Assembly (NCBI GenBank): GCA_036496605.1
Contig: DASXKV010000004.1
Span: forward strand, 186,001-250,000
Direction of reading: 5' to 3'
DNA: 64,000 nt
DNA from: Gemmatimonadaceae bacterium
GTDB taxonomy: Bacteria > Gemmatimonadota > Gemmatimonadetes > Gemmatimonadales > Gemmatimonadaceae
This document shows, one piece after another, positions 1 to 64,000 of the stretch (its first letter is position 1; each line of letters starts with the position of its first letter). A program made the translations under genes and the position numbers. The notes under the pieces were generated by a model, which did no database searches, was not told where the DNA came from, and saw nothing but the letters and a program-made list of their open reading frames with translations.

Positions 1-476
1 GGCGCGAAGAAGCGCACGCTGTCGGTGCGACCACGCTCGTTGAGCGACATCACGCGATCGTACAACCGTTCCGCGCGCTCTTCCGGCGACATCTGGCTGA
101 TGTCGGGTGGGGCACCGGCGCTTTGCGCCGCGGCCGGCAAATCGGTTGGCGCTTCCGCGACGGACGCCGGTGCGCGCGAGAAACGCTGTCCAGCGACGAG
201 CGCAATGAGCGCGACGAGCGCGATCGCGGCAACCGCCCAGGGAAGCGCTGAGCCGAATCCCCGCTCTGCATTGACGGTTCGCCCATCCGTCTTCGCGCCC
301 GCCGGCGTGCCGCACCGATGACAGAATTTCGCGCCCGGCGTGAGATTCGTGCCGCACACGGCGCACTCGGCGCCCGCGAGCGGCGCTCCGCAGTTGGAGC
401 AGAACTTACCCGAGGCGGGCGACTGACAGGTGGGACAGTTCGGCGTCGTGACAGTGGTGGAGGCGGGGCTCGTCAT
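1..476 (-). CDS. Zinc-ribbon membrane protein, C-terminus beyond window
   Basis: The frame read from an ATG at 474-476 stays open to the window edge, so the gene is cut off. The N-terminus holds cysteine pairs in the patterns CPTC, CSNC, CAVC and CHRC, the layout of two adjacent zinc ribbons. A single hydrophobic segment (AVAAIALVALIALVA) follows, then a polar Ala/Pro stretch and an acidic helix (SPEERAERLYDRVMSL). This suggests a cytoplasmic zinc-ribbon head, one membrane anchor and an external domain. The family function is not known to me; similar proteins are often followed by TPR-like domains. The divergent or upstream partner cannot be judged from here. Confidence 0.75.
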   Translation of the reverse strand, partial: MTSPASTTVTTPNCPTCQSPASGKFCSNCGAPLAGAECAVCGTNLTPGAKFCHRCGTPAGAKTDGRTVNAERGFGSALPWAVAAIALVALIALVAGQRFSRAPASVAEAPTDLPAAAQSAGAPPDISQMSPEERAERLYDRVMSLNERGRTDSVRFFA

Positions 477-517
477 GCGGGGAATAATAGTGACCGGGCG
501 GCCCCGCCCCTATCGAG

Positions 518-963
518 TCATTGCTTGTGCTTTCCCGTCGGTTCCGAGATCTGTTGCACCGTGCGCTCGGCGCGGCCGGAGTCCCGTGTCTTTCGAACGA
601 TATCGGCCTGAGCGACGATGCCGACCAGGGAGCCGCGATCGTCGACGATTGGAATGCGGCGCACCTGCTCGCTCGCCATCGCTTCCATGACCTGACTGAC
701 GTCGTCGTTGGCGCTGCACGTAGCGAGCGCACTCGTACTCATGATGTCGCGAACGCGGACCTGGCCGTCATGACCCTGGGCTACGGCGCGAACTGCGATG
801 TCGCGATCGGTTATCACGCCGACGAGTCTCCTGGATCCCTTCTCCTCGACGACGGGCACGATGCCGATGTGTCCCCCCGCTGCATCAGCTGAGCGGCTTC
901 GCGAATCGTGGATTCCGGGGTCACGCATGACGGATCCCTTGTCATCACATCCTGGACCTTCAT
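518..963 (-). pseudogene. CBS-domain pair protein, frameshifted at a G6 tract
   Basis: Translation from the ATG at 961-963 gives MKVQDVMTRDPSCVTPESTI followed by REAAQLMQRG, the start of a normal two-CBS-domain protein, but this frame then runs out. From about position 878 a second frame carries the rest: IGIVPVVEEKG, VGVITDRDIAVRAVA, the second CBS domain (VRDIMSTSALAT, RRIPIVDDRGSLVGIVAQADI) and a polar tail. The break falls on a run of six C at 873-878 (six G on the coding strand); one more G would restore a continuous protein of about 148 residues. CBS pairs bind adenine nucleotides and sense energy state. The break could be a sequencing error, a real pseudogene or a slippage switch. Confidence 0.8.
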
Positions 964-1239
964 TGCCCCACCTCCAGTTGGTCGAACGCGCGTTGCAGTC
1001 CCTCTCAGTCGCGGCAAGCGGTATGCCTCGCGCTCGCTCGGTCATTGGCGAGTCGAGATCAACCGAAGCTGCTCGAAATGCAGACGCGATTGCACGATCT
1101 GCGTACATCGACTCGCACGAGCCTGGAAATTCGCGACCAACTCTGCAGATCGAGCACGAATCCTTTGACACTGCTACTCATGCTCTGGTAAGTTCCGCGC
1201 CTGGACGGATTCCCGGGAAAGAGCCAAAAGCGGAACGAG

Positions 1240-2613
1240 ATGGATACTTCCAACACCGCCGGCCGCACGCTCATCGGCAACATGGCGGGCGCGACTAGGC
1301 AAGAGGTTCTCGACGCCGCGCGCAGCCTGAACGTGCGCTTCATGCGCCTGCAGTTCACCGACATCCTCGGCATCAACAAGAACGTCGAGATCCCGGCCTC
1401 ACAGTTCGAGAAGGCGTTGTCGGGCGACATCATGTTCGACGGCTCCTCGATCGAGGGATTCGTGCGCATCGAGGAGTCGGACATGCTCCTCGCCCCCGAT
1501 CTCTCGACCTTTCAGGTCTTTCCCTGGGGCGACGCCGAGAGTCGGATCTGCCGGGTGATTTGCGACATCAACACGCCGGACGGCGCGCCCTTCGCGGGCG
1601 ATCCACGTGGCGTCTTGAAGCGCGTGCTGGCGCATGCGTCGTCGCTCGGGTTCACGATGAACGCGGGCATGGAAGCGGAGTTCTTTCTCTTCCGGCCTAA
1701 CGAGGAGGGGGAAGCCACGACCGTTACGCACGACGTCGGGAGCTACTTCGACCTCGCGCCGGCGGATCTTGGCGAGGAAGCGCGGCGGTCGATGGTGGAC
1801 GTCCTCGAGCGAATGGGATTCGAGGTCGAGGCCTCGCACCACGAGGTCGCACATGGGCAGCACGAGATCGATTTTCGTTATGCAGACGCGCTCAAGACGG
1901 CCGACAACATCGCGACCTTTCGATTCGTCGTGAAGCAGGTCGCTCAGCAGTTTGGTCTGGTGGCGTCCTTCATGCCGAAGCCGATCTTCGGCCAGAACGG
2001 GAGCGGGATGCACACGCACCAGTCGCTGTTCCGCGGCGGCGACAACGCGTTCTGGGACGCGAAAGCGCAGTGGGAGCTCTCGCCGGTCGCGCTGCACTAC
2101 ATCGGCGGTCTGCTGCGACACGCGCGTGGAATGTGCGCGATCACGAATCCATTGGTGAACTCGTACAAGCGTCTCGTGCCGGGCTACGAGGCGCCGGTGA
2201 ACGTCGCGTGGTCGATGCGGAATCGCTCGCCGTTGATTCGAGTCCCCGAACGGCGCGGCGCGGGAACGCGCCTCGAGCTGCGCATGCCGGATCCGGCGGC
2301 GAATCCGTATCTCGCGCTCGCGGTGATGTTGGCGGCGGGATTGGACGGCGTACAGACCAATGCCGACTATCGCGAGCCGGTGAACGAGAACATCTGGGAG
2401 ATGTCGTTTCGCGAACGGCGGCGTCTTCGGATCGACGACTTGCCGCACGACCTCAACGAGGCGCTGGACGAGCTTGAGAAGGATGACATCGTGCGAACCG
2501 CGTTAGGCGATCACATCGTCCGGCATTTCGTCGAGGCGAAGCGCCAGGAGTGGCGAGAGTACATCACGCAGGTCTCGCCGTGGGAGCTGGAGAATTACCT
2601 CGCCAAGTACTAG
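1240..2613 (+). CDS. glnA: Glutamine synthetase, type I
   Basis: The 457-residue product makes glutamine from glutamate, ammonia and ATP in the cytoplasm. Recognisable parts are the N-terminal beta-grasp (RFMRLQFTDILGINKNVEIP), the latch DGSSIEGFVRIEESDM, the metal-site region MEAEFFLF, the H-site NGSGMHTHQSLF, the glutamate-binding stretch NSYKRLVPGYEAPVNVAW, and RNRSPLIRVP. The C-terminus (SPWELENYLAKY) resembles the I-alpha form (Bacillus-like), which is feedback-inhibited rather than adenylylated; I see no adenylylation-type Tyr loop. The gene stands alone, and a second, unrelated synthetase of type III lies at 10.5-12.7 kb. One octamer CGTTAGGC lies inside at 2501-2508, read as Ala-Leu-Gly with a TTA codon. 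Confidence 0.95.
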   Translation: MDTSNTAGRTLIGNMAGATRQEVLDAARSLNVRFMRLQFTDILGINKNVEIPASQFEKALSGDIMFDGSSIEGFVRIEESDMLLAPDLSTFQVFPWGDAESRICRVICDINTPDGAPFAGDPRGVLKRVLAHASSLGFTMNAGMEAEFFLFRPNEEGEATTVTHDVGSYFDLAPADLGEEARRSMVDVLERMGFEVEASHHEVAHGQHEIDFRYADALKTADNIATFRFVVKQVAQQFGLVASFMPKPIFGQNGSGMHTHQSLFRGGDNAFWDAKAQWELSPVALHYIGGLLRHARGMCAITNPLVNSYKRLVPGYEAPVNVAWSMRNRSPLIRVPERRGAGTRLELRMPDPAANPYLALAVMLAAGLDGVQTNADYREPVNENIWEMSFRERRRLRIDDLPHDLNEALDELEKDDIVRTALGDHIVRHFVEAKRQEWREYITQVSPWELENYLAKY

Positions 2614-2793
2614 GGCAACTTGTAGTTCAAACTCGTCAAGCCGCGTGGCCAGCTCACCCGTCGGCGACGTTAGGCGACAAGACGCGTCGGCCACCTGAGC
2701 GATCCGTCCGGACAGCTCATTACACCCGAAAAGATACCGGGACGCTGCTCATTCGTCGCGACCAGCGAGATTCGCCATGGAGGAGCAGTTCGC
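2614..2793. repeat. Convergent gap with a weak 21-bp periodicity
   Basis: This 180-bp gap lies between the glnA stop and the stop of the sugar ABC ATPase on the other strand. Three similar decamers, ggccagctca at 2647, ggccacctga at 2689 and ggacagctca at 2710, are spaced by exactly 42 and 21 bp, the same period as the large arrays at 15.6 and 18.5 kb. Neighbouring 21-bp blocks match only loosely, so this may be a short, heavily decayed copy or coincidence. Two CGTTAGGC/GCCTAACG octamers (2668-2675 and 2792-2799) fall here. No gene or clear terminator is visible. Confidence 0.35.
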
Positions 2794-3624
2794 CTAACGC
2801 TCTGTCGTTCCCACGTAGGTGCCTGATCGCGAGGTAGCCGCTGGCAGATCTTCGGCGCGAAGTGCGCCGGTCATGACGGCAACGGTGTCACTCATGGTGA
2901 CCTGCTGTGGATTCAACAGTGCGACCCGTTTGCCGAGTCGCTGCACGTGAATCCGGTCGGCGATCTCGAACACATGCGGCATGTTGTGCGAGATGAGCAC
3001 GACGGCGAGCCCACGATCACGCACGGTCCGGATCAACTCGAGCACCATCGCGCTCTCCTTCACGCCCAGCGCCGCCGTCGGCTCGTCCATGATGACGACG
3101 TGCCGAGCGAAGGCCGCGCTTCGGGCGACCGCGACACTCTGCCGCTGACCGCCGGAGAGTGTTTCGACGGGCTGTGTCATCGAGCCCACGCCGATCTTGA
3201 GATCGGCCAGGTGCGCGGCGCTTTCCTGGAGCATCCTCTTCTTGTCGAGCATGCGAAGGAGAGTCCCGGCGAAACCTGCTCGCCGAATTTCTCGGCCGAG
3301 AAAGAGGTTTTCGGCGATCGACATCGCGGGCGCGACCGCAAGATCCTGAAAGACGGTCTCGATCCCGGCGTGTCGTGCGTCGCTCGGATTCTTGAAATGC
3401 ACGTGACGCCCGTCGAGCCAGATCTCACCGGAATCCGGGATCAGCGCGCCCGCGAGCGCTTTGATAAGTGTCGACTTCCCGGCGCCGTTGTCGCCGATGA
3501 CGGCGAGAATCTCTCCGGTGCGCAGCTCGAAATCGGCGCCGTCGAGCGCGGTGACGTGACCGTAGGCCTTCACCAGGTTCCGCGCTTCCAGAACGAGTGC
3601 ATCAGGCCCGAGTGACGCCGTCAT
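2794..3624 (-). CDS. Sugar ABC transporter ATP-binding protein
   Basis: A 276-residue ATPase of the carbohydrate-uptake family (ribose/fructose type). It has one nucleotide-binding domain: Walker A GDNGAGKST near residue 44, signature LSGGQRQ near 160, Walker B VVIMDEPTAAL near 177 and the H-loop LISHN near 213. RbsA proteins carry two such domains; this is the single-domain form typical of FrcA-like importers. It powers import through the permease encoded just upstream, whose stop overlaps this start by 4 bp (ATGA-type coupling). The stop codon TAG lies within an octamer GCCTAACG (2792-2799). Substrate is not determined by sequence; a monosaccharide such as fructose is likely. Confidence 0.93.
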   Translation of the reverse strand: MTASLGPDALVLEARNLVKAYGHVTALDGADFELRTGEILAVIGDNGAGKSTLIKALAGALIPDSGEIWLDGRHVHFKNPSDARHAGIETVFQDLAVAPAMSIAENLFLGREIRRAGFAGTLLRMLDKKRMLQESAAHLADLKIGVGSMTQPVETLSGGQRQSVAVARSAAFARHVVIMDEPTAALGVKESAMVLELIRTVRDRGLAVVLISHNMPHVFEIADRIHVQRLGKRVALLNPQQVTMSDTVAVMTGALRAEDLPAATSRSGTYVGTTER

Positions 3625-4574
3625 CCGACGGCTCCCCGCCGCGAGAGCTGATCCGTGCCGACGGCGAGGATCACGAGAATGCCCGTGATCAGTATCTGAT
3701 AAACTGACGACACGCCCATCAGGGTAAGGCCATTCCTGAAAACGCCGACAATCAGCGCGCCGATGAGTGAGCCGAGAATCGCTCCTCGTCCGCCAAAGAG
3801 ACTCGTGCCGCCGATGACGACAGCCGTGATCGCGTCGAGGTTCTCGGTCTGACCGGCGCTCGGATCGCCGACACCGGTCCGGGCGACCGACAGCAGCGCA
3901 GCAACTCCGTACAGCACACCGGCCAGCACGTACACGCCGAATAGGACGCGCTGGGTCGCAATGCCGGTCAGGCGCGCCGCCTCGGGATTGTTCCCGACCG
4001 CGTACACATGTCTCCCAGCCGCGGTTTCGCGCAGCGCGAACCAGGTGAACCCATAGAGCGCCAGCATCAGCACGACGCCGTAGACGACCGACGTCCCGCC
4101 GAGCCGGAACGTGCCGCCGAGCGAGGTCATCGCCGCTGGCAGCTCGGTGACCGTCTGCGCGTGCGAGTACAGTTGAGTGAGTGCGAACGCGATGTTGAGC
4201 GTGCCCAACGTGACGATGAATGGCGGCAGCTTGATCCGGCTCACGAGCACACCGTTGAGCGCACCGAGAAGCGTCGTGACGCCGATGCCGGCAGCGATCG
4301 CGGCGAACGCGGGCAGCCCCGCGTCGACCGCGAACTTGGTCATGACGATGCCGCCGAGCGCCATGATGGTGCCGCAGGAGAGATCGACGCCGGCGGTGAG
4401 GATGATGAGCGTTTGACCAATGGCGATGACGCCGACCACCATCACTTGCTGGAGGACCAGCGAGAGATTATCGCCGGTCCAGAAGCGGTCGCTTTGAATG
4501 GCGAAGAATCCACACGCGACCGCGAGTGCGAGGAGCGGACCGAGCGTCGCGGGATGCGGAAGGCGGACGCGCAC
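3621..4574 (-). CDS. Sugar ABC transporter permease (RbsC/FrcC type)
   Basis: A 317-residue inner-membrane protein with about 8-10 hydrophobic segments. The family signature region is clear: QTLIILTAGVDLSCGTIMALGG, then the late loop GTSLFGGRGAILGSLIGALIVG, which contacts the ATPase. Translation appears to start at a GTG (complement of cac at 4572-4574). The gene sits 11 bp after the binding-protein gene and overlaps the ATPase gene by 4 bp, so the three are almost certainly co-transcribed. The permease would form a homodimer channel for a monosaccharide. Confidence 0.92.
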   Translation of the reverse strand: MRVRLPHPATLGPLLALAVACGFFAIQSDRFWTGDNLSLVLQQVMVVGVIAIGQTLIILTAGVDLSCGTIMALGGIVMTKFAVDAGLPAFAAIAAGIGVTTLLGALNGVLVSRIKLPPFIVTLGTLNIAFALTQLYSHAQTVTELPAAMTSLGGTFRLGGTSVVYGVVLMLALYGFTWFALRETAAGRHVYAVGNNPEAARLTGIATQRVLFGVYVLAGVLYGVAALLSVARTGVGDPSAGQTENLDAITAVVIGGTSLFGGRGAILGSLIGALIVGVFRNGLTLMGVSSVYQILITGILVILAVGTDQLSRRGAVG

Positions 4575-4585
4575 GACGCGCGCGC

Positions 4586-5587
4586 CTAGTCCCGCTTTCC
4601 GAAGCAGAGCGACAGGCCGGTTTTCACGTCTTTGCTGTCGACTCCGGGTTCGGGCTTCGCGGCGATGAGTGTGACGCCAGTGTCCGTGTAGCCGGTGGGT
4701 TTCTTCCCCGTCTTGATGAAGTTGGCGCCAGCCGCGACGCCTAACGCGGCCATCTTGAGAGGGTATTGCTGCGCCGTCGCCGCGATCGCGCCCGCGGCGA
4801 TGTCGCGTATCCCCTGGCAGCCACCATCGACCGAAACGATGACGACTCCCTTCTCCTTGCCGGCCGCCTTGAGCGCCGTGAACGCACCGGCTGCCGTCGG
4901 CTCGTTGATCGTGTAGACGAGATTGATGTCGGGATTCTTCTGCAGGCAGTTCTCCATACCTGCCTGCCCCTTACTCTGATTGCCGTAGCTATCCGCCATG
5001 CAGACGACCTGCGGCGGCCGGCCAAGCTCGTTGCTCGCCTTTGGCGGTGCCGGCAACCCCAACCCCCTGAGGAATCCGTTATGCCGCTGCGCGCCCACGG
5101 GGTGGCCGGGAAAGAGATCGAGCGTCGCGATCCTGAGCGTTTTCCCAGCCAGAGCCGCCTTCGCATACTCACCGATGAGCATTCCCGCTTCGTAGTTATC
5201 CGTCGCGTACAGTGCGTCGGTCGCCTCGACGGGATCGGTCGGGCTATCGAGCGCGATGACGAGAATGCCCTTCGCTCGCGCTTTGCGAATCGCGGGAACG
5301 ATCGCCTTCGAGTCGTTCACGGTGATGAGAATGACCTTCGCGCCGGCGGAGATCATGTTCTCCATCGCCGTGACCTGGCCGGCGTTGTCACCGTCGTTGG
5401 CGCCGGCTCCCGTGAGCAAGCGCACGCCGTTCCGTTGCGCGGCCGAAAGCGCTCCCTCCCTCATTTTCACGAAGAAGGGATTGCTCTCGGTTTTGGTGAT
5501 CAGGCCGATGATCGGCTGTTGCGCTCGCGCAGGCGCCGCAATGGCGACCGCGAGCGCCGCGACCAGCGTTAGGCGTGCGGCGCCCAC
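4586..5587 (-). CDS. Periplasmic sugar-binding protein of the ABC importer
   Basis: A 333-residue peripla_BP_4-type solute-binding protein. A cleavable signal (LTLVAALAVAIAAPARAQQ) leads into the typical core: IGLITKTESNPFFVKM, AQVTAMENMI-like helix, VILITVNDSKAIVPAI, and VIALDSPTDP. It most resembles FrcB-type fructose-binding proteins, on general sequence feel rather than any search. The start is GTG at 5585-5587 and overlaps the end of the upstream dehydrogenase-subunit gene by 19 bp, tying the oxidoreductase genes and the importer into one transcript. The octamer at 5567-5574 encodes Arg-Leu-Thr of this signal peptide and at the same time the TAA of the upstream gene. Confidence 0.93.
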   Translation of the reverse strand: MGAARLTLVAALAVAIAAPARAQQPIIGLITKTESNPFFVKMREGALSAAQRNGVRLLTGAGANDGDNAGQVTAMENMISAGAKVILITVNDSKAIVPAIRKARAKGILVIALDSPTDPVEATDALYATDNYEAGMLIGEYAKAALAGKTLRIATLDLFPGHPVGAQRHNGFLRGLGLPAPPKASNELGRPPQVVCMADSYGNQSKGQAGMENCLQKNPDINLVYTINEPTAAGAFTALKAAGKEKGVVIVSVDGGCQGIRDIAAGAIAATAQQYPLKMAALGVAAGANFIKTGKKPTGYTDTGVTLIAAKPEPGVDSKDVKTGLSLCFGKRD

Positions 5588-6333
5588 GCTTTGTCGCCGG
5601 GCTTGTACGGAACGCAGGGATCATACTTTCCCGGCGTCTCGGCGTATCGCTGCGCTTGCTTGCAGCCGATCTCCGACGTGAAGTAGCCCAGCAACGTGAG
5701 CTCTTTCATCATCCGGAAATAGTGCGGCGGCGAGTCGGCAGTGATCGCGGTCGCCGTCCCGACGTCGCCGCCAATGCCAGCTTCCTTCCGCGGCTCCTCG
5801 AGATGCGCTTCGGCCTTTTTCGCCGCTGTTGTCGTCGTCGTGTCGGATTTCTTTCGACGCGCTGACTCGACCGCATCCGAGTACGTCTTCTGTTCCTTGT
5901 CCAGGACCTCGAGGAGCGAGAGCCGCTGCTGCGGCGTCGCCTGCAAGAACCCGACATTGTTCGCCTTGCGGCAGGCGTCGTTCAGCCGCGTCATGCCGTC
6001 GCGAAAGATCTTCTGCTGCTTCGCGTCGTAGCAATCCGTGACCATGACCGCCATGAACGGACCGACCTTCGCGGCCTTCGCGCCCGGCGTCTTCGTTTCG
6101 GGAAGGATGGTCTCGGCGACCTCGTCGAGGAAATTCATGTCGGCGGTCGCGAACTGGCCAACCTGCTCTCCCGCCTGCACCACCGGCCGGTCCTTCTGAC
6201 ACGCGGTCAGGAGTGAGCTTCCGCCGATGAACGTCACGCCGCCGAGGAACAGCCCGACGCGACGGATCGCCTCACGACGGTCAATCGTACTCACGTCTTC
6301 CGTGCGATCGATCATTGTTTCACCGTTAGGCAT
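5569..6333 (-). CDS. Gluconate 2-dehydrogenase subunit 3 family protein
   Basis: A 254-residue exported partner of GMC-type dehydrogenases. The N-terminus reads DRREAIRRVGLFLGGVTFIG, a Tat-like signal, then SSLLTAC, a lipobox-like cysteine. The mature part has the family core: FLDEVAETILPETKTPGAKA, VMVTDCYDAKQQKIF, and near the C-terminus FTSEIGCKQAQRY with YDPCVPYKPGDKAW. Known members are the small subunit of membrane-bound gluconate/sugar dehydrogenases and often aid Tat export of the FAD subunit. A Lys/Thr-rich insert (KKSDTTTTTAAKKAEA) is unusual. The gene lies 12 bp behind the GMC gene at 6346. The first ATG overlaps an octamer (6324-6331); an internal ATG seven codons in is an alternative start. 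Confidence 0.9.
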   Translation of the reverse strand: MPNGETMIDRTEDVSTIDRREAIRRVGLFLGGVTFIGGSSLLTACQKDRPVVQAGEQVGQFATADMNFLDEVAETILPETKTPGAKAAKVGPFMAVMVTDCYDAKQQKIFRDGMTRLNDACRKANNVGFLQATPQQRLSLLEVLDKEQKTYSDAVESARRKKSDTTTTTAAKKAEAHLEEPRKEAGIGGDVGTATAITADSPPHYFRMMKELTLLGYFTSEIGCKQAQRYAETPGKYDPCVPYKPGDKAWAPHA

Positions 6334-6345
6334 CTATGAGTCTCC

Positions 6346-8025
6346 TTAGAGGGTGCGCTTGGTGAGCTCGTCCGCCGCGAAGTTTGCCGCTCGCGCCGTC
6401 AGTGCCATGTAGCTGAGCGACGGATTCTGACACGCAGTCGAGGCCATGCACGAACCGTCGGTGACAAAAACGTTAGGCGCATCCCACACCTGATTGTGCG
6501 AGTTGAGCACGGAATTCGTCGGCTTGGTGCCCATGCGCGCCGTGCCCATCTCGTGAATGCCCATGCCGGGGAAGCAGGGTTCGTCGTAGGTGTGCACATC
6601 CTTCACACCAGCCGCCTCGAGCATCTCCGCCATGTCAGTGCCCATGTCTTTGCGCATCCGATGCTCGTTCTCGCCCGTCGCGCAGTCGATCTTGAGCACC
6701 GGCAGGCCCCACTTGTCTTTCCGGTTCTCGTCGAGCGTCACGACGTTCGCATGGTTAGGCAGCATCTCGCCGAACGCGGTGCCGCCGACGGTCCACTGCC
6801 CCGGCTCGGCCATCGAGTCCTTGAAGCCGCCGCCGACGCCCATCTCCGCGACCGCGCGCGACCAACCCTCGCGTCCCGCCGATCCTTCGTACCCGAAACC
6901 GCGCAGGTAATCGCGCTTCTCGCCAAAGAGATTGCGATAGCGCGGGATGTAAACGGAGTTCGGCTTACGGCCGTACTGATCCTTGTCCTGGAAGCCGTCG
7001 ATGCGTCCTTCGGCGCCGACGCGGAAGTGGTGATCCATCAAGTTGTGTCCAAGCTCTCCAGAGCTCGACCCGAGACCTCCCGGCCAGATGTCGGTCGCGG
7101 AGCGCAGAAGAATCCAGGTCGAGTTGAGCGTCGACGCACAGAGGAAGATCACCTTCGCCTTGTAGTCCGTGCTCTGCATCGAGATCGCATCCAGCACGCG
7201 AACGCCGCTCGCGCGCTTCCTGTCCTTGTCGTACAGAACCTCGTTCACGATCTGCCAGGGCTTCAGCGTGAGGTGCCCCGTCTTCATCGCGGCGGGAAGC
7301 GTCGACGATTGCGTGCTGAAGTAGGCCCCATACGGGCAGCCGAGCCAGCATGCATCGCGGTATTGGCAGGCGGAGCGGCCGCCGATCGGCTGGGTGAGGT
7401 TTGCCGTCCGGGCTGGAATCCATCGTCGCTTGCCGTCGAAGTGCTGCCTAACGCGATCGGCAACCATCTGCTCCGCGCAGTTGAACGGCATCGGTGGCTG
7501 GAACTTGCCGTCCGGCAGTTGCGGCATGTGCTCGATCGAGCCGGAGATTCCGGCGAACGGCTCGACATGATCATACCAGGGCGCGATGTCCTTATATCGA
7601 ATCGGCCAGTCGGTGCCGACGCCTTCTCTGGCATTTGCCTCGTAATCAAAATCGCTCCACCTAAAGGAGCAGCGGCCCCACATCAGGGATCGACCCCCAA
7701 CGTGGTAACCCCGATACCAATCAAACCGTTTGACTTCGGTGTACGGCGAATCCCTATCCGAGGCCCACCAATCGAGATTCTTTTCGTTGAGTGGATAATC
7801 ACGTCGCAGGACGGGATAGTCCTCTTCCATCTTCTTCGTGCGGCCGCCGCGATGTGGGTACTCCCACGGTCCCTTTTGCGCGTTCACATAGTCTTTGATG
7901 TGCTCGATGTTCTTCCCCCGCTCGAGCAGGAGCACATTGAGACCTCGCTCGGAGAGCTCTTTTGCCGCCCAGCCGCCCGAGATGCCAGAACCAACGACGA
8001 TGGCATCGTACGTCGTGCTTTGCAC
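6346..8025 (-). CDS. GMC-family FAD oxidoreductase, copy 1
   Basis: A 559-residue flavoprotein of the glucose-methanol-choline family. The N-terminal ADP-binding fold is GSGISGGWAAKELSERGLN; further marks are HVGGRSLMWGR, RDACWLGCPYGAYF, FLCASTLNSTWILLRSA and GHNLMDHHF. The active-site end is GIHEMGTARMG, DGSCMASTACQNPSLSYMA. This matches the large subunit of gluconate-2-dehydrogenase-like enzymes that oxidise sugars or sugar acids. No own signal peptide is seen, so export may be by hitch-hiking on the Tat signal of the subunit 3 protein encoded 12 bp downstream. It is a close paralogue of the next gene (8041-9720), with identical length and long identical stretches. Confidence 0.93.
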   Translation of the reverse strand: MQSTTYDAIVVGSGISGGWAAKELSERGLNVLLLERGKNIEHIKDYVNAQKGPWEYPHRGGRTKKMEEDYPVLRRDYPLNEKNLDWWASDRDSPYTEVKRFDWYRGYHVGGRSLMWGRCSFRWSDFDYEANAREGVGTDWPIRYKDIAPWYDHVEPFAGISGSIEHMPQLPDGKFQPPMPFNCAEQMVADRVRQHFDGKRRWIPARTANLTQPIGGRSACQYRDACWLGCPYGAYFSTQSSTLPAAMKTGHLTLKPWQIVNEVLYDKDRKRASGVRVLDAISMQSTDYKAKVIFLCASTLNSTWILLRSATDIWPGGLGSSSGELGHNLMDHHFRVGAEGRIDGFQDKDQYGRKPNSVYIPRYRNLFGEKRDYLRGFGYEGSAGREGWSRAVAEMGVGGGFKDSMAEPGQWTVGGTAFGEMLPNHANVVTLDENRKDKWGLPVLKIDCATGENEHRMRKDMGTDMAEMLEAAGVKDVHTYDEPCFPGMGIHEMGTARMGTKPTNSVLNSHNQVWDAPNVFVTDGSCMASTACQNPSLSYMALTARAANFAADELTKRTL

Positions 8026-8040
8026 TGAGATTCCTCCGGT

Positions 8041-9720
8041 TCAGAGGTTGCGCTTGGTAAGCTCGTTCACGGCGAACGCCGCCGCACGCGCGGTGAGCGC
8101 CATGTACGTCAGCGACGGGTTCACGCAGGCCGTCGAAACCATGCACGATCCATCGGTGACGAAGACATTGGGCGCGTCCCACACCTGGTTGTTCCCGTTG
8201 AGCACCGATGTCTTCGGGTCGCGGCCCATCCGTGCCGTGCCCATCTCGTGAATGCCCATGCCCGGGAAGTACCCGCTGTCGTACATCTGCACGTTCTTCA
8301 CTCCGGCTGCCTCGAGCGTTTCCGCCATGTCGTTCATCATGTCGACGCGCATCTTGCGCTCGTTCTCGCCGATGGCGCAATCGATCTTGAGGACAGGGAG
8401 TCCCCACTTGTCCTTCCGCGTCTCGTCGATCCCGACCTGATTGGCGTGGTTAGGCAACATCTCGCCAAATGCCGTCGCACCGATCGTCCACGGGCCTGGC
8501 TCGGCGGCGTTGTCCTTGAAGGCGCCACCCACACCGAGCTCCGCGACGACGCGCGACCATCCGTCGCGGCTCGCGCCGCCTTGATAGCCGAAGCCACGCA
8601 GGTAGTCGCGCTTCTCGCCAAAGACATTCCGGTAGCGAGGGATGTAGAAACCGTTCGGTCGACGGCCGTAGTAGTACTTGTCTTCCATCCCCTCGATGCT
8701 CCCCGACGCGCCAAGACGGAAGTGGTGGTCCATGAGGTTGTGTCCGAGCTCGCCCGAGCTCGAGCCGAGACCACCCGGCCAGACGTCGGTCGCCGATCGC
8801 AAGAGCAGCCAGGTTGAGTTGAGCGTCGATGCGCAAAGGAAGATCACCTTCGCGGTGTAGTCCGTCGCTTTCTCGCTGACGGCGTCGAGCACGCGAACGC
8901 CCGTCGCGCGCTTCTTGTCCTTGTCGTAGAGCACCTCGGTCGCGATCGCCCACGGCTTCAACGTTAGGCGGCCCGTCTTCATCGCGGCCGGAAGCGTCGA
9001 CGCCTGCGTGCTGAAGTAGCCGCCGTACGGGCAGCCAAGCCAGCAGGCGTTGCGGTATTGGCAGGGCGAGCGCCCGGGGAGCGCCTGTGTCGCGTTGGCG
9101 ACACGTCCGGGAATGATCCGTCGCCTGCCTCCGAATTTCTTCGTTAGGCGCCCGGCGATCAGCTCTTCACCGCAGTTGAGCGCCATCGCCGGCTGAAACT
9201 TGCCGTCCGGGAGCTGCGGCATGTGCTCGATCGATCCGGAGATGCCGGCGAACGGCTCGACGTAGTCGTACCACTTGGTGACGTCGGCGTAGCGGATGGG
9301 CCAATCGACGGCCACGCCCTCCTTCGCATTCGCCTCGAAGTCGATATCGCTGTGACGATAGCTCTGTCGTCCCCAGAGCAGTGAGCGGCCGCCGACGTGG
9401 TAGCCGCGGAACCAGTCGAAGCGTTTGACCTCCGTGTATGGCGAGTCCTTGTCCGACGCCCACCAGTCGAGATTCTTCTCGTTCAGTGGGTAGTCACGCT
9501 TGAGGACGGGGTACGCTTCCTCCATCGCCGTCGTGCGCCCGCCGCGATGCGGATACTCCCACGGTCCCTTCGTCGCGTTAGGGTAATCCTTGATGTGCTC
9601 GATGTTCTTGCCGCGCTCGAGCAGCAGCACATTCAGACCTCTCTCGGTGAGCTCTTTGGCTGCCCATCCTCCCGAGATGCCCGACCCCACCACGATCGCA
9701 TCGTACGTCGTGCTCTGCAC
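8041..9720 (-). CDS. GMC-family FAD oxidoreductase, copy 2 (tandem paralogue)
   Basis: Also 559 residues and alignable with the neighbouring copy without gaps as far as I can see. The same landmarks occur: GSGISGGWAAKELTERGLN, HVGGRSLLWGR, RNACWLGCPYGGYF, GIHEMGTARMG, DGSCMVSTACVNPSLTYMA. Differences cluster in the middle third (for example LTKKFGGRRRIIPGR against VRQHFDGKRRWIPAR), which suggests different substrate preference after duplication. It is the first gene of the minus-strand set, with 15 bp to the next copy, so the promoter should lie just upstream of 9720. Octamers at 8962-8969 and 9142-9149 force CTA codons. Confidence 0.93.
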   Translation of the reverse strand: MQSTTYDAIVVGSGISGGWAAKELTERGLNVLLLERGKNIEHIKDYPNATKGPWEYPHRGGRTTAMEEAYPVLKRDYPLNEKNLDWWASDKDSPYTEVKRFDWFRGYHVGGRSLLWGRQSYRHSDIDFEANAKEGVAVDWPIRYADVTKWYDYVEPFAGISGSIEHMPQLPDGKFQPAMALNCGEELIAGRLTKKFGGRRRIIPGRVANATQALPGRSPCQYRNACWLGCPYGGYFSTQASTLPAAMKTGRLTLKPWAIATEVLYDKDKKRATGVRVLDAVSEKATDYTAKVIFLCASTLNSTWLLLRSATDVWPGGLGSSSGELGHNLMDHHFRLGASGSIEGMEDKYYYGRRPNGFYIPRYRNVFGEKRDYLRGFGYQGGASRDGWSRVVAELGVGGAFKDNAAEPGPWTIGATAFGEMLPNHANQVGIDETRKDKWGLPVLKIDCAIGENERKMRVDMMNDMAETLEAAGVKNVQMYDSGYFPGMGIHEMGTARMGRDPKTSVLNGNNQVWDAPNVFVTDGSCMVSTACVNPSLTYMALTARAAAFAVNELTKRNL

Positions 9721-10025
9721 TCGCTCCTCCTCGTCTCTGGGCGGCTCGCTATGGCGCTGGCTGCATCGACCAATTATGACGCAGAACGCGTGAGTTCGCG
9801 AATCCGGTGGCGAGCCTCGCCGAGGGCCGGCGACGAAAGAAGACGTGTGTCGCTCAGGTCGCTTCCTGGCGTCCCCGTCGTGGCGAGCCGTACTGGCACG
9901 TCTAGTGCTCCGGAGAGTTCGCTCAGCGTTCGGCGTACGGCAGGATCGGAGTTTGCGGAAACAACGCCAAGGCCGGAGTCGGTCCCAGGGCGGGTTCCCT
10001 CTTTTTCAATAGCTAGGAAGGCAGC
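9721..10025. other. 305-bp divergent intergenic region
   Basis: This gap separates the GMC operon (minus) from the small lipoprotein gene (plus), so it should hold both promoters. A purine-rich ribosome-binding site (aggaagg) sits at about 10015-10021 before the ATG at 10026, preceded by a short T-rich stretch (ctctttttcaat). I see no repeat array, no RNA gene and no convincing operator. Confidence 0.5.
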
Positions 10026-10436
10026 ATGAACCGGTACGTGTCGGTGGCGGCGATGGTTGCGGTCGCGATCTCATTCGCGGCCTGCGATCGAGTGATCAGT
10101 CCCAAGGGCGCGATCAACGCGACGTTCGAGCTCCAGTCGATCAACGGGACTTCCCTTCCCTACGACAGAACGCTCGGCACCGCGTCGATGCGCATAACGA
10201 GTGACGTACTCGTGCTGAAGGACGACGGGAGTTACGAAGATTCCACGACGTACGCATTCCCAACGGACAGGTCGTCTTCAGTCGGCACGTCGATCGAGCG
10301 CGGCCGATACAGCGTGTCCGGTTCGTCGATATCGTTCATCGATCACACGCATGGTGGCCGCTATGGCGGCTCGCTCAGCGGGACGACGCTCACCCAGTCG
10401 GTGAATGGCAATACGCCGGTGTACGAGCGACGTTAG
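10026..10436 (+). CDS. Small putative lipoprotein
   Basis: A 136-residue exported protein. The N-terminus MNRYVSVAAMVAVAISFAAC is a lipoprotein signal with the lipid-accepting cysteine near residue 20. The remainder is predicted beta-rich: INATFELQSINGTSLPY, SDVLVLKDDGSYEDSTTY, GRYSVSGSSISFIDHTHGG, GTTLTQSVNGNTPVYER. The layout resembles lipocalin-like or DUF-type periplasmic lipoproteins; no function can be named. The stop TAG at 10434-10436 lies inside an octamer (10431-10438). A strong terminator hairpin follows at 10461-10484, shared with the convergent glutamine synthetase gene. Confidence 0.75.
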   Translation: MNRYVSVAAMVAVAISFAACDRVISPKGAINATFELQSINGTSLPYDRTLGTASMRITSDVLVLKDDGSYEDSTTYAFPTDRSSSVGTSIERGRYSVSGSSISFIDHTHGGRYGGSLSGTTLTQSVNGNTPVYERR

Positions 10437-10460
10437 GCACCGTCGTCCGAAAAAACAAGA

Positions 10461-10484
10461 GCGAGGCGGCTTGCGCCGCCTCGC
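10461..10484. terminator. Bidirectional intrinsic terminator
   Basis: Perfect 10-bp stem GCGAGGCGGC / GCCGCCTCGC with a TTGC loop. It is followed on the plus strand by ttcgttttct and preceded by gaaaaaacaag, so each strand sees a T-rich tail. It lies between the convergent lipoprotein gene and the type III glutamine synthetase gene. Confidence 0.85.
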
Positions 10485-10505
10485 TTCGTTTTCTCGATGG
10501 CCGGT

Positions 10506-12749
10506 TCAGACCGGGAAGAGCATCTCCCGATACTTCGGCAGTGGCCACAGCTCGTCGTCGACCAGCAGTTCGAGGGCATCGCTCGCCTGACGAGTGGCAG
10601 CCATCGCGTCCGCGCCCGTGCTGGTGAGGAACTCCGCTTGTTCCTCGAGCTCTTCGTGCATGCCTTCGGCCTTGTCGATCGCCTTACCGAGCGCATTGCG
10701 CGCCGACTGCAGCTCCTGAATCAACTTGCCGATGCGGTTCGCGGGCTCGAGCTGCGGAATGGCCTTGATCCCCGCCTCTTTTGCACGCGCCGCCGACGTC
10801 GCCAGACCGCCCACGTACTCGAGCGCGGCCGGCAGAACGAGCGTGTCGACCGTTTCTCGCAACGTGTGGAGCTCGATGAGCATGTCCTTAACGTACCGCT
10901 CGAGTCGCACGTGATAGCGAGAATCGAGCTCTTCCTCGCTGAAGATCCCGAGCTTGGTCAACAGCTGGCGTGACTGCTTGGTAACGAGCTGCTTCAGCGC
11001 CTCGGGAGTACGGCGCAGATTCGGAAGTCCGCGCTTATCCGCTTCCTTGACCCACTCCTCCGAGTAGTTATTGCCCTCGAAACGAATGGCCGCCGTCTCC
11101 TTGAAGATGCGGCGAACGATCTTGAGCACCGCGTCGTCAGTCTTCTTCGTCTTCTTGATCTCCGCCTTGAGCTCGGCGGTGATCTCGCCGATCGTCTCGG
11201 CGACCGCGGCGTTCAACAATACGATCGGGAACGCGATCGACTGCGACGACCCGACCGCTCGAAATTCGAACTTGTTACCGGTGAACGCAAAAGGAGATGT
11301 GCGGTTCCGGTCGGTATTGTCGCGCTGGATCTCCGGAAGACGAGCGACGCCGAGCTTGATCATTTCCTGATCGGCGCTGTTCGTCACTTTGCCCTCGGCG
11401 ATCGTCTCGATGACGTGTGTGAGCGTGTCGCCCATGAACACCGAGATGATGGCGGGCGGTGCTTCGTTCGCGCCGAGCCGGTGCTCGTTGCCGGACGTTG
11501 CGATCCCCGCGCGCAAGACCGCGGCGTACTTGTGCACGCCCTTGAGAATAGCGGCGAGGAAAACGAGAAAGCGAATGTTCTGGTGCGGCGTCTGGCCGGG
11601 CTTGAGCAAGTTGTAACCGTCGAGCTCCGGATTCTCGGCTGCCACCGACATCGACCAGTTGCAGTGCTTGCCCGACCCATTGATTCCGGCAAAGGGCTTC
11701 TCGTGCAGCAGAGCCTGGAGGTTGTGACGCAGCGCGACGCGCCGCAGCGTCGCCATGACGAGCTGGTTGTGATCGACGGCGACGTCGGTCTCCTCGAAGC
11801 GCGGGGCCATCTCGAACTGGCTCGGCGCCACTTCGTTGTGCCGCGTCACGATCGGTACGCCGAGCTTATACAGCTCGTACTCGACTTCGGCGATGCACGC
11901 CTGGATGCGCTCAGGAATCCCGCCGAAGTAGTGATCCTCGAGCTGCTGACCGCGCGGCGGCGGAGCGCCAACGAGCGTCCGTCCGGCCATGACGAGGTCA
12001 GGTCGCAACGCGAAATGACCTCGATCAATCAGGAAATACTCCTGCTCGGGACCAAGCGTGGTGTAAACACGGTGGACGCCTCTGTCACCGAGCAACTCGA
12101 GCAGCGCGATCGCGCGATCGCTCAGCGCGTCGGAGCTGCGGAGCAGGGGAGTGAGCTCGTCGAGCGCCTCACCGTTGTAGCCGATGAAAACAGAAGGAAT
12201 GCACAGCGTCTTCACGCCAGCCCACTCGGCGATGAACACCGGGCTGGCAGGGTTCCATGCGGTGTAGCCGCGCGCTTCCCACGTCGCACGGAGACCGCCG
12301 GACGGAAAGCTCGAGGCGTCGGGCTCGCTCTGGATGAGCTGCGAGGCACTGAACGACTCCATCGGCTGGCCATCGTCGAAGGAGAGGAAAGCGTCGTGCT
12401 TCTCGGCAGTGAGACCCGTCTGGGGCTGGAACCAGTGGGTAAAGTGCGTAGCCCCGCGAGAGATGGCCCAGTCGCGAATGACGCTCGCGACCTTGGGCGC
12501 GATCTCTACATCGAGCTTTTTGCCCTGTCGGATGGCGGCGACGAGCTTGGTGTAAACCTCGGGCGAGAGCTTGTCGCGCATCTGACGCGCGCCAAGAGTG
12601 TTGATTCCGAAATACTCGGAAACTCGAGCGCCAGACATGGTCGAACCGTTATGGGATCCACCGTTCGAGCCATTCCCGTTCGCTCGTGCGGTGCGCGAGG
12701 AGATCTCGCGATTCACTTCCTGTCGATTGTGATGGGTGGTGACTGACAT
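10506..12749 (-). CDS. glnN: Glutamine synthetase, type III
   Basis: A 747-residue product, the usual size of the large dodecameric GSIII family and unrelated in length to the type I enzyme at 1.2 kb. Marks include the N-terminal region YFGINTLGARQMRDKLSPEVY, HWFQPQTGLTAEKHDAF with FDDGQP and FSASQLIQSEPDASSFPSGG, the glutamate site ITRHNEVAPSQFEMAP-like stretch, GINGSGKHCNWS and NRTSPFAFTGNKFEFRAVGSSQS. It carries out ATP-dependent ammonia assimilation in the cytoplasm. The first 40 residues are rich in Asn/Ser and poorly conserved; the true start could be later. No octamer occurs inside this 2.2-kb gene, in contrast to most neighbours. The 172-bp gap upstream shows no clear operator. Confidence 0.95.
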   Translation of the reverse strand: MSVTTHHNRQEVNREISSRTARANGNGSNGGSHNGSTMSGARVSEYFGINTLGARQMRDKLSPEVYTKLVAAIRQGKKLDVEIAPKVASVIRDWAISRGATHFTHWFQPQTGLTAEKHDAFLSFDDGQPMESFSASQLIQSEPDASSFPSGGLRATWEARGYTAWNPASPVFIAEWAGVKTLCIPSVFIGYNGEALDELTPLLRSSDALSDRAIALLELLGDRGVHRVYTTLGPEQEYFLIDRGHFALRPDLVMAGRTLVGAPPPRGQQLEDHYFGGIPERIQACIAEVEYELYKLGVPIVTRHNEVAPSQFEMAPRFEETDVAVDHNQLVMATLRRVALRHNLQALLHEKPFAGINGSGKHCNWSMSVAAENPELDGYNLLKPGQTPHQNIRFLVFLAAILKGVHKYAAVLRAGIATSGNEHRLGANEAPPAIISVFMGDTLTHVIETIAEGKVTNSADQEMIKLGVARLPEIQRDNTDRNRTSPFAFTGNKFEFRAVGSSQSIAFPIVLLNAAVAETIGEITAELKAEIKKTKKTDDAVLKIVRRIFKETAAIRFEGNNYSEEWVKEADKRGLPNLRRTPEALKQLVTKQSRQLLTKLGIFSEEELDSRYHVRLERYVKDMLIELHTLRETVDTLVLPAALEYVGGLATSAARAKEAGIKAIPQLEPANRIGKLIQELQSARNALGKAIDKAEGMHEELEEQAEFLTSTGADAMAATRQASDALELLVDDELWPLPKYREMLFPV

Positions 12750-12921
12750 GTGCGGCAGGGCCTCTCAAAAAAGGGGACGCGTTCCAGCCGAGAGGCAATG
12801 TATTGCCATTCGTGCGAAAATCGCAAATCCAACGTTGCACATGGACTCATGACTGGCCGCCGAAGCGGCTAAAATGACCCTGTCCATGCTCAAACTGCAC
12901 GGATTTGGTGTCGGACGCGCG

Positions 12922-14199
12922 CTACAAGTCCCGCCGAGCCCGCTCGATCGCGCCCAGGCGTCGGAGGCTCGGAATGCGACGCGCCACAATTCCTACAACG
13001 GACAACGAAGCGACTCCTCCAAGCACGACCGAAGTCACCGTGCCGAGAAAACGGGCTGCGACTCCTGACTCGAAGGCGCCGAGCTCATTGGAGGAGCCAA
13101 TGAAAATCGCATTTACCGAGGAAACCCGGCCAAGTAGATGCTCGGGCGTCAGCACCTGGAGCAGCGTGGAGCGAACGACGACGCTCACGTTATCGGCCAT
13201 TCCGCTGATGGCCAGCAGGACGAGCGATAGCAGGAAGCTTTTCGAGAGACCGAATCCAATGATGCAGACTGCGAAGACCGCCACTGAGTTCAGTAGAGCG
13301 CGTCCCGCCCGGCGAAACGGCCTCTGGTGGGCGAGATACAAGGACATCAGCGTTGCGCCTGCTGCAGGGGCCGCGCGCAAGATGCCAAGGCCCTCCGGAC
13401 CGGCATTCAGAATCTGATCCGCAAAAACCGGCAGAAGAGCTTCGGCGCCGCCGAGGAGCACGGAGAAGAGATCGAGAGTCATCGCGCCGAGCAGAACGGG
13501 CTCTCGCAGAACAAAGTGAATTCCGGTCCGCAGACTCTCGGAGACGGAGCTCTCGTTTGCTCTCTGGCCGCGCGGCACGTACGCGATCGCCGCAAAGGCG
13601 AAGAGCGCAACGATCATCAGTGCCGCGTCGACGGCGTAGGCGAAGGACGGCGAGGTGAAACCATAGAGGAGTCCCCCGAGGGCAGGACCGGCAACGGCTG
13701 CCGTTTGCCACGTCGAGCTCCGCCACGCTACCGCGTTCGGATACAGCTCTCGAGGAACGATCTCCGCGCCGAGCGCCTGACGGGCCGGCTGGAGAAAGCT
13801 GCGGGCTATACCGCTGAGAAAGATCACGACGTAGAAGGGCCACACGCCGCGGTGCATCGCCGAGTCGGCGCGAGGACTCGCGAGAAGGCTCAGGAGAAGA
13901 AGCGACACCGAGCAGACGACGAGCAACGCGAGCGACGACAGCGAGATCCTGCGCCGGTCGCGCCGGTCAGCGACGTGCCCCGCGAAGAGCGCGATGCTGA
14001 TATAGGGAAGCGCCTCGGCCAGGCCCATGAGGCCTAACGAGAGGGGATCGCGCGTGATGTCGTAGATCTGCCACGAGACGACGACGCCCTGGATCTGCGC
14101 CGCCAGCGTCATCGTGAACGTGCTCAGTATGTACCAGCGGTAGCTCGAAATGCGAAGCGAAGCGTACGGATCGTGCGGCTGGAGAAGGGAATCGTCCAC
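12922..14199 (-). CDS. MFS transporter, EntS/MFS_3-like exporter
   Basis: A 425-residue inner-membrane protein with about 12 hydrophobic segments. The N-terminal half carries SWQIYDITRDPLSLGLMGLAEALPYISIALFAGHVADRRDRRRI, the typical MFS loop 2-3 signature (GHVADRRDRRR), and IARSFLQPARQALGAEIVPRE. The late loop LLGRVSSVNAIFIGSSNELGAFESGV matches the family of enterobactin-exporter-like and macrolide-type MFS pumps. The start is GTG (cac at 14197-14199). It stands alone between the GSIII and DUF4142 genes. Substrate is unknown. Confidence 0.88.
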   Translation of the reverse strand: MDDSLLQPHDPYASLRISSYRWYILSTFTMTLAAQIQGVVVSWQIYDITRDPLSLGLMGLAEALPYISIALFAGHVADRRDRRRISLSSLALLVVCSVSLLLLSLLASPRADSAMHRGVWPFYVVIFLSGIARSFLQPARQALGAEIVPRELYPNAVAWRSSTWQTAAVAGPALGGLLYGFTSPSFAYAVDAALMIVALFAFAAIAYVPRGQRANESSVSESLRTGIHFVLREPVLLGAMTLDLFSVLLGGAEALLPVFADQILNAGPEGLGILRAAPAAGATLMSLYLAHQRPFRRAGRALLNSVAVFAVCIIGFGLSKSFLLSLVLLAISGMADNVSVVVRSTLLQVLTPEHLLGRVSSVNAIFIGSSNELGAFESGVAARFLGTVTSVVLGGVASLSVVGIVARRIPSLRRLGAIERARRDL

Positions 14200-14230
14200 G
14201 ACAGTGGGTTAAGATCGAGGCGACCGGCTG

Positions 14231-14260
14231 AAGGGCCCAACGAAGTGTAACCGGGCCCTT
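14231..14260. terminator. Possible hairpin between two minus-strand genes
   Basis: An 8-bp inverted repeat, AAGGGCCC at 14231-14238 and GGGCCCTT at 14253-14260, with a 14-base loop. No T tract follows on either strand, so termination is uncertain. Confidence 0.3.
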
Positions 14261-14316
14261 GACGTGCCGGTGGCCAACCCACGTCTTGCTGCTCGTGCTG
14301 CAACAGTGCTCGTCGA

Positions 14317-14994
14317 TCAGCGCTTCGCGAGCGTGGCCTGCAGCTGCTCCGCGTGGGCGATGTGAGCGGCGATGATGGGGCGCGCCGACGTCAACATCTC
14401 GCGCAGCTCGCTGTTGCGAGCGCGGGGAAGAAGGACGTCGTCGATCATCGAGAGAATCGCGCGGTGCCGGTCGAGCTCCATGCCGACATACGCGATGTCG
14501 AAGGCGCGGCCAGTGAGCACGCGCAGCGAATCGCGCTGCAGGGTCGACAGGTCGCGCAGGTCGCGACCAGCGTCGTCGTCCGCAGGCGCGATGTCCTCAT
14601 CGCCGGCGAGCGCACGCATCGACGCAATGACCTGCGTGTGGTCGGTGAGCATACGCTTGGCGAACGCCTTGACCTCGTCGTTGCTCGAGTTGAGGAAAGC
14701 GATCCGCGCGAAGCTGAGGTCGACGTCGTTCGCCATGAGGAAGCGACCGACGGTACGGCCGTCGGTGGTGAAGAAGCTCGAGCGGCTCATCGGCGTTGTA
14801 GCGTCAGCGCGCGACCAGATGTGAACTTTCGGCTCGGGCTCACCCGCCTGCTTCACGACGGGCTGTGTGTCGGCGACGACTTTCGGGGGCGGGGGCGCCT
14901 TGTCGTTGGCGTGTTGCGCGAGCCAGGAGCGCGAATGGAAGTGGCACGCGCCGAGCAGGCAGGCGGCGCTGGCGGTGATGAGGAGACGCTTCAT
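14317..14994 (-). CDS. DUF4142-family lipoprotein
   Basis: A 225-residue exported protein. MKRLLITASAACLLGAC is a lipoprotein signal with cysteine near residue 17. A Pro/Lys linker (KAPPPPKVVAD) is followed by a helical domain of the DUF4142 type: GRFLMANDVDLSFARIAFLNSSNDEVKAFAKRMLTDHTQVIASM, then DIAYVGMELDRHRAILSMIDD and a C-terminal HIAHAEQLQATL. The family has a ferritin-like four-helix fold and is common in periplasm-rich soil bacteria; its role is not established. Octamer 15018-15025 lies just upstream. Confidence 0.85.
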   Translation of the reverse strand: MKRLLITASAACLLGACHFHSRSWLAQHANDKAPPPPKVVADTQPVVKQAGEPEPKVHIWSRADATTPMSRSSFFTTDGRTVGRFLMANDVDLSFARIAFLNSSNDEVKAFAKRMLTDHTQVIASMRALAGDEDIAPADDDAGRDLRDLSTLQRDSLRVLTGRAFDIAYVGMELDRHRAILSMIDDVLLPRARNSELREMLTSARPIIAAHIAHAEQLQATLAKR

Positions 14995-15238
14995 GGCGTG
15001 ACTCGTGGCTCGTGGTGCGTTAGGCGCGGCGCGGATCCGGCGGGGAACTACGCGGACTCCTCCCGTAGGACGAGACAGTCGCCGGTACAGTCACCTGAGC
15101 TGTCGACATGGATCGTAGATCCGTCCGCTCGCTCAGGCGACATAAGGGATTGCCAGCCCTGAACTTCCGCCTCTCGCGCGGGTATATTTCGGCGTTCCTT
15201 CGTGTGTGTGCATAGAGCCTGGATTGGGAGTAGTGGAC

Positions 15239-15562
15239 ATGTCGAACGTGAAGATCGACTTCGACGCGGCAGGTGGCGTCGACCTGGGGCGTCTCGAGCG
15301 GAGTCTGGCGCTCCACGGTGAGCGAATCGCCGATGGCCGATACTGCGTGACGGGCGGCGCTCACGCGCACTGGGTGGATCTCGTCACCACCTCACATCCG
15401 CGCTGCGATTGCGGCGATCATCTCTGGCGAGAGCGCATCTGCAAGCACATCCTCGCCGCGTTGCTGCGCGAAGGAAACGAGCGCGTGCTGTCGGCATTGC
15501 CGCAGCTACTCGCGAGAGTGCATGCGACGACGCGCGACAAGCGCGCGTGCGATGCCGCCTGA
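15239..15562 (+). CDS. SWIM zinc-finger protein
   Basis: A 107-residue product if started at the ATG 15239 (MSNVKIDFDAAGG). The core PRCDCGDHLWRERICKHILAAL is a SWIM finger (CxCx(n)CxH), a zinc-binding DNA or protein interaction module. The residues before it (RYCVTGGAHAHWVDLVT) form the usual beta-hairpin. It ends with a TGA at 15560-15562. The same reading frame stays open after that TGA through the whole 21-bp repeat array to 16198, so a longer SWIM plus heptad-repeat protein is possible if the TGA is a recent nonsense change or is read through. It is divergent from the DUF4142 gene and converges on the PAP2 gene. Confidence 0.8.
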   Translation: MSNVKIDFDAAGGVDLGRLERSLALHGERIADGRYCVTGGAHAHWVDLVTTSHPRCDCGDHLWRERICKHILAALLREGNERVLSALPQLLARVHATTRDKRACDAA

Positions 15563-15583
15563 GCTGTCTTCGACTCGCGGTCA

Positions 15584-16134
15584 TCAGACCTCGGGTCGCG
15601 GTCTCTGGTCCTGGAGTCGCGGTTCTCTGTCCTGGAGCCGGTGCCATCCGACCACGAGTCGCGGTTCTCTGTCCTGGAGCCGGTGCCATCCGACGACCAG
15701 TCGCGGTCCTCTGTTCGGGAGCCCGTGCCATCCGACCACGAGTCCCTGACATCTGTCTCGGAGTCGGTGCCATCCGACCACGAGTCCCTGACATCTCTCT
15801 CGGAGTCGCTGCCATCCGACCACGAGTCGCTGTCATTTGTCCTCGACTTGCTGAGCGGTGACCGCCGCCTCGTGACTGCGAATCAGCGCCGCGAGAGTGT
15901 TGCGCGCCGCTCGCAATCAGGTGATCTCGAACTCGAGCGCGCGAGCACCGCCAAGGTCTCGAGAAATCAGCGCCTCGTGGACGCGTCTCGCCGCTACGAG
16001 TTGCGTGCACGCGACTTCGAGACTAGTGATCACGATCAGGTGAGCGCTGATCGCGCCATCGAAGACGCGCACCATCGCCCGATGACCTGTGCGCCGATTA
16101 CGCTGGATCGAGACAGCGCCTTGGAGCTAGAACG
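15584..16134. repeat. Degenerate 21-bp tandem repeat array 1 (about 26 units)
   Basis: Consecutive 21-bp blocks line up without gaps from about 15584 to the end of the PAP2 gene. The first part is well conserved and alternates two block types, making a 42-bp unit: 15617-15658 and 15659-15700 are nearly identical. The phrase CCATCCGACCACGAG recurs at exactly 42-bp spacing (for example in blocks starting 15638, 15722, 15764, 15806). After about 15848 the blocks decay but keep the period and phase. All forward frames are open over long parts because 21 is a multiple of three; one frame, shared with the SWIM gene, is open to 16198 and gives seven-residue repeats such as LVTANQR, LVDASRR, YELRARD. 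No octamer CGTTAGGC occurs here. Function unknown. Confidence 0.88.
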
Positions 16135-16959
16135 CTATCCCTCCGCGAGAGGCGCGGGGTGCTCTTCCTCGAGCATCTCCGGGGCGTTGCGCCGGGCGTA
16201 GAGTTGGATGACCTCGAGCGTCGCCATACAGAAGCCGGCCCAGGCGAGGCCGATGATGATCCCCGCGAGAACGTCGGACGGATAATGAACGCCGAGGTAG
16301 AGGCGGCTGAGGCAGATGATCGCGATGACGAGTGCCGCCACGAGAGCGACCGCGACCCGAGCCCGATGCGTGCGCTGGAGGCGGCCGGCAAGATAGGCGA
16401 CGGTGCTGTACACGACCGTCGCGCTCATCGCGTGGCCGGAAGGGAAGGAATAGAACGTCGCCGTGGTTACCCACGAAATGATGTCGGGCCGTGGACGGGC
16501 GAAGCCCAGCTTGAGCAAGTTGTTGAGTAGCACGCCGCCGGCGGTCGAGACGAGCAGCAAGATCGCCGAGTGCTTGTGCTGATTGAGCCAGAGGAAGAGC
16601 GCCGCGACGCCGACGACCATCGCGACGACGGAGCTCGTCCCGAGTGACGTGATGTCGAGCATGAAGGCGTCGAGTGACTTGGTACGGTGCTGTCCAAGCC
16701 ATTGCAGGATGGTGTCGTCGAAGGCCTGTGTGCCGCCGGAGCTGACGTGTCCGGCGAGCTCGGCGAATCCCCACGTGCCGGCGATCGCGATCGCGGCGCC
16801 GATCAGCACGAAAATACCGAAGGTTGCGTACGCGTTGTGCGCGTGCCTCGCAATGAAGCGCAGCACGATGAACGCAACATCCCAGAGCCTGCGGAAATGG
16901 CGGCGAGTGTCCGGCCCGGTCTCGATGGCCGTGCGACGTTCGTGAGGAGCGGAGCTCAT
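16135..16959 (-). CDS. PAP2-family phosphatase, membrane-bound
   Basis: A 274-residue membrane protein with about six hydrophobic segments. The three acid-phosphatase motifs are present: KLGFARPRP (K-x6-RP), FPSGHAMS (PSGH) and SRLYLGVHYPSDVLAG (SR-x5-H-x3-D), so the catalytic His residues are intact. Such enzymes dephosphorylate phosphatidic acid, undecaprenyl pyrophosphate or similar lipids on the outer face of the inner membrane. The first 30 residues are polar and charged. Its stop abuts the end of repeat array 1. The 198-bp gap upstream, toward the tRNA, shows no other gene. Confidence 0.92.
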   Translation of the reverse strand: MSSAPHERRTAIETGPDTRRHFRRLWDVAFIVLRFIARHAHNAYATFGIFVLIGAAIAIAGTWGFAELAGHVSSGGTQAFDDTILQWLGQHRTKSLDAFMLDITSLGTSSVVAMVVGVAALFLWLNQHKHSAILLLVSTAGGVLLNNLLKLGFARPRPDIISWVTTATFYSFPSGHAMSATVVYSTVAYLAGRLQRTHRARVAVALVAALVIAIICLSRLYLGVHYPSDVLAGIIIGLAWAGFCMATLEVIQLYARRNAPEMLEEEHPAPLAEG

Positions 16960-17157
16960 CGACGCCGCAACGCATTCAAGAGGCGGGCCGGGATGCGGCG
17001 ATCATGTGAGGGTCTGTGCGGGCAGCAACGAGCGACGGGGCGCCCGCTACAATTCCTGCGGCGCGAAGTGACGAGCAAAGGAAAAGTGAGTCGAAGATGT
17101 GCGCACGGGTGCTGACTTGTTGAAGTCCAAGCGCACAAATAGCTTCTGAGATTCTTG

Positions 17158-17229
17158 GGCGCGGTAGCCAAGTGGTAAGGCAGCGGTCTGCAAAACCGCT
17201 ATTCGCCGGTTCGATTCCGGCCCGCGCCT
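17158..17229 (+). tRNA. tRNA-Cys (GCA)
   Basis: A full cloverleaf can be drawn: acceptor GGCGCGG (17158-17164) with CCGCGCC (17222-17228), a D arm around gccaagtggtaaggc, anticodon stem GCGGT/ACCGC with loop ctgcaaa giving anticodon GCA, and T arm GCCGG-ttcgatt-CCGGC. Discriminator base is T; CCA is not encoded. It stands alone, upstream of a lower-density segment with a SUKH-like gene and the second repeat array, so it is a possible integration site, though I found no direct repeat of its 3' end. Confidence 0.95.
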
Positions 17230-17336
17230 CTTTATCGGCAAAAGGGAACGATTTACGCGCTCGCCTCAGATTGATGGGACGGCGCGTTTTCCTTTGCTGG
17301 CACGTTCGCTGGCACGTTCGGCCATTTTCAGGAACT

Positions 17337-17648
17337 TCACGACTTTTTGGTAGGAGCATCCTGCGCTACGCTGCGAGTAGTGTCAGCCGGAGCCGATGCC
17401 ACTTGGGTCGGAGTGGCCTTAACGTCGGCTAGGATGCCGTCAAGCCCAGGCTGGCCTCCGGGCGCGTAACTCACGAATGCGGCCTTCACGGCGGCATCGG
17501 CTGCCCAGTTTTTAATCAGGGTTGCAAACATTGGCTTGGGTGCAAGATGTAGTTCGTCCGCGTCTTCGATGAACCCTGCTTTCCAGCTAGCGAGTGCGTC
17601 CCTGTCCGCATCCTTCCTAGCTTCGGCGGCCTTGATCTGATTGTACAA
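17337..17648 (-). CDS. Hypothetical protein, start uncertain
   Basis: From a TTG at 17646-17648 this gives 103 residues: an alpha-helical segment (YNQIKAAEARKDADRDALASWKAGF) and a low-complexity Thr/Ala/Pro tail (TPTQVASAPADTTRSVAQ). The frame is open further upstream to about 17795 and there encodes a likely membrane segment (LPWLGAIFTAVYVAFYSRFSSQW), but I find no ATG, GTG or TTG there. The true protein may therefore be a single-pass membrane protein with an unusual start (an ATT is available) or the remnant of a longer gene. It is divergent from the SUKH-like gene. Not recognised as a known family. Confidence 0.45.
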   Translation of the reverse strand: MYNQIKAAEARKDADRDALASWKAGFIEDADELHLAPKPMFATLIKNWAADAAVKAAFVSYAPGGQPGLDGILADVKATPTQVASAPADTTRSVAQDAPTKKS

Positions 17649-17803
17649 GCCCGCTAGGTAGGTCCACTGAGATGAGAAGCGGGAGTAAAAGGCTACGTAG
17701 ACAGCGGTGAAAATCGCGCCGAGCCATGGCAGCGTCCTATAATCGCCGTCCTCACGCTGAGGTAGCTGAACTCGAGACGGCGCCTTCCGGGTAATTCGTT
17801 GTT

Positions 17804-18508
17804 ATGCGTAGAGCCCCAGTGACGAGACTCTTCGACTACGCAGGGTGGGCTCATCGCGCCCACCAGTTCGTACTCATGCTCAAAGACCGCCCTGGCTTTA
17901 AAGTCGAAGCAAGCTACGTCGCTCCTCCCTTTCAGCCGGCGCAGTCAAACGCCCTTGATCGGCGCCTGGCCCAGTATCTCCCCGACACATTTCGACACTT
18001 TCTCACGCTCGGCACAGCGGCGATCGATTGCCGCTATAGCCTCGATGAAGACAGTGCCGCCGGTCGCGAGTTCAGCAAACTGTTCATCGGGTCCGACCTA
18101 TATGGTGGTGCGCGCATCGGCCCGGCGAACGCACTGCCCCGGTTTGCGAGATCGTGCCTCGAGCGGTCCAGGGTCCTTCTCGAGGACCAGGACACCGACA
18201 GAGCAGACGATTGGGTGGAAAGCCTGCCCATAATTGCCGTCGGCAATGGCGACTACGTCGCGCTCAATGGAATCATTGGCAGAGAGATCGACGATCCTGC
18301 CGTGCTCTATCTGTCGCACGACGGAGATGATGCCGTGATGACTGAATCGTTCACGGCCTTTCTCGCGGCGTGGGAGCACCTGTGCTATGTCTCGCCCGAC
18401 CTCTTGTTGCAAAACAGCTTCTTCGCCGCCGGCTATGCCTTGCTAGATCCAGATTCGCGTCGCGCGAAAAAGCTCCGCCAGCTCTTCGGCCTCAGCGCAA
18501 TCTGTTGA
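17804..18508 (+). CDS. SUKH (SMI1/KNR4)-like protein
   Basis: A 234-residue soluble protein. The stretch WVESLPIIAVGNGDYVALN followed by VLYLSHDGDDAVMTESFTAFLAAWEHLCYV has the pattern of SMI1/KNR4 (SUKH) domains: a central GNGD turn, YLxHDG and a C-terminal SFxxFLxxW helix. SUKH proteins are widespread as immunity proteins against polymorphic toxins, but I see no toxin gene beside it. The N-terminal 110 residues are not recognised. Upstream, an opposite-strand small gene; downstream, with its stop 27 bp away, begins repeat array 2, in the same reading frame. No octamer occurs in the gene, consistent with foreign origin. Start taken at the ATG 17804. Confidence 0.65.
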   Translation: MRRAPVTRLFDYAGWAHRAHQFVLMLKDRPGFKVEASYVAPPFQPAQSNALDRRLAQYLPDTFRHFLTLGTAAIDCRYSLDEDSAAGREFSKLFIGSDLYGGARIGPANALPRFARSCLERSRVLLEDQDTDRADDWVESLPIIAVGNGDYVALNGIIGREIDDPAVLYLSHDGDDAVMTESFTAFLAAWEHLCYVSPDLLLQNSFFAAGYALLDPDSRRAKKLRQLFGLSAIC

Positions 18509-18535
18509 CACGCGGAGAAAACGCCAGCGGGGACC

Positions 18536-19706
18536 TTGTTACTGCGCAGGCCCTCGAGCGAGAAGGCGAGTCAACCGCTGTCAGATCGATCATCCTCGTA
18601 GCGACGAGCCGTTCGAAGTGTGACCGGAGTGCCCGTGGATGGGTGATTGCGACCGTTAGATCGCTAGGTCGCTGGTACGCTGGAAGCTCCTTCGTCGTTA
18701 GGGCGCTGTTTACGGCCCGATATGCCGTGAGATGATGCGTAGAAGATGAAAATTGGCCGGGAGACGCTGAATGCCGAGCGGGAGAGAGTGGTACGGGGGC
18801 TTTACTGGTGACAATTGGGGCGGTACGACTTGTTCAGTGATCGATAACGGTTGACGATGCAGCGGGACGAGGTGAGGACCGAGGTGGACAGCGATGAATG
18901 GCAACGGGATTTTGTTTGATCGCGACGCGACGGCGATCACGTGAGGCTATCGGGCCATGAAATACAGCGCTGCTGATTGACAACTGATCGGTAAGTGTGT
19001 GCAAGCGGGCGATACGGCCCGAGGTTCGAGCCGTACGCCGATTCATTGCGTCGTTACTCCGCTGCGTCAGAGCGGTACTCGTGTTAATTGCGATAGGATG
19101 ACGATGAATTGCAGCTGGACGGCGATGAATTGCAGCTGGACGGCGATCAATCGCATGTCGAGGGCAGCGCATTGGAGCGGTTCAACGATCAGTTCGGGCG
19201 CTACTGCGATCAATCGGTTCGTGTTGGTATCGGGATGCATCCGTACGGTGCGCGATTCCGTCGGTACTCCGATGCATTCGAGCGATAGCCGGCTGAGTGG
19301 CAGCGGTAGGCCGATGGGTTCGATCTGTACTGCGAGACATTGAAGCGTTACGCGCGTGAGTCCCGTCGGCACTCCCGCGAGTCCCTCCGGGACGCCCGAG
19401 AGTTGCTTCAATACGCCACTCTATTCGCTCGGGACGCCAATCAATTCGTCCGGTACACCACACGATTGCTTCGTGACGCCGATCAATTGCTTCGATACGC
19501 GTCGGCGTTGATGCGCGATCCTATCGCGTCTTCACGATACGGCTGGCAATTGATGCCATGGCGCTCATGAATCGGTCGTGACGCGGTTGGATTGCCGCGG
19601 TGAACGCGGCGATTCATGCGTGACCAGTTTGCATCCGGTGGACGGCTCGTGGCATTCGTGGTGAATTCGGATCAGTTCCGGCGTTCTGAGTCGAACGGGC
19701 GATAGA
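18536..19706. repeat. Degenerate 21-bp tandem repeat array 2 (about 56 units)
   Basis: An unbroken run of 21-bp blocks fills the whole 1.2 kb between the SUKH-like gene and the convergent SDR gene. With blocks counted from 19103, the phase holds back to about 18536 and on to 19706 without a single insertion. Blocks 19103-19123 and 19124-19144 are identical; others share only some positions. Best kept are GAT at block positions 1-3, ATT at 6-8 and TACG at 16-19 (blocks at 19208, 19439 and 19481 show this well; 18809 matches across 300 bp). In the plus frame of the SUKH gene the middle part reads as heptads such as RELLQYA, TRLLRDA and DQLLRYA, but this frame has several stops. No octamer, tRNA or gene is seen. 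Function unknown. Confidence 0.92.
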
Positions 19707-20468
19707 CTAACGGACCTGTTCGGAAGGCCTAACGAGGACCTCGTTGATCGCCATCCGCCGCGGACGCGTCACGATGAACGTGATCGTCTCCGCGATGTCC
19801 TCGGCCCGGAGTGGCTCGGCGTCGGCGAACATCGACTTTGTCTGCTCGAGAATCTCGGGGCGCAGATGCTCCGTGAGCTCCGTCGCGACAGCGCCGGGCT
19901 CGACGAGTGACACGCGTAGATGTCGACGTGTGACCTCTTGTCGCAGCGACTCGCTGAATGCGCCGACGCCGAACTTCGTCAGATTGTAGACGCCAGCGCC
20001 GGTTCGCGCCGAGCGGCCCGCGACGGAGCTGATGTTGACGAGGTCCGATACGCGCCGCGGATCCTGCTCGGCGGCGCGGAGCAGGTGTGGCAGCGCCGCG
20101 TGAGCGACGTAAAGGACGCCGAGCACGTTGAGACGCACCATTCGCTCCCACTCCTCGAGCGGCGCGTCTTCGATCGGGCCGAGGAGCATGACCCCGGCAT
20201 TGTTGATCACGATGTCCAGCCGGCCAAGCTCACGTACCGTACGGTCAACGGCGTCGCGCGCCTGTTGCTCGACGGTGACGTCGGTAGTGAGAGCGATCGC
20301 GCGGCCGCCTTTGCCAAGCTCGCGCGAGAGAGCTTCAATCCGCTGCGTGCGCCGCGCAGCGAGAGCGACCGCTGCGCCCTCGGCGGCCAGTGCGCGCGCC
20401 GTGGCTTCGCCGATACCGCTCGAGGCGCCGGTTACCAGCGCCACCGTTCCTTCGAGTCTTCGTGTCAT
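19707..20468 (-). CDS. Short-chain dehydrogenase/reductase
   Basis: A 253-residue classical SDR. The cofactor site is VTGASSGIGEATARAL, the NAG motif is VINNAGVMLLG, the catalytic Ser lies in VNISSVAGRSA, and the Tyr-x3-Lys pair is YNLTKFG (YxxxK). The arginine-rich loop after strand 2 (AARRTQRIEAL) favours NADP(H). C-terminal VTRPRRMAINEVLVRPSEQ is typical of YdfG-like members with broad substrates. The stop lies at the edge of repeat array 2. The gene is 18 bp downstream of the PadR gene's stop, so both may be co-transcribed. Confidence 0.93.
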   Translation of the reverse strand: MTRRLEGTVALVTGASSGIGEATARALAAEGAAVALAARRTQRIEALSRELGKGGRAIALTTDVTVEQQARDAVDRTVRELGRLDIVINNAGVMLLGPIEDAPLEEWERMVRLNVLGVLYVAHAALPHLLRAAEQDPRRVSDLVNISSVAGRSARTGAGVYNLTKFGVGAFSESLRQEVTRRHLRVSLVEPGAVATELTEHLRPEILEQTKSMFADAEPLRAEDIAETITFIVTRPRRMAINEVLVRPSEQVR

Positions 20469-20486
20469 CGTGCCCGGAGTACCGCG

Positions 20487-20837
20487 CTAGATGGCGACGG
20501 CCCCGCTCGTTGACGATGGCGTCTGTGGAGTGAGCTTGAAGATCGAGAGTCCCTGCAGCTTTTCCCACGCCTGGAAGACTCGAATTCCGTACCATGTTGC
20601 GCAGTAGATGCGTCGCGGAATGCCGCTGATGCCTGGCTGCTTCTCTTCCTGCCTCGATTCGACCAGGCCCTTCTCCTGCATTCGCTCGAGCGTCACGTAC
20701 ACGGTGCCGCGACGAATTTCGCCTGCCGACTGCTCCACCAGCTGAAGACCATATAGCCCCCTTCTCCCGACCTTCATCAAGAGGCCGAGGACAACGCGTT
20801 CCTTCGGCGAAAGCCCGACGTTCTGCTCTGCGCTCAT
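20487..20837 (-). CDS. PadR-family transcriptional regulator
   Basis: A 116-residue product from the ATG at 20835-20837 (MSAEQNVGLSPKERVVLGLL). The winged-helix core is YGLQLVEQSAGEIRRGTVYVTLERMQEKGLVESRQEE, the standard PadR recognition region. The wing is followed by IPRRIYCATWYGIRVFQAWEKLQ. PadR proteins are repressors released by small molecules or protein signals. Upstream operator-like repeats lie at 20899-20991. Neighbours on the same strand are an aldo/keto reductase (upstream) and an SDR (downstream), so the regulator may control both reductases. Confidence 0.85.
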   Translation of the reverse strand: MSAEQNVGLSPKERVVLGLLMKVGRRGLYGLQLVEQSAGEIRRGTVYVTLERMQEKGLVESRQEEKQPGISGIPRRIYCATWYGIRVFQAWEKLQGLSIFKLTPQTPSSTSGAVAI

Positions 20838-20898
20838 CACTCCACCATGGTTAGGGTGGGGTTCTACTGCAGATGGCCCTGCCTCGTACGTAAGACCG

Positions 20899-20991
20899 AC
20901 TCTTACATCTGATAGGACAGCGCCGGCTCCATAACCGTTTACGGAGTCCAGCTGTTGCCTCGATGTAAGAGCCGCTCTGACAATTGATAAG
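20899..20991. promoter_or_regulatory. Operator-like repeats upstream of the PadR gene
   Basis: The word CTCTTACATC at 20899 is repeated in inverted form as GATGTAAGAG at 20962-20971. A second direct copy, CTCTGACAATTGATAAG at 20975-20991, resembles CTCTTACATCTGATAG at 20899-20914. Such paired words between the aldo/keto reductase and PadR genes fit autoregulatory binding sites. Confidence 0.45.
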
Positions 20992-21046
20992 ATTATGAAC
21001 TTCGACCGCGTGCGGTCAAGGCCGCGCCCGCTTGTAACGGCAAGCG

Positions 21047-21982
21047 TTACTCCGGAACCATCTCTTTCAAGCGTTTCGGCTCTTCGCCAAGCCATTGCGG
21101 GTGCGTTGCTGTCGAGTCGAAGATCGACGTCGTCTTGAAGAGCTCGAAACCTCCATCTGAGGCAGCGCCTTTCGTCTTCGCGAGAATCGCGTCGACCTGT
21201 GCTTTGCTCAGCGGCTGGAAAGTTCGGGCTGCCTCGATCGCCTGATCGAGAATCTCCATGCTGTCACAGCCGGTGATCACCACGGATGTCGGCAAATTGA
21301 GCGCGTAGTGCAGACACTCAGTCGGCGTCACGGTCTTCGACTTCAGGATGATGCCGTTCGCCATGCTCTTCATGCCGAGTACGCCGATGTTCTGGCGCAC
21401 GAGCTCCGGAAGGACGGTCTGCCCAAAGCTGCGATAGTGCGCGTCCATGACGTTGAGGGGCATCTGCACGGCGTCGAAGTTGAAGCCGTGCTCGCGCGCG
21501 ACGTCGAGAGTATGGAGATGAATGTGTGGGTCCTTGTGGCCCGTGAAGCCAATGAAGCGGATCTTTCCGGCTTTTCGTGCCTCGAGGAGTGCCGCGTTCG
21601 CTCCCTCCGGATCGAAGATGCGGTGTGGATCCTCGAAGCGAATGACTTCATGGTGCTGAACCAGATCGATGTGGTCCGTCTGGAAGCGCCGAAGTGATTC
21701 GTCGAGCTGTTTGGCGGCTTCCTGCTTGGACCGGCCGTCGATCTTGGTCATCAAGAGGACTTTGTTCCTATATCCGTCGCGGAGCGCCTTGCCCATTCTC
21801 ATTTCGCTCAAGCCGTCGTTGTAGTCCCACGAGTTGTCCATGAACGTGACGCCGCGATCGATGGCGCTCCGCACGATTTTGATGCTGAGCGCTTCGTCGA
21901 CGTGGGACAATCCGAGGTGCCAGCCGCCGAGGCCAATGGCGGAGACTTTTTCGCCGGTGCGACCCAGGGTTCGGTAGAGCAT
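21047..21982 (-). CDS. Aldo/keto reductase
   Basis: A 311-residue cytosolic NAD(P)H-dependent oxidoreductase of the AKR superfamily. The N-terminus YRTLGRTGEKVSAIGLGGWHLG is typical; FMDNSWDYNDGLSEMRMGKAL carries the catalytic Asp and Tyr, VLLMTKIDGR the catalytic Lys, and DHIDLVQHHEV the catalytic His. The barrel ends with a C-terminal tail containing KTTSIFDSTATHPQW. It is the first gene upstream of the PadR and SDR genes on the minus strand, with about 210 bp of regulatory sequence between. Confidence 0.92.
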   Translation of the reverse strand: MLYRTLGRTGEKVSAIGLGGWHLGLSHVDEALSIKIVRSAIDRGVTFMDNSWDYNDGLSEMRMGKALRDGYRNKVLLMTKIDGRSKQEAAKQLDESLRRFQTDHIDLVQHHEVIRFEDPHRIFDPEGANAALLEARKAGKIRFIGFTGHKDPHIHLHTLDVAREHGFNFDAVQMPLNVMDAHYRSFGQTVLPELVRQNIGVLGMKSMANGIILKSKTVTPTECLHYALNLPTSVVITGCDSMEILDQAIEAARTFQPLSKAQVDAILAKTKGAASDGGFELFKTTSIFDSTATHPQWLGEEPKRLKEMVPE

Positions 21983-22184
21983 GAGAGGAGGGGCTAGGGG
22001 CGTGGAGATACTCTGTGTTACGTGCTAGAGCGCCTAACGCAGCCAGCAAGTCCTGGACGAGTTCGCGCAGAACCTCCCGCCGCCACCACGTGCTTTCCCA
22101 TCGGTTTGCCGATTCCCGATGTCTATCTCATCGAGTGTCCGCGTGACGACCCGGACACGCCCTTTCCAACGAGATCGCCGGATT

Positions 22185-23291
22185 ATGACTGGCATCAAAT
22201 CGATCCTCAGGACATTCGTGGCGCTCGGTTCCATTGTGACGGCAGGCTGCGCCACGGGCACCGGCCCCGCCAACACCCAGTTCTTCATGGAACGCAGCTA
22301 CATCGGGCCGGCGGCACACGACGACAGCATTCTCTATGAGGCGCAGGCGGCGGCGCACATCTTCCTCATGGACGGGCTCAACAGTGCGTTCGCGAAGTTG
22401 AGCCAGGACCGATCGCAAGACTGGCAGGGTGCGTTTCGAGTGATCCTGACGCCGATGTTTCTCATCCGGCAGCTGCACGATTCATCGGCCGCGGTGCGGA
22501 CGCCTTCGTTCATGCCCGAGCTGTCGACGGAGTATCTGTTCGTAAGCCGCGTGGGCGACGCGACGGGCCCGGATGCCAATCTCCGATTTTCCCCCGTCCT
22601 GGTGAGGGGCATTCGCCTAACGCTAGCCCATCATTCCAATGGCCAGGCAGGTTGCTTCCGCTACGGCTTCGAGCCCGCTGACGCGCACGCGAACGTCTGC
22701 GTCCCGACCCCGGGCCAAGATACCAACGTCGTCAGACTCAATCTCACCAATGGCGACTTCTCGACGACGTATGCGGAAGCAATGGTGCACACGACGCTCA
22801 TGAATCGGGCGAGAGGCGATCGTCCCACGCACAGCTTCGGGCTGGCCGCTGCCTACGACTGGCACCTCCGCGGTATTTTCGGCTCGCTGTCCGACGAACA
22901 ACGCGAGCTCTACGGGAGTTGGCGGTTGCGAGGAATGGCGGAGGGGATGCAGCTCTTCGGGAACGAATGCGACGACGGAAGTTACCGGCTCTGGTACCAG
23001 AACTTTGCGTGTGCGTTTCGCGGGCGGGCGCGAATCAGCGGGGAATATGACCGGGCGCCGCAGAATCCGGGACCACTCGCGTTGCGCGTCGATCCGGCAA
23101 TTCTCCCGTGGCGCGGACAGGTCGAGATCTCGTACGTGTTCACGAGGCTGCTCGGCACGGGCATCTTCGCTCGGTGGAACGATGGACAGGACTACTACAA
23201 CATCGATTTCGTGAACCGCCGACGGGTATTCATGTACGGCCTGATGCTCGACGAGAGCGCAATCCCACGCATCGGTCCAGTCATTCCCTGA
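22185..23291 (+). CDS. Phospholipase-A-like outer-membrane lipoprotein
   Basis: A 368-residue exported protein from the ATG 22185: MTGIKSILRTFVALGSIVTAGCATG is a lipoprotein signal. In the middle the segment RLTLAHHSNGQAGCFRYGF contains H-x-S-N-G, the catalytic motif of outer-membrane phospholipase A (PldA), and the flanks are rich in alternating hydrophobic residues such as LRFSPVLVRGIRLTLAHHS and GQVEISYVFTRLLGTGIFARW, as in a beta-barrel. It may hydrolyse lipids in the outer membrane. Compared with PldA it is longer and has a lipobox. An octamer at 22615-22622 encodes Arg-Leu-Thr. Confidence 0.6.
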   Translation: MTGIKSILRTFVALGSIVTAGCATGTGPANTQFFMERSYIGPAAHDDSILYEAQAAAHIFLMDGLNSAFAKLSQDRSQDWQGAFRVILTPMFLIRQLHDSSAAVRTPSFMPELSTEYLFVSRVGDATGPDANLRFSPVLVRGIRLTLAHHSNGQAGCFRYGFEPADAHANVCVPTPGQDTNVVRLNLTNGDFSTTYAEAMVHTTLMNRARGDRPTHSFGLAAAYDWHLRGIFGSLSDEQRELYGSWRLRGMAEGMQLFGNECDDGSYRLWYQNFACAFRGRARISGEYDRAPQNPGPLALRVDPAILPWRGQVEISYVFTRLLGTGIFARWNDGQDYYNIDFVNRRRVFMYGLMLDESAIPRIGPVIP

Positions 23292-23343
23292 GACTCGTCA
23301 GGCAGCGCAGCAACTCCACCACAATCGGGAACCAAATAGGCCT

Positions 23344-23386
23344 TAGTCCAATGCCGCGCGCTGCGATCGCGTGCGGTATTGGACTA
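23344..23386. other. Long hairpin in the gap between two lipoprotein genes
   Basis: TAGTCCAATGCCGC at 23344-23357 pairs with GCGGTATTGGACTA at 23373-23386 with only one wobble, around a 15-base loop containing GCGATCGC. There is no T tract, so it may be an operator, a transcript-processing structure or a terminator without tail. Confidence 0.6.
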
Positions 23387-23433
23387 CGGGTTGCCCAATG
23401 TCGTTGGCAGTCCCGAGAAGTTGGAGACGCTGA

Positions 23434-24087
23434 ATGATTCGGAAGATTTTGACCATTGCCGGCGCGCTCGTCGCGTTAGGCTTCGCATACGCGTGTAACT
23501 CGGATAGGTCGCTGGCGCCGGTTACACACTCGCTCGGAACAGCCGAGCTCGTGCGGACCGATCGGTCCGTTCCCGATCTCGCTACTGTCATCGCGCTCAG
23601 ACGAAGCGTCTATCTCACTGATGACGTGACCGAATCGGCGGTCATCGGACCTGACGGTGGCGAGATCGCAATCGAAGAGTCGGGATCCAAAATTGTTTTT
23701 CCGGCTGGCGCGCTACCGCGCAACACACGAATAAAGATGACGGCGAAGGCGGGGTGGAACGTCGCCTATGAGTTCTCTCCGCACGGAATTACATTCGCGG
23801 TGCCGGTGACAGTGCAGCAGGATCTGGGCTTCACGGTTATCAACGGCGCGGCCGCTGCGGCCAAGGTTCAGGCTGGTTATTTCCAGGGGAGTCTCGACAG
23901 CGTCTTTCTCGACGACTCGCGCTCCATAGCTCGTGTGTCCGAACTACGAAACACGGCTCTCGGACACCCTCTTAATTCGCTCGTCGCGAAGTTCTACATT
24001 TATCATTTCTCGGGGTACATACTCTCGTCTGGTTTCGCCGGGGACGGTGGCGACAGTGCGAGCGATGGCAACGTGCCGCAACCGTAG
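23434..24087 (+). CDS. Putative lipoprotein with ZU5-like domain
   Basis: A 217-residue exported protein. MIRKILTIAGALVALGFAYACNSD is a lipoprotein signal, cysteine near residue 21. The segment IGPDGGEIAIEESGSKIVFPAGALPRNTRIKMTA is a ZU5-type beta-sandwich start (GGxI...PxGAL), followed by YEFSPHGITFAVPVTV. Such domains occur in many secreted proteins of this kind of bacterium as ligand- or surface-interaction modules. It is preceded by the hairpin at 23344-23386. An octamer lies within the signal region (23474-23481, Ala-Leu-Gly with a TTA codon). Confidence 0.7.
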   Translation: MIRKILTIAGALVALGFAYACNSDRSLAPVTHSLGTAELVRTDRSVPDLATVIALRRSVYLTDDVTESAVIGPDGGEIAIEESGSKIVFPAGALPRNTRIKMTAKAGWNVAYEFSPHGITFAVPVTVQQDLGFTVINGAAAAAKVQAGYFQGSLDSVFLDDSRSIARVSELRNTALGHPLNSLVAKFYIYHFSGYILSSGFAGDGGDSASDGNVPQP

Positions 24088-24132
24088 CTCGAACTGGCGG
24101 TGTACGGCCACTCTTGGAACGTGGGAGGATTC

Positions 24133-25161
24133 ATGTTGATCGCGGATCAACTGCGGGATCCTTTCGCAGAGGCACGCGCGTTTGCCGAGCGAGCGCATTC
24201 GTCGGAGCGACGAGCCCCGGCTGAAGCGCTTGGCTGGTACGATCGCGCGCTCGCGACGCTGAGCGGTGAATGGAGCGAGATGCTCGTCGACGTCCTTCGG
24301 TGGAAGGGCACGGCCCATCGAGATTGCGGCGACATTGCGGAAGCGGAGCGACTTTACGAGCGCAGCGCAGAGATCGCAAAGGAGATCGGCTATCGCGCCG
24401 GTGTCGCACATGTCACGAATTGTCGCGCGATCATCCTCCATCTCCGTGGCGATCTGATTGCGGCAAAGGTGCTGTATTGGGAGGCAGGCGAGCTTGCGAA
24501 GCGCGCCGATGACTTTCGCCTGCTCGCGATGACGGAGCGGAACCTTGGGTCACTCGCTGCGATGCGGGGCTTTCCCGAGCAGGCGTTGAGTCATTACGAC
24601 GAGAGTCTCAAAGTCGCGCAGTCGGTCAACGACGAGGAAGGCATTTCGCATACGCTCAACAACATCGCTCTCCTCTACTCCCATCATGGGCAGAGTCGAG
24701 CCGCGGAGGAGATACTCGAGCGCGTACTCGACGCGGCGCGTGCGGGCGGCGACGCCGCGGTCGAGTGCACGGCGTTGATCAATCTGGGGGAGCTCCGACT
24801 CCGCGCGGGACACCCCGATGAGGCCGAAGCGGCCTGTCTCGAGGCAATGACCATTGCCGACAAACGAGCCAGCCGGCCGCATCGCGCAGAAGCGCTCCGC
24901 GTGCTCGGCGAGGTTTGGTTCGCGCGCAACGACATTGAGCGGTGCGCGAGGGCGCTGGAGGAAGCCTTGCTGTTGACAGACGGCACCGAGGACGCGCTGC
25001 TCATGGCCGAGATCTGGCGGGCGAAGGCAATGTTGGAGGGAAGCCGAGGCGCGCACGGGGATGAACGAACAGCGCTCGAGAGGGCTCGAGCGCTGTTCAC
25101 CGAAGCGGGTGTGTGGCAGCAAGTCGCGGCCGTTGACGTCATGCTTCAGCGGACGAGTTGA
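24133..25161 (+). CDS. Tetratricopeptide-repeat protein
   Basis: A 342-residue protein from the ATG 24133, which has a good ribosome-binding site (gggagga). It is built of about seven or eight TPR-like helix pairs: AEALGWYDRALATL, GDIAEAERLYERSAEIAKEIG, GDLIAAKVLYWEAGELAKRAD, GFPEQALSHYDESLKVAQS, GQSRAAEEILERVLDAARAGG, GHPDEAEAACLEAMTIAD, NDIERCARALEEALLL. No enzymatic or membrane part is seen. It probably acts as a cytoplasmic protein-interaction scaffold. It converges on the aminotransferase gene with only 19 bp between the stops. Confidence 0.85.
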   Translation: MLIADQLRDPFAEARAFAERAHSSERRAPAEALGWYDRALATLSGEWSEMLVDVLRWKGTAHRDCGDIAEAERLYERSAEIAKEIGYRAGVAHVTNCRAIILHLRGDLIAAKVLYWEAGELAKRADDFRLLAMTERNLGSLAAMRGFPEQALSHYDESLKVAQSVNDEEGISHTLNNIALLYSHHGQSRAAEEILERVLDAARAGGDAAVECTALINLGELRLRAGHPDEAEAACLEAMTIADKRASRPHRAEALRVLGEVWFARNDIERCARALEEALLLTDGTEDALLMAEIWRAKAMLEGSRGAHGDERTALERARALFTEAGVWQQVAAVDVMLQRTS

Positions 25162-25180
25162 GCGCGTCGCCCAGCGCGCG

Positions 25181-26434
25181 TCAGCTGAGCGCTTCGCGCA
25201 AAATCGCGCTGCCCTCTCTGACCATCGTCGTATCGCAGCTGAACGCGAAGCGTAACGCGTCGGCGCAAGTCGCACCAAACGCGTCGCCCGGTGCACAGCC
25301 GATGCCTTGCTCGGCGAGCAGCGTCGCGAGCGCGCTCGCGTCGGCAACCTCGAGCCGCTCGTAGACTGACGTGTCGAGCTCGACCCATATATAGAAGGCG
25401 CCGCGCGGTGTGAACGGCTGCACTCCGTGAATGCCCGAGAGCGCGAGGAGCATCATGTCGCGGCGCTCGTGGTAGATCTCGCGCATCTCGGCGATGTGGC
25501 TGTCGCTGCCATTCACCGCGGCAACCGCGGCCCACTGCGCGAGGCTGTTCACGCCGTTGATCGTGCAGCGGAGCAGCTTCGGGATACGGTCGTGGAGCAC
25601 CGGATCACGCGTGACGATGTATCCCGTGCGTAATCCACTCATCGCGTGACTCTTCGAGAATGAGAAGACGCTGATCACGCGCGCCTCGTTCGAGCGAGCC
25701 AGTGAGCCGATCGAGTGGTGGACGTGGGGCGAGTAGATCACGTCCTCGTACGCCTCGTCCGAGACGATGTGCAGGTCGTGGCGGCGCGCCAGCTCGAGAA
25801 TCGCGCTGAGCTCATCGCGCGAGAGGACTGCGCCCGTTGGATTGTGCGGCGTGTTGAGGAAGATGGCTCGCGTTCGCGGCCCAATCGCTTGCGCAATGTC
25901 CCCGACGCGGTAGGCGAAATCGTGGGATGCGCTGAGCGGGACGCCGACTGGGACGCCGCCGGCGAGGCGGATGTTCTCGGCGACTTCCGTCCACATCGGA
26001 TCGGGGATGATGACTTCATCGCCCGCGTCGAGGAGCGCGCTGAAGGCGACGTAGAGCGCGTGCATCGCGCCGTTGGTGACGAAAATGTCGTCGGCGGTGA
26101 CGCTCGGTAGGCCATTCTTCTCCGTCACCTTGCGCGCGAGGGCACGCCGCAACTCCGGAATGCCGTTGTTGGGGATGTAGTGCGTTTTGCCGGCGTGGGC
26201 CGCCTGCGTGATGGCGTCGATGGCGTGTCGGGGCGGCGCGAAACTCGGGTCGCCAGACTCGAATCGGTAGACTCGCTTTCCGAGCGCCTGGGCAGCAAGC
26301 AGTCGCTCGCGGATCTGGACGATTTTGCCGAGCGAGAGCTGGTCGAGCGGGTGGTGAGGGCCGTGGAAGAGGGCCGGTGCGAAATCGATAGATGGGGCGG
26401 CGGAGCTACTACCTGCGGCGGTCTGCGGCGGCAT
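25181..26434 (-). CDS. PLP-dependent aminotransferase, class I/II
   Basis: A 417-residue fold-type I enzyme. Marks: RFESGDPSFAPPRHAIDAI, FVTNGAMHALYVAFSALLD, IFLNTPHNPTGAVL, IVSDEAYEDVIY (the Asp that binds the PLP ring) and the catalytic lysine region VFSFSKSHAMSGLRTGYIV. It likely transfers amino groups between amino and keto acids in the aspartate-aminotransferase family. The N-terminal 30 residues are variable. It is divergent from the PII operon, with 187 bp of shared upstream sequence. Confidence 0.92.
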   Translation of the reverse strand: MPPQTAAGSSSAAPSIDFAPALFHGPHHPLDQLSLGKIVQIRERLLAAQALGKRVYRFESGDPSFAPPRHAIDAITQAAHAGKTHYIPNNGIPELRRALARKVTEKNGLPSVTADDIFVTNGAMHALYVAFSALLDAGDEVIIPDPMWTEVAENIRLAGGVPVGVPLSASHDFAYRVGDIAQAIGPRTRAIFLNTPHNPTGAVLSRDELSAILELARRHDLHIVSDEAYEDVIYSPHVHHSIGSLARSNEARVISVFSFSKSHAMSGLRTGYIVTRDPVLHDRIPKLLRCTINGVNSLAQWAAVAAVNGSDSHIAEMREIYHERRDMMLLALSGIHGVQPFTPRGAFYIWVELDTSVYERLEVADASALATLLAEQGIGCAPGDAFGATCADALRFAFSCDTTMVREGSAILREALS

Positions 26435-26630
26435 GAAGAGCCTCTGGGCCAGGTCGACGCAGTGTAGCAGGACTACTGCGCGAAATGCAAGAACTGCTAT
26501 GCAGATTCACGGAATAATGGCTCTGACTTCGCAAGTGAGCACGATTTTCTGCTGAAAAGGAAAAATTGCTTGACAGTTCAACCAGGCGACGACAGCTTGG
26601 CAAACGGTTTTTACTGGAATAGTGCACGGT
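26435..26630. promoter_or_regulatory. Promoter region of the PII-ammonium transporter operon
   Basis: This gap is more AT-rich than its surroundings and separates the aminotransferase and PII genes, so it holds divergent promoters. TTGACA occurs at about 26572-26577, a possible -35 box, but no good -10 follows at the standard distance. A sigma-54-like reading (TGGCA followed by TTTTT) lacks the needed GC. Confidence 0.35.
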
Positions 26631-27035
26631 ATGAAGCTCATCACGGCTGTGATTCGACCTGACCGGCTTCGCGAAGTAAAGGAGGCGCTCTTCCGGGTGG
26701 GGGTAACGGGAATGACGCTCTCCCGAGTGAGTGGGCACGGTGGGGAGCGCGAGATCGTCGAGCACTACCGCGGCTCGTCGCTCGTGCTCGAGTTTCGAGA
26801 AAAGGTGAAGATCGAGGCGGCGGTGTCGGAGCCCTTCGTCGAGCCGACGATTCGCGCGATCATTTCGGCCGCGCGCACGGGTGACGTCGGTGACGGAAAG
26901 ATCTTCGTGCAGGATCTCGATCGCGTCATCCGCATTCGCACTGGCGAGAGCGACATCGCGGCATTGACGCCGGTGACGGCGGACATGGTGCAAGCACGTG
27001 CTCGTCAGGCACAGGTTGAGGAGATCGCATCATGA
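26631..27035 (+). CDS. glnK: PII signal-transduction protein, GlnK-like
   Basis: A 134-residue nitrogen-status regulator (start taken at the ATG 26631; a GTG three codons earlier is possible). The fold is intact: MKLITAVIRPDRLREVKEAL, GVTGMTLSRVSGHG, the B-loop TGDVGDGKIFVQDL and the C-loop VIRIRTGESDIAAL. The T-loop is unusual: YRGSSLVLEF has Leu where GlnB/GlnK carry the uridylylated Tyr51, and the position of Gln39 appears to be Glu. The protein probably signals by nucleotide and 2-oxoglutarate binding alone. It is translationally coupled to the ammonium transporter by a 4-bp ATGA overlap, where it would gate the channel. Confidence 0.93.
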   Translation: MKLITAVIRPDRLREVKEALFRVGVTGMTLSRVSGHGGEREIVEHYRGSSLVLEFREKVKIEAAVSEPFVEPTIRAIISAARTGDVGDGKIFVQDLDRVIRIRTGESDIAALTPVTADMVQARARQAQVEEIAS

Positions 27036-28354
27036 CGCCCGTCGTTTCCGCCGGCGATACTGCCTGGGTGCTCATCAGCTCGGCGCTCGTTATGCTCATG
27101 GTGCCGGGGCTCGCACTCTTCTACGGCGGTCTGGTGCGTCAGAAGAACGCACTCAACACGTTCATGATGAGTCTCGCGGCGCTTGGGCTCGTGACCGTGC
27201 AATGGGTACTGGGCGGCTACTCGATCGCATTCGGTCCGGGGTCTTCGTGGATCGGGGGGCTGAGCTGGTGGGGACTCGCCGGCGTCGGCGCCGCGCCTAA
27301 CGCGGCCTATGCGGCGACGATACCGCACCTCGCGTTCGCGGTGTTCCAGGCGATGTTCGCGGCGATCACCGTCGCGTTGATTTCGGGCGCCGTCGTCGAA
27401 CGACTGCGTTTCTCGGCCTATCTGCTCTTTGCACTGGCGTGGACGACGCTGGTGTATGATCCACTGGCGCGCTGGGTGTGGGGCGACGGCGGCTGGTTGC
27501 GCACGTTAGGCGCGCTGGATTTCGCGGGTGGCACCGTCGTGCACGTGAGCGCGGGGACGGCGGCGCTGGTCGCGGCGCTCATGCTTGGTCGCCGGCACGC
27601 GATCGCGCGCGGTGGACTCGTGCCGCACAACGTGCCGTTCACGCTGCTCGGGGCGGGCTTGCTGTGGTTTGGCTGGTTCGGCTTCAATGCCGGATCGGCG
27701 CTGAGCGCGTCGCCGCTGGCGGTGACGGCGCTGGTGAATACGCATGCCGCGGCAGCGGCGGCGCTCGTGTGCTGGTTGTTCCTCGACGTCGCGCGAAGTC
27801 GCCGCACCACGGCCGTCGGAGCCGCGACCGGGGCGATCGTTGGATTGGTGGCGATCACCCCGGCCGCTGGTTTCGTCACGCCGCGCGCGGCACTCCTCAT
27901 TGGTGCCATGGCCGCGGGCGTTGTGTACCTGGCGATGCAGGCACGCGCACACACGAAGATCGACGACGCGCTCGACGTCTTCGCGTGTCACGGCGTGGCC
28001 GGAATTCTCGGAGCGCTGCTCACCGGTGTGTTCGCCACGAAGGCGGTGAATCCCGGCGGCGCGGACGGACTCCTCGCGGGGAATCCGATGCAGCTCGGCG
28101 TGCAGGCGCTTGCCGTCGCCGCGACGATGGTGCTGTCGGGCTCGATCACCGCGGTGATCATCGCCACGTTGCGCGCGGTGATGCCCATTCGTGCGTCATT
28201 GGGCGACGAGCTTGCCGGTCTCGATGCAACCGAGCACGGCGAAGAGGCGTATCACACTGGCGACATCGGCGAGCTGGCCGGTGCGGTGCCGTTAGGCGGC
28301 GTCATCCTCATCGAAGACGAGGAGGAGCAGGAAACGGCGACGGCTGCGGCGTAG
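27032..28354 (+). CDS. amtB: Ammonium transporter
   Basis: A 440-residue inner-membrane channel of the Amt/MEP family with about 11 membrane segments. Marks: DTAWVLISSALVMLMVPGLALFYGGLVRQKN at the N-terminus, VERLRFSAYLLFALAWTTLVYDPLARWVWG, FAGGTVVHVSAG carrying the first pore His, GWFGFNAGSAL, and VFACHGVAGILGALLTGVF carrying the second pore His. It conducts ammonia/ammonium into the cell and is expected to be blocked by the PII protein encoded upstream. The cytoplasmic C-tail ends in an acidic run of Glu. Three octamers lie in the gene (27295-27302, 27504-27511, 28290-28297). Confidence 0.96.
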   Translation: MTPVVSAGDTAWVLISSALVMLMVPGLALFYGGLVRQKNALNTFMMSLAALGLVTVQWVLGGYSIAFGPGSSWIGGLSWWGLAGVGAAPNAAYAATIPHLAFAVFQAMFAAITVALISGAVVERLRFSAYLLFALAWTTLVYDPLARWVWGDGGWLRTLGALDFAGGTVVHVSAGTAALVAALMLGRRHAIARGGLVPHNVPFTLLGAGLLWFGWFGFNAGSALSASPLAVTALVNTHAAAAAALVCWLFLDVARSRRTTAVGAATGAIVGLVAITPAAGFVTPRAALLIGAMAAGVVYLAMQARAHTKIDDALDVFACHGVAGILGALLTGVFATKAVNPGGADGLLAGNPMQLGVQALAVAATMVLSGSITAVIIATLRAVMPIRASLGDELAGLDATEHGEEAYHTGDIGELAGAVPLGGVILIEDEEEQETATAAA

Positions 28355-28378
28355 CCGGCGTCGAGAGCGCGAACGATC

Positions 28379-29881
28379 GTGCCGATGTCGAAGCGGTGGA
28401 CGCTCGTCGCGACGATCATCGCGTCGAGTATGACGTTCATCGACGGCACGGTCGTGAATGTCGCCCTCCCCGCGCTGCAGCGGAGTTTCGGCGCGACGAT
28501 CGCCGACGTTCAATGGGTGATCGAGGCCTACGCGCTTTTTCTCGGCGCCCTCCTCCTGGTCGGCGGCTCGTTGGGCGATCAGCTCGGGCGGAAGCGAATC
28601 TTTCTCATCGGCGTCGTTGCGTTCACAGTTGCATCGGTGTGCTGCGGACTTGCGGCGACGCCGATGATGCTCATCGTTGCCCGGGCGGTACAGGGCATCG
28701 GCGCCGCGCTCCTGGTTCCAGGTAGCCTCGCGATCATCACCGCGACCTTCGACGGCGAGGAGCGCGGTCGGGCGATCGGGACGTGGTCGGGATTCAGCGC
28801 GATCACAACGGCGATCGGTCCGGTCGCCGGTGGCTGGCTCGTCGAGCATGCGAGCTGGCGGGCGGCGTTCTTCATCAACATTCCCTTCGCCCTTGTCGTC
28901 GTCGTGCTCTCCATCCGTTACGTGGAGGAGACACGGGACGCGACACGTGCCGGCGCGCTCGACTGGCTGGGCGCGACCCTCACGGTGCTCGCCCTCGGCG
29001 GCATGGTGTTCGGACTACTGCAGTCGCAATCGTTAGGCTGGACGCACCCGTTGGTCGCGGGGTCAGTCGCGGCGGGGCTCGTGCTTTTCGGGCTGCTCGT
29101 CGCTGTCGAGCGGCGTGCCGCCAACCCGATGATCAATCTCGACCTCTTTGGCTCGCGCACGTTCGCCCTGGCGAATCTGCTCACGCTGTTTCTCTACGGT
29201 GCGCTGGGGATGATGCTGTTCGTTGTGCCGCTCGAGCTCATCGAAGTGCAGGGCTACACGGCGACTCTCGCGGGCGCGACACTCCTTCCGGTGCCGATCA
29301 TTCTGTTCGCGCTCTCGCGCTGGTCTGGCGGACTGGTCACTCGCGTGGGTCATCGCCTTCCGCTCACTGTCGGACCGGCAACTGCCGCGTTAGGCATCGG
29401 ACTTCTGGGCATCGCTGGCGGGAGCGGCCCGCATTCCCTTTGGGCGCAATGGATCCCGGCGATGGTCGTCCTTGGCATCGGCATGGCGGTTACCGTCGCG
29501 CCGTTGACGACGACGGTGATGAACGCCGTCGAAGGCACGCACGCTGGCATGGCGTCCGGCATCAATAACGCCGTGTCGAGAGTCGCGGGCCTGCTGGCGA
29601 TCGCGGTGTTCGGCGTGGTGCTCTCGCGCTCCTTCGAGTCCAACGTGACACCGAGGCTCGAACAGATGCGGCTGCCCGCTGCAGCTCAGAGCGCGCTGCA
29701 GCCAGAGTTGCGAAAGATGGCGGCGGCGTCGGTGGATTCGATTGCCGCCATTCCGGCGGATCGGCGGGCCGCGGTACACACGACGATCGACAGCTCGTTC
29801 AGTTCCGCGTATCGGAGCGTCATGCTCTGGCTCTGCGTGCTCTCGCTCGCGGCCGCGGTCGTCGGCGCGGCAATGACCTGA
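28379..29881 (+). CDS. MFS drug-efflux transporter, EmrB/QacA (DHA2) type
   Basis: A 500-residue membrane protein with about 14 hydrophobic segments, the number typical of DHA2 pumps. Marks: FIDGTVVNVALPALQRSFGATIADVQWVIEAYALFLGALLLVGGSLGDQLGRKRIFL, including motif D1 and motif A (GDQLGRKR), and motif C PGSLAIITATFDGEERGRAIGTWSG with GPVAGGWLVEHASWRAAFFINIP. It likely exports hydrophobic compounds by proton antiport. It follows amtB by 25 bp and could be on the same transcript, although the function is unrelated. Confidence 0.92.
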   Translation: MPMSKRWTLVATIIASSMTFIDGTVVNVALPALQRSFGATIADVQWVIEAYALFLGALLLVGGSLGDQLGRKRIFLIGVVAFTVASVCCGLAATPMMLIVARAVQGIGAALLVPGSLAIITATFDGEERGRAIGTWSGFSAITTAIGPVAGGWLVEHASWRAAFFINIPFALVVVVLSIRYVEETRDATRAGALDWLGATLTVLALGGMVFGLLQSQSLGWTHPLVAGSVAAGLVLFGLLVAVERRAANPMINLDLFGSRTFALANLLTLFLYGALGMMLFVVPLELIEVQGYTATLAGATLLPVPIILFALSRWSGGLVTRVGHRLPLTVGPATAALGIGLLGIAGGSGPHSLWAQWIPAMVVLGIGMAVTVAPLTTTVMNAVEGTHAGMASGINNAVSRVAGLLAIAVFGVVLSRSFESNVTPRLEQMRLPAAAQSALQPELRKMAAASVDSIAAIPADRRAAVHTTIDSSFSSAYRSVMLWLCVLSLAAAVVGAAMT

Positions 29882-30061
29882 TCGGATCGTCGTCAGGTGC
29901 TGCTTGCGCCGGCGCCCGCCGCGCTCATACGTTCCCGATGAGCGTGCAGGACGCCTCCGGTCCGCGGAAAGGGCTGCGCCCACCTGAGCAGGAACGGAAC
30001 ACGGCACGTTGACCTCTTTCGCGCCGATGTGCGGACACCGGCACCTACGAAGGAGGTTCAC

Positions 30062-31606
30062 ATGTCGGCATCTCGCCGAAGGCTCCCCGCGCGCGCGGAT
30101 CTGGAGCAACAGAAGAAGCTCGCAAAGGAGCTTCTTGCCGCGTATCGCCGCGATGACACCGAAGCCACGGCACGCATTCGCGCCGAGCTCCCCGACAAGC
30201 AACGCATCGTGCTCGCCGACGCGCAGTTCGTGCTTGCGCGCGAATATGGATTCGCTAATTGGGCGGCGCTGGGCGAGCACATCGAACAACTGAATCTCGA
30301 GCGCCGCTCACCAGAGGAGCGATTCAAGCAGGCGGTGAGGCGGAGAAACGCCGCGGATCTGCGGCGACTCCTGCCGCAGCGCGAGAAGCTGCGCGACGTC
30401 GTGAACGCGCCGGCATTCGGGTTCGACTCGCCCGCGATCGTGGCGGTCTCTGGATCCGGCAACGTCGACCTCGTCGACGCAGTCCTCGCGCTCGGCGCCG
30501 ATCCAAATCGGAAGAGCGACTGGTGGGCGGGCGGCTTCCATGCCCTCTATGGTGCGGACGAAGCGGTGGCGGGGCGCTTGTTTGCCGCGGGGGCAATTGC
30601 GGACGTCTGCGCGGCGGCACACCTCGACCGTGTCGACCTGATCGAGCAGATGCTGACCGCAAACCCGTCGCGCGTGCACGAGCGCGGTGGCGACGGGCAG
30701 ACGCCACTCCATTTCGCGCGATCTCGCCGAGTTGCGGATCTACTCATCGAGCGGGGCGCGGACCTCGACGCGAAGGACCTCGATCACCGATCGACGCCGG
30801 CGCAATGGATGCTCGGTGACGGGGAGGACGGTGAGGAACGGCGGATGGAGGTGGCGAAGCACCTCGTCGAGCGGGGCGCCGGCGCCGACATCTTCCTCGT
30901 CGCCGCGCTCGGCCTAACGAGTCGAGCACGGGAGATGCTCCAACGGGACCCGGCGCTGCTCATGCTGCGAACGGGCCAGGGGGCGTATGCGGAGAAGCCG
31001 CCGAGCAGCTATCACATCTATTTGTGGACGATCGGATCGAACCTGACGCCGCTGCAGACAGCCTCGAAGTTCCGCCGGCCGGAGACACTAGAGGCGATGA
31101 AGCAGTTCGCGACGCCGGAGCAACGGCTCCTTCTCGCCTGCCACGATGCCAATCGGGCCGAAGCGGAGGCAATCGTTCGGGCGCGCCCGGGGATCGTCGC
31201 GAGCCTAACGACGAACGACCGGCGTGCGTTGACGGACGAAGCGTGGGCGGCGAACGCACCGGCCGTAGAACTGATGCTCGAGCTGGGCTTCGATCCCGGC
31301 GCGACGGGCGTGACGGGCCCGACTGCGGGCACGGCGCTGCACTGCGCGGCGTGGGAAGGCTCCGTTCCGTGCGTCGCCGCGATTCTACGCTATCCGGCCG
31401 GACGCTCCCTCATCGACGTCCGCGACCGGAACTATCACGGTGCGCCGCTCAATTGGTGCTGTCACGGTTCGGCACACTCCGGCAACCAGAACGCCAATCA
31501 CGCCGAGGTCGCAAGGCTGCTCATCGAAGCGGGCGGACGCGTCGACCCGGATGCGATGGAGACCTCGGACGAGGTGATGGAGGTTCTCTACGAGTTGCTC
31601 GGCTGA
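30062..31606 (+). CDS. Ankyrin-repeat protein
   Basis: A 514-residue protein. The ATG 30062 is preceded by a strong ribosome-binding site (aaggaggt, 30051-30058). Ankyrin-like repeats are spread through the chain: FDSPAIVAVSGSGNVDLVDAVLALGAD, GDGQTPLHFARSRRVADLLIERGADLDAKD, GTALHCAAWEGSVPCVAAILRYP and a last repeat NHAEVARLLIEAGGRVDPDA. The first 70 residues form a helical N-terminal region (RADLEQQKKLAKELLAAYR). Probably an intracellular protein-binding scaffold. The 147-bp stretch before the start shows no other gene. Three-residue RNPs with TTA/CTA codons occur at octamers 30912 and 31203. Confidence 0.85.
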   Translation: MSASRRRLPARADLEQQKKLAKELLAAYRRDDTEATARIRAELPDKQRIVLADAQFVLAREYGFANWAALGEHIEQLNLERRSPEERFKQAVRRRNAADLRRLLPQREKLRDVVNAPAFGFDSPAIVAVSGSGNVDLVDAVLALGADPNRKSDWWAGGFHALYGADEAVAGRLFAAGAIADVCAAAHLDRVDLIEQMLTANPSRVHERGGDGQTPLHFARSRRVADLLIERGADLDAKDLDHRSTPAQWMLGDGEDGEERRMEVAKHLVERGAGADIFLVAALGLTSRAREMLQRDPALLMLRTGQGAYAEKPPSSYHIYLWTIGSNLTPLQTASKFRRPETLEAMKQFATPEQRLLLACHDANRAEAEAIVRARPGIVASLTTNDRRALTDEAWAANAPAVELMLELGFDPGATGVTGPTAGTALHCAAWEGSVPCVAAILRYPAGRSLIDVRDRNYHGAPLNWCCHGSAHSGNQNANHAEVARLLIEAGGRVDPDAMETSDEVMEVLYELLG

Positions 31607-31644
31607 GCGCGATGGGCCAGACGACGCCGGATCGGCACTGCCTC

Positions 31645-31670
31645 TTGACAAAGCTAGCTAGGCATAGCTA
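31645..31670 (+). promoter_or_regulatory. Promoter with operator-like repeat before the PadR-ADOP genes
   Basis: TTGACA at 31645-31650 is followed by TAGCTA-ggca-TAGCTA (31655-31670). The duplicated palindrome within the expected -35/-10 spacer is a plausible PadR binding site for autoregulation; the gene starts at 31681. Confidence 0.45.
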
Positions 31671-31680
31671 CATCGGGGTC

Positions 31681-32016
31681 ATGCCACGCCACAAGAACGA
31701 CATTCTCCAGGGCACGCTGGTGCTCCTCGTGCTCAGGACGCTCGATGCGAAAGGGCGCACTCATGGCTACGCGATCACGTCACACATACAGCGCGTCTCG
31801 GCGGATCTGTTACGCGTCGAGGAGGGTTCGTTGTACCCGGCGTTGCATCGCATGGCGCAGGAAGGCTGGCTGCGGGCCGAATGGGGAACCACGGAAAAAA
31901 ACCGTGAGGCGAAGTTCTACACGATCACGGCCGCGGGACGGAAGCAGCTCGAAGCCGAAAAAGAAAGCTGGGTGCGGCTCAGAACAGGGGTGACCCGCGT
32001 GCTACGCTATGCGTGA
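31681..32016 (+). CDS. PadR-family transcriptional regulator
   Basis: A 111-residue winged-helix regulator: NDILQGTLVLLVLRTLDAKGRTHGYAITSHIQ, then LLRVEEGSLYPALHRMAQEGWLRAEWGTTEKNREAKFYTITAAGRKQL. This is the classic short PadR type that in many acidobacteria and related phyla sits directly before ADOP-type permeases. The ADOP gene starts 34 bp downstream, so it most likely represses it together with itself. An upstream promoter carries a matching palindromic repeat. Confidence 0.92.
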   Translation: MPRHKNDILQGTLVLLVLRTLDAKGRTHGYAITSHIQRVSADLLRVEEGSLYPALHRMAQEGWLRAEWGTTEKNREAKFYTITAAGRKQLEAEKESWVRLRTGVTRVLRYA

Positions 32017-32050
32017 ACCGGCGTAGAGCACGGAGCGAGGAGAACACATC

Positions 32051-34726
32051 ATGTCATGGTTCAAGCGGCTGCTGAATCATATTCGCGGCGAAGCCGTGTC
32101 GACGGAGATCCGCCGGGAGATGCAGTTTCATCTTGCCGAGCGCGCCGATGATCTCGTCGCGTCGGGGATGACGCCGGCGGCAGCGCGGCGGGAAGCGCGG
32201 CGGCGTTTCGGCAGCCTGGCGTACCAAGGCGAACGGACGCGCGAGCGCGATCTCTTCGGGTGGCTCGATGCACTCACTGGCGATGTTCGCTATGCCTTCC
32301 GCTCACTCAAGGCGGCGCCGGCGTTCGCGATCGTCGCGATCCTGTCGCTTGGCCTCGGTATCGGTGCGAACACGGCGATTTTCGGGATCATCAACGCGGT
32401 GATACTCAAGTCACTGCCGGTGAGCCATCCCGAAGAGCTCGTGGCGGTGAGGCGCAACAAGGGCGACATCTTCACGAACCCGCTGTGGGAAGCGATCCGC
32501 GACCGACAGGACGTTTTCAGCGGGGTCTTCGCGTTCGGCTCGGCGAATTTCAACTTGACGTCCGGCGGCGAAGCGCGTCGCCTCGACGCGAGCTGGGTGA
32601 GCGGCGATTATTTCTCCACGTTAGGCGTCCGTCCGGTGGCGGGCCGGTTGATTGCGCGTGGCGACGATTATCGCGGGTGTCCCGCCGTCGCGGTACTGAG
32701 CGAAGGGTTCTGGCAGAGCCGCTACTCTGGCGATGCCGGCATCATCGGAAAAACCATCTCGCTCGACGGTCATCCGTTCGAGATCATCGGGGTGGCAGAT
32801 AGGCGATTCTTTGGCGTGAGCGTCGGCGAGCGACCGCAAGCGTTCGTCCCCTTGTGCTCGGAGGCGATCGTCCGCGGGCCGAACAGCCAGCTCGATCGCC
32901 GCAGCAGCTGGTTCTTGCAGATCATCGGCCGTCCAAAGGCCCGCCTAACGACGGAGCAGGTGACGGCGCGGTTCGCGACGTTGGCACCGGCGATCATTGC
33001 GGCGACGATTCCGCCCGACTGGCCCGAGGACGCATTGCGCAGTTACCGGAAGGCCACGTTCAGCGTCGCGCCGGGCTCGCGGGGGTTCTCCGGCCTGCGC
33101 ATGATGTACACGAAGGCGCTGTATGTCCTAATGGCGATTGTCGGGATCGTGTTGCTCATCGCCTGCGCGAATGTGGCCAATCTGCTGCTCGCACGCGCGA
33201 CGGTGCGCCAGCGGGAGATGGCGGTGCGGCTGGCGCTTGGCGCGGGACGCGGCCGACTTGCACGACAACTGATCACAGAGAGCCTGCTCCTGGCGACGCT
33301 CGGCGCGATGCTGGGGGTGCTCTTCGCCTCGTGGGGGAGTCGCTTGCTCGTCAGGCTGATTTCGCGCTCCGATCGGGTCGTATCACTCGATCTCGGCGTC
33401 GACCAGCGGGTACTGCTCTTCACGATCGTCGTCACCACGGCAACGGGTCTGTTGTTCGGGCTCGTGCCGGCGTGGCGCGCAGGACGCGTCGATCCACAGG
33501 CGGCGATGAAGGCGCAAGGGCGCGGCGTTGCCGAAGGGCATAGCCGGTTCGGGATGGGAAAGGCGCTCGTCGTGGCGCAGGTGGCGCTTTCGTTGGTGCT
33601 GATCGTCGGCGCTGCGCTGCTGCTCGGCAGCTGGCGCAAGCTGGCGACGGTCGATCCCGGCTTCCGGCGCGATCAGATCCTGTTGATCGAAGCGGACATC
33701 CGCGGGACGGCGACGCCGCCCGAGCAGCGTCTTGCGCTGCATGAACAGATGCTCGATGCCATCCGTGCCATACCCGGCGTGCAGTCGGCGAGCGAATCGC
33801 AGATTACGCCGGTGGCAGGGGTCACGTGGAACGAGCTCGTGAAAACGGAGGGCTTCGTCCCAAAGGACGAGGACGATGGGCTCAGCTGGGCGAACGCGGT
33901 GAGCGACGACTACTTCTCGACGTTAGGCATTCCGATTCTTGCCGGCCGCGACTTCGACACCCGCGATACGAAGACGTCGCCGCGTGTGGTGATCGTGAAC
34001 GAGGCGATGGCTCGGCACTTCTTCTCCACGCCGGCGGCGGTCGGCCGTCGCATCCAGAAGCAGGAAGGGAGTGAGTGGAGCCAGCCGATCGAGGTCGTCG
34101 CGGTCGTCGGAACGACGAAGTACACGTCGCTCCGAGACTCCGCTCAGCCGGTCATGTATTTTCCGCGCGCGCAGGAATCGGCAGTGGCGCAGTACGTGTC
34201 GTTCGAGGTCCGGACGAATGGCGCGCCGATGGGGATCGTTCCGGCGGCCACGAAGGCGCTGGCGGCGCTGAACCCACGCATCACGCTCGACTTCACGACG
34301 CTCGACCGACAGTTGTCGCAATCCCTGACGCTGATGCGGTTGATCGCGACGCTCTCGGGTTTCTTCGGCACGCTCGCGGTCTTGCTGGCGACGATCGGTC
34401 TCTACGGCATCATGGCCTACAACGTCGCGCGCCGTCGCAACGAGATCGGCGTGCGCATCGCGCTCGGCGCGGAACAGTCGCGGGTCGTGCGCATGGTGCT
34501 GGGTGAGGTGTCGCGCGTGGTGCTGGCGGGCGCAGCGCTCGGTCTGGCGCTCTCGGTGGCGGTGACGCGATTGGTGGCGTCGTTTCTCTATGGCGTGACG
34601 CCGACGGATACGGCGACGTTAGGCGTCTCGGTGATTCTGCTGGCGGCGGTCGGTGTGGCCGCGGCAGCGGTGCCGGCGTGGCGAGCGGCGAGATTGGATC
34701 CGGTGGCGGCGCTGCGCGAGGAATGA
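32051..34726 (+). CDS. ADOP (MacB-like) ABC permease
   Basis: An 891-residue membrane protein of the acidobacterial duplicated orphan permease type. It opens with a short helical cap (EIRREMQFHLAERADDLVASGM, AAARREARRRFGSLAYQGERTRE) found in this class. Two MacB/FtsX-like halves follow: MacB_PCD domain FAIVAILSLGLGIGANTAIFGIINAVIL, then the FtsX domain MAIVGIVLLIACANVANLLLARATVRQREMAVRLALGAGRGRL, and the second half with the matching C-terminal FtsX domain. No ATPase gene is adjacent, as is usual. Likely role: export of peptides, or membrane stress sensing. A PadR regulator gene lies just upstream. Four octamers are in the gene. Confidence 0.9.
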   Translation: MSWFKRLLNHIRGEAVSTEIRREMQFHLAERADDLVASGMTPAAARREARRRFGSLAYQGERTRERDLFGWLDALTGDVRYAFRSLKAAPAFAIVAILSLGLGIGANTAIFGIINAVILKSLPVSHPEELVAVRRNKGDIFTNPLWEAIRDRQDVFSGVFAFGSANFNLTSGGEARRLDASWVSGDYFSTLGVRPVAGRLIARGDDYRGCPAVAVLSEGFWQSRYSGDAGIIGKTISLDGHPFEIIGVADRRFFGVSVGERPQAFVPLCSEAIVRGPNSQLDRRSSWFLQIIGRPKARLTTEQVTARFATLAPAIIAATIPPDWPEDALRSYRKATFSVAPGSRGFSGLRMMYTKALYVLMAIVGIVLLIACANVANLLLARATVRQREMAVRLALGAGRGRLARQLITESLLLATLGAMLGVLFASWGSRLLVRLISRSDRVVSLDLGVDQRVLLFTIVVTTATGLLFGLVPAWRAGRVDPQAAMKAQGRGVAEGHSRFGMGKALVVAQVALSLVLIVGAALLLGSWRKLATVDPGFRRDQILLIEADIRGTATPPEQRLALHEQMLDAIRAIPGVQSASESQITPVAGVTWNELVKTEGFVPKDEDDGLSWANAVSDDYFSTLGIPILAGRDFDTRDTKTSPRVVIVNEAMARHFFSTPAAVGRRIQKQEGSEWSQPIEVVAVVGTTKYTSLRDSAQPVMYFPRAQESAVAQYVSFEVRTNGAPMGIVPAATKALAALNPRITLDFTTLDRQLSQSLTLMRLIATLSGFFGTLAVLLATIGLYGIMAYNVARRRNEIGVRIALGAEQSRVVRMVLGEVSRVVLAGAALGLALSVAVTRLVASFLYGVTPTDTATLGVSVILLAAVGVAAAAVPAWRAARLDPVAALREE

Positions 34727-34758
34727 CAGGCTGGATACTGGACAAAGTCAACCTTTTT

Positions 34759-34774
34759 GCCGACTGTTGTCGGC
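34759..34774 (+). promoter_or_regulatory. Inverted repeat abutting the MarR-GNAT start codon
   Basis: GCCGAC-tgtt-GTCGGC ends one base before the ATG at 34775. Placed here it would cover the ribosome-binding region, fitting self-repression by the MarR-type protein or a translation-blocking hairpin. Confidence 0.4.
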
Positions 34775-35701
34775 ATGACCAATCAGGCTGCCAGGCGTGT
34801 CGCGCGGGTTCGGCGATTCAATCGCTTCTACACGCGCCAGATCGGAGTGCTCAATCGCGGCTTCCTCGAGAGTGAGTTCTCACTCGCGGACGTTCGCGTG
34901 CTGTACGAGCTGCGCCATCGCGATCAGCTCACGGCGAGTGTTCTCGGACAAGAGCTCGGGCTCGATGCGGCGTACCTGAGCCGCATTCTCCGCGAGCTCG
35001 AGCGCAAGGGATTGCTCGTCAAGAGTCCGTCGAAGTCCGACCGGCGTCGAACGCACTTACGACTGAGCGCAAAAGGTCGCCGCGTATTCGACGCGATCGA
35101 CGTGCGGCAGCACGTCGCGGTGGCGGATATGCTTCAGGGTCTCGCCGCGACGGAGCAGCACGACATCGTCGAGTCGATGCGGCGCATCGAGCGGCTGCTC
35201 GAGCAGCCGCGCGGAGTCGAGCCGACGTACACGCTTCGTGAGCCGCAGCCCGGAGACATCGGATGGATCGTTCACCGGCACGGGGCGTTGTATCACGAGG
35301 AATACGGCTGGGACGAGCAGTTCGAGGTGCTGGTGGCGGAGATCGCGGCCGACTTCGCGAAGCAGCACGATCCACGGTATGAGCGGTGTTGGATCGCCGA
35401 GCACGACGGGGAAATCGTCGGCTCGATCTTCTGCGTGAAGAAATCGAAGACGGTTGCGAAGCTGCGGCTCCTCTACGTCGAGCCATCGGCGCGCGGGATG
35501 GGAATCGGGTCGGGGCTCGTCGAAGAGTGTATTCGGTTCGCGCAGTCGGCGGGCTATCGCAAGATGGTGCTCTGGACGCAGAGCGTGCTCGGCGCGGCGC
35601 GTCGGATTTACGAGCGCGCGGGATTCACGCTCGTTGACGAGGAACCCCACCACAGTTTCGGTGCCGATCTCGTCGCACAAACCTGGGAGCGCGATTTGTG
35701 A
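34775..35701 (+). CDS. MarR-type regulator fused to a GNAT acetyltransferase
   Basis: A 308-residue two-domain protein (start at the ATG 34775; a TTG at 34757 is less likely). Residues 1-145 form a MarR winged-helix: FTLADVRVLYELRH-like helix, LTASVLGQELGLDAAYLSRILRELERKGLLVKSPSKSDRRRTHLRLSAKG. Residues about 155-300 form a GNAT fold: YGWDEQFEVLVAEIAADF, IVGSIFCVKKS, KLRLLYVEPSARGMGIGSGLVEECIRFA with the Ac-CoA signature RGMGIGSG, and YERAGFTLVDEEPHHSFG. Such fusions are known and probably link a ligand or acetylation signal to transcription. Confidence 0.92.
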   Translation: MTNQAARRVARVRRFNRFYTRQIGVLNRGFLESEFSLADVRVLYELRHRDQLTASVLGQELGLDAAYLSRILRELERKGLLVKSPSKSDRRRTHLRLSAKGRRVFDAIDVRQHVAVADMLQGLAATEQHDIVESMRRIERLLEQPRGVEPTYTLREPQPGDIGWIVHRHGALYHEEYGWDEQFEVLVAEIAADFAKQHDPRYERCWIAEHDGEIVGSIFCVKKSKTVAKLRLLYVEPSARGMGIGSGLVEECIRFAQSAGYRKMVLWTQSVLGAARRIYERAGFTLVDEEPHHSFGADLVAQTWERDL

Positions 35702-35729
35702 GCGTTCTTCCCCAGAATGACAATTGGAA

Positions 35730-36812
35730 TTAAGGCTGTGCGTTCTCCGTCTTCGGGAAGAGCAGCGGGAGCGCGACGTCGGACGTGTACATGCACCGGG
35801 CGTTGTGTCCGCAGAGCGGGACGACGGCGACGACGTGATGGGCGCCGAGTTTCTCGTTCACTACTCGCGCAAACGCTTCGCCCCGGGCCAGTCTGGTGGG
35901 GCCCTGCGCCATCGCGGCGCAGGAGCCGTCGAAGCCGGCGAGGGGCAGGATGTCGAGCTGGCCGAGGAGATACGTCGTCGGTCGCGAAGCGAGCTGCTGG
36001 CGTAGCTGGCCGTCTGTCTCCTTCGCGGCGTAGCCGGTGTGGTTGCGCAGGCCGTACGGCCACTGATCATACGTGGTGCAGTTGCGCGCGTCGCGGAATG
36101 CCCGGAACAGCGACTCGTTAGGCGAGATCTCGGGGATGTACCCGGGCGGATTGGCTGTGATCGCGTACGCCGCCTGTGTCGGCCGAACGCTATCAGGGTA
36201 GGCGTAGCTCGACGGATTCGCGACGACATACGTCACCGGGACGCCGAGCTTGTCGTGGACCTGATTGGCCATCTCGTAGCGATTGACGACCTGACCGCCC
36301 GCGGAGTGCCCGACGACGACGATCGCCTTGAGATTGGGGAAGACGTCCTTGCGTGCGACCTTGCGCAGGATCTCGTCGAGGAAATCGAAGGAAGTGACCG
36401 CCGCATTGCTGTTCGCCGGGCCGCCCGAGCGCCAGCTGTTACAGTTCCAGCTTATCTCGTTAGGCGAGAGAATATCGCGGCACCCGGCGCCGTCGTTCGA
36501 GGCCAGGCGCGGAACGATGATGAGGGTGTTGTCGAGCGCGTCGGCAAGAAAGCCCGCGGCAAGGGTCGACCGGAAGTAGTTGTCGGCGTCGCGAGCGGCG
36601 CCATGAATGCTCACGAGCACGCGAGTGACCGCGTCGTTGCGCTTGTCCAACGAGTACGTGCGATAGACGAGCGATCGGCTCGGACCGCCGCCGAGGACTA
36701 CCCACTCGGTGCAGGCGGGACCGGCAACGAGACAAGGCGCGACCGGCGCGGCGGCCGCGGGCGCGGCAAGGACGACACTCGCTCCAACGACGAGCAGCAG
36801 ACGACGACCCAT
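35730..36812 (-). CDS. Secreted alpha/beta-hydrolase (esterase-like)
   Basis: A 360-residue exported enzyme. A signal peptide (RLLLVVGASVVLAAPAAAAPVAPC) precedes the hydrolase domain. The oxyanion/strand region is RVLVSIHGAARDADNYF, and the nucleophile elbow is VVVGHSAGGQVVNRY (GHSAGG). The catalytic Asp is probably in LGQLDILPL and the His in LCGHNARCMY. Cysteine pairs (CLVAGPAC, CRDIL..CN) could form disulphides in the periplasm. Substrate is unknown; polyester or ester hydrolysis is plausible. It converges on the MarR-GNAT gene and is divergent from the phytase-like gene. Confidence 0.75.
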   Translation of the reverse strand: MGRRLLLVVGASVVLAAPAAAAPVAPCLVAGPACTEWVVLGGGPSRSLVYRTYSLDKRNDAVTRVLVSIHGAARDADNYFRSTLAAGFLADALDNTLIIVPRLASNDGAGCRDILSPNEISWNCNSWRSGGPANSNAAVTSFDFLDEILRKVARKDVFPNLKAIVVVGHSAGGQVVNRYEMANQVHDKLGVPVTYVVANPSSYAYPDSVRPTQAAYAITANPPGYIPEISPNESLFRAFRDARNCTTYDQWPYGLRNHTGYAAKETDGQLRQQLASRPTTYLLGQLDILPLAGFDGSCAAMAQGPTRLARGEAFARVVNEKLGAHHVVAVVPLCGHNARCMYTSDVALPLLFPKTENAQP

Positions 36813-37031
36813 CGGGGTTCTCCGGAATCGAGAGTGAGTACATCCGTAACGACCGTAGGATAGTCGCTCGCACGTCCGGCGTCGATGTCTCGAAGACGAG
36901 CCCGTGATCGCATCGTGATCGAACTGTTGCGCGCCTGTGTCCGATGGAGGCTCGACTCACCGGGAGGCGTCGGATCATTTCCGACCGCTCGGGCAGCTCG
37001 CACCAAGATTCCCCTTCCACCGGAGATTCGC

Positions 37032-38384
37032 ATGACCTTCATGCAGTTTCGCGCCGAGGCGTCGCGGCTCGGCGTCCTCCTTGCTGCGTCAGCTGCCCTT
37101 GCCTGCGGCACTGATCATTCCGCGCCGACAGCGCCCGCCCTCAGCGGACCGCAGTTCTCCCGGCAGTCCGCCCGCGACGCCAACTCGCTGCCGGTGGTGA
37201 CCGGCGTGCGGGTGGCGAGAATGCTGCCTAACGACACACTGGCGACGATCAACGGCGTGCACGTCTTCCACGGCGGGTTCGGCTCGGCGCTGGAGTCGTC
37301 GCCCGACGGGCCGAACGTGCTCTACTCGCTCACCGATCGTGGTCCGAACGTGGGCGGCACCGGGAACGACAAGCTCTTCGTCGTGCCGAACTTTCACCCG
37401 CAGATTGGCGTCTTCCGCCAGCACGGCGACATCCTGAAGCGCGAGCGAGTGATCGTGCTGAAGGACGAAATGGGCAAGCCGCTAACGGGCCTGCCGCCAG
37501 CCAGTGGTGGAAGCACGGGTGAGGTTCCAAAGACGCTCGACGGTACGCTACTCGCCAACGATCCGAACGGCATCGACAGCGAGGGGCTTCGCGCGATGCG
37601 TGACGGCACGTTCTGGGTCTCGGACGAGTATGGTCCGTTTCTCGTACACTTCGACCGTACTGGACGGACGATCGAGCGCGATTCGCCGTTCGGCGGTCCG
37701 CATCCGCTGCCGGCCGTGCTGGCGCTGCGCCAGCCGAACAAGGGGATGGAGGGTCTGGCGTCGATCGACAACGGCCGGGTGTTGGTGGGCGTCATTCAGA
37801 ATCCGCTCAACAATCCAGCGTCGGCGGTGAAGAACTCGAAGCTACTGCGGATGCTGGTGTTCGACACGAAGACCGGCGCGACGAAGCAGCTCGCCTATCT
37901 GCTCGATGATCCGAAGTATGGTGTGAGCGAGATCGAGGCGGTGTCGCCGACGCAATTTCTCGTCGACGAGCGCGACGGCAAGTTCTTCGGCGATCCGGCG
38001 GGCGCGTCCGTCCAGAAGAAGATCTACGTCGTCGACATCGACGGCGCGACGGACGTCAGCGATCCGGCGAACGGTCCAACCGGCCTAACGATTGGCGGGA
38101 AGACGCTCGAGCAGATGAGCGAGACCGATTTGGCCACCAACGGCATCGTGCCGGTGAAGAAGCAACTCCTCATCGACATGCTCGCTTTCGGTTACACGCA
38201 CGACAAGGCAGAAGGTGTGACGATCACCGACGGCGGACGCACGATCGCGGTGTCGAACGACGACGACTTCGGCGTGACGGACGACGGGAACGGGCACCTG
38301 ATACAGAAAGTGCTTCCGTCGGGCGCGATCGATCACAACGAAGTCTGGTTCTTCCGTCTCAGCAAGTCGATTTACGATCGTTAA
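37032..38384 (+). CDS. Esterase-like/phytase-like lipoprotein
   Basis: A 450-residue exported protein. LGVLLAASAALACGTDHS is a lipoprotein signal (Cys near residue 24). The body matches the phytase-like domain of the 'esterase-like activity of phytase' family: GGFGSALESSPDGPNVLYSLTDRGPNV, GIDSEGLRAMRDGTFWVSDEYGPFLVHFD, and EGLASIDNGRVLVGVIQNPL, with TLSNDD-like final blades FAVSNDDDFGVT. It probably folds as a beta-propeller and acts on phosphate or carboxyl esters outside the cell. The start is taken at the ATG 37032 because only this gives a signal peptide. Two octamers are within the gene. Confidence 0.85.
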   Translation: MTFMQFRAEASRLGVLLAASAALACGTDHSAPTAPALSGPQFSRQSARDANSLPVVTGVRVARMLPNDTLATINGVHVFHGGFGSALESSPDGPNVLYSLTDRGPNVGGTGNDKLFVVPNFHPQIGVFRQHGDILKRERVIVLKDEMGKPLTGLPPASGGSTGEVPKTLDGTLLANDPNGIDSEGLRAMRDGTFWVSDEYGPFLVHFDRTGRTIERDSPFGGPHPLPAVLALRQPNKGMEGLASIDNGRVLVGVIQNPLNNPASAVKNSKLLRMLVFDTKTGATKQLAYLLDDPKYGVSEIEAVSPTQFLVDERDGKFFGDPAGASVQKKIYVVDIDGATDVSDPANGPTGLTIGGKTLEQMSETDLATNGIVPVKKQLLIDMLAFGYTHDKAEGVTITDGGRTIAVSNDDDFGVTDDGNGHLIQKVLPSGAIDHNEVWFFRLSKSIYDR

Positions 38385-38397
38385 GCGTCGCCCAGAG

Positions 38398-39822
38398 TCA
38401 GTGCTTGCGGCCAGGCATGCCGCTGCTCGGGACCGGTTGCGCGGATTCCGGCACGAGCAGCGGCTCGACCTCGTCGGCGCGGACGATCGCCGCCTCCGGC
38501 ACCTCGCGGACGGCTCGATCGTCGACGATGCCGACGAGCGCGGCGGCGACGAGCATGCAGACGCCGCCGATCATGACAAAATAAAGCGGCGTCTGCGGAT
38601 TCCCGGCGCCGAAAGTCGCGCGCGAAAACCGACCGAATAGCGAGCCGGCTGCGATCTCGGGCGTCACGATGAAAAAGTTGAAGATGCCCATGTAAACGCC
38701 CATCCGTTGCGGCGGCAGTGCGGTCGAGAGAATCGCGTAAGGCATGGACAAAATCGACGCCCAGGCGATACCGACGCCGACCATCGTTAGGAGGAGCACA
38801 TACTGATTGTGGATTAGGACGACGGACAACAAGCCGATGCCACCGCAAAGGAGCGAAAGAGCGTGCACCAGCTTTCTGCTTGTTGCTTCGGCGATGCGGG
38901 GGAGCACGAGAGCGACCAGAAAGCAGGTGATTGAATAGAACGCAAAGGTGAACCCGCCCCACTCGATACCGCGCGTGTACAGCGCCGATTTTGGATCTGT
39001 CGCTCCGAAAACGTGACGCGCGACTGCAGGTACGAAGTACAGCCACATGCAAAAGAGGCCGAGCCATGTGACGAACTGTACGACAGCGAGTTGACGCATC
39101 GTCGCCGGCATTTGCCGAAGCGATTCGCCGATGTCGACGAGTAATGGGCCGAGTCCACGGCGATCCTTCCTGGCGCGCTCGAAGGCCGCCATGTCTTCAG
39201 GGGGGAACTCTGCAGTCGTGAACACGGTCCAGAGCACGGCGATGAGGAACGCGGCGGCGCCGACCTGAAACGAATACTTCACGGAAAGAGGAATGCCGCT
39301 GGCCGTGTTCCCGGTGACTCCGAGTCTAGCGAATACCCATGGTAAAGCATTCGCGAAGCTGGCGCCGATGCCGATCATGAGAGACTGCATAACGAAGCCT
39401 TCCGTCCGCTGTGACATGGGCAGCTTGTCGGCGACGAAGGCGCGGAACGGCTCCATCGAGATGTTGATCGATGCGTCCAGAATCCACAGAAGGCTCGCCG
39501 CCATCAGCAGGCTCCGAGAGGTCGGCATGACGAACAGCGCGATCGACGCGAGAATGGCGCCCGTGAGGAAGTAGGGCCGGCGTCTGCCTAACGGGCCCCA
39601 CGTGCGATCGCTCAGCGCGCCGATCACCGGCTGCACGAGAAGTCCCGTGAGCGGCGCGGCCAGCCAGAGGAGGGGCACGTCGTCCGGACTCGCGCCGAGA
39701 CGTTCATAGATGGCGGACATGTTCGCCAATTGCAGTCCCCAACCGAACTGAATGCCGAGAAATCCGATGCTCATGTTGAACATCTCGGCGGGATTCAGGC
39801 GTGGTCTCGATGTCGCGGTCAT
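38398..39822 (-). CDS. MFS sugar transporter (GPH/SLC45 type)
   Basis: A 474-residue inner-membrane protein with about 12 hydrophobic segments. MFNMSIGFLGIQFGWGLQLANMSAIYERLGA and LTGLLVQPVIGALSDRTWGPLGRRRPYFLTGAILA are the marks of the maltose/sucrose proton symporter family (MFS loop 2-3 signature GALSDRTWGPLGRRRP). It is divergent from an alpha-glucosidase-like gene (39940), with a 117-bp gap in which both promoters must lie, so the likely cargo is maltose, trehalose or another alpha-glucoside. The C-tail is polar and ends with PVPSSGMPGRKH. Confidence 0.9.
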   Translation of the reverse strand: MTATSRPRLNPAEMFNMSIGFLGIQFGWGLQLANMSAIYERLGASPDDVPLLWLAAPLTGLLVQPVIGALSDRTWGPLGRRRPYFLTGAILASIALFVMPTSRSLLMAASLLWILDASINISMEPFRAFVADKLPMSQRTEGFVMQSLMIGIGASFANALPWVFARLGVTGNTASGIPLSVKYSFQVGAAAFLIAVLWTVFTTAEFPPEDMAAFERARKDRRGLGPLLVDIGESLRQMPATMRQLAVVQFVTWLGLFCMWLYFVPAVARHVFGATDPKSALYTRGIEWGGFTFAFYSITCFLVALVLPRIAEATSRKLVHALSLLCGGIGLLSVVLIHNQYVLLLTMVGVGIAWASILSMPYAILSTALPPQRMGVYMGIFNFFIVTPEIAAGSLFGRFSRATFGAGNPQTPLYFVMIGGVCMLVAAALVGIVDDRAVREVPEAAIVRADEVEPLLVPESAQPVPSSGMPGRKH

Positions 39823-39939
39823 GTGTCAAGACAAGAAGGTTGGCGGCTGGCTCGAGGTCGTGAAGATGTGCGTCGAACAGGCCGCTGAGAAGAGCGGCGG
39901 TTGCGGCGGCGGCGATGTTGGTGGTAGGCTTGCCACCTC

Positions 39940-41547
39940 ATGATCAAGCGCATTGGTGGGCTCCTCGGGCTGGCGCTCGCTCTCACGTCGAGTGCGGCAC
40001 TCGCACAGCGCTCACCGCGGTGGGTGCGTGGGACCACCTGCTACGAGGTGTTCGTCCGCTCGTTCTACGACAGCGATGAGGACGGCGTCGGTGATATCAA
40101 GGGACTCACGGCGAAGCTCGACTACATCAACGACGGCAATCCACGCAGCCAACACAGCCTCGGTGCGCGCTGCATCTGGTTGATGCCGATCGTCGAGTCG
40201 CCGAGCTATCACGGCTACGACGCGACCGACTATTACAAAGTCGCGCATGCCTACGGCACGAATGACGACTTCAAGCAGCTCGTTGCCGAGGCACACAAGC
40301 GCGGGATCAGGGTGCTCGTCGACATGGTGCTGAACCACACGTCGAACGAGCATCCGTGGTTCCAGGCGGCAATGCGGGACACGACGTCGCCGTACCGTGC
40401 CTGGTATCGCTGGTCGCCAACCAAGCCGGATCAGAAAGGTCCGTGGGGTCAGGACGTGTGGTACAAGTCGCCGGTGCGCGACGAGTATTACTACGCGGTG
40501 TTCTGGAGCGGGATGCCGGACCTGAATTACGCGACACCAGCCGTGCGGGACGAGGCGAAGAAGATCGCACGCTTCTGGCTCGAGGAGATGGGCGTCGACG
40601 GATTCCGTCTCGATGCAGTGCCCTTTCTCATGGAGGATGGCGGCAAACTCGCCGGCAGTCCCGGCACGCACGCGTTGCTTCACGAATACGCCGACTACGT
40701 GCATCGAGTACGACCGGATGCATTCACGGTTGGCGAGGTGTACGACAGCATTGGCACGATGCTGACGTACTACCCGAATCAACTGGACTCATACTTTGCC
40801 TTCGAGGTCGCGGACAGCATCATCGCTGCCGTGCGACGGGGCTCGGCGCAGGGACTTCTCGCGCCGGTGCAGCGACTCCAGGCAGCAATGCCCAACGATC
40901 GCTGGTCGCCGTTTCTTCGCAATCACGACCAGCCGCGGACGCGGACGGAGGTGGGCGGGGACATGAGGGAGGCGAGGCTCGCGTCGCTTCTCTTGCTCAC
41001 GATGCCGGGTGTGCCATTCGTGTATTACGGGGAAGAGATTGGAATGGTCGGGACGAAGCCGGACGAGCGCATCCGCACGCCGATGCAGTGGCGGCGCGGG
41101 CACGCCGACGGGTTCACAACGGGAACGCCGTGGGAGACGCTGCAGGATGACTCGTTGACGACGACGGTCGAGGCGGAGGATGGCGACCCGGGCTCCGTCC
41201 TGACGATGAATCGTCGACTCATCCATCTCAGGTCGGCGACGCCGTCGCTGGCCGAGGGGACCCTGGTTCCCTTGCGGGCGAGCGAGGAGGGCGTCGCGGC
41301 CTATGCGCGACGCCTTGGCGACCGCGTCGTGATCGTGGTCGCCAACCTAACGACTGCACCGATCCGCGAGGTCTCGATCAGCGGCGATGCAGGCGGGTTG
41401 CCACCGGGCACGTGGCGCGTTCACGATTTATTGAGTGGGTCGATCGTTGCGCCGGCTGAAGTCGATACGGACGGACGCCTTCGGGACTACGAGCCGCTGC
41501 GGGAATTGGCGCCCCTCGAGGGGTACGTCCTCGAGCTCCATCGTTAG
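39940..41547 (+). CDS. Exported GH13 alpha-glucosidase/amylase-family enzyme
   Basis: A 535-residue enzyme with a signal peptide (MIKRIGGLLGLALALTSSAALAQ). All GH13 regions are present: DMVLNHTSNEHPWF (region I), GFRLDAVPF with the nucleophile Asp, VGEVYD with the acid Glu, and LRNHDQPR with the third Asp. DSDEDGVGDIKGLTAKLDYI is the calcium-binding-like start of oligo-1,6-glucosidase and trehalose-synthase-like members. It should hydrolyse or rearrange alpha-glucans in the periplasm. Its TAG (41545-41547) overlaps the TAA of the convergent amylase gene in the sequence CGTTAG. Confidence 0.93.
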   Translation: MIKRIGGLLGLALALTSSAALAQRSPRWVRGTTCYEVFVRSFYDSDEDGVGDIKGLTAKLDYINDGNPRSQHSLGARCIWLMPIVESPSYHGYDATDYYKVAHAYGTNDDFKQLVAEAHKRGIRVLVDMVLNHTSNEHPWFQAAMRDTTSPYRAWYRWSPTKPDQKGPWGQDVWYKSPVRDEYYYAVFWSGMPDLNYATPAVRDEAKKIARFWLEEMGVDGFRLDAVPFLMEDGGKLAGSPGTHALLHEYADYVHRVRPDAFTVGEVYDSIGTMLTYYPNQLDSYFAFEVADSIIAAVRRGSAQGLLAPVQRLQAAMPNDRWSPFLRNHDQPRTRTEVGGDMREARLASLLLLTMPGVPFVYYGEEIGMVGTKPDERIRTPMQWRRGHADGFTTGTPWETLQDDSLTTTVEAEDGDPGSVLTMNRRLIHLRSATPSLAEGTLVPLRASEEGVAAYARRLGDRVVIVVANLTTAPIREVSISGDAGGLPPGTWRVHDLLSGSIVAPAEVDTDGRLRDYEPLRELAPLEGYVLELHR

Positions 41548-42917
41548 CGAACGAGCACTCGATATCCGTGCGCTGGAATCTCGATCGTACCTAACGAGCC
41601 AAGCGTCATGCGGGACCTGCTGAACCAATCCGTGAATTGCCCGGAGGGGGCGAGTCCGCTGTACTGTGCACGAACCGCGGTGTCACCGAAGTTCACCGCG
41701 AGGAGAACGGTGTTCTCGCCCTTGGTCCGCGTGTACGCGTAGACGCGACTCCCGCCATCGGTCTCGAGCTTCGTTTGATCACCGCCGTCGGCGCCGTTCC
41801 AGAGGGCCTGGTTGCCGTGCTTGAGATCGACGATCGAACGATAGAATCCCATCAGGGATGTCCCGGTCCAGTCGACGGTGTCCTTCTCGAAGAAGCGAAG
41901 GCGTTTGCGGAGACTCGCCTCCTGACCGGTGTAGATCAGCGGGATGCCCAACTGCGCCGTCGCGGCGAGGACGAATGCCGGAAGATGATTCTCGCCCATG
42001 CGCTCGAATTCGCTGCCGCTCCAGCTGTTCTCGTCGTGATTGCTCGTGAAGTACATGCGGTACGCCGTGCGTGGATACTGCCGGCGCTGGCGAGCGAAAT
42101 ATCCATCGAGCACCGAGGTCGAGCGCTTGTTCTGGGCAATGTCGTTGAGCAGATGGTGCAGCTCCCAGCCATAGGTGGCGTCGAACGCGGAGTAGAATTG
42201 AGGTCCTTCAGCTTCGGCGAGCATGAACAGATCCGGCTTTACCGCCGTCAGAGCGCGTCGTGCCTCGCGCCAGAAATCCATCGGCACGCCGCCGGCAACG
42301 TCGCAACGGAAACCGTCGATGCTCATGTTGTCGAGCCACCACTTCATGTCGGCGATCATTGCCTGGCGCATCGCCGGCTTGCTGTAATCCAGCTCGGCGA
42401 CATCGGTCCAGTCGGTGTCGTGGCCCTCATTATCGCGCGCGTTGATGATCGTGCCGTCGGCGCGGTGCACGTACCAGTCGGGATGCGCCGCGATCCACAC
42501 GTGATCGAAGGCCGTGTGATTGGCGACCCAATCGAGCACCACTTTCTTGCCGTGCTGATGGGCGACGGTTACAAGTTCCTTAAAGTCCGCCGCCGAGCCG
42601 TACTCGGGATTGAAGGCGGTGTAGTTCGAGATGGAGTAATAGCTCCCGAGCACGCCTTTTCGATTGCGCTTGCCGATGGGCTGCACGGGCATGATCCAGA
42701 GAATGTCGACGCCGAGGCTGTCGAAATGCGCGATGCGCCGATCGAGGGCGGCGAAGGTCCCCTCGGGCGTGTACTGGCGCACATTGATCTCGTAGATCAC
42801 TGCGCTTCGGCTCCACGACGGGTGGGGCGCCAGCTGCGCCGCGGGTGTCTGTACGACAGTGAACACGGCGAGCATCACTGCCAGGATCGATCTGCGCCGG
42901 CTGATGAGAGACATCAT
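41544..42917 (-). CDS. Exported GH13 alpha-amylase
   Basis: A 457-residue enzyme with signal SILAVMLAVFTVVQTPAAQ. Catalytic regions: VVLDWVANHTAFDH, GFRCDVAGG (nucleophile), LFMLAEAEGP (acid) and FTSNHDENSW. The fold is a compact alpha-amylase with a short C-terminal beta domain (VRAQYSGLAPSGQFTDWF). It converges on the other GH13 gene and shares 4 bp with it at the stops. It starts 22 bp from the stop of the PIG-L gene, on the same strand, so it is likely the downstream cistron of the GH97 - PIG-L - amylase set. Confidence 0.93.
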   Translation of the reverse strand: MMSLISRRRSILAVMLAVFTVVQTPAAQLAPHPSWSRSAVIYEINVRQYTPEGTFAALDRRIAHFDSLGVDILWIMPVQPIGKRNRKGVLGSYYSISNYTAFNPEYGSAADFKELVTVAHQHGKKVVLDWVANHTAFDHVWIAAHPDWYVHRADGTIINARDNEGHDTDWTDVAELDYSKPAMRQAMIADMKWWLDNMSIDGFRCDVAGGVPMDFWREARRALTAVKPDLFMLAEAEGPQFYSAFDATYGWELHHLLNDIAQNKRSTSVLDGYFARQRRQYPRTAYRMYFTSNHDENSWSGSEFERMGENHLPAFVLAATAQLGIPLIYTGQEASLRKRLRFFEKDTVDWTGTSLMGFYRSIVDLKHGNQALWNGADGGDQTKLETDGGSRVYAYTRTKGENTVLLAVNFGDTAVRAQYSGLAPSGQFTDWFSRSRMTLGSLGTIEIPAHGYRVLVR

Positions 42918-42938
42918 TCTCTTCGCGCCTCCGCGCGC

Positions 42939-45581
42939 CTAACGCTTTTGTGGCCGGCCTTCGTTTCCGCGAGGGAGGCCGGCGGCCAACAAGTTTATCA
43001 TGAGTCTCGCTGCCCCGGGGTTGGCGGCCGCGAGCTGTTCGTCGATCGTCAGCGACATGTAGATGATCATGCCCTTGCCTACTCGGGCCGCGAGCAGCGT
43101 TGCCGCGGTGGCCGGACGACCTGCATCGCCGGTCGAGAGGAGTGTTTGATAACGCGGATCGAATGTGGCGGGCACGTTACGAGCGCGCTCTCCGATCCAC
43201 CCATCGAAATCTGCGGTGGTGATGACGTTCGGCCAGGTGAAGAGCCGATTCTTCGCGTCCGTCAAGTGAACTATCGCGCCCGGATCACGCACGGCAGAAG
43301 GCACCGAATCGAACGCAATCGGGTACGGCAGCAACCCGCTTCCCGAGACCTCGGCGTTGCCAGGCAAGATGACGATCGTGCCGCCCCGTTGAGCAAAGTT
43401 CAGCAGCGCAGGTGTCTCTGCCGCGAGGGCGTCGTTCTCGAGCGCGCCGGTGCCGATCAACACCGTGCTGAACGCAGAGAGATCGACGACCGAGAGTAAC
43501 GACGGCTCGAAAGCGTGAAGACTCAGCTGGAGCTGACCGAGCGGCGTTTGCACGTCGTCCCGCCCCTTCACGTACGCGACATTCAGGCCTCTGGGCGCGC
43601 GAACATCGACTGCCGTGATGCGATCCTTGGCGAAGCGCACGAACTGCAGAGTGGGAACGTGAGGGTACTCGTGTGTCACGATGCCAAGGTTGAACACGGA
43701 TAATGGCGCGAGTCGCGGCATTCCTTGTCTACGCACCGCCTGAGCGGAGGCGACGCTGTACGCAGTCGCGGTAATCTCGAGCAATCCCGGCGCGAGCTTT
43801 CCTCGAAGACGAAAGAAGACGTTCCGCGACCCGAACGGCGCCAATGCGACCGTGCGCGTCACGCTGTCAGCATGAAGCGTCGGCGGCAACTGCAGCGACA
43901 CGGCGACGGTGTCGGGCGTCGAGCGGGCAGACCACAGAAAGACCCGGAAGAGGTGATCGATCGGCAGAGCGGCACGCTCGTACTCCACGGGTCGTTCGAA
44001 CAGAAGCGACGTCGGGGGTACACCGGCGACGGGTCGGCGTATGTCGCCACGCAACGCACCAAGCTCCCGGTACGCGAGCGGCCCAACGATTACGGGCACG
44101 TCCACGCCGCCGAGGGAAAGGGTTGCCTCGACGCGACTCGTGGGGATTCTGTCCTCGCCTTCGATGAGTTGCCCAACAACTGAATGCGAGCGCGACGTTC
44201 GGAAGTTGTGAATGAACGTTCCTGGTACGAGACCGCCGACCTGCCACCAGTGATACGAAGGCGAGAGCACCAGCAAAATGCGCGACCATTGCATCGCGCC
44301 GTTAGGCGCGACCACGACGGACGAATCGCGGAAAAAGACCGAGGAAGCGGTTCCGCTGGACGCCGCCAGACGGCGAATGGCGATGGACGAGTGGCCGCCG
44401 TTGTACACGGTCACGAACGCACGCACCGAGTCACCCGCGGCGACAAGCTCGTGCGCAACGGCACCGTCGATGACGATGCTGGCCAACGCGAGCATCGCAC
44501 GCGTCGCGCGTTCGCGAATTGTGTTGAGCGCAACGGAAAGGTCGCCCGCGTCGCCGGGGCATGCCGGAACTCCGTCCTCGTCGCCGCATGGCAGAGCGAG
44601 TCGCACATCGCCCGTTCGTTTCGCGATGCGCGCGAGCGCCGCCGCGACCGAGTCGGGTGAGACGTTAGGCGACAGCGATGCCAACTCGCGAACCGCGGAC
44701 CGCAGAGTGTCGAGCTGAGCCAACGCCTCCGCCGGAACGACGTGGAAGCGTGATAGCGTCGTGTCCGTCATGCCGAAGACGGTCGTGTCCGCCGCCACGC
44801 GTGTGCTGTCGAGGCGCAGATACCGTTCGACGCGGCCTAGACTCGGCGCGCGCACTGCATGTTGCGATCGCTGCAGCTGTCGCGTTTCGGTGCCGACCTC
44901 GGCGAAGCTCCGTCCAAGGTCACGTTGGAATTCGCCGACGTCGACGCCGACGAGGGGCGGCGCGGAGCTCGCGCTGTCTTGGAGCGCAAAGAGGCGCGTC
45001 GCGCTCCACGCCGGCAGGCGCGAGGTCGCCAGCGATGGCAAGCGCGTGGAGTCGGCGGCAAGAGAGAACGCTGCAGCGGCGAGTCGCGCGGTCACGCGGC
45101 GTGTCGCGTCGCGATCGTCGCGCCTCGTCAGTGCAATGATTACCTGTGGCCGGAACGCGCGAACAACAGACACGACATCCACGAGAAGCGAGTCGTACGG
45201 CCACGCGCCGTCGACAACGGAGTCGAAGGGCGTCGAGCCGAAGTCGTACGCACGAGTGAAGTACTGATGCGCGCCGTCGCGCTGACGCTCGGCGAGTAGC
45301 TCGGCAGTTCGCAGCACTGCAAGCGGCGCCTCACGCTCCGAGCCGATCGTGTTGATGCCTGACTCACCGCGCGTGAGCGAGAGGTATGCTGTCTCGACGT
45401 GCCGGCCGAGGCTGAGCCAGGCGATCAGCGCGTTGTCCTCGTCCTCTGGACGCGTGCCGATGAGAAGGACACGTGCCGTGGTGCCAAGATGCGCCGCGGC
45501 GTCGTTCGCTGGCTGAGCGCGAAGGGGCGAGATCGGCGCCGCGGCGAGAAGCGCGATGAGAACACGTGTCCAGCGACGCAT
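42939..45581 (-). CDS. PIG-L-type deacetylase-like exported protein with altered motif
   Basis: An 880-residue exported protein (signal TRVLIALLAAAPISPLRAQ; start at the ATG 45581). Residues about 40-200 are a PIG-L domain: ARVLLIGTRPEDEDNALIAWLSLG in the place of the usual AHPDDE, then LSLTRGESGINTIG and YDFGSTPFD, RPQVIIALTRRDD. The first zinc ligand His is Arg here, so deacetylase activity may be lost or changed. A long C-terminal region has beta-sandwich and alpha/beta parts of unclear identity (FGSRNVFFRLRG, VVDLSAFSTVLIGTGAL). The stop lies in an octamer (42937-42944). It stands between the amylase and GH97 genes, so a carbohydrate role is likely. Confidence 0.8.
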   Translation of the reverse strand: MRRWTRVLIALLAAAPISPLRAQPANDAAAHLGTTARVLLIGTRPEDEDNALIAWLSLGRHVETAYLSLTRGESGINTIGSEREAPLAVLRTAELLAERQRDGAHQYFTRAYDFGSTPFDSVVDGAWPYDSLLVDVVSVVRAFRPQVIIALTRRDDRDATRRVTARLAAAAFSLAADSTRLPSLATSRLPAWSATRLFALQDSASSAPPLVGVDVGEFQRDLGRSFAEVGTETRQLQRSQHAVRAPSLGRVERYLRLDSTRVAADTTVFGMTDTTLSRFHVVPAEALAQLDTLRSAVRELASLSPNVSPDSVAAALARIAKRTGDVRLALPCGDEDGVPACPGDAGDLSVALNTIRERATRAMLALASIVIDGAVAHELVAAGDSVRAFVTVYNGGHSSIAIRRLAASSGTASSVFFRDSSVVVAPNGAMQWSRILLVLSPSYHWWQVGGLVPGTFIHNFRTSRSHSVVGQLIEGEDRIPTSRVEATLSLGGVDVPVIVGPLAYRELGALRGDIRRPVAGVPPTSLLFERPVEYERAALPIDHLFRVFLWSARSTPDTVAVSLQLPPTLHADSVTRTVALAPFGSRNVFFRLRGKLAPGLLEITATAYSVASAQAVRRQGMPRLAPLSVFNLGIVTHEYPHVPTLQFVRFAKDRITAVDVRAPRGLNVAYVKGRDDVQTPLGQLQLSLHAFEPSLLSVVDLSAFSTVLIGTGALENDALAAETPALLNFAQRGGTIVILPGNAEVSGSGLLPYPIAFDSVPSAVRDPGAIVHLTDAKNRLFTWPNVITTADFDGWIGERARNVPATFDPRYQTLLSTGDAGRPATAATLLAARVGKGMIIYMSLTIDEQLAAANPGAARLMINLLAAGLPRGNEGRPQKR

Positions 45582-45588
45582 CGAGAGT

Positions 45589-47634
45589 TCAGGGCGCCGG
45601 GTGAACCCGAATTGCCTCACCGCCCCCGGGAGCGAGACGCAGATGCAAACGCGTCGCCGACGTCACCGATTGCGAGGAAATGACGATCGACTCCGGGTTG
45701 TCGCGCCAGCTCGCAGTCGGACCGTCCGCGTAGACGTCGGCGACATAGCGATGACCGTTAGGCAGAAATCCCAGCGAGACGTCGAGCGTCCGTGGCTCCT
45801 CGTCGGTGACGGCGCCAACGAACCACTCGTCCGTGCCGCGAGTTTTGCGAGCGACGGCGACGTAGTCACCGATGCGTCCGGCGAGCACGCGCGTGGTGTC
45901 CCAATCGACGGCGACGTCGCGAATGAACTGGAACGCAGGCTGACCCCGATAGTTCTCCGGAAGATCGGCCGCCATCTGCACGGGCGAGTAGAGGACGACG
46001 TAGAGCGCGAGCTGCTTGGCGAGCGTCGAGCGCGGCCGCGCTTCTTCCGGCGTCCGTGGCGTGCCCGTTGGACGCCTGATGAGCAGATCGAAGATGCCGG
46101 GTGTGAAGTCCATCGGTCCGGAGAGCATGCGCGTGAAGAAGAGAATACTCTCATGCTCCGGAGGATTGCCGCCCTCGCCGCCCCATGCGTTGTACTCCTG
46201 GCCGCGCGCGCCTTCGCGACTCAGCATGTTCGGCCACGTTCTGCGCTCGCCAGTATCGTGGATCGGCTCGTGCACGTCGACGGCGATGCCATACTTGGCC
46301 GCCGTTTCGATCACCTTGCGGTAGTGTCGCACCATGTACTGGCCGGTGTGGAAGTGTCCTTCGGGCGTCTTGTCGTGCACGTAGCCGGTCTTGATCGCGT
46401 GGACGCCGAGTCGCTGGTAGAGCGAGTAGGCGCTGTCGAGCTGGCGCTCATAGTTCTCGATTCCCATCGCCGTCTCGTTATGCACGATAAGGCCCACGCC
46501 TCTCGACTTCGCGTACGCGGCGACCGTGGGCAGATCGTAATCCGGATACGATTTAGTAAACGAGAACTTGTCCCCGTTGGCGATCCAGTCGCCATCCCAA
46601 CCGACGTTCCATCCCTCGACGAGAGTTCCCTTCAGTCCGTTCGCAGCCGCGAAGTCGATGTAGCGCTCGGCGTTCGCCGTCGTCGCGCCGTGCTTCGGAC
46701 CCTGGCTCCAGGTGTAGATGTTGAGATGCATCCCCCACCAGATACCGTCGTACTTCATCGGCGTGATCCAACTGGTGTTCTGAATCTGGCTGGGTGGATT
46801 GAGCTTGAGGCCGAGCACCGAGGGCGCGAGATCCTCGACGCGATCGGCGAGCTGGATGGTGCGCCAGGGCGTCACGAACGGCGCGTGGCCGCGCACCTTG
46901 ACACCGTCTGCCCATGGTGCGAGCGCGGCGCGGAGAGTCCTGCTCTCGAAGCGGCCGGCGAGATCGAGGCCTGCATAATCGACGAGGTTCGCTTCATGGA
47001 TGACGGCGACGATGCCGTTGCGCAGCTCGAGGGTGAGCGGTGTACGCACCGTATCGAGCACGCTCACCGGTGACGAGCGATAGAGGTCCTCGTAGCGATC
47101 GGGACGCGGGACATTCGCTGCGATCCACCATGCGCGCGCATTGTCGGCGAGCGCGAACTCGGTGAGCTCGTCGCTCATCTCGAAGTCGCCGAAGCCACCG
47201 CTGTCGGCAACCTCGTACCGAAATCCGATGCCATCGTCGAACGCGCGCGCGACGATCGCGAAGCGACGACGCGGAACGACGCTCTCGACGAACTGCACGC
47301 GCAGCTCGTTGTAATGCTCGTGCACTCGAGAGACCTCACCCCACGGCAGGCCCCACGTCGTGTCGCGCGCGGCGCGCGTCGACGAGACGATCTGCACGCT
47401 ATCGCCGAGAGCCCGGGCGCCGCGAAAGGTGAAGCCGAGCCGTGAGGGAAGGATCACGTGCTTACCGCCGCGATCGACGCTGTAGAAGGCGATACCGTCG
47501 CGAGCGCCAACCGTGACCTCGTTTTTGCCATCCGGTGACACCACACGGAGCGGCGTCTGCGCGGCGAGCTGGGTCGCGGCGAGCACCCCAACGATGATGC
47601 CTAACGCTTTCGTGTGTCGATGAGGAAGCGGCAA
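45589..47634 (-). CDS. Glycoside hydrolase family 97 enzyme
   Basis: About 681 residues if started at the TTG 47632-47634, which puts a signal peptide first (KALGIIVGVLAATQLAAQ); an ATG at 47817 would add 61 unusual residues. GH97 marks: PRDVFVDA-like N-terminal beta-domain, VMKYDGIWWGMHLNIYTW, KGTLVEGWNVGWDGDW, GIENYERQLDSAYSLYQRLGVHAIKTGYVHD, and DVHEPIHDTGERRTWPNMLSREGARG, which carries the calcium-dependent catalytic Glu region. Inverting or retaining mode cannot be told here; alpha-glucosidase or alpha-galactosidase activity is expected. First gene of the set that continues with the PIG-L and amylase genes. Confidence 0.9.
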   Translation of the reverse strand: MPLPHRHTKALGIIVGVLAATQLAAQTPLRVVSPDGKNEVTVGARDGIAFYSVDRGGKHVILPSRLGFTFRGARALGDSVQIVSSTRAARDTTWGLPWGEVSRVHEHYNELRVQFVESVVPRRRFAIVARAFDDGIGFRYEVADSGGFGDFEMSDELTEFALADNARAWWIAANVPRPDRYEDLYRSSPVSVLDTVRTPLTLELRNGIVAVIHEANLVDYAGLDLAGRFESRTLRAALAPWADGVKVRGHAPFVTPWRTIQLADRVEDLAPSVLGLKLNPPSQIQNTSWITPMKYDGIWWGMHLNIYTWSQGPKHGATTANAERYIDFAAANGLKGTLVEGWNVGWDGDWIANGDKFSFTKSYPDYDLPTVAAYAKSRGVGLIVHNETAMGIENYERQLDSAYSLYQRLGVHAIKTGYVHDKTPEGHFHTGQYMVRHYRKVIETAAKYGIAVDVHEPIHDTGERRTWPNMLSREGARGQEYNAWGGEGGNPPEHESILFFTRMLSGPMDFTPGIFDLLIRRPTGTPRTPEEARPRSTLAKQLALYVVLYSPVQMAADLPENYRGQPAFQFIRDVAVDWDTTRVLAGRIGDYVAVARKTRGTDEWFVGAVTDEEPRTLDVSLGFLPNGHRYVADVYADGPTASWRDNPESIVISSQSVTSATRLHLRLAPGGGEAIRVHPAP

Positions 47635-47841
47635 GGGATGGAGAGGTTGGGGTGTGTGTCCAACGTGCCCAATCGAAATGTCCGAGTAAAAGAGAGGCAG
47701 CAACGCGCGCGCGCAAGCTGCGTCAGCGATCCGTTTGCATTTGGTGAGAGTCCCACGAGTTGACCCTTTTTTCACTCTGGCGCCGTAAATAGCACGTGGC
47801 GGATCTTCGATCGCCACGGTCTCTCACGAGAGCACACCATC

Positions 47842-48216
47842 ATGAGACTTCTAATCGTTTCGCTGCTCTTGCTCGGTGCATGCGCTTCGTCGGGCACGCA
47901 CCTCGGTGAGGAGCACGCGCTGTCGCTACTCACGGTGCGAAATCAGCGCGCCGGAAATCTGACGATCTACGTGATGCACGAGGGCTATAGGGGTCGCCGG
48001 CTCGGTGAGGTGACGAGCCTCGGCTCGAGCACGTTCGTCCTCGACGAACTGGATGCGCCGCCCGCGACCGATCTGCAATTCCTCGCGGTGTCCTTCGCCG
48101 ACGGCGTATCGGAGCTCTCCGATCCAGTGCACATCCTTCGCGGCTCGACGTACGAGTGGCGGCTGGCGCCGTTCCGTGGCCATCAGCTCGCATTCCGGCG
48201 CAACTCGAGTACCTGA
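47842..48216 (+). CDS. Small putative lipoprotein
   Basis: A 124-residue exported protein. MRLLIVSLLLLGACASSG is a lipoprotein signal with cysteine near residue 14. The mature part appears beta-rich (LTIYVMHEGYRGRRLGEVTSLGSSTFVLDELD) with a conserved-looking YEWRLAPFRGHQLAFRR tail. The family is not recognised. It is divergent from the GH97 gene and ends 2 bp before the stop of the convergent sigma-factor gene. Confidence 0.7.
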   Translation: MRLLIVSLLLLGACASSGTHLGEEHALSLLTVRNQRAGNLTIYVMHEGYRGRRLGEVTSLGSSTFVLDELDAPPATDLQFLAVSFADGVSELSDPVHILRGSTYEWRLAPFRGHQLAFRRNSST

Positions 48217-48218
48217 GG

Positions 48219-49490
48219 CTATTGGGCGGCGGTGCGCTCACATGCCGCCGCGCGCTCGAGGAGAAGCTGTCGCTCGCGAACGTTGCGGGTGAGCGCGGCG
48301 GCGCGCTCGAAGTCGACGCGTGCTTCGTCATAACGGCCGAGCTTCATGAGCAGATCGCCGCGCACGCTGGGTAGCAAATGGTAATTCCTGAGCGAGGGCT
48401 CGGTCGAGATCGCGTCGACGACCTGGAGTCCGGCCGCTGGGCCGAATGCCATCGCGACGGCCACGCCGCGATTCAGCTCCACGACCGGTGACGGCGTGAC
48501 CTGCGCCAGTCCGGCATAGAGCGCGGCAATTCGCACCCAGTCGGTTTCGTCTCCCGTGCGCGCGCGGGCGTGACACGCGGCGATCGCCGCCTGCAATGCG
48601 TACGGTCCGAGGGCCTCGCCTAACGACTCGGCGCGATCGAGGGCGGCGAGACCGCGCCGAATGAGCACGCGATCCCAGCGACCTCGATCCTGATCGAGGA
48701 GCAACACCGGCTCGCCGGAGGGACCGATTCGCGCGCGAAGGCGCGATGCCTGGATCTCCATCAGCGCGACCAGTCCGTGGACCTCTCCTTCGTTAGGCAT
48801 GAGCTCGGCGACGATGCGGCCGAGGCGCAAGGCATCCTCACAGAGGGCGGGTCGAACCCAGTCATCGCCGGCAGTCGCCGCGTACCCCTCGTTGAAGATC
48901 AGATAGATCACCTCGAGCACCGAGGCGAGACGCGCGTTCAAGTCGGCACCGCGCGGAACCTCGAATGGCACGCCGGCCTCCGAGAGCGTCCGCTTCGCGC
49001 GCACGATGCGTTGCGCGACCGTCGACTCCGGGACGAGAAAGGCACGCGCAATCTCGTCCGTCGTTAGGCCGCCGAGGAGACGGAGCGTGAGGCCGGTGCG
49101 CGCTTCGGTCGAGAGCACCGGGTGACAGGACATGAAGATCAGGCGCAACACGTCGTCTCCGACATTGTCGTCGAGCGCCTCGTCGAGCTCCGCCACCGCG
49201 GATTCCCGATTCGACTCCAGCTCGTGGCCGATCTGTTGGTGCTTGCGATCCTGCATCGAGCCCCGACGCATCGTGTCGATCGCGCGTCGCTTCGCCGTCT
49301 GCATGAGCCACGCGCCGGGATTGTTCGGGATTCCCGACGCCGGCCATTGCTCGAGTGCGGCGACGAGCGCATCCTGCGCGAGATCCTCGGCGAGTCCAAC
49401 GTCGCGAACGAAGCGCGTGAGGCCAGCGATGAGCTTCGCGGATTCGATGCGCCAGACGGCGTCGATCGTGCGATGAACGTCAGTCGTCAT
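48219..49490 (-). CDS. ECF sigma factor, ECF42-like with TPR C-terminus
   Basis: A 423-residue sigma factor, about twice the length of ordinary ECF factors. Sigma-2 region: ITRFVRDVGLAEDLAQDALVAALEQW with IPNNPGAWLMQTAKRRAID; sigma-4 region: VLSTEARTGLTLRLLGGLTTDEIARAFLVPESTVAQRIVRAKRTL. The C-terminal 200 residues (GVPFEVPRG, NEGEVHGLVALMEIQASRLRAR, TGDETDWVRIAALYAGLAQV, SPVVELNRGVAVAMAFGPAAG) are the TPR-like extension of ECF42. Family members usually lie beside a DGPF (YciI-like) gene; here the nearest one is at 56462-56902. Role: stress-linked transcription of unknown genes. Confidence 0.9.
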   Translation of the reverse strand: MTTDVHRTIDAVWRIESAKLIAGLTRFVRDVGLAEDLAQDALVAALEQWPASGIPNNPGAWLMQTAKRRAIDTMRRGSMQDRKHQQIGHELESNRESAVAELDEALDDNVGDDVLRLIFMSCHPVLSTEARTGLTLRLLGGLTTDEIARAFLVPESTVAQRIVRAKRTLSEAGVPFEVPRGADLNARLASVLEVIYLIFNEGYAATAGDDWVRPALCEDALRLGRIVAELMPNEGEVHGLVALMEIQASRLRARIGPSGEPVLLLDQDRGRWDRVLIRRGLAALDRAESLGEALGPYALQAAIAACHARARTGDETDWVRIAALYAGLAQVTPSPVVELNRGVAVAMAFGPAAGLQVVDAISTEPSLRNYHLLPSVRGDLLMKLGRYDEARVDFERAAALTRNVRERQLLLERAAACERTAAQ

Positions 49491-49493
49491 CGA

Positions 49494-50336
49494 TTACGAA
49501 GCCGCAACCTGGGCGAGGCGGACTTTCTCACAACGCTCGACGAGTCGCGGTTCGCCGATTTTTTCGGCGACCGCGGGGAATTCGGGCGTTGGTCCGCGCC
49601 AGCGAAGCTCATCGACGTCGGAAAATAGCGGGGCGTCCGTTCTGAGGGTCGCGAGCTGCTTGAAGACCAGCGCGGCGGAGCGCTTTTCGTCGCCGAAGAC
49701 GTCCGCGGGAAACTCCTCGATCGGGCCGTAGCGATTGAGCATGCGGGCCGCCGTCGTTGGTCCGATGCTGGCGATCCCGGGATAGCCGTCCGCGGCGTCA
49801 CCGACGAGCGCGAGGTAGTCGGGAATGAGACGTGGCTCGACGCCAAACTTCTCGCGCACACCGGCGGCATTGCGAATCTTGCCGCTGCGCCGATCGACCT
49901 GCACAACGCGGTCGTCGCGCACGCACTGCGCGAGATCCTTGTCCGGCGTCCAGATGCAGACCTTCTCGACCGCAGGGTCCTGTTCGGCGAGGTAGGCGGC
50001 GGACGCGAGCGCGTCATCGGCTTCGAGCTCGACCATCGGCCAGACGGCGACCCCCATCGCGGCGAGTGCGTCCTCGAGAGGATGAAATTGCGCGGCAAGG
50101 CTGCGCTCGACGCCTTCCCCCGTTTTGTAGGCCGCCCAAAGGTCGTTGCGGAAGGACTCGATGACGTGATCGGTCGCGACGCCGATATGGGTTGCGCCCG
50201 TCTCGAGCATCTGGACGACGGTGCGCAACACGCCAATGACGCCCCCGAAGGGCGGGTCCTCGCCCTTCGTGAAGCGGCGCAATCCGTAGAAGTGCCGGAA
50301 CAGCTCGTACGTACCGTCGACGAGATGGACGACCAT
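49494..50336 (-). CDS. 5'-3' exonuclease (FEN-like)
   Basis: A 280-residue nuclease of the polA exonuclease-domain family. Marks: HLVDGTYELFRHFYGLRRF, AVWPMVELEADDALASAAYLA and IWTPDKDLAQCV (metal-binding acidic residues), then the H3TH region YLALVGDAADGYPGIASIGPTTAARMLNRYGPIEEFP. It would act on 5' flaps and RNA primers in DNA repair and lagging-strand maturation in the cytoplasm, or be a dedicated single-domain homologue beside a full Pol I elsewhere. It is followed directly, with 3 bp between, by the ECF42 gene. Confidence 0.93.
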   Translation of the reverse strand: MVVHLVDGTYELFRHFYGLRRFTKGEDPPFGGVIGVLRTVVQMLETGATHIGVATDHVIESFRNDLWAAYKTGEGVERSLAAQFHPLEDALAAMGVAVWPMVELEADDALASAAYLAEQDPAVEKVCIWTPDKDLAQCVRDDRVVQVDRRSGKIRNAAGVREKFGVEPRLIPDYLALVGDAADGYPGIASIGPTTAARMLNRYGPIEEFPADVFGDEKRSAALVFKQLATLRTDAPLFSDVDELRWRGPTPEFPAVAEKIGEPRLVERCEKVRLAQVAAS

Positions 50337-50434
50337 GTCAGTTCACCGGGTGATGCACTGACATATCGCGGACGTGCCTCGACGGCAAGTCTTGCGCGTG
50401 CGTGGCTGCCTAACGTGAGCCGAGGATCGCGGAA

Positions 50435-50980
50435 TCAGGCGAGCTTGACGAGCGCAGCGTTCCAGCCGGCGGGATCCTCGTCTTGCTTATGCATCGCGTT
50501 CACGTCGACGACGATCTTTCCGCCGTCGCGCATCACGCTGAAACGGTCCATGCCTCGCGTCGCGCGCCCGCTGATGAATTCACCATCGGGCTGATACTTC
50601 GAGTGGTGCTTCGGACATTGAAATTGATGATCCGTGTCGTCCCAGCGTAGGGCGGTGTGCTGATGCGGGCAGGACAGATTGAACGCGTAGACGGCGTTCT
50701 GCCATCGTACGAGAATCACTTGTTGCTCGCGATCGATCTGTGCGCCATCCGCCGCTGGGACGGGATAGCTGAGCTGATCACCCACACGGGACAGCGCCCG
50801 CGTGGCGCCAATACGAAAGTGTTCCGGCAGGGCACTGGCCGTTCGCGCGAAGCCCAGCGTCGCGGCGATTCCGGCGACCGCGACAGCAGCGTCGCGAAGA
50901 AATTCTCGCCGGCTAGCGACCGGGCACGCGCGACATTCGTCCCGGGTGCCACCGTCCTCATCTTCGACTATTCGATCCAT
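50435..50980 (-). CDS. Exported Rieske iron-sulfur protein 1
   Basis: A 181-residue protein with a Tat signal (ASRREFLRDAAVAVAGIAATLGFARTASA). The Rieske centre is CPHQHTAL (C-x-H) and CPKHHSKY (C-x2-H), so the four ligands of the 2Fe-2S cluster are present. A CRAC motif sits just before the twin-arginine. It is exported folded and anchored or periplasmic. Next genes upstream on the same strand are a four-helix membrane protein and a second Rieske protein, suggesting a small electron-transfer chain. A short gap of 98 bp separates it from the exonuclease gene. Confidence 0.9.
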   Translation of the reverse strand: MDRIVEDEDGGTRDECRACPVASRREFLRDAAVAVAGIAATLGFARTASALPEHFRIGATRALSRVGDQLSYPVPAADGAQIDREQQVILVRWQNAVYAFNLSCPHQHTALRWDDTDHQFQCPKHHSKYQPDGEFISGRATRGMDRFSVMRDGGKIVVDVNAMHKQDEDPAGWNAALVKLA

Positions 50981-51080
50981 ATTCTCTCTGCACCAAGCTT
51001 GTTCGGCGTTGACTCAAACTCTTGTTCACTCTTACCCTCGCTTGCCGCCGAAGATTCTTCGGAGAGAACCGGACCCATCG

Positions 51081-51698
51081 CTACTTCCAGAACCACATCA
51101 TCACGCCGCCGATGGTGGACGCGGCAATGGAGCCGATGGCAATGCCACGGTGCAGGTTGACCTGGTGCTGGTAATTGCCATAGTCGAGATAGTCGTGATG
51201 GTGGCCGGGCGCGGTCGCGCCGGCCGCGGCGAATCCTGCGTCGGACGCGAGCATCAAGACGGAGTGCACGATGCGCCGCGTGCGGCCCTCGGGATCCTTC
51301 CGTGAGTCCCACAGATTCCAGACGCCGGTGATCGTGTTGATGCCGAAGAGCACGCCGATGCCGCCGGCGACGAGCGCATGGGTCGGTTTCATCCACGTCG
51401 GCGGCGAGACGTCCTGGATCAGATTCTGTCCGAGCGAATACTCGGCGGCGAAGAGCGGCAGCATCGTGTAGCTGCCGATGCGGTGGATGGTGAGCCGCGT
51501 GTAATAGGCGTCGCTGTACTCGATGGCGAGTGGCCGGCGAACGACAGGCGTGTCGACGGGCAACAGCGCGCGCGTGATGATTGGTCCGAGAACCGCTGAC
51601 GCCGCGCTATCGGGCGGGCTTGCCGAGATCCAGCCGGTATCGTTAGGCGCTCTAGCCGTGCCAGCAAGCGTGATGAGGACGAGTGAGACGGCGATCAT
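51081..51698 (-). CDS. Multi-pass membrane protein with conserved histidines
   Basis: A 205-residue protein with signal-like start (MIAVSLVLITLAGTARAP) and about four membrane segments. Histidines sit at regular spots in or next to them: LTIHRIGSYTMLPLF, MKPTHALVAGGIGVLFG, TRRIVHSVLMLASDAGF and QVNLHRGIAIGSIAAS. This pattern fits a b-type haem-binding protein in an electron-transfer set, though I cannot name the family. It lies between two Rieske genes on the same strand: 101 bp to the downstream one, 12 bp from the upstream one. Confidence 0.7.
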   Translation of the reverse strand: MIAVSLVLITLAGTARAPNDTGWISASPPDSAASAVLGPIITRALLPVDTPVVRRPLAIEYSDAYYTRLTIHRIGSYTMLPLFAAEYSLGQNLIQDVSPPTWMKPTHALVAGGIGVLFGINTITGVWNLWDSRKDPEGRTRRIVHSVLMLASDAGFAAAGATAPGHHHDYLDYGNYQHQVNLHRGIAIGSIAASTIGGVMMWFWK

Positions 51699-51710
51699 AG
51701 TGCGTCGGCC

Positions 51711-52214
51711 TCAGCTGATCGTGAGAATACCTGATGTGGAGTCGTACGACGTCGTGTATTGATGCAGGTTGTTCGCCCGCTGGCCCCCGATCCATTGTCC
51801 CGTGAGGTCGTAGGTCGCGCCGTGCCGCGGGCAAACGAAATCGTTGTGCAACAGGTTTACGATTCCACCCTGATGCGGGCACACGCGCGAGAGGGCGATG
51901 AAATCGGAGGTGCTGGTTCGCACGACGGCAACCGGCGCGCCGCCAAGGCTGATCATCGCGACGCCGCCGACGGTCGCGAGGGATGAATAATTACTGATTG
52001 TGATCGTGCTATTCGCGGGGATGTTCGGCGCCGTGACATCCGCGCCGCCGAGGCTGCCGCACGCATCGAGTGCGGCGATCGCAGCCATGACTCCAGTCTG
52101 GATGAGAAAGGTCCGGCGACCGATCCCCTCTTCCTGCTCCAGCGCTGCTCCGTATCCCGCACGCGCCGCGTCACAACCACGGCACGAGATCGGTTCTTCA
52201 CCATGCAACGACAT
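51711..52214 (-). CDS. Exported Rieske iron-sulfur protein 2
   Basis: A 167-residue protein from the ATG 52214 (MSLHGEEPISCRGCDAARAG). Signal IGRRTFLIQTGVMAAIAALDACGS has twin-arginine and a lipobox-like cysteine. The cluster site is CPHQGGIV and CPRHGATY. Only 12 bp separate its stop from the membrane-protein start. Like Rieske 1 it has a CRGC motif before the signal, here near residue 11. The two Rieske proteins share this layout but are only loosely similar otherwise. Likely partners in a periplasmic oxidase or reductase chain. Confidence 0.88.
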   Translation of the reverse strand: MSLHGEEPISCRGCDAARAGYGAALEQEEGIGRRTFLIQTGVMAAIAALDACGSLGGADVTAPNIPANSTITISNYSSLATVGGVAMISLGGAPVAVVRTSTSDFIALSRVCPHQGGIVNLLHNDFVCPRHGATYDLTGQWIGGQRANNLHQYTTSYDSTSGILTIS

Positions 52215-52484
52215 CAGACATCTCCATCTAGTGGAAACCTCGACCCCTCGACGCGAGCGGCCGTCGCACCACACGACACGCGAGTCCCAAGGACACCCTT
52301 ATTGCTGCGATCGCCCGTTTCCTCGAGTCCAATGCGATGGGCACGAATCAATCCCGGGAGTGAGGATGCGGCAGACCTCGACCGATTTGCCGACCTACTG
52401 GAGCCAACTGGCTGGCTCGACCGTGAGCTTGTCGGCAGATTGCCTACTCGGTTTCGTTCAATCGATCCCATCACTGGCAAAACG

Positions 52485-53957
52485 ATGCGTCGATCTACTG
52501 TGGTATTCGCGGTCCTGACGATCTCGGCTCTCGTGTCGATCAACCTCAACGCTCAAGTCACCAGCAGCGAGTACGCGGCTCGACGCGACTCGCTCGCCGC
52601 GCGTGTGGGCGACGGCGCCGTACTGGCATTCGGTGGGCGCACGCCAGTGACGGATTTCGGGACGTTCTTTCAGCTACCGTCGTTCCACTATCTCACCAAC
52701 TACGACGAGCCCGATGCGGCCTTCGTCTTCGTCGTGCATGGTGGGCGCGGAACGGGAACGCTCTACGTTATTCCCTCGGATCCCCGGCGGGCGTTCTACT
52801 ACGGCTTTCGTCCCGACTCGGCGACGATCGCGCGATTGCTTCAGCTGGCGTCGCGTCCTTTCTCGGCGCTCGCGGCCGCCGTCGACTCGCTGGCGAGTGC
52901 CGGGCTGCCGTTGTACACGCTCTCCGATTTCGAGGACGCGGATTTCGCGCGGGTCGACAGCCTAACGAGAGGGCAGGAGTTCGCGCGCGCGCTCGTCGCG
53001 CGTCATCCGGCGCTCGTCGTCAAGGATGGTCATCCGATCGTCGATCAACTTCGCGCGCGAAAAAGCCCGGCCGAAGTGGCGCTGCTCAAGAAGGCGGCCG
53101 AGATCAGCGCCGAAGGACATCGCATGGTGATGCAAGGGCCGGAGCCGAAGCACGAGTACGATGTTGCTGCGCTCATCGAATACACGTTCAGGAAGCTGGG
53201 CGCGGAGCGACCGGCGTATGGCTCGATCGTCGGTACCGGCGTGAACGGTACGCAACTGCACTACATGAAGGACACGGCCGCCGCCAGGCCGGGCGAACTG
53301 ATCGTGATCGACGCCGCGGCGGAATACCGCGGCTATGCTGCCGATATCACGCGCACGATTCCCGTGAGCGGCACATTCACTCCGGCGCAGCGTGCCGTTT
53401 ACCAGCTCGTGCGCGACGCGCAAGCGGCGGCCGAGAAGGTGGCGAAGCCGGGCGGTTCGGCACGCGCCGCGGAGGATTCGTCCTTCTTGGTGCGAGCGCG
53501 CGGCCTCGCGTCGTTAGGTCTCATCGACAGCGTCGACGCGATCATCGATCCGCCGTGGAACGCCGACTGCACGCCGGTGCCTCGACCGCGGAACTGCACG
53601 CAAGCGTATTTCTGGACGATTCACGGGATCAGCCATGGACTTGGGCTCGCCGTGCACGACCCAGCGCAATTTTATTATGGCGATCGCACCTATCAGCCAG
53701 GCGACGCGTTCACCATCGAGCCGGGGATCTACATCAGCACGCGCGCGCTCGCGGCACTTCCCGATACGCCGCGCAATCGTGCGTACATCGCGCGCGTGCG
53801 GCCGATCGTGCAGAAATACGAGAATACAGGTGTGCGGATCGAGGATGACTATGTGGTGACGCAGACAGGGGTCGAGCGGATCAGCGCGGGCGCGCCGCGG
53901 GAGATCGCGGAGATCGAAGCGCTGGCCAAGCTGCGTGGCACGAAGCCTCTGCCATAG
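52485..53957 (+). CDS. Exported Xaa-Pro aminopeptidase (M24)
   Basis: A 490-residue metallopeptidase with signal RRSTVVFAVLTISALVSINLNAQ. The N-terminal creatinase-like domain (FGGRTPVTDFGTFFQLPSFHYLTNYDEPDAAFVFV) precedes the pita-bread catalytic domain: SIVGTGVNGTQLHYMKDT, IVIDAAAEYRGYAADITRTIPV (Asp ligands), HGISHGLGLAVHD (His ligand), FTIEPGIYIS and TGVRIEDDYVVTQTG (Glu ligands). It removes N-terminal residues before proline in the periplasm. The ATG 52485 is used because it gives the signal; the 280 bp before it hold no other clear gene. Confidence 0.93.
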   Translation: MRRSTVVFAVLTISALVSINLNAQVTSSEYAARRDSLAARVGDGAVLAFGGRTPVTDFGTFFQLPSFHYLTNYDEPDAAFVFVVHGGRGTGTLYVIPSDPRRAFYYGFRPDSATIARLLQLASRPFSALAAAVDSLASAGLPLYTLSDFEDADFARVDSLTRGQEFARALVARHPALVVKDGHPIVDQLRARKSPAEVALLKKAAEISAEGHRMVMQGPEPKHEYDVAALIEYTFRKLGAERPAYGSIVGTGVNGTQLHYMKDTAAARPGELIVIDAAAEYRGYAADITRTIPVSGTFTPAQRAVYQLVRDAQAAAEKVAKPGGSARAAEDSSFLVRARGLASLGLIDSVDAIIDPPWNADCTPVPRPRNCTQAYFWTIHGISHGLGLAVHDPAQFYYGDRTYQPGDAFTIEPGIYISTRALAALPDTPRNRAYIARVRPIVQKYENTGVRIEDDYVVTQTGVERISAGAPREIAEIEALAKLRGTKPLP

Positions 53958-53958
53958 A

Positions 53959-53999
53959 GGTTGTCATCCTGAGGCGCGAAGCTCCTCAGGATGACAACC
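53959..53999. repeat. Perfect 16-bp hairpin, REP-like, between convergent genes
   Basis: GGTTGTCATCCTGAGG at 53959-53974 is the exact reverse complement of CCTCAGGATGACAACC at 53984-53999, with the loop cgcgaagct. It lies between the stops of the M24 peptidase and ADOP genes. The TGTCATCCTGAG ... CTCAGGATGACA core with GCGAAG in the loop resembles the widespread REP-like hairpins of acidobacterial genomes. No T tract follows; it may still end transcription in both directions. Confidence 0.75.
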
Positions 54000-54003
54000 G
54001 GGG

Positions 54004-56439
54004 CTATTCGGCTCGTAGTGCAACTGCCGGATCCACTTTCGCAGCACGGACTGCAGGTAAGAGACACGCGGCAACTCCGACGGCCGCGATGATGAAGGTG
54101 ACTGCGCCTAACGTCACCGGATCATGCGGCGCAACGCCGAAGAGGAGACCGCGCAGGAGTCCGGTCGTCACGAGCGCTCCCGTTAGGCCTACGGCAAGTC
54201 CTATCCCAAGGAGCACGCCGCCTTCGCCAAGCACCATGCGCAACACGCGCGAGGCGTCGGCGCCCAGGCTCATGCGAATCCCGATCTCCTGCGTCCGCGC
54301 GCTCACCGAGAACGCGAGCACGCCGGCGATCCCGACCATCGCGATGACCATCGCGAGGACGCCGAAGGACGCGATGAAGAGCGCGTTCAGCCGTCGCGGT
54401 GCAACCGTTCCGTCGCGGACCTCCTCGAGCGTCGCGACATTCTCGATCAGCTGGCGCGGATAGAGATCGCGAATCGCGCGCAGTGCCGCGGGCTGGATCA
54501 GTGTTGGGTTGGAGCGCGTGCGAATCACCAGCGCTCCGTTGAAGATCTCTTCCTGCGCGATCGGCTGGAAAACCGTCGGCGTTGGATCGGTGTCGAGACC
54601 GGCGTCGCGGGTATCGCCGACGACGCCGACCACCGTACGCCAGTCGCCGGACACCGGTATGAACTTCAGTACTTCGCCCGTCCAGGCGATTCGTCGGCCG
54701 ATCGGATTCTCGTTTCCAAACAGGCGCTCGGCGAGGGTCGCGTTGATGATGACGACGCGGGCGGACTCGCGGCGATCTGTCGTCGAGAACGCGCGTCCCT
54801 GAAGTAGAGGAATGCCCGCGGCCTCGAAGTACTTCGGATCTGCAGTCTTGTACACGCCGCGCGGCGTCGCTTCGCCCGCGGCGAGGGCACGTCCCTCGGC
54901 TTTCACCTCGAGCACGAAGTAGGTGTTGCGCAGCGGTACGTTCGAGCCGATCGACGCGACCTGCACGCCGGGCAATGCGCCGATCCGATCGCGCATCCGC
55001 TCGTACATCGCCAGCTTCGCTGGTTGATCGAGCGCATTCGTCTCGATCGGAACTTCCATTGTGAGCACGTTCTCGGCGCGGAGACCCGTCTCGACCGAAT
55101 TGAGCTTCGTGAGCGTGCGAACGAGCAGTCCGGCCGCGGTGAGGAGCACCATGCAGACGGCGAGCTGCGCGACGACGAGCGTCTGCTGCAACCGTTGGCG
55201 CGCCCGGCCGGCCGTCGTGCGCTTACCTGCCGCGCTCAGCGACGCTTCTTGGGCTACTTGCGGCACGAACGACAACACGACTGCAGCAGCGATGCTCGTG
55301 AGGAGGCCGACCGCGAGCACGAGTCCGTCGACGCGTATCTCGTCGGCGCGTGGGGTGAGCTGCGCCGCAAACGCAACCAGCATCTTGAGGCCGGCGAAGG
55401 CGACCAGCACGCCTAACGCACCGCCGATGAGCGCAAGCGCCAGATTCTCGGCGAGCAACAGCCGTCGCAGTCGCCAGCTGCCCGCGCCGAGGGCGGCGCG
55501 CACGAGCATTTCGCGCTCGCGTCGCACCCCGCGCATCAGCGTGAGGTTGGCGACGTTCGCGCAGGCGATGAGCAGCACGAAGGCTGCGGCGCCCATGAGG
55601 AGCCACAAGGTCAGCGACGCCCGCTCGTTCAGCGCCAGCCGCAGCGGCGAGACAGTGATGTCGTAGCGCGCGGCGCGCTCGTAGGCTTCTGGATGATCAG
55701 CGCGAACGTTGGTCCCGATGCGCGCGATCTCGGCCCTTGCCTGTTCGACCGTCGCGCTTGGCGCGAGTCGAGCGAAGACTTCCGTCATGCGGTGCGTCCG
55801 TCCCTGCTTCATCGTCGCGCTCAGATGGTGCGGACTCGTCACCACGTTCACGAAGAGATCGGTACGCGTTGGATATTGCGGCGTACGCTGCACCACTCCA
55901 ACGATCGTCGACGCGATATCATTGATGCGCACCCGCCGTCCGATGACGGTTGGATCGCCGCCGTAGTGCTGCATCCAGAACGTGTGCGACAGGACGGCAA
56001 CGGACGCCGCCGCGGGTCCGTCGTCCTGCGCACTCGTCAGGCGCCCGATGGTGGGCGCGAGGCCCATGACCTCGAAGTAGTTGCCGCTGATGACGCCCGC
56101 CTGTACGTGGACCGGCTCGTCTCCCTCGACCATCGTGAACGTCAGCGAAGAGAACTCGGCGATGCTCGCGAGAGTTTTGGACGCGGTACGGTAGTCGATG
56201 ATCTCGGGGACCGAGAACGCGACATTGTCCTGGCCCGCACCCTTCGCCGATTGACGCAGATAGACGAGGCGTTCACCCTGGCGATTCGGAAGCGGCCGAA
56301 GGAGCGTGCCACGGAGGAGCGTGAACATCGCAGTGTTGGCGCCGATGCCTAACGCGAGGGTCAGGATGACGGCGCAGGCGAATCCGCGCGCCTTGTACAG
56401 GCTGCGGACCACTCGGCGGAGGTCGGAGACGAAGGACAT
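54004..56439 (-). CDS. ADOP (MacB-like) ABC permease
   Basis: An 811-residue membrane protein with the ADOP layout: LRRVVRSLYKARGFACAVILTLALGIGANTAMFTLLRGTLLRPLP (first MacB_PCD), ANVANLTLMRGVRREREMLVRAALGAGSWRLRRLL (FtsX), then a second half ending in FSVSARTQEIGIRMSLGADASRVLRMV. Unlike the gene at 32 kb it lacks the N-terminal cap and has no adjacent PadR gene. A YciI/DGPF gene lies just upstream on the same strand (56462-56902). Likely exporter or stress sensor in the inner membrane. Confidence 0.9.
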   Translation of the reverse strand: MSFVSDLRRVVRSLYKARGFACAVILTLALGIGANTAMFTLLRGTLLRPLPNRQGERLVYLRQSAKGAGQDNVAFSVPEIIDYRTASKTLASIAEFSSLTFTMVEGDEPVHVQAGVISGNYFEVMGLAPTIGRLTSAQDDGPAAASVAVLSHTFWMQHYGGDPTVIGRRVRINDIASTIVGVVQRTPQYPTRTDLFVNVVTSPHHLSATMKQGRTHRMTEVFARLAPSATVEQARAEIARIGTNVRADHPEAYERAARYDITVSPLRLALNERASLTLWLLMGAAAFVLLIACANVANLTLMRGVRREREMLVRAALGAGSWRLRRLLLAENLALALIGGALGVLVAFAGLKMLVAFAAQLTPRADEIRVDGLVLAVGLLTSIAAAVVLSFVPQVAQEASLSAAGKRTTAGRARQRLQQTLVVAQLAVCMVLLTAAGLLVRTLTKLNSVETGLRAENVLTMEVPIETNALDQPAKLAMYERMRDRIGALPGVQVASIGSNVPLRNTYFVLEVKAEGRALAAGEATPRGVYKTADPKYFEAAGIPLLQGRAFSTTDRRESARVVIINATLAERLFGNENPIGRRIAWTGEVLKFIPVSGDWRTVVGVVGDTRDAGLDTDPTPTVFQPIAQEEIFNGALVIRTRSNPTLIQPAALRAIRDLYPRQLIENVATLEEVRDGTVAPRRLNALFIASFGVLAMVIAMVGIAGVLAFSVSARTQEIGIRMSLGADASRVLRMVLGEGGVLLGIGLAVGLTGALVTTGLLRGLLFGVAPHDPVTLGAVTFIIAAVGVAACLLPAVRAAKVDPAVALRAE

Positions 56440-56461
56440 GAGTGGATGAGACTTATGACAG

Positions 56462-56902
56462 TTATGGATTCACTCGCTGTGCGTTCTCGTTCGCCTTCGC
56501 CCAAACACGGCGTTCCTGCTCGCGGAGCTCCGGCGTCAACTCGGCGCCGAAGTCCTCCCGCTCGAAGACTTGCCGGATCTCGAGCACGGATTCCGCACCG
56601 GTCGGATTGGGACAGCGCTTCGCCCATTCGATCGCCTCCTCCATCGACCGACACTGCCAGAGCCAGAAGCCGGCGATCAGCTCCTTGGTCTCGGCGAATG
56701 GTCCGTCGATGACCGTGCGCCTGGTGCCGGAGAACGCGACGCGAGCACCCTTCGAGCTCGGCTGCAGACCTTCGCCAGCGAGCATGACGCCGGCCTTGAC
56801 CAACTCTTCGTTGTACTTGCCCATGGAGGTGAGAAGCTCGGTGCTGGGCAGCTCACCCGCCTCGGTGTCGCTGTTGGCTTTGACGATGACCATGAAGCGC
56901 AT
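56462..56902 (-). CDS. DGPF/YciI-like protein
   Basis: A 146-residue protein of the YCII-related DGPF family. Marks: MRFMVIVKANSDTEAGELPSTELLTSMGKYNEEL and the name-giving DGPFAETKELIAGFWLWQCRSMEEAIEWAKRCPNP. This small ferredoxin-like-fold family is the usual genomic partner of ECF42 sigma factors, in which it may act as a sensor or modulator. Here the ECF42 gene is 7 kb away and several unrelated genes lie between. The gene is 23 bp upstream of the ADOP start on the same strand. Confidence 0.9.
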   Translation of the reverse strand: MRFMVIVKANSDTEAGELPSTELLTSMGKYNEELVKAGVMLAGEGLQPSSKGARVAFSGTRRTVIDGPFAETKELIAGFWLWQCRSMEEAIEWAKRCPNPTGAESVLEIRQVFEREDFGAELTPELREQERRVWAKANENAQRVNP

Positions 56903-57097
56903 GTCAGTAGGGGCTAGGGTCTAGAGAATAGGAGCTGGGCCTCGAGTAGTCCGGCCTCTACCTGTACGTCGAACGAGATTCGCCCAAATCGACATGCGGG
57001 CTGAAAATCGTGCAAGACGGTGAGTTGTGTGGATTTGGCGACATTGCTCGCACAATTCCATTACCGACGTGCATGCAATTCATCGCGGTTTGCTGCG

Positions 57098-59083
57098 TCA
57101 ATCCCTCAGCGCGTATGCAATGACATAATCGCCGTTTCCGAATTCGTCTCCGCCGCCGACGCAGATCACGACGTACTGCTTTCCGCTTGCGGCGCGATAC
57201 GTCATCGGCGTCGCACGCGCGCCGCCTGGGAGCGGAGCTTGCCACACGAGCCGGCCGGTCTCGATGTCGAACGCACGAATGGCGTGGTCTATCGTCGCGC
57301 CGACGAATACCACGCCGCCGGCGGTGATGATTGCTCCGCCGAGGTTTGGAGACCCGAGCGGCTCGCGGTTGGCCGAGGTTTGCGACGGGCGGTTGGCGCC
57401 CAGCGACGCCAAATCGCCGAGCGGCACATCCCACAATTTGCGCCCCGATTTCAGATCGATGGCAACGAGCGAACCAAAGGGCGGCTTCGTGCACGGCAAG
57501 TGGCTCGCGCTGATGAGAATTCGGCGGCGCATCACGAACGGCGTACCGTGCATGCGCGTGTATTGATCGCCAAGGCGCGAGGAGTTGTGCATCGCCTCGG
57601 TGGTGTCGAACCGATCCAATGGGATGAGCTGCACGAAGGCCGCAACCGTGTTGACCGGAATGACGGCCATTTGCCTAACGGGGTCGACGGCGAGACCGCC
57701 CCAGTGCGACCCGCCGATGTTGGAGGGCAGGGCGATCGTTCCCTCGAGACTCGGTGGCGTGAACACGCCCTCGTTCCTGAGCGGGCGAATCTGGGCGAGA
57801 CAATCCTCGCGGTCGGCAGGCGTCGCGCCCCAGACGTCGTCCAGCGTCAGGCTCTGTGGACTGAGGGGGGGAATGACGGTGTTGAAGGGCTGCGTCGGCG
57901 ACGCCCGTTCACCGAATACATGGCTGGGCGGAACTGGTCGCTCCTCGACGGGAAAGACGGGCTTTCCGGTGTCGCGATCGAGCACGAACAGCTGACCGGT
58001 CTTCGTGGTTTGGAGGACGACGTCGATCGCGCGGCCGCCGCGGGTGATCGTCGCCAACGTCGTCGGCGCGGCGACGTCGTAATCCCACAGATCGTGATGC
58101 ACTGCCTGAAAATGCCAGACGATCTTCCCTGTCGATGCGCGGATGGCGACAACCGAGTTTGCGTAACGATTGTCGCCGTATCGCTCGCCGCCGAAGTAGT
58201 CGGGACTCGGGCTGCCGGTAGGTACGAAGACGAGATCACGCGCCGAGTCGGCGGCGATTACCGACCAGGCGTTCGCGGCGCCGGTGCTGTGCGCCATCGC
58301 ACCACGCCAGGTGGTCCACGCCGGATCGGTGGAGTCGCGCGGCACGGGATCCCAGGTCCAGCGGAGCGCTCCGGTGCGCGCGTCGAAAGCCCGGACTTCG
58401 CCGCTCGCCGCACTTGTACGATTGTTGTCGGCGACGGCTGACCCCGTGACGATCAGTCCGCGAATCACCGCCGGCGGCGATGTGAGCGCGTACTCCTCGT
58501 GATAGTAGGGTGCATTGTGCAGTCCGCGCCGAAGGTCGACCGTGCCGTGATCGCCGAAGTCGGCGCAGAGCTTTCCGGTTCGCGAATCGAGCGACAGAAT
58601 GCGTCCGTCGACGACGCCAACGATGATGCGGCGGCGGCAGAGGGCACTCGGAGACGCGACCGGATCTACCCAAGTGGAGACGCCTCGGTTCGCGAAGTCA
58701 CCCCAATCGCCGCCGACATCTGGCTTGGCATCGAAGGTCCACCGTTCGAGTCCGGTCGCGGGATCCAGAGCGATGACGCGGCCGAAGGGCGTCGAGAAAT
58801 ACAACGTCCCGTCGACCATGAGTGGCGTCGCCTCGAAGCGCGGATCGCGATGGAAGTGGAAGCGCGCGGTATCCGTCTCGCCAGTGCGGTAGGTCCAGGC
58901 GACTACGAGGCGTGACACGTTCTCGCGCGTGATCTGGGCCAGCGGCGCATAACGAGTATTGGCGGCGTCGCGGCCGTATGCGCGCCATTCGCCGCCCTGC
59001 TGGGCCATGACGCCGGCGACTGGCAACGTTAGGCAGCCGACGATGATCGCCGACGAAAGCAGGCGCTGCGTCAAGGGCGCCAT
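57098..59083 (-). CDS. PQQ-dependent dehydrogenase, exported
   Basis: A 661-residue quinoprotein (start at the ATG 59081-59083 so that LLSSAIIVGCLTLPVAGVMAQQ is the signal). The propeller motifs are GEWRAYGRDAANTRYAPLAQIT, RVIALDPATGLERWTFDA, RSLDSRTGKLCADFG-like, TGALRWTWDPVP, TGQLFVLDRDTGKPVFPVEERPVPPS and FVGATIDHAIRAFDIETGRLVWQAPLPGGARATPMTY, the classic last blade of PQQ sugar or alcohol dehydrogenases. It feeds electrons from the periplasm to the respiratory chain. Its start is immediately next to the M13 peptidase stop (59085). Confidence 0.93.
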   Translation of the reverse strand: MAPLTQRLLSSAIIVGCLTLPVAGVMAQQGGEWRAYGRDAANTRYAPLAQITRENVSRLVVAWTYRTGETDTARFHFHRDPRFEATPLMVDGTLYFSTPFGRVIALDPATGLERWTFDAKPDVGGDWGDFANRGVSTWVDPVASPSALCRRRIIVGVVDGRILSLDSRTGKLCADFGDHGTVDLRRGLHNAPYYHEEYALTSPPAVIRGLIVTGSAVADNNRTSAASGEVRAFDARTGALRWTWDPVPRDSTDPAWTTWRGAMAHSTGAANAWSVIAADSARDLVFVPTGSPSPDYFGGERYGDNRYANSVVAIRASTGKIVWHFQAVHHDLWDYDVAAPTTLATITRGGRAIDVVLQTTKTGQLFVLDRDTGKPVFPVEERPVPPSHVFGERASPTQPFNTVIPPLSPQSLTLDDVWGATPADREDCLAQIRPLRNEGVFTPPSLEGTIALPSNIGGSHWGGLAVDPVRQMAVIPVNTVAAFVQLIPLDRFDTTEAMHNSSRLGDQYTRMHGTPFVMRRRILISASHLPCTKPPFGSLVAIDLKSGRKLWDVPLGDLASLGANRPSQTSANREPLGSPNLGGAIITAGGVVFVGATIDHAIRAFDIETGRLVWQAPLPGGARATPMTYRAASGKQYVVICVGGGDEFGNGDYVIAYALRD

Positions 59084-59084
59084 C

Positions 59085-61148
59085 CTACCAGATGCGCGCT
59101 CTCGAGCTGTCCGGCCGGACCATCGGATCGCCATCCTTGCATCCCCACGCCTGCTTGAACTCGGGCATGTTGCTGAGCGGACCATTGACGCGCCATTTCG
59201 CGGGTGAGTGCGGATTCGTCGCGACTTGCAGGCGCTCCGCTTGAGGGCGCTGGATCTCGCGCCAGATCTGGGCCCAGCTGAGGAAGAAGCGCTGTTCAGG
59301 CGTGAAGCCGTCGATCGTGGCGATCTGTTCCCCGCGAGCGCGGCGCGCAGCGAGCGCCTTTTGCAGAGCGGCATACGCGACGGTGAGCCCGCCGAAATCA
59401 CCAATGTTCTCGCCTAACGTCAGCCAGCCGTTCACGTGCGTCGACGAATCGACGACCGTGTACCCGTTGAACTGATCGACGATGCGCTGCGCTTCGACCT
59501 TGTATTTCGCCGCGTCTTCCGGCGTCCACCAATCGCGCAGATTGCCCTGCGCGTCGAACTGTCGGCCCTGATCGTCGAAGCCATGACTCATTTCGTGGCC
59601 AATCACGGCCCCAATGCCACCGTAGTTCACCGCGTCGTCGGCATCTGGATCGAAAAAGGGAGGCTGCAGAATGCCAGCAGGGAACTGGATCTGATTGAGG
59701 GACGGGCTGTAGCTCGCGTTGACTGTCGGCGGCACCATCGTCCATTCGGTGCGGTCCACCGGCTTGCCGAGCCTCGTCCAGGCCCGATGGCGATTCCACT
59801 CGCCGGCCATCGCCGCATTTTCGTAGTACGCGCCAGGCTTCACCAGCAGCGTCGAGTAATCTCGCCAGGTGTCGGGATACGCGACCTTACGCAGAAATGC
59901 GTCGAGCTTGGCGGTCGCTTGTCGCCTGGTTGCGGCGCTCATCCAGTCGAGCTGCGCGATGCGCTCGCGCAACGCGCTGACGAGATTGTCGACCATCTGC
60001 GCGGCTCGTGTGCGCGCTTCGGGAGTGAACGTCCGCTTCACATATTCCTGCCCGACGGCCCAGCCTAACGCGGCGTTGGTCGCCGTTGCGCAGCGTCGCC
60101 AGCGCGGCTCCTGCTCCTCCACGCCTCGCATCACGGTGCTATTGAAGTGAAAGTCTTCGGCGACGAACGCCGGCCCAAGCGTCGGCGCGGCACTCGCCGC
60201 GGCGTGCCACCGCAGATACGACTTCCAATCGTCGAGCGGAATCGTCGTGATGAGCGAGTCGAGCGCAGTGAAGAAGGCCGGCGTGCGAACGTTCACGGTC
60301 GTGGCACGAGCGCCGCCGACGGCGCTGAGATACTCGCGCCACTCGATGTGTGGCGTCAGGCGCTGGAATTCGGCGAGCGACATCTTGTGATAGACGGCGT
60401 TCGGATCGCGCATCGCGACGCGTGGGAGGGCGGCACGCGCAAGCGCCGTCTCGAGTGCCACGACGCGATCGGCGTCGGAGGCTGCTTGAGTCGCGGGCTC
60501 GCCGATGAGCTCGAGCGTTCGCGTGACGTGCGCCACGTACTGCATCCGCAGCTCCTCGGAACGCGCATCTGTCTTTAGGTAATACTCACGATCCGGGAGA
60601 CCGAGACCGCCCTGATTCGCCGAGACAATCGTCTCCTTGACGTTTTTCGGGTCGGGCGCGGGCGTGATCGCGAATGGCGCGAGTCCATTGCGTCGCTCTG
60701 ACGAAGCAAAGACACGAACGAGATCACCGCTGCTTTTGACGCGACCGATGGCGTCGAGTGTCGGCCTCAGCGGTTCGATCCCCCGCGCAGCGACCCCAAC
60801 CGTGTCCATGCAGCTCGCGTAGAACGTTCCCACCTTCCACTGATTGGTTCCGGGCTTCACTGTCGCCGAGTGCACGGCGGCAGCATCGTCCTCGAGAATG
60901 CTGTGGACAACGGCTTCGTTGCGATCGCTGAGCATGCCGAAGCTACCGAGACTCGTTTTGCTGGCGGGGATCTTCGCCGTCCTGAGCCAGCCGCCGTTGG
61001 CGTAGTCGAAGAAATCGGAACAGGCCGAGCAGGTCGTGTCCATGTTTGCCCGGTCGATCGCTGTGGGGGACGTCGATTGCGCGCGCGCCGTGGCAATTGA
61101 CGCGAATGCGCATGAGGAGCCGATCGCCACGATGAGTGACAGTCGCAT
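59085..61148 (-). CDS. M13-family (neprilysin-like) metallopeptidase
   Basis: A 687-residue zinc peptidase (start at the ATG 61146-61148 giving signal LSLIVAIGSSCAFASIATARAQ; an ATG 36 bp earlier is possible). M13 marks: CSDFFDYANGGWLRTAKIPASKTSLG at the start, VNASYSPSLNQIQFPAGILQPPFF, the zinc site VIGHEMSHGFDDQG (HExxH), LGENIGDFGGLTVAY with the third ligand, and the C-terminal tryptophan (RARIW). It cleaves peptides in the periplasm or outside. It may be co-transcribed with the PQQ dehydrogenase gene downstream. Octamers at 59412 and 60063 are within the gene. Confidence 0.94.
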   Translation of the reverse strand: MRLSLIVAIGSSCAFASIATARAQSTSPTAIDRANMDTTCSACSDFFDYANGGWLRTAKIPASKTSLGSFGMLSDRNEAVVHSILEDDAAAVHSATVKPGTNQWKVGTFYASCMDTVGVAARGIEPLRPTLDAIGRVKSSGDLVRVFASSERRNGLAPFAITPAPDPKNVKETIVSANQGGLGLPDREYYLKTDARSEELRMQYVAHVTRTLELIGEPATQAASDADRVVALETALARAALPRVAMRDPNAVYHKMSLAEFQRLTPHIEWREYLSAVGGARATTVNVRTPAFFTALDSLITTIPLDDWKSYLRWHAAASAAPTLGPAFVAEDFHFNSTVMRGVEEQEPRWRRCATATNAALGWAVGQEYVKRTFTPEARTRAAQMVDNLVSALRERIAQLDWMSAATRRQATAKLDAFLRKVAYPDTWRDYSTLLVKPGAYYENAAMAGEWNRHRAWTRLGKPVDRTEWTMVPPTVNASYSPSLNQIQFPAGILQPPFFDPDADDAVNYGGIGAVIGHEMSHGFDDQGRQFDAQGNLRDWWTPEDAAKYKVEAQRIVDQFNGYTVVDSSTHVNGWLTLGENIGDFGGLTVAYAALQKALAARRARGEQIATIDGFTPEQRFFLSWAQIWREIQRPQAERLQVATNPHSPAKWRVNGPLSNMPEFKQAWGCKDGDPMVRPDSSRARIW

Positions 61149-61321
61149 CGTCTTCGCGGAAAGAGATAAGTAATGGCAGGTCATGAGCCTGCCAGCGGCA
61201 AAATTTGAGCAAGTGCATGTCGCTCGCGGTGGCTGCCGTGAGGGTAGCCAGTCTGGGGGTTTCGCCCCGCAGGACCGCACCACATAATTGAAACTACATC
61301 CCCAACGCACTGGCTGAGATC

Positions 61322-61942
61322 ATGAACGACCGTACCACGATTCGCGACGATCTGATTTCGACCTTCGCTCAGCAGCGACAGATGCTGCTCAAGCATACGG
61401 CGGACGCCATCTGCGGCGAAACGTCGATGCCGTCGCAAAAGCGCGACGAGCGTGAGACGAAGTTGTCGGCGATCCTCGTATCGTCGCTCGAGGAATTGAA
61501 GGTCGCTGAAGAAGAGTTAGTGGAGCGGACGACGGCGCTTGCGCACCTGCGCGATGAGCTCGAGCAGCGCGTCCGAGGGGAACGCGATCTGTTCGAGCTC
61601 GCGCCAGCCTGTCTTCTTGTCACGGATGTCTATGGCGCCGTTATGGACGCAAATCGTGCGTGCGTGCGGCTGCTGAAGCGTGAGGACTGGGGATTGGAGC
61701 GTCAGCCGATCAGTCGATTCATCGCGCCCGACGAGCGGCGACGCTTTCGCGACGGGTTGTCGCGCGTGGTGGAGGCTGGTGGCGTCGGTGATTGGCGACT
61801 GGTGCTGCTTCGTCCAACCGATTCTCCGGTCACGGTGAGCGCCGCGATAAACGTGGTCAGTGATTCGAAGATGGCGAGCGGGCAACGGTTGCTGTGGTCG
61901 ATCCGCGTCCTCGATGAATCGGACGCGGCGATCGTCGCCTAA
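61322..61942 (+). CDS. PAS-domain protein
   Basis: A 206-residue cytoplasmic protein. A helical N-terminal part (LSAILVSSLEELKVAEEELVERTTALAHLRDELEQR, probable coiled coil) leads into a PAS domain: LFELAPACLLVTDVYGAVMDANRACVRLLKREDWGLERQPISRFIAPDERRRFRDGL, then VSAAINVVSDSKMASGQRLLWSIRVLDESD. No kinase or output domain follows, so it is a stand-alone sensor or partner subunit of the kind found beside histidine kinases. The stop TAA (61940-61942) lies inside an octamer (61937-61944). Confidence 0.88.
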   Translation: MNDRTTIRDDLISTFAQQRQMLLKHTADAICGETSMPSQKRDERETKLSAILVSSLEELKVAEEELVERTTALAHLRDELEQRVRGERDLFELAPACLLVTDVYGAVMDANRACVRLLKREDWGLERQPISRFIAPDERRRFRDGLSRVVEAGGVGDWRLVLLRPTDSPVTVSAAINVVSDSKMASGQRLLWSIRVLDESDAAIVA

Positions 61943-61955
61943 CGAGCGACTCTCG

Positions 61956-62261
61956 TTACCGCCATTTGGCCGGCGCAGTGAGGTGACGCGCCGTGGCGCC
62001 ACTCTCGAGACTCGCGGCGGCGGTTGCCTGCTCCTCGAGACGGCGCGCTCGCGTGGTTAGCCGCGGCACTCGGCTCGCGATTACACGACCGAGCCGCGCC
62101 TGAACGAGCGGCGGCAGCACCAATCGGCGCTCCTTGCCGGCCCGGAGGTCTTCCGGGGAGACTCCGATCAGCAGTGCGAGCCGCTCGAGGGAGAGTCCAT
62201 CGTCGGCCCGAAGCTCCTCGAGCAGGGCCGCCGCGCGATTGTTTTGCTGTACGGACGGCAT
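61956..62261 (-). CDS. Small HTH-like protein
   Basis: A 101-residue product from the ATG 62259-62261 (MPSVQQNNRAAALLEELRAD). The segment GLSLERLALLIGVSPEDLRAGKERRL fits a short helix-turn-helix of the antitoxin Xre/MbcA type (LxxLALxIGVSxxxL). The C-terminal half is Arg/Ala rich (RLTTRARRLEEQATAAASL). It lies right after the glycosyltransferase stop, 4 bp apart, and converges on the PAS gene. I see no toxin partner. The longer frame running up to 62843 is an antisense shadow of the glycosyltransferase gene. Confidence 0.6.
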   Translation of the reverse strand: MPSVQQNNRAAALLEELRADDGLSLERLALLIGVSPEDLRAGKERRLVLPPLVQARLGRVIASRVPRLTTRARRLEEQATAAASLESGATARHLTAPAKWR

Positions 62262-62265
62262 TGGG

Positions 62266-63918
62266 TCACTCACAGCGAGAGGGAACGGAGTCAACTGCAA
62301 GACGCGTGCACGCGAGCCGCACGTACACGCTTCCCGGCGTGAGTGAATCAATACGCACGAGCGACGCTGAGCGCGAGTGCGCGAGTCGCGCCATGGCGTC
62401 GAGGACACGTGGCGACGTCGCGAGGACGTAGCGAGGCTGGTATCGATCGAGCAGCTGGCTGACGATAGAAATTTGTTCCGCTGGCGTGCGTTCGCGCGCG
62501 TATTCGGCGGCGGTGAACGACGTGATCGGTACGGCAAGGCGTCCCGTGTACAGATAGACTGCCGCTTCGACATCTGACGCAATGATGTCGCGCGGGTTCG
62601 TCGAGCGAGCCACCCACGCCAACTCCGGCAGCACGCGCCGGGCGTGATAGCGCGAGTTCGACGACCACCACGCGTTTTCGTAGCCGCGGACGTTGAAGGC
62701 GACGATCCCGGTACCGAGCGCCAGCGCAGCGAGTACGAGCGCTCCGCGCGACAGAGTTCCGTGCCTAACGACGGTCGCTTGCCAGGCGCTCGCGAGACCG
62801 GCGGCCGGGAACAGCATGCAGAGCGGCCAGATCCCCCAGACAAAGCGCAGCGGTGAGAAGGGCCAGACGATCACGATCGCGAGGTAGAAGGCGACGAACA
62901 GGGTCATGACGCGTGCGCGCCGCCAACAGCTCGCGACGCCGATCGATGCCAGCGCCAGATACACACCGCCGATCAGAACATCCAGCGACCAATGGATATC
63001 GGGCACGATCGATCGAACGATCGACATCCAGATGGTGGCGATGTTGTCGGGGATGGTCGCGACGAGCAGGTGCAGCCCCTCGGCTCGGAATCCGGAGACG
63101 AGCCAGGCCGAATACGACCCGTACGCGCCACGCACAAGAGGAGGCAGGGCGTCGTTGTGGGCCGCCACCCAAGCCAGCCACGGCACGTTCAGGACGAGCG
63201 TCGCCGCGACGAAGGCCGCCGCGTCGCGTCGTCGGCGCCTAACGACATACGCCACGGCGATGGCGGCGACCAGCGCGATGCCATGCGTTCGGACGAGCGT
63301 CAGCGCACCAGCAGCCGCTCCGAGCAGCAGCGGCGAACGAACACTCGAGCCGTTCACGGGGTCGAAGTTCGTCTCGCGTTCGGCCCATGATAGGAGCGGC
63401 AGGAGTATGGCGAGAAAGAGCGACTCCGACATGATCGAGCTGCTGAGCAGGAGCGACGGAATGCTCGCGGTCCCGGCCAGCGCCGCCGCGACCGCCAATC
63501 CCGATGGCAGCACGAGCGTGCGATGAGCAAATCGATACGTGGTGAGCGCAACGATCGCGAGCAGTATCGCGTTCGCAAATTTGAGGAGGGCGACGTTCTC
63601 TGGAAATGCCGGCGAAATCCGCCACAGCAGCGCGAGGAAGGCGGGATAGCCCGGCGGGAAGTGCGTGGCGAGCGGCGCGCCGGGCAAGTTTAGAAAACGA
63701 TAACCCTGCCCTGTCGCGAGCGCTTTCGCGAGGACCACGTACTGCGCGTCGTCGTAGAAGACACCGATCGGGAGCGGATCGACGGCGTGCACGGCCGCGA
63801 CGAGCGCGAGCGCACTCACGAGCCACGGCAGCCACGACTGCACGCGCTCGGCGAGAATGACGCCGCGTGGGGCGGACCGGCTGACAACGGACGTGGTTGG
63901 CGCTGCTGAAACGCTCAC
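62266..63918 (-). CDS. GT39-type (ArnT/PMT-like) membrane glycosyltransferase
   Basis: A 550-residue multi-pass membrane protein, about 10-12 segments. The first periplasmic loop carries the lipid-linked-sugar donor motif region VHAVDPLPIGVFYDDAQYVVLAKALATG (an acidic DD pair as in the family) and GAPLATHFPPGYPAFLALLW. A long middle part alternates hydrophobic helices (ILLAIVALTTYRF, GLAVAAALAGTASIPSLLLSSS). The C-terminal soluble domain contains VEAAVYLYTGRLAVPIT. It likely moves a sugar from an undecaprenyl carrier to lipid A, protein or polysaccharide outside the membrane. The sequence to the window end (63919-64000) shows nothing further. Confidence 0.8.
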   Translation of the reverse strand: MSVSAAPTTSVVSRSAPRGVILAERVQSWLPWLVSALALVAAVHAVDPLPIGVFYDDAQYVVLAKALATGQGYRFLNLPGAPLATHFPPGYPAFLALLWRISPAFPENVALLKFANAILLAIVALTTYRFAHRTLVLPSGLAVAAALAGTASIPSLLLSSSIMSESLFLAILLPLLSWAERETNFDPVNGSSVRSPLLLGAAAGALTLVRTHGIALVAAIAVAYVVRRRRRDAAAFVAATLVLNVPWLAWVAAHNDALPPLVRGAYGSYSAWLVSGFRAEGLHLLVATIPDNIATIWMSIVRSIVPDIHWSLDVLIGGVYLALASIGVASCWRRARVMTLFVAFYLAIVIVWPFSPLRFVWGIWPLCMLFPAAGLASAWQATVVRHGTLSRGALVLAALALGTGIVAFNVRGYENAWWSSNSRYHARRVLPELAWVARSTNPRDIIASDVEAAVYLYTGRLAVPITSFTAAEYARERTPAEQISIVSQLLDRYQPRYVLATSPRVLDAMARLAHSRSASLVRIDSLTPGSVYVRLACTRLAVDSVPSRCE

Positions 63919-64000
63919 TCGGCTCGTGGGAAGAGAGGGCAGTCGAGAGACGAGTCGGCGAGAGTCACCGCAACGGCGCTCCTCTTGACGCCGTCGTTCG

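Follow-up and report, generated by a model that had tools for sequence, protein, structure and literature searches.

The parC centromeres of type II (ParMRC) plasmid partition systems consist of direct repeats of 10, 11, 17 or 20 bp, corresponding to roughly one or two helical turns (PMC9426499). These repeats lie upstream of the gene they serve, their sequence differs between systems, and a protein assembles along them (PMC9426499). The heptameric simple repeats of Xanthomonas and Nostoc are likewise intergenic and tandem, are based on a 7-bp unit, and are abundant in some genomes (PMC4692102). A search of the literature, which covered few subscription journals, found no published report of 21-bp arrays of the kind described here.

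Positions 18746-19690 of a 64,000-nucleotide stretch of Gemmatimonadaceae DNA, referred to here as the window, form a noncoding, dispersed array of 21-bp units that keeps its register. An initial annotation had claimed strict 21-bp periodicity, in about 56 blocks, for the longer segment 18536-19706, and autocorrelation and Fourier checks were run on that segment. Averaged over lags 21-105, identity is 0.407, far above the 0.260 ± 0.006 of shuffled sequence (maximum among 5000 shuffles, 0.281) and the 0.268 ± 0.006 of triplet-shuffled sequence. The 21-bp phase has a z of ~25 relative to shuffles, and the Fourier spectrum peaks at harmonics of 21 (4.2, 5.25, 2.63 and 10.5). Autocorrelation still detects identity above background at lag 525, and identity at lags 7 and 14 is not raised. 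The periodicity is therefore as described, within narrower limits. Unit scores from a profile of the array itself confine it to 945 bases, or about 45 units in strict register, with the consensus GATGAATTGGAGCGGTACGCC, and the leftmost 210 bp of the claimed segment (z 0.5 for a 21-bp period) score at background against the unit profile. The kept positions of the unit are A6 T7 T8, C13 and [T/G]16 A17 C18, a correction of the fixed GAT, ATT and TACG reported earlier; the identical blocks noted at 19103 and 19124 are both present. The units are degenerate and follow each other with no spacer between them, a different arrangement from the identical repeats and unique spacers of CRISPR, and the earlier description of the locus as neither CRISPR nor a simple minisatellite is fair.

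Table 1. Coordinates of the array and neighbouring features in the window.
Feature	Position	Strand	Basis or remark
Family I core 21-bp array	18746..19690	+	Unit profile scores, autocorrelation z 28, long-lag coherence
Two identical adjacent units	19103..19144	+	Unit starts 19103 and 19124
Left end of segment as first annotated	18536..18745		21-bp periodicity not detectable
SUKH-like gene (SMI1/KNR4, under curated cut-off)	17804..18508	+	Flanks array, separate from array
Short-chain dehydrogenase (SDR) gene	19707..20468	-	End 16 bp beyond array; neighbour only
Array B, 21/42-bp, different unit	~15550..16080		z 27; between SWIM zinc-finger and PAP2 genes

The array occupies most of the gap between the SUKH-like and SDR genes (Table 1), whose ends at 18508 (+) and 19707 (-) make it the convergent gap originally annotated. 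No relatives of the SUKH-like gene were found in the GTDB genomes searched, and two weak ones occur among 60 related genomes. Array B, which lies 3 kb from the core array, was absent from the initial annotation and is the cleaner of the two (TRF score 276 at period 42). Elsewhere in the window, the adjacent segments 6348-8026 and 8043-9721 are 77% identical over 1.69 kb and represent a tandem duplication.

The core array belongs to a dispersed family, family I, with at least six related copies in the 6-Mb genome (C4, C8, C33, C36, C67 and C69). The initial annotation had suggested searching the genome and its relatives with a unit model. Such a model, R1, built from four window units, recovered further copies at five places in the same genome (C8, C33, C36, C67 and C69), with E-values outside the window down to 5.8e-6. 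Among 60 relatives it found nothing convincing (best E 1.2e-4), its matches falling in DNA without strong periodicity. Another family I 5' part lies in C12. The non-window copies can be aligned with each other at 74-92% identity over as much as 1.15 kb; the window copy has diverged further, and its unit profile is what connects it with them (r 0.79-0.83, z 7.5-8.9). Three family I copies carry a hairpin, GGCCACCG...CGGTGGCC, in a conserved 5' segment (L094 9050-9137, L093 101-200 and L026 7560-7633), and this segment is absent next to the window array.

Family I is part of a wider class. At least 15 places in the genome hold 21-bp arrays, mostly with unrelated unit sequences, a count based on a 1.16-Mb sample and model searches. 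The ~1.16 Mb sampled contains 12 stretches with 21-bp periodicity, a density biased by the inclusion of contigs flagged in earlier searches, compared with 0 stretches at periods 12, 15, 20, 22, 24, 27, 30, 33 and 36 and two at 18. These dispersed relatives, together with the linkage of the class to a gene described below, support the earlier suggestion of a new repeat-derived element. Tandem repeats with 7-, 14-, 17- and 21-bp units are plentiful in this genome. Heptamer and 14-mer repeats (CCCTCTA, CCCTAGC and others) are scattered over it as inverted pairs with a short loop between them, resembling long repeat-made hairpins (L014 12753-13090, L015 1-155, L101 7862-7975, L032 8102-8224, L049 1042-1214 and L112 6039-6214). 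A dispersed 17-bp tandem repeat family, GGGACTTCGCGCCGTTC, is also present (L013 13687-13898, L043 1266-5426, L044 18556-18648 and L109 14853-17737).

Following the 21-bp arrays led to an unannotated, multicopy family of all-helical proteins, here called X, which is a previously undescribed bacterial gene family. Pfam, NCBIfam and PHROGs yielded no credible family for X, and X is absent from INPHARED phage genomes, with no relative found in viral contigs. The predicted structure (pLDDT 89) is an all-helical bundle of long helices, two of them ~55 residues each. Foldseek returned no match to this model below E 0.1, VIA-align gave only generic, uninformative helical bundles, and no fold or family match points to DNA binding. 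X occurs in 26 of 179 genomes and 11 of 35 genera of Gemmatimonadaceae, as well as in a second family of Gemmatimonadales; named records of close relatives come from Gemmatimonadaceae MAGs and one MAG labelled Deltaproteobacteria. The genome under study has X at ~15-20 places, many exactly at contig ends, where some copies may be pieces of one copy. The assemblies are of MAG quality, and several contigs of this genome end in arrays or at X. Paralogous X genes follow the C4 (first 4 kb) and C38 arrays, a further X copy starts, in reverse orientation, at the 5' end of the C36 array, and a broken X remnant can be read in C33. At L042, ORFs resembling fragments of a group II intron reverse transcriptase (12543-13607) lie directly 3' of an X gene and are followed by another 21-bp array at 13560-13930.

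As a class, the arrays are linked to X; the window copy is an orphan member. Among 35 Gemmatimonadaceae loci with enough upstream sequence, an array with z>7 lies within 1.5 kb upstream of X in 25 and is missing from 10; none has an array downstream, and none has one upstream at the control periods 18, 20, 22 or 24. Among control genes at a distance of over 4 kb from X on those contigs, 8 of 167 have an array (p 3e-17 for linkage, with the X loci of one genus being related and so not independent). In the second family, which was not used in forming the array-X idea, a z>7 array precedes X at 11 of 19 loci, 21 is the best of periods 9-30 at 17 of the 19, and one locus has a downstream array too. 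The 3' end of the array is mostly 0-350 bp before the X start, and 0.27 Mb of same-genus sister genomes in which X was not found contains no array. Neither X nor a remnant of it was found beside the core array or array B, both of which are orphans; the window array is thus linked to X through its family and not at the window locus.

Array units differ between loci, and the period alone is common. Only 9 of 595 array pairs have similar units, mostly within one genome or genus, and a unit motif shared by different genera was rejected on this basis. X proteins are 59-68% identical between genomes, and their arrays are hardly more alike than unrelated arrays; unit sequence evolves faster than X does. 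Tight co-evolution of X and unit sequence was also rejected, as its signal is weak and arises mostly within genomes. Drift of the arrays beside X proteins that remain similar speaks against a specific X-DNA pair and against X recognising one strict sequence.

Twenty-one base pairs equal seven codons, and this match invites a reading of the arrays as decayed or cryptic coding sequence for a heptad coiled-coil protein, in frame with X or antisense. Some relatives' arrays contain long open frames (antisense in L175 and L186, sense in L174 and L183). A protein-coding repeat gene should have codon-position-dependent substitution and an open frame; the window array has no open frame, and its homologous copies lack that substitution pattern. 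In the C33, C36, C67 and C69 copies, pN/pS is 0.81-1.36 across six frames, and substitutions are spread evenly over the three codon positions. GC content is flat by codon position in array frames, whereas real X genes have a GC3 of 0.73-0.94. Every frame contains at least four stops in the window array and six in L162, and array stop counts match those of column-permuted arrays. X, moreover, has its own start codon 3' of the array. The decayed coiled-coil gene first suggested is not supported by these data; on pN/pS, GC3 and stop counts, the array was rejected as coding DNA in any frame, and a coding origin of any kind is highly improbable.

The arrays could instead be transcribed, as a long repetitive leader or an independent RNA with 21-nt units bound by a protein, perhaps X. 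Their location immediately 5' of X at multiple loci is consistent with this, and the L171, L173 and L180 arrays fold better than shuffles. However, neither strand of the window array folds better than shuffled sequence, and the same holds for most other arrays; an Rfam search of the array gave no family. RNA structure was rejected as the basis of the array on these grounds, and a transcribed element of this type is unlikely.

About 500 of 1071 window array bases differ from the consensus, against at most one or two uncompensated indels. Excess identity of 0.08-0.18 persists out to 25 units, and arrays simulated with matching column composition no longer show this coherence once they carry two or more indels (0 of 40 keep the observed level). 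Long-lag coherence was used as the measure because a profile-HMM slip counter proved underpowered in simulation. With phase retained and so few indels set against ~500 substitutions, the spacing of the array looks constrained. Homologous copies differ in the core by 17-214 substitutions, with gaps of only 21, 63 or 84 bp and a single 2-bp gap (versus C8), and the adjoining 5' part shows several single-base indels. The ratio of indels to substitutions is 6:96 in the 5' part versus 1:204 in the core (p 0.006), a small comparison. The window, C8, C33 and C69 arrays also conserve the same unit columns (Spearman 0.62-0.87), although C33 and C69 are closely related and the four are not independent cases. 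A split-half test of column conservation gives an overall p of 1.4e-5, with the signal strong in some arrays and absent in others.

These whole-unit gaps are also what a selfish or neutral minisatellite would produce, in which tandem-duplicated 21-bp units drift and hitch-hike with X islands, period and sequence are functionless, and the window copy is decaying. This is the main rival to a binding platform and a real possibility, at less than even odds. Unit similarity declines with distance in many arrays, as local duplication predicts, the genome is full of 7-, 14-, 17- and 21-bp tandem repeats, orphan arrays exist, and unit sequence evolves fast. The rival is harder to reconcile with hundreds of substitutions accompanied by hardly any indels outside multiples of 21, with conservation of the same columns in separate copies, and with a single fixed period shared by unrelated units, always upstream of X, in different genera and two families. 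A hitch-hiking minisatellite accounts for unit turnover and for orphans; it does not account for the scarcity of indels or the one-sided position upstream of X.

The preferred reading, given a probability of roughly 45%, takes the window array to be an orphan of a dispersed, phase-locked 21-bp element that works as a spacing-dependent protein platform. The array would be a cis-acting DNA platform for protein assembly, with a protein sitting at every second turn of the helix, always on the same face, along ~45 units. Unit sequence would turn over fast while spacing is kept, and spacing would be under selection because something assembles on the array. X and the ECF sigma factor found near it are no more than candidate binders; the window copy would have lost X and may be a relic. 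The protein-binding array with two-turn spacing proposed initially agrees with phase retention and the shared conserved columns and remains putative; no 10.5-bp (or 3-bp) base-composition harmonic is common to all arrays. The platform reading is weakened by the uneven split-half test, by the lack of X near the window array, and by the 10 of 35 X loci without an array.

Around 23 Gemmatimonadaceae X loci, genes were counted for an ECF sigma factor (13), DUF2188 (9), CHAP (9), holin-like proteins (7) and Amidase_2 (3), using small home-made profiles partly built from those same loci, and the label "holin-like" is guessed from hydrophobicity and position. The window array has none of these genes nearby. 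At five X loci of relatives (L197, L202, L203, L199 and L206), ECF sigma factor, DUF2188, holin-like and CHAP/amidase genes occur together with X, outside any recognised phage. From gene content, this group may possibly be a sigma-controlled lysis or cell-wall module. At less than even odds, multicopy helical X and a long upstream array, conserved in its 21-bp period and free in sequence, could form a new two-part genetic system of Gemmatimonadales, in which a spacing-dependent nucleoprotein assembly would control X or the adjacent sigma-factor and lysis-like genes.

If selection over ~1 kb of noncoding DNA keeps spacing rather than sequence, the arrays represent an uncommon type of cis element, and one well suited to studying how DNA geometry is read by proteins. 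They also provide a handle on an unannotated family found at up to ~15-20 places per genome in a poorly studied phylum, often beside a sigma factor and cell-wall hydrolases.

Each of the known systems shares part of this picture. Like the Xanthomonas and Nostoc repeats, heptamers are abundant in this genome; the window array, however, lacks raised identity at lags 7 and 14, is not a G-rich heptamer, and belongs to a class linked to X. Many X loci recall phage lysis cassettes (holin plus endolysin) in having holin-like, Amidase_2 or CHAP genes, but X is not in INPHARED phages and is accompanied by an ECF sigma factor and DUF2188. The array class resembles parC in having near-helical direct repeats upstream of a partner gene, which the window copy lacks. 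It differs in that no ParM- or ParR-like gene was recognised among the scanned X neighbours, in its 20-60 degenerate units, in being chromosomal and multicopy, and in its all-helical partner, for which no family was found. Bacterial minisatellites (VNTRs) share the head-to-tail units and the change of copy number by whole units. In contrast to them, the units here are far more degenerate, most matching each other at 40-50%, but hold their register over 1 kb; unrelated units share a single period, and the site is fixed upstream of one gene family. Spacing and position are unconstrained in a minisatellite; the scarcity of indels and the linkage to X argue that here both may be under selection.
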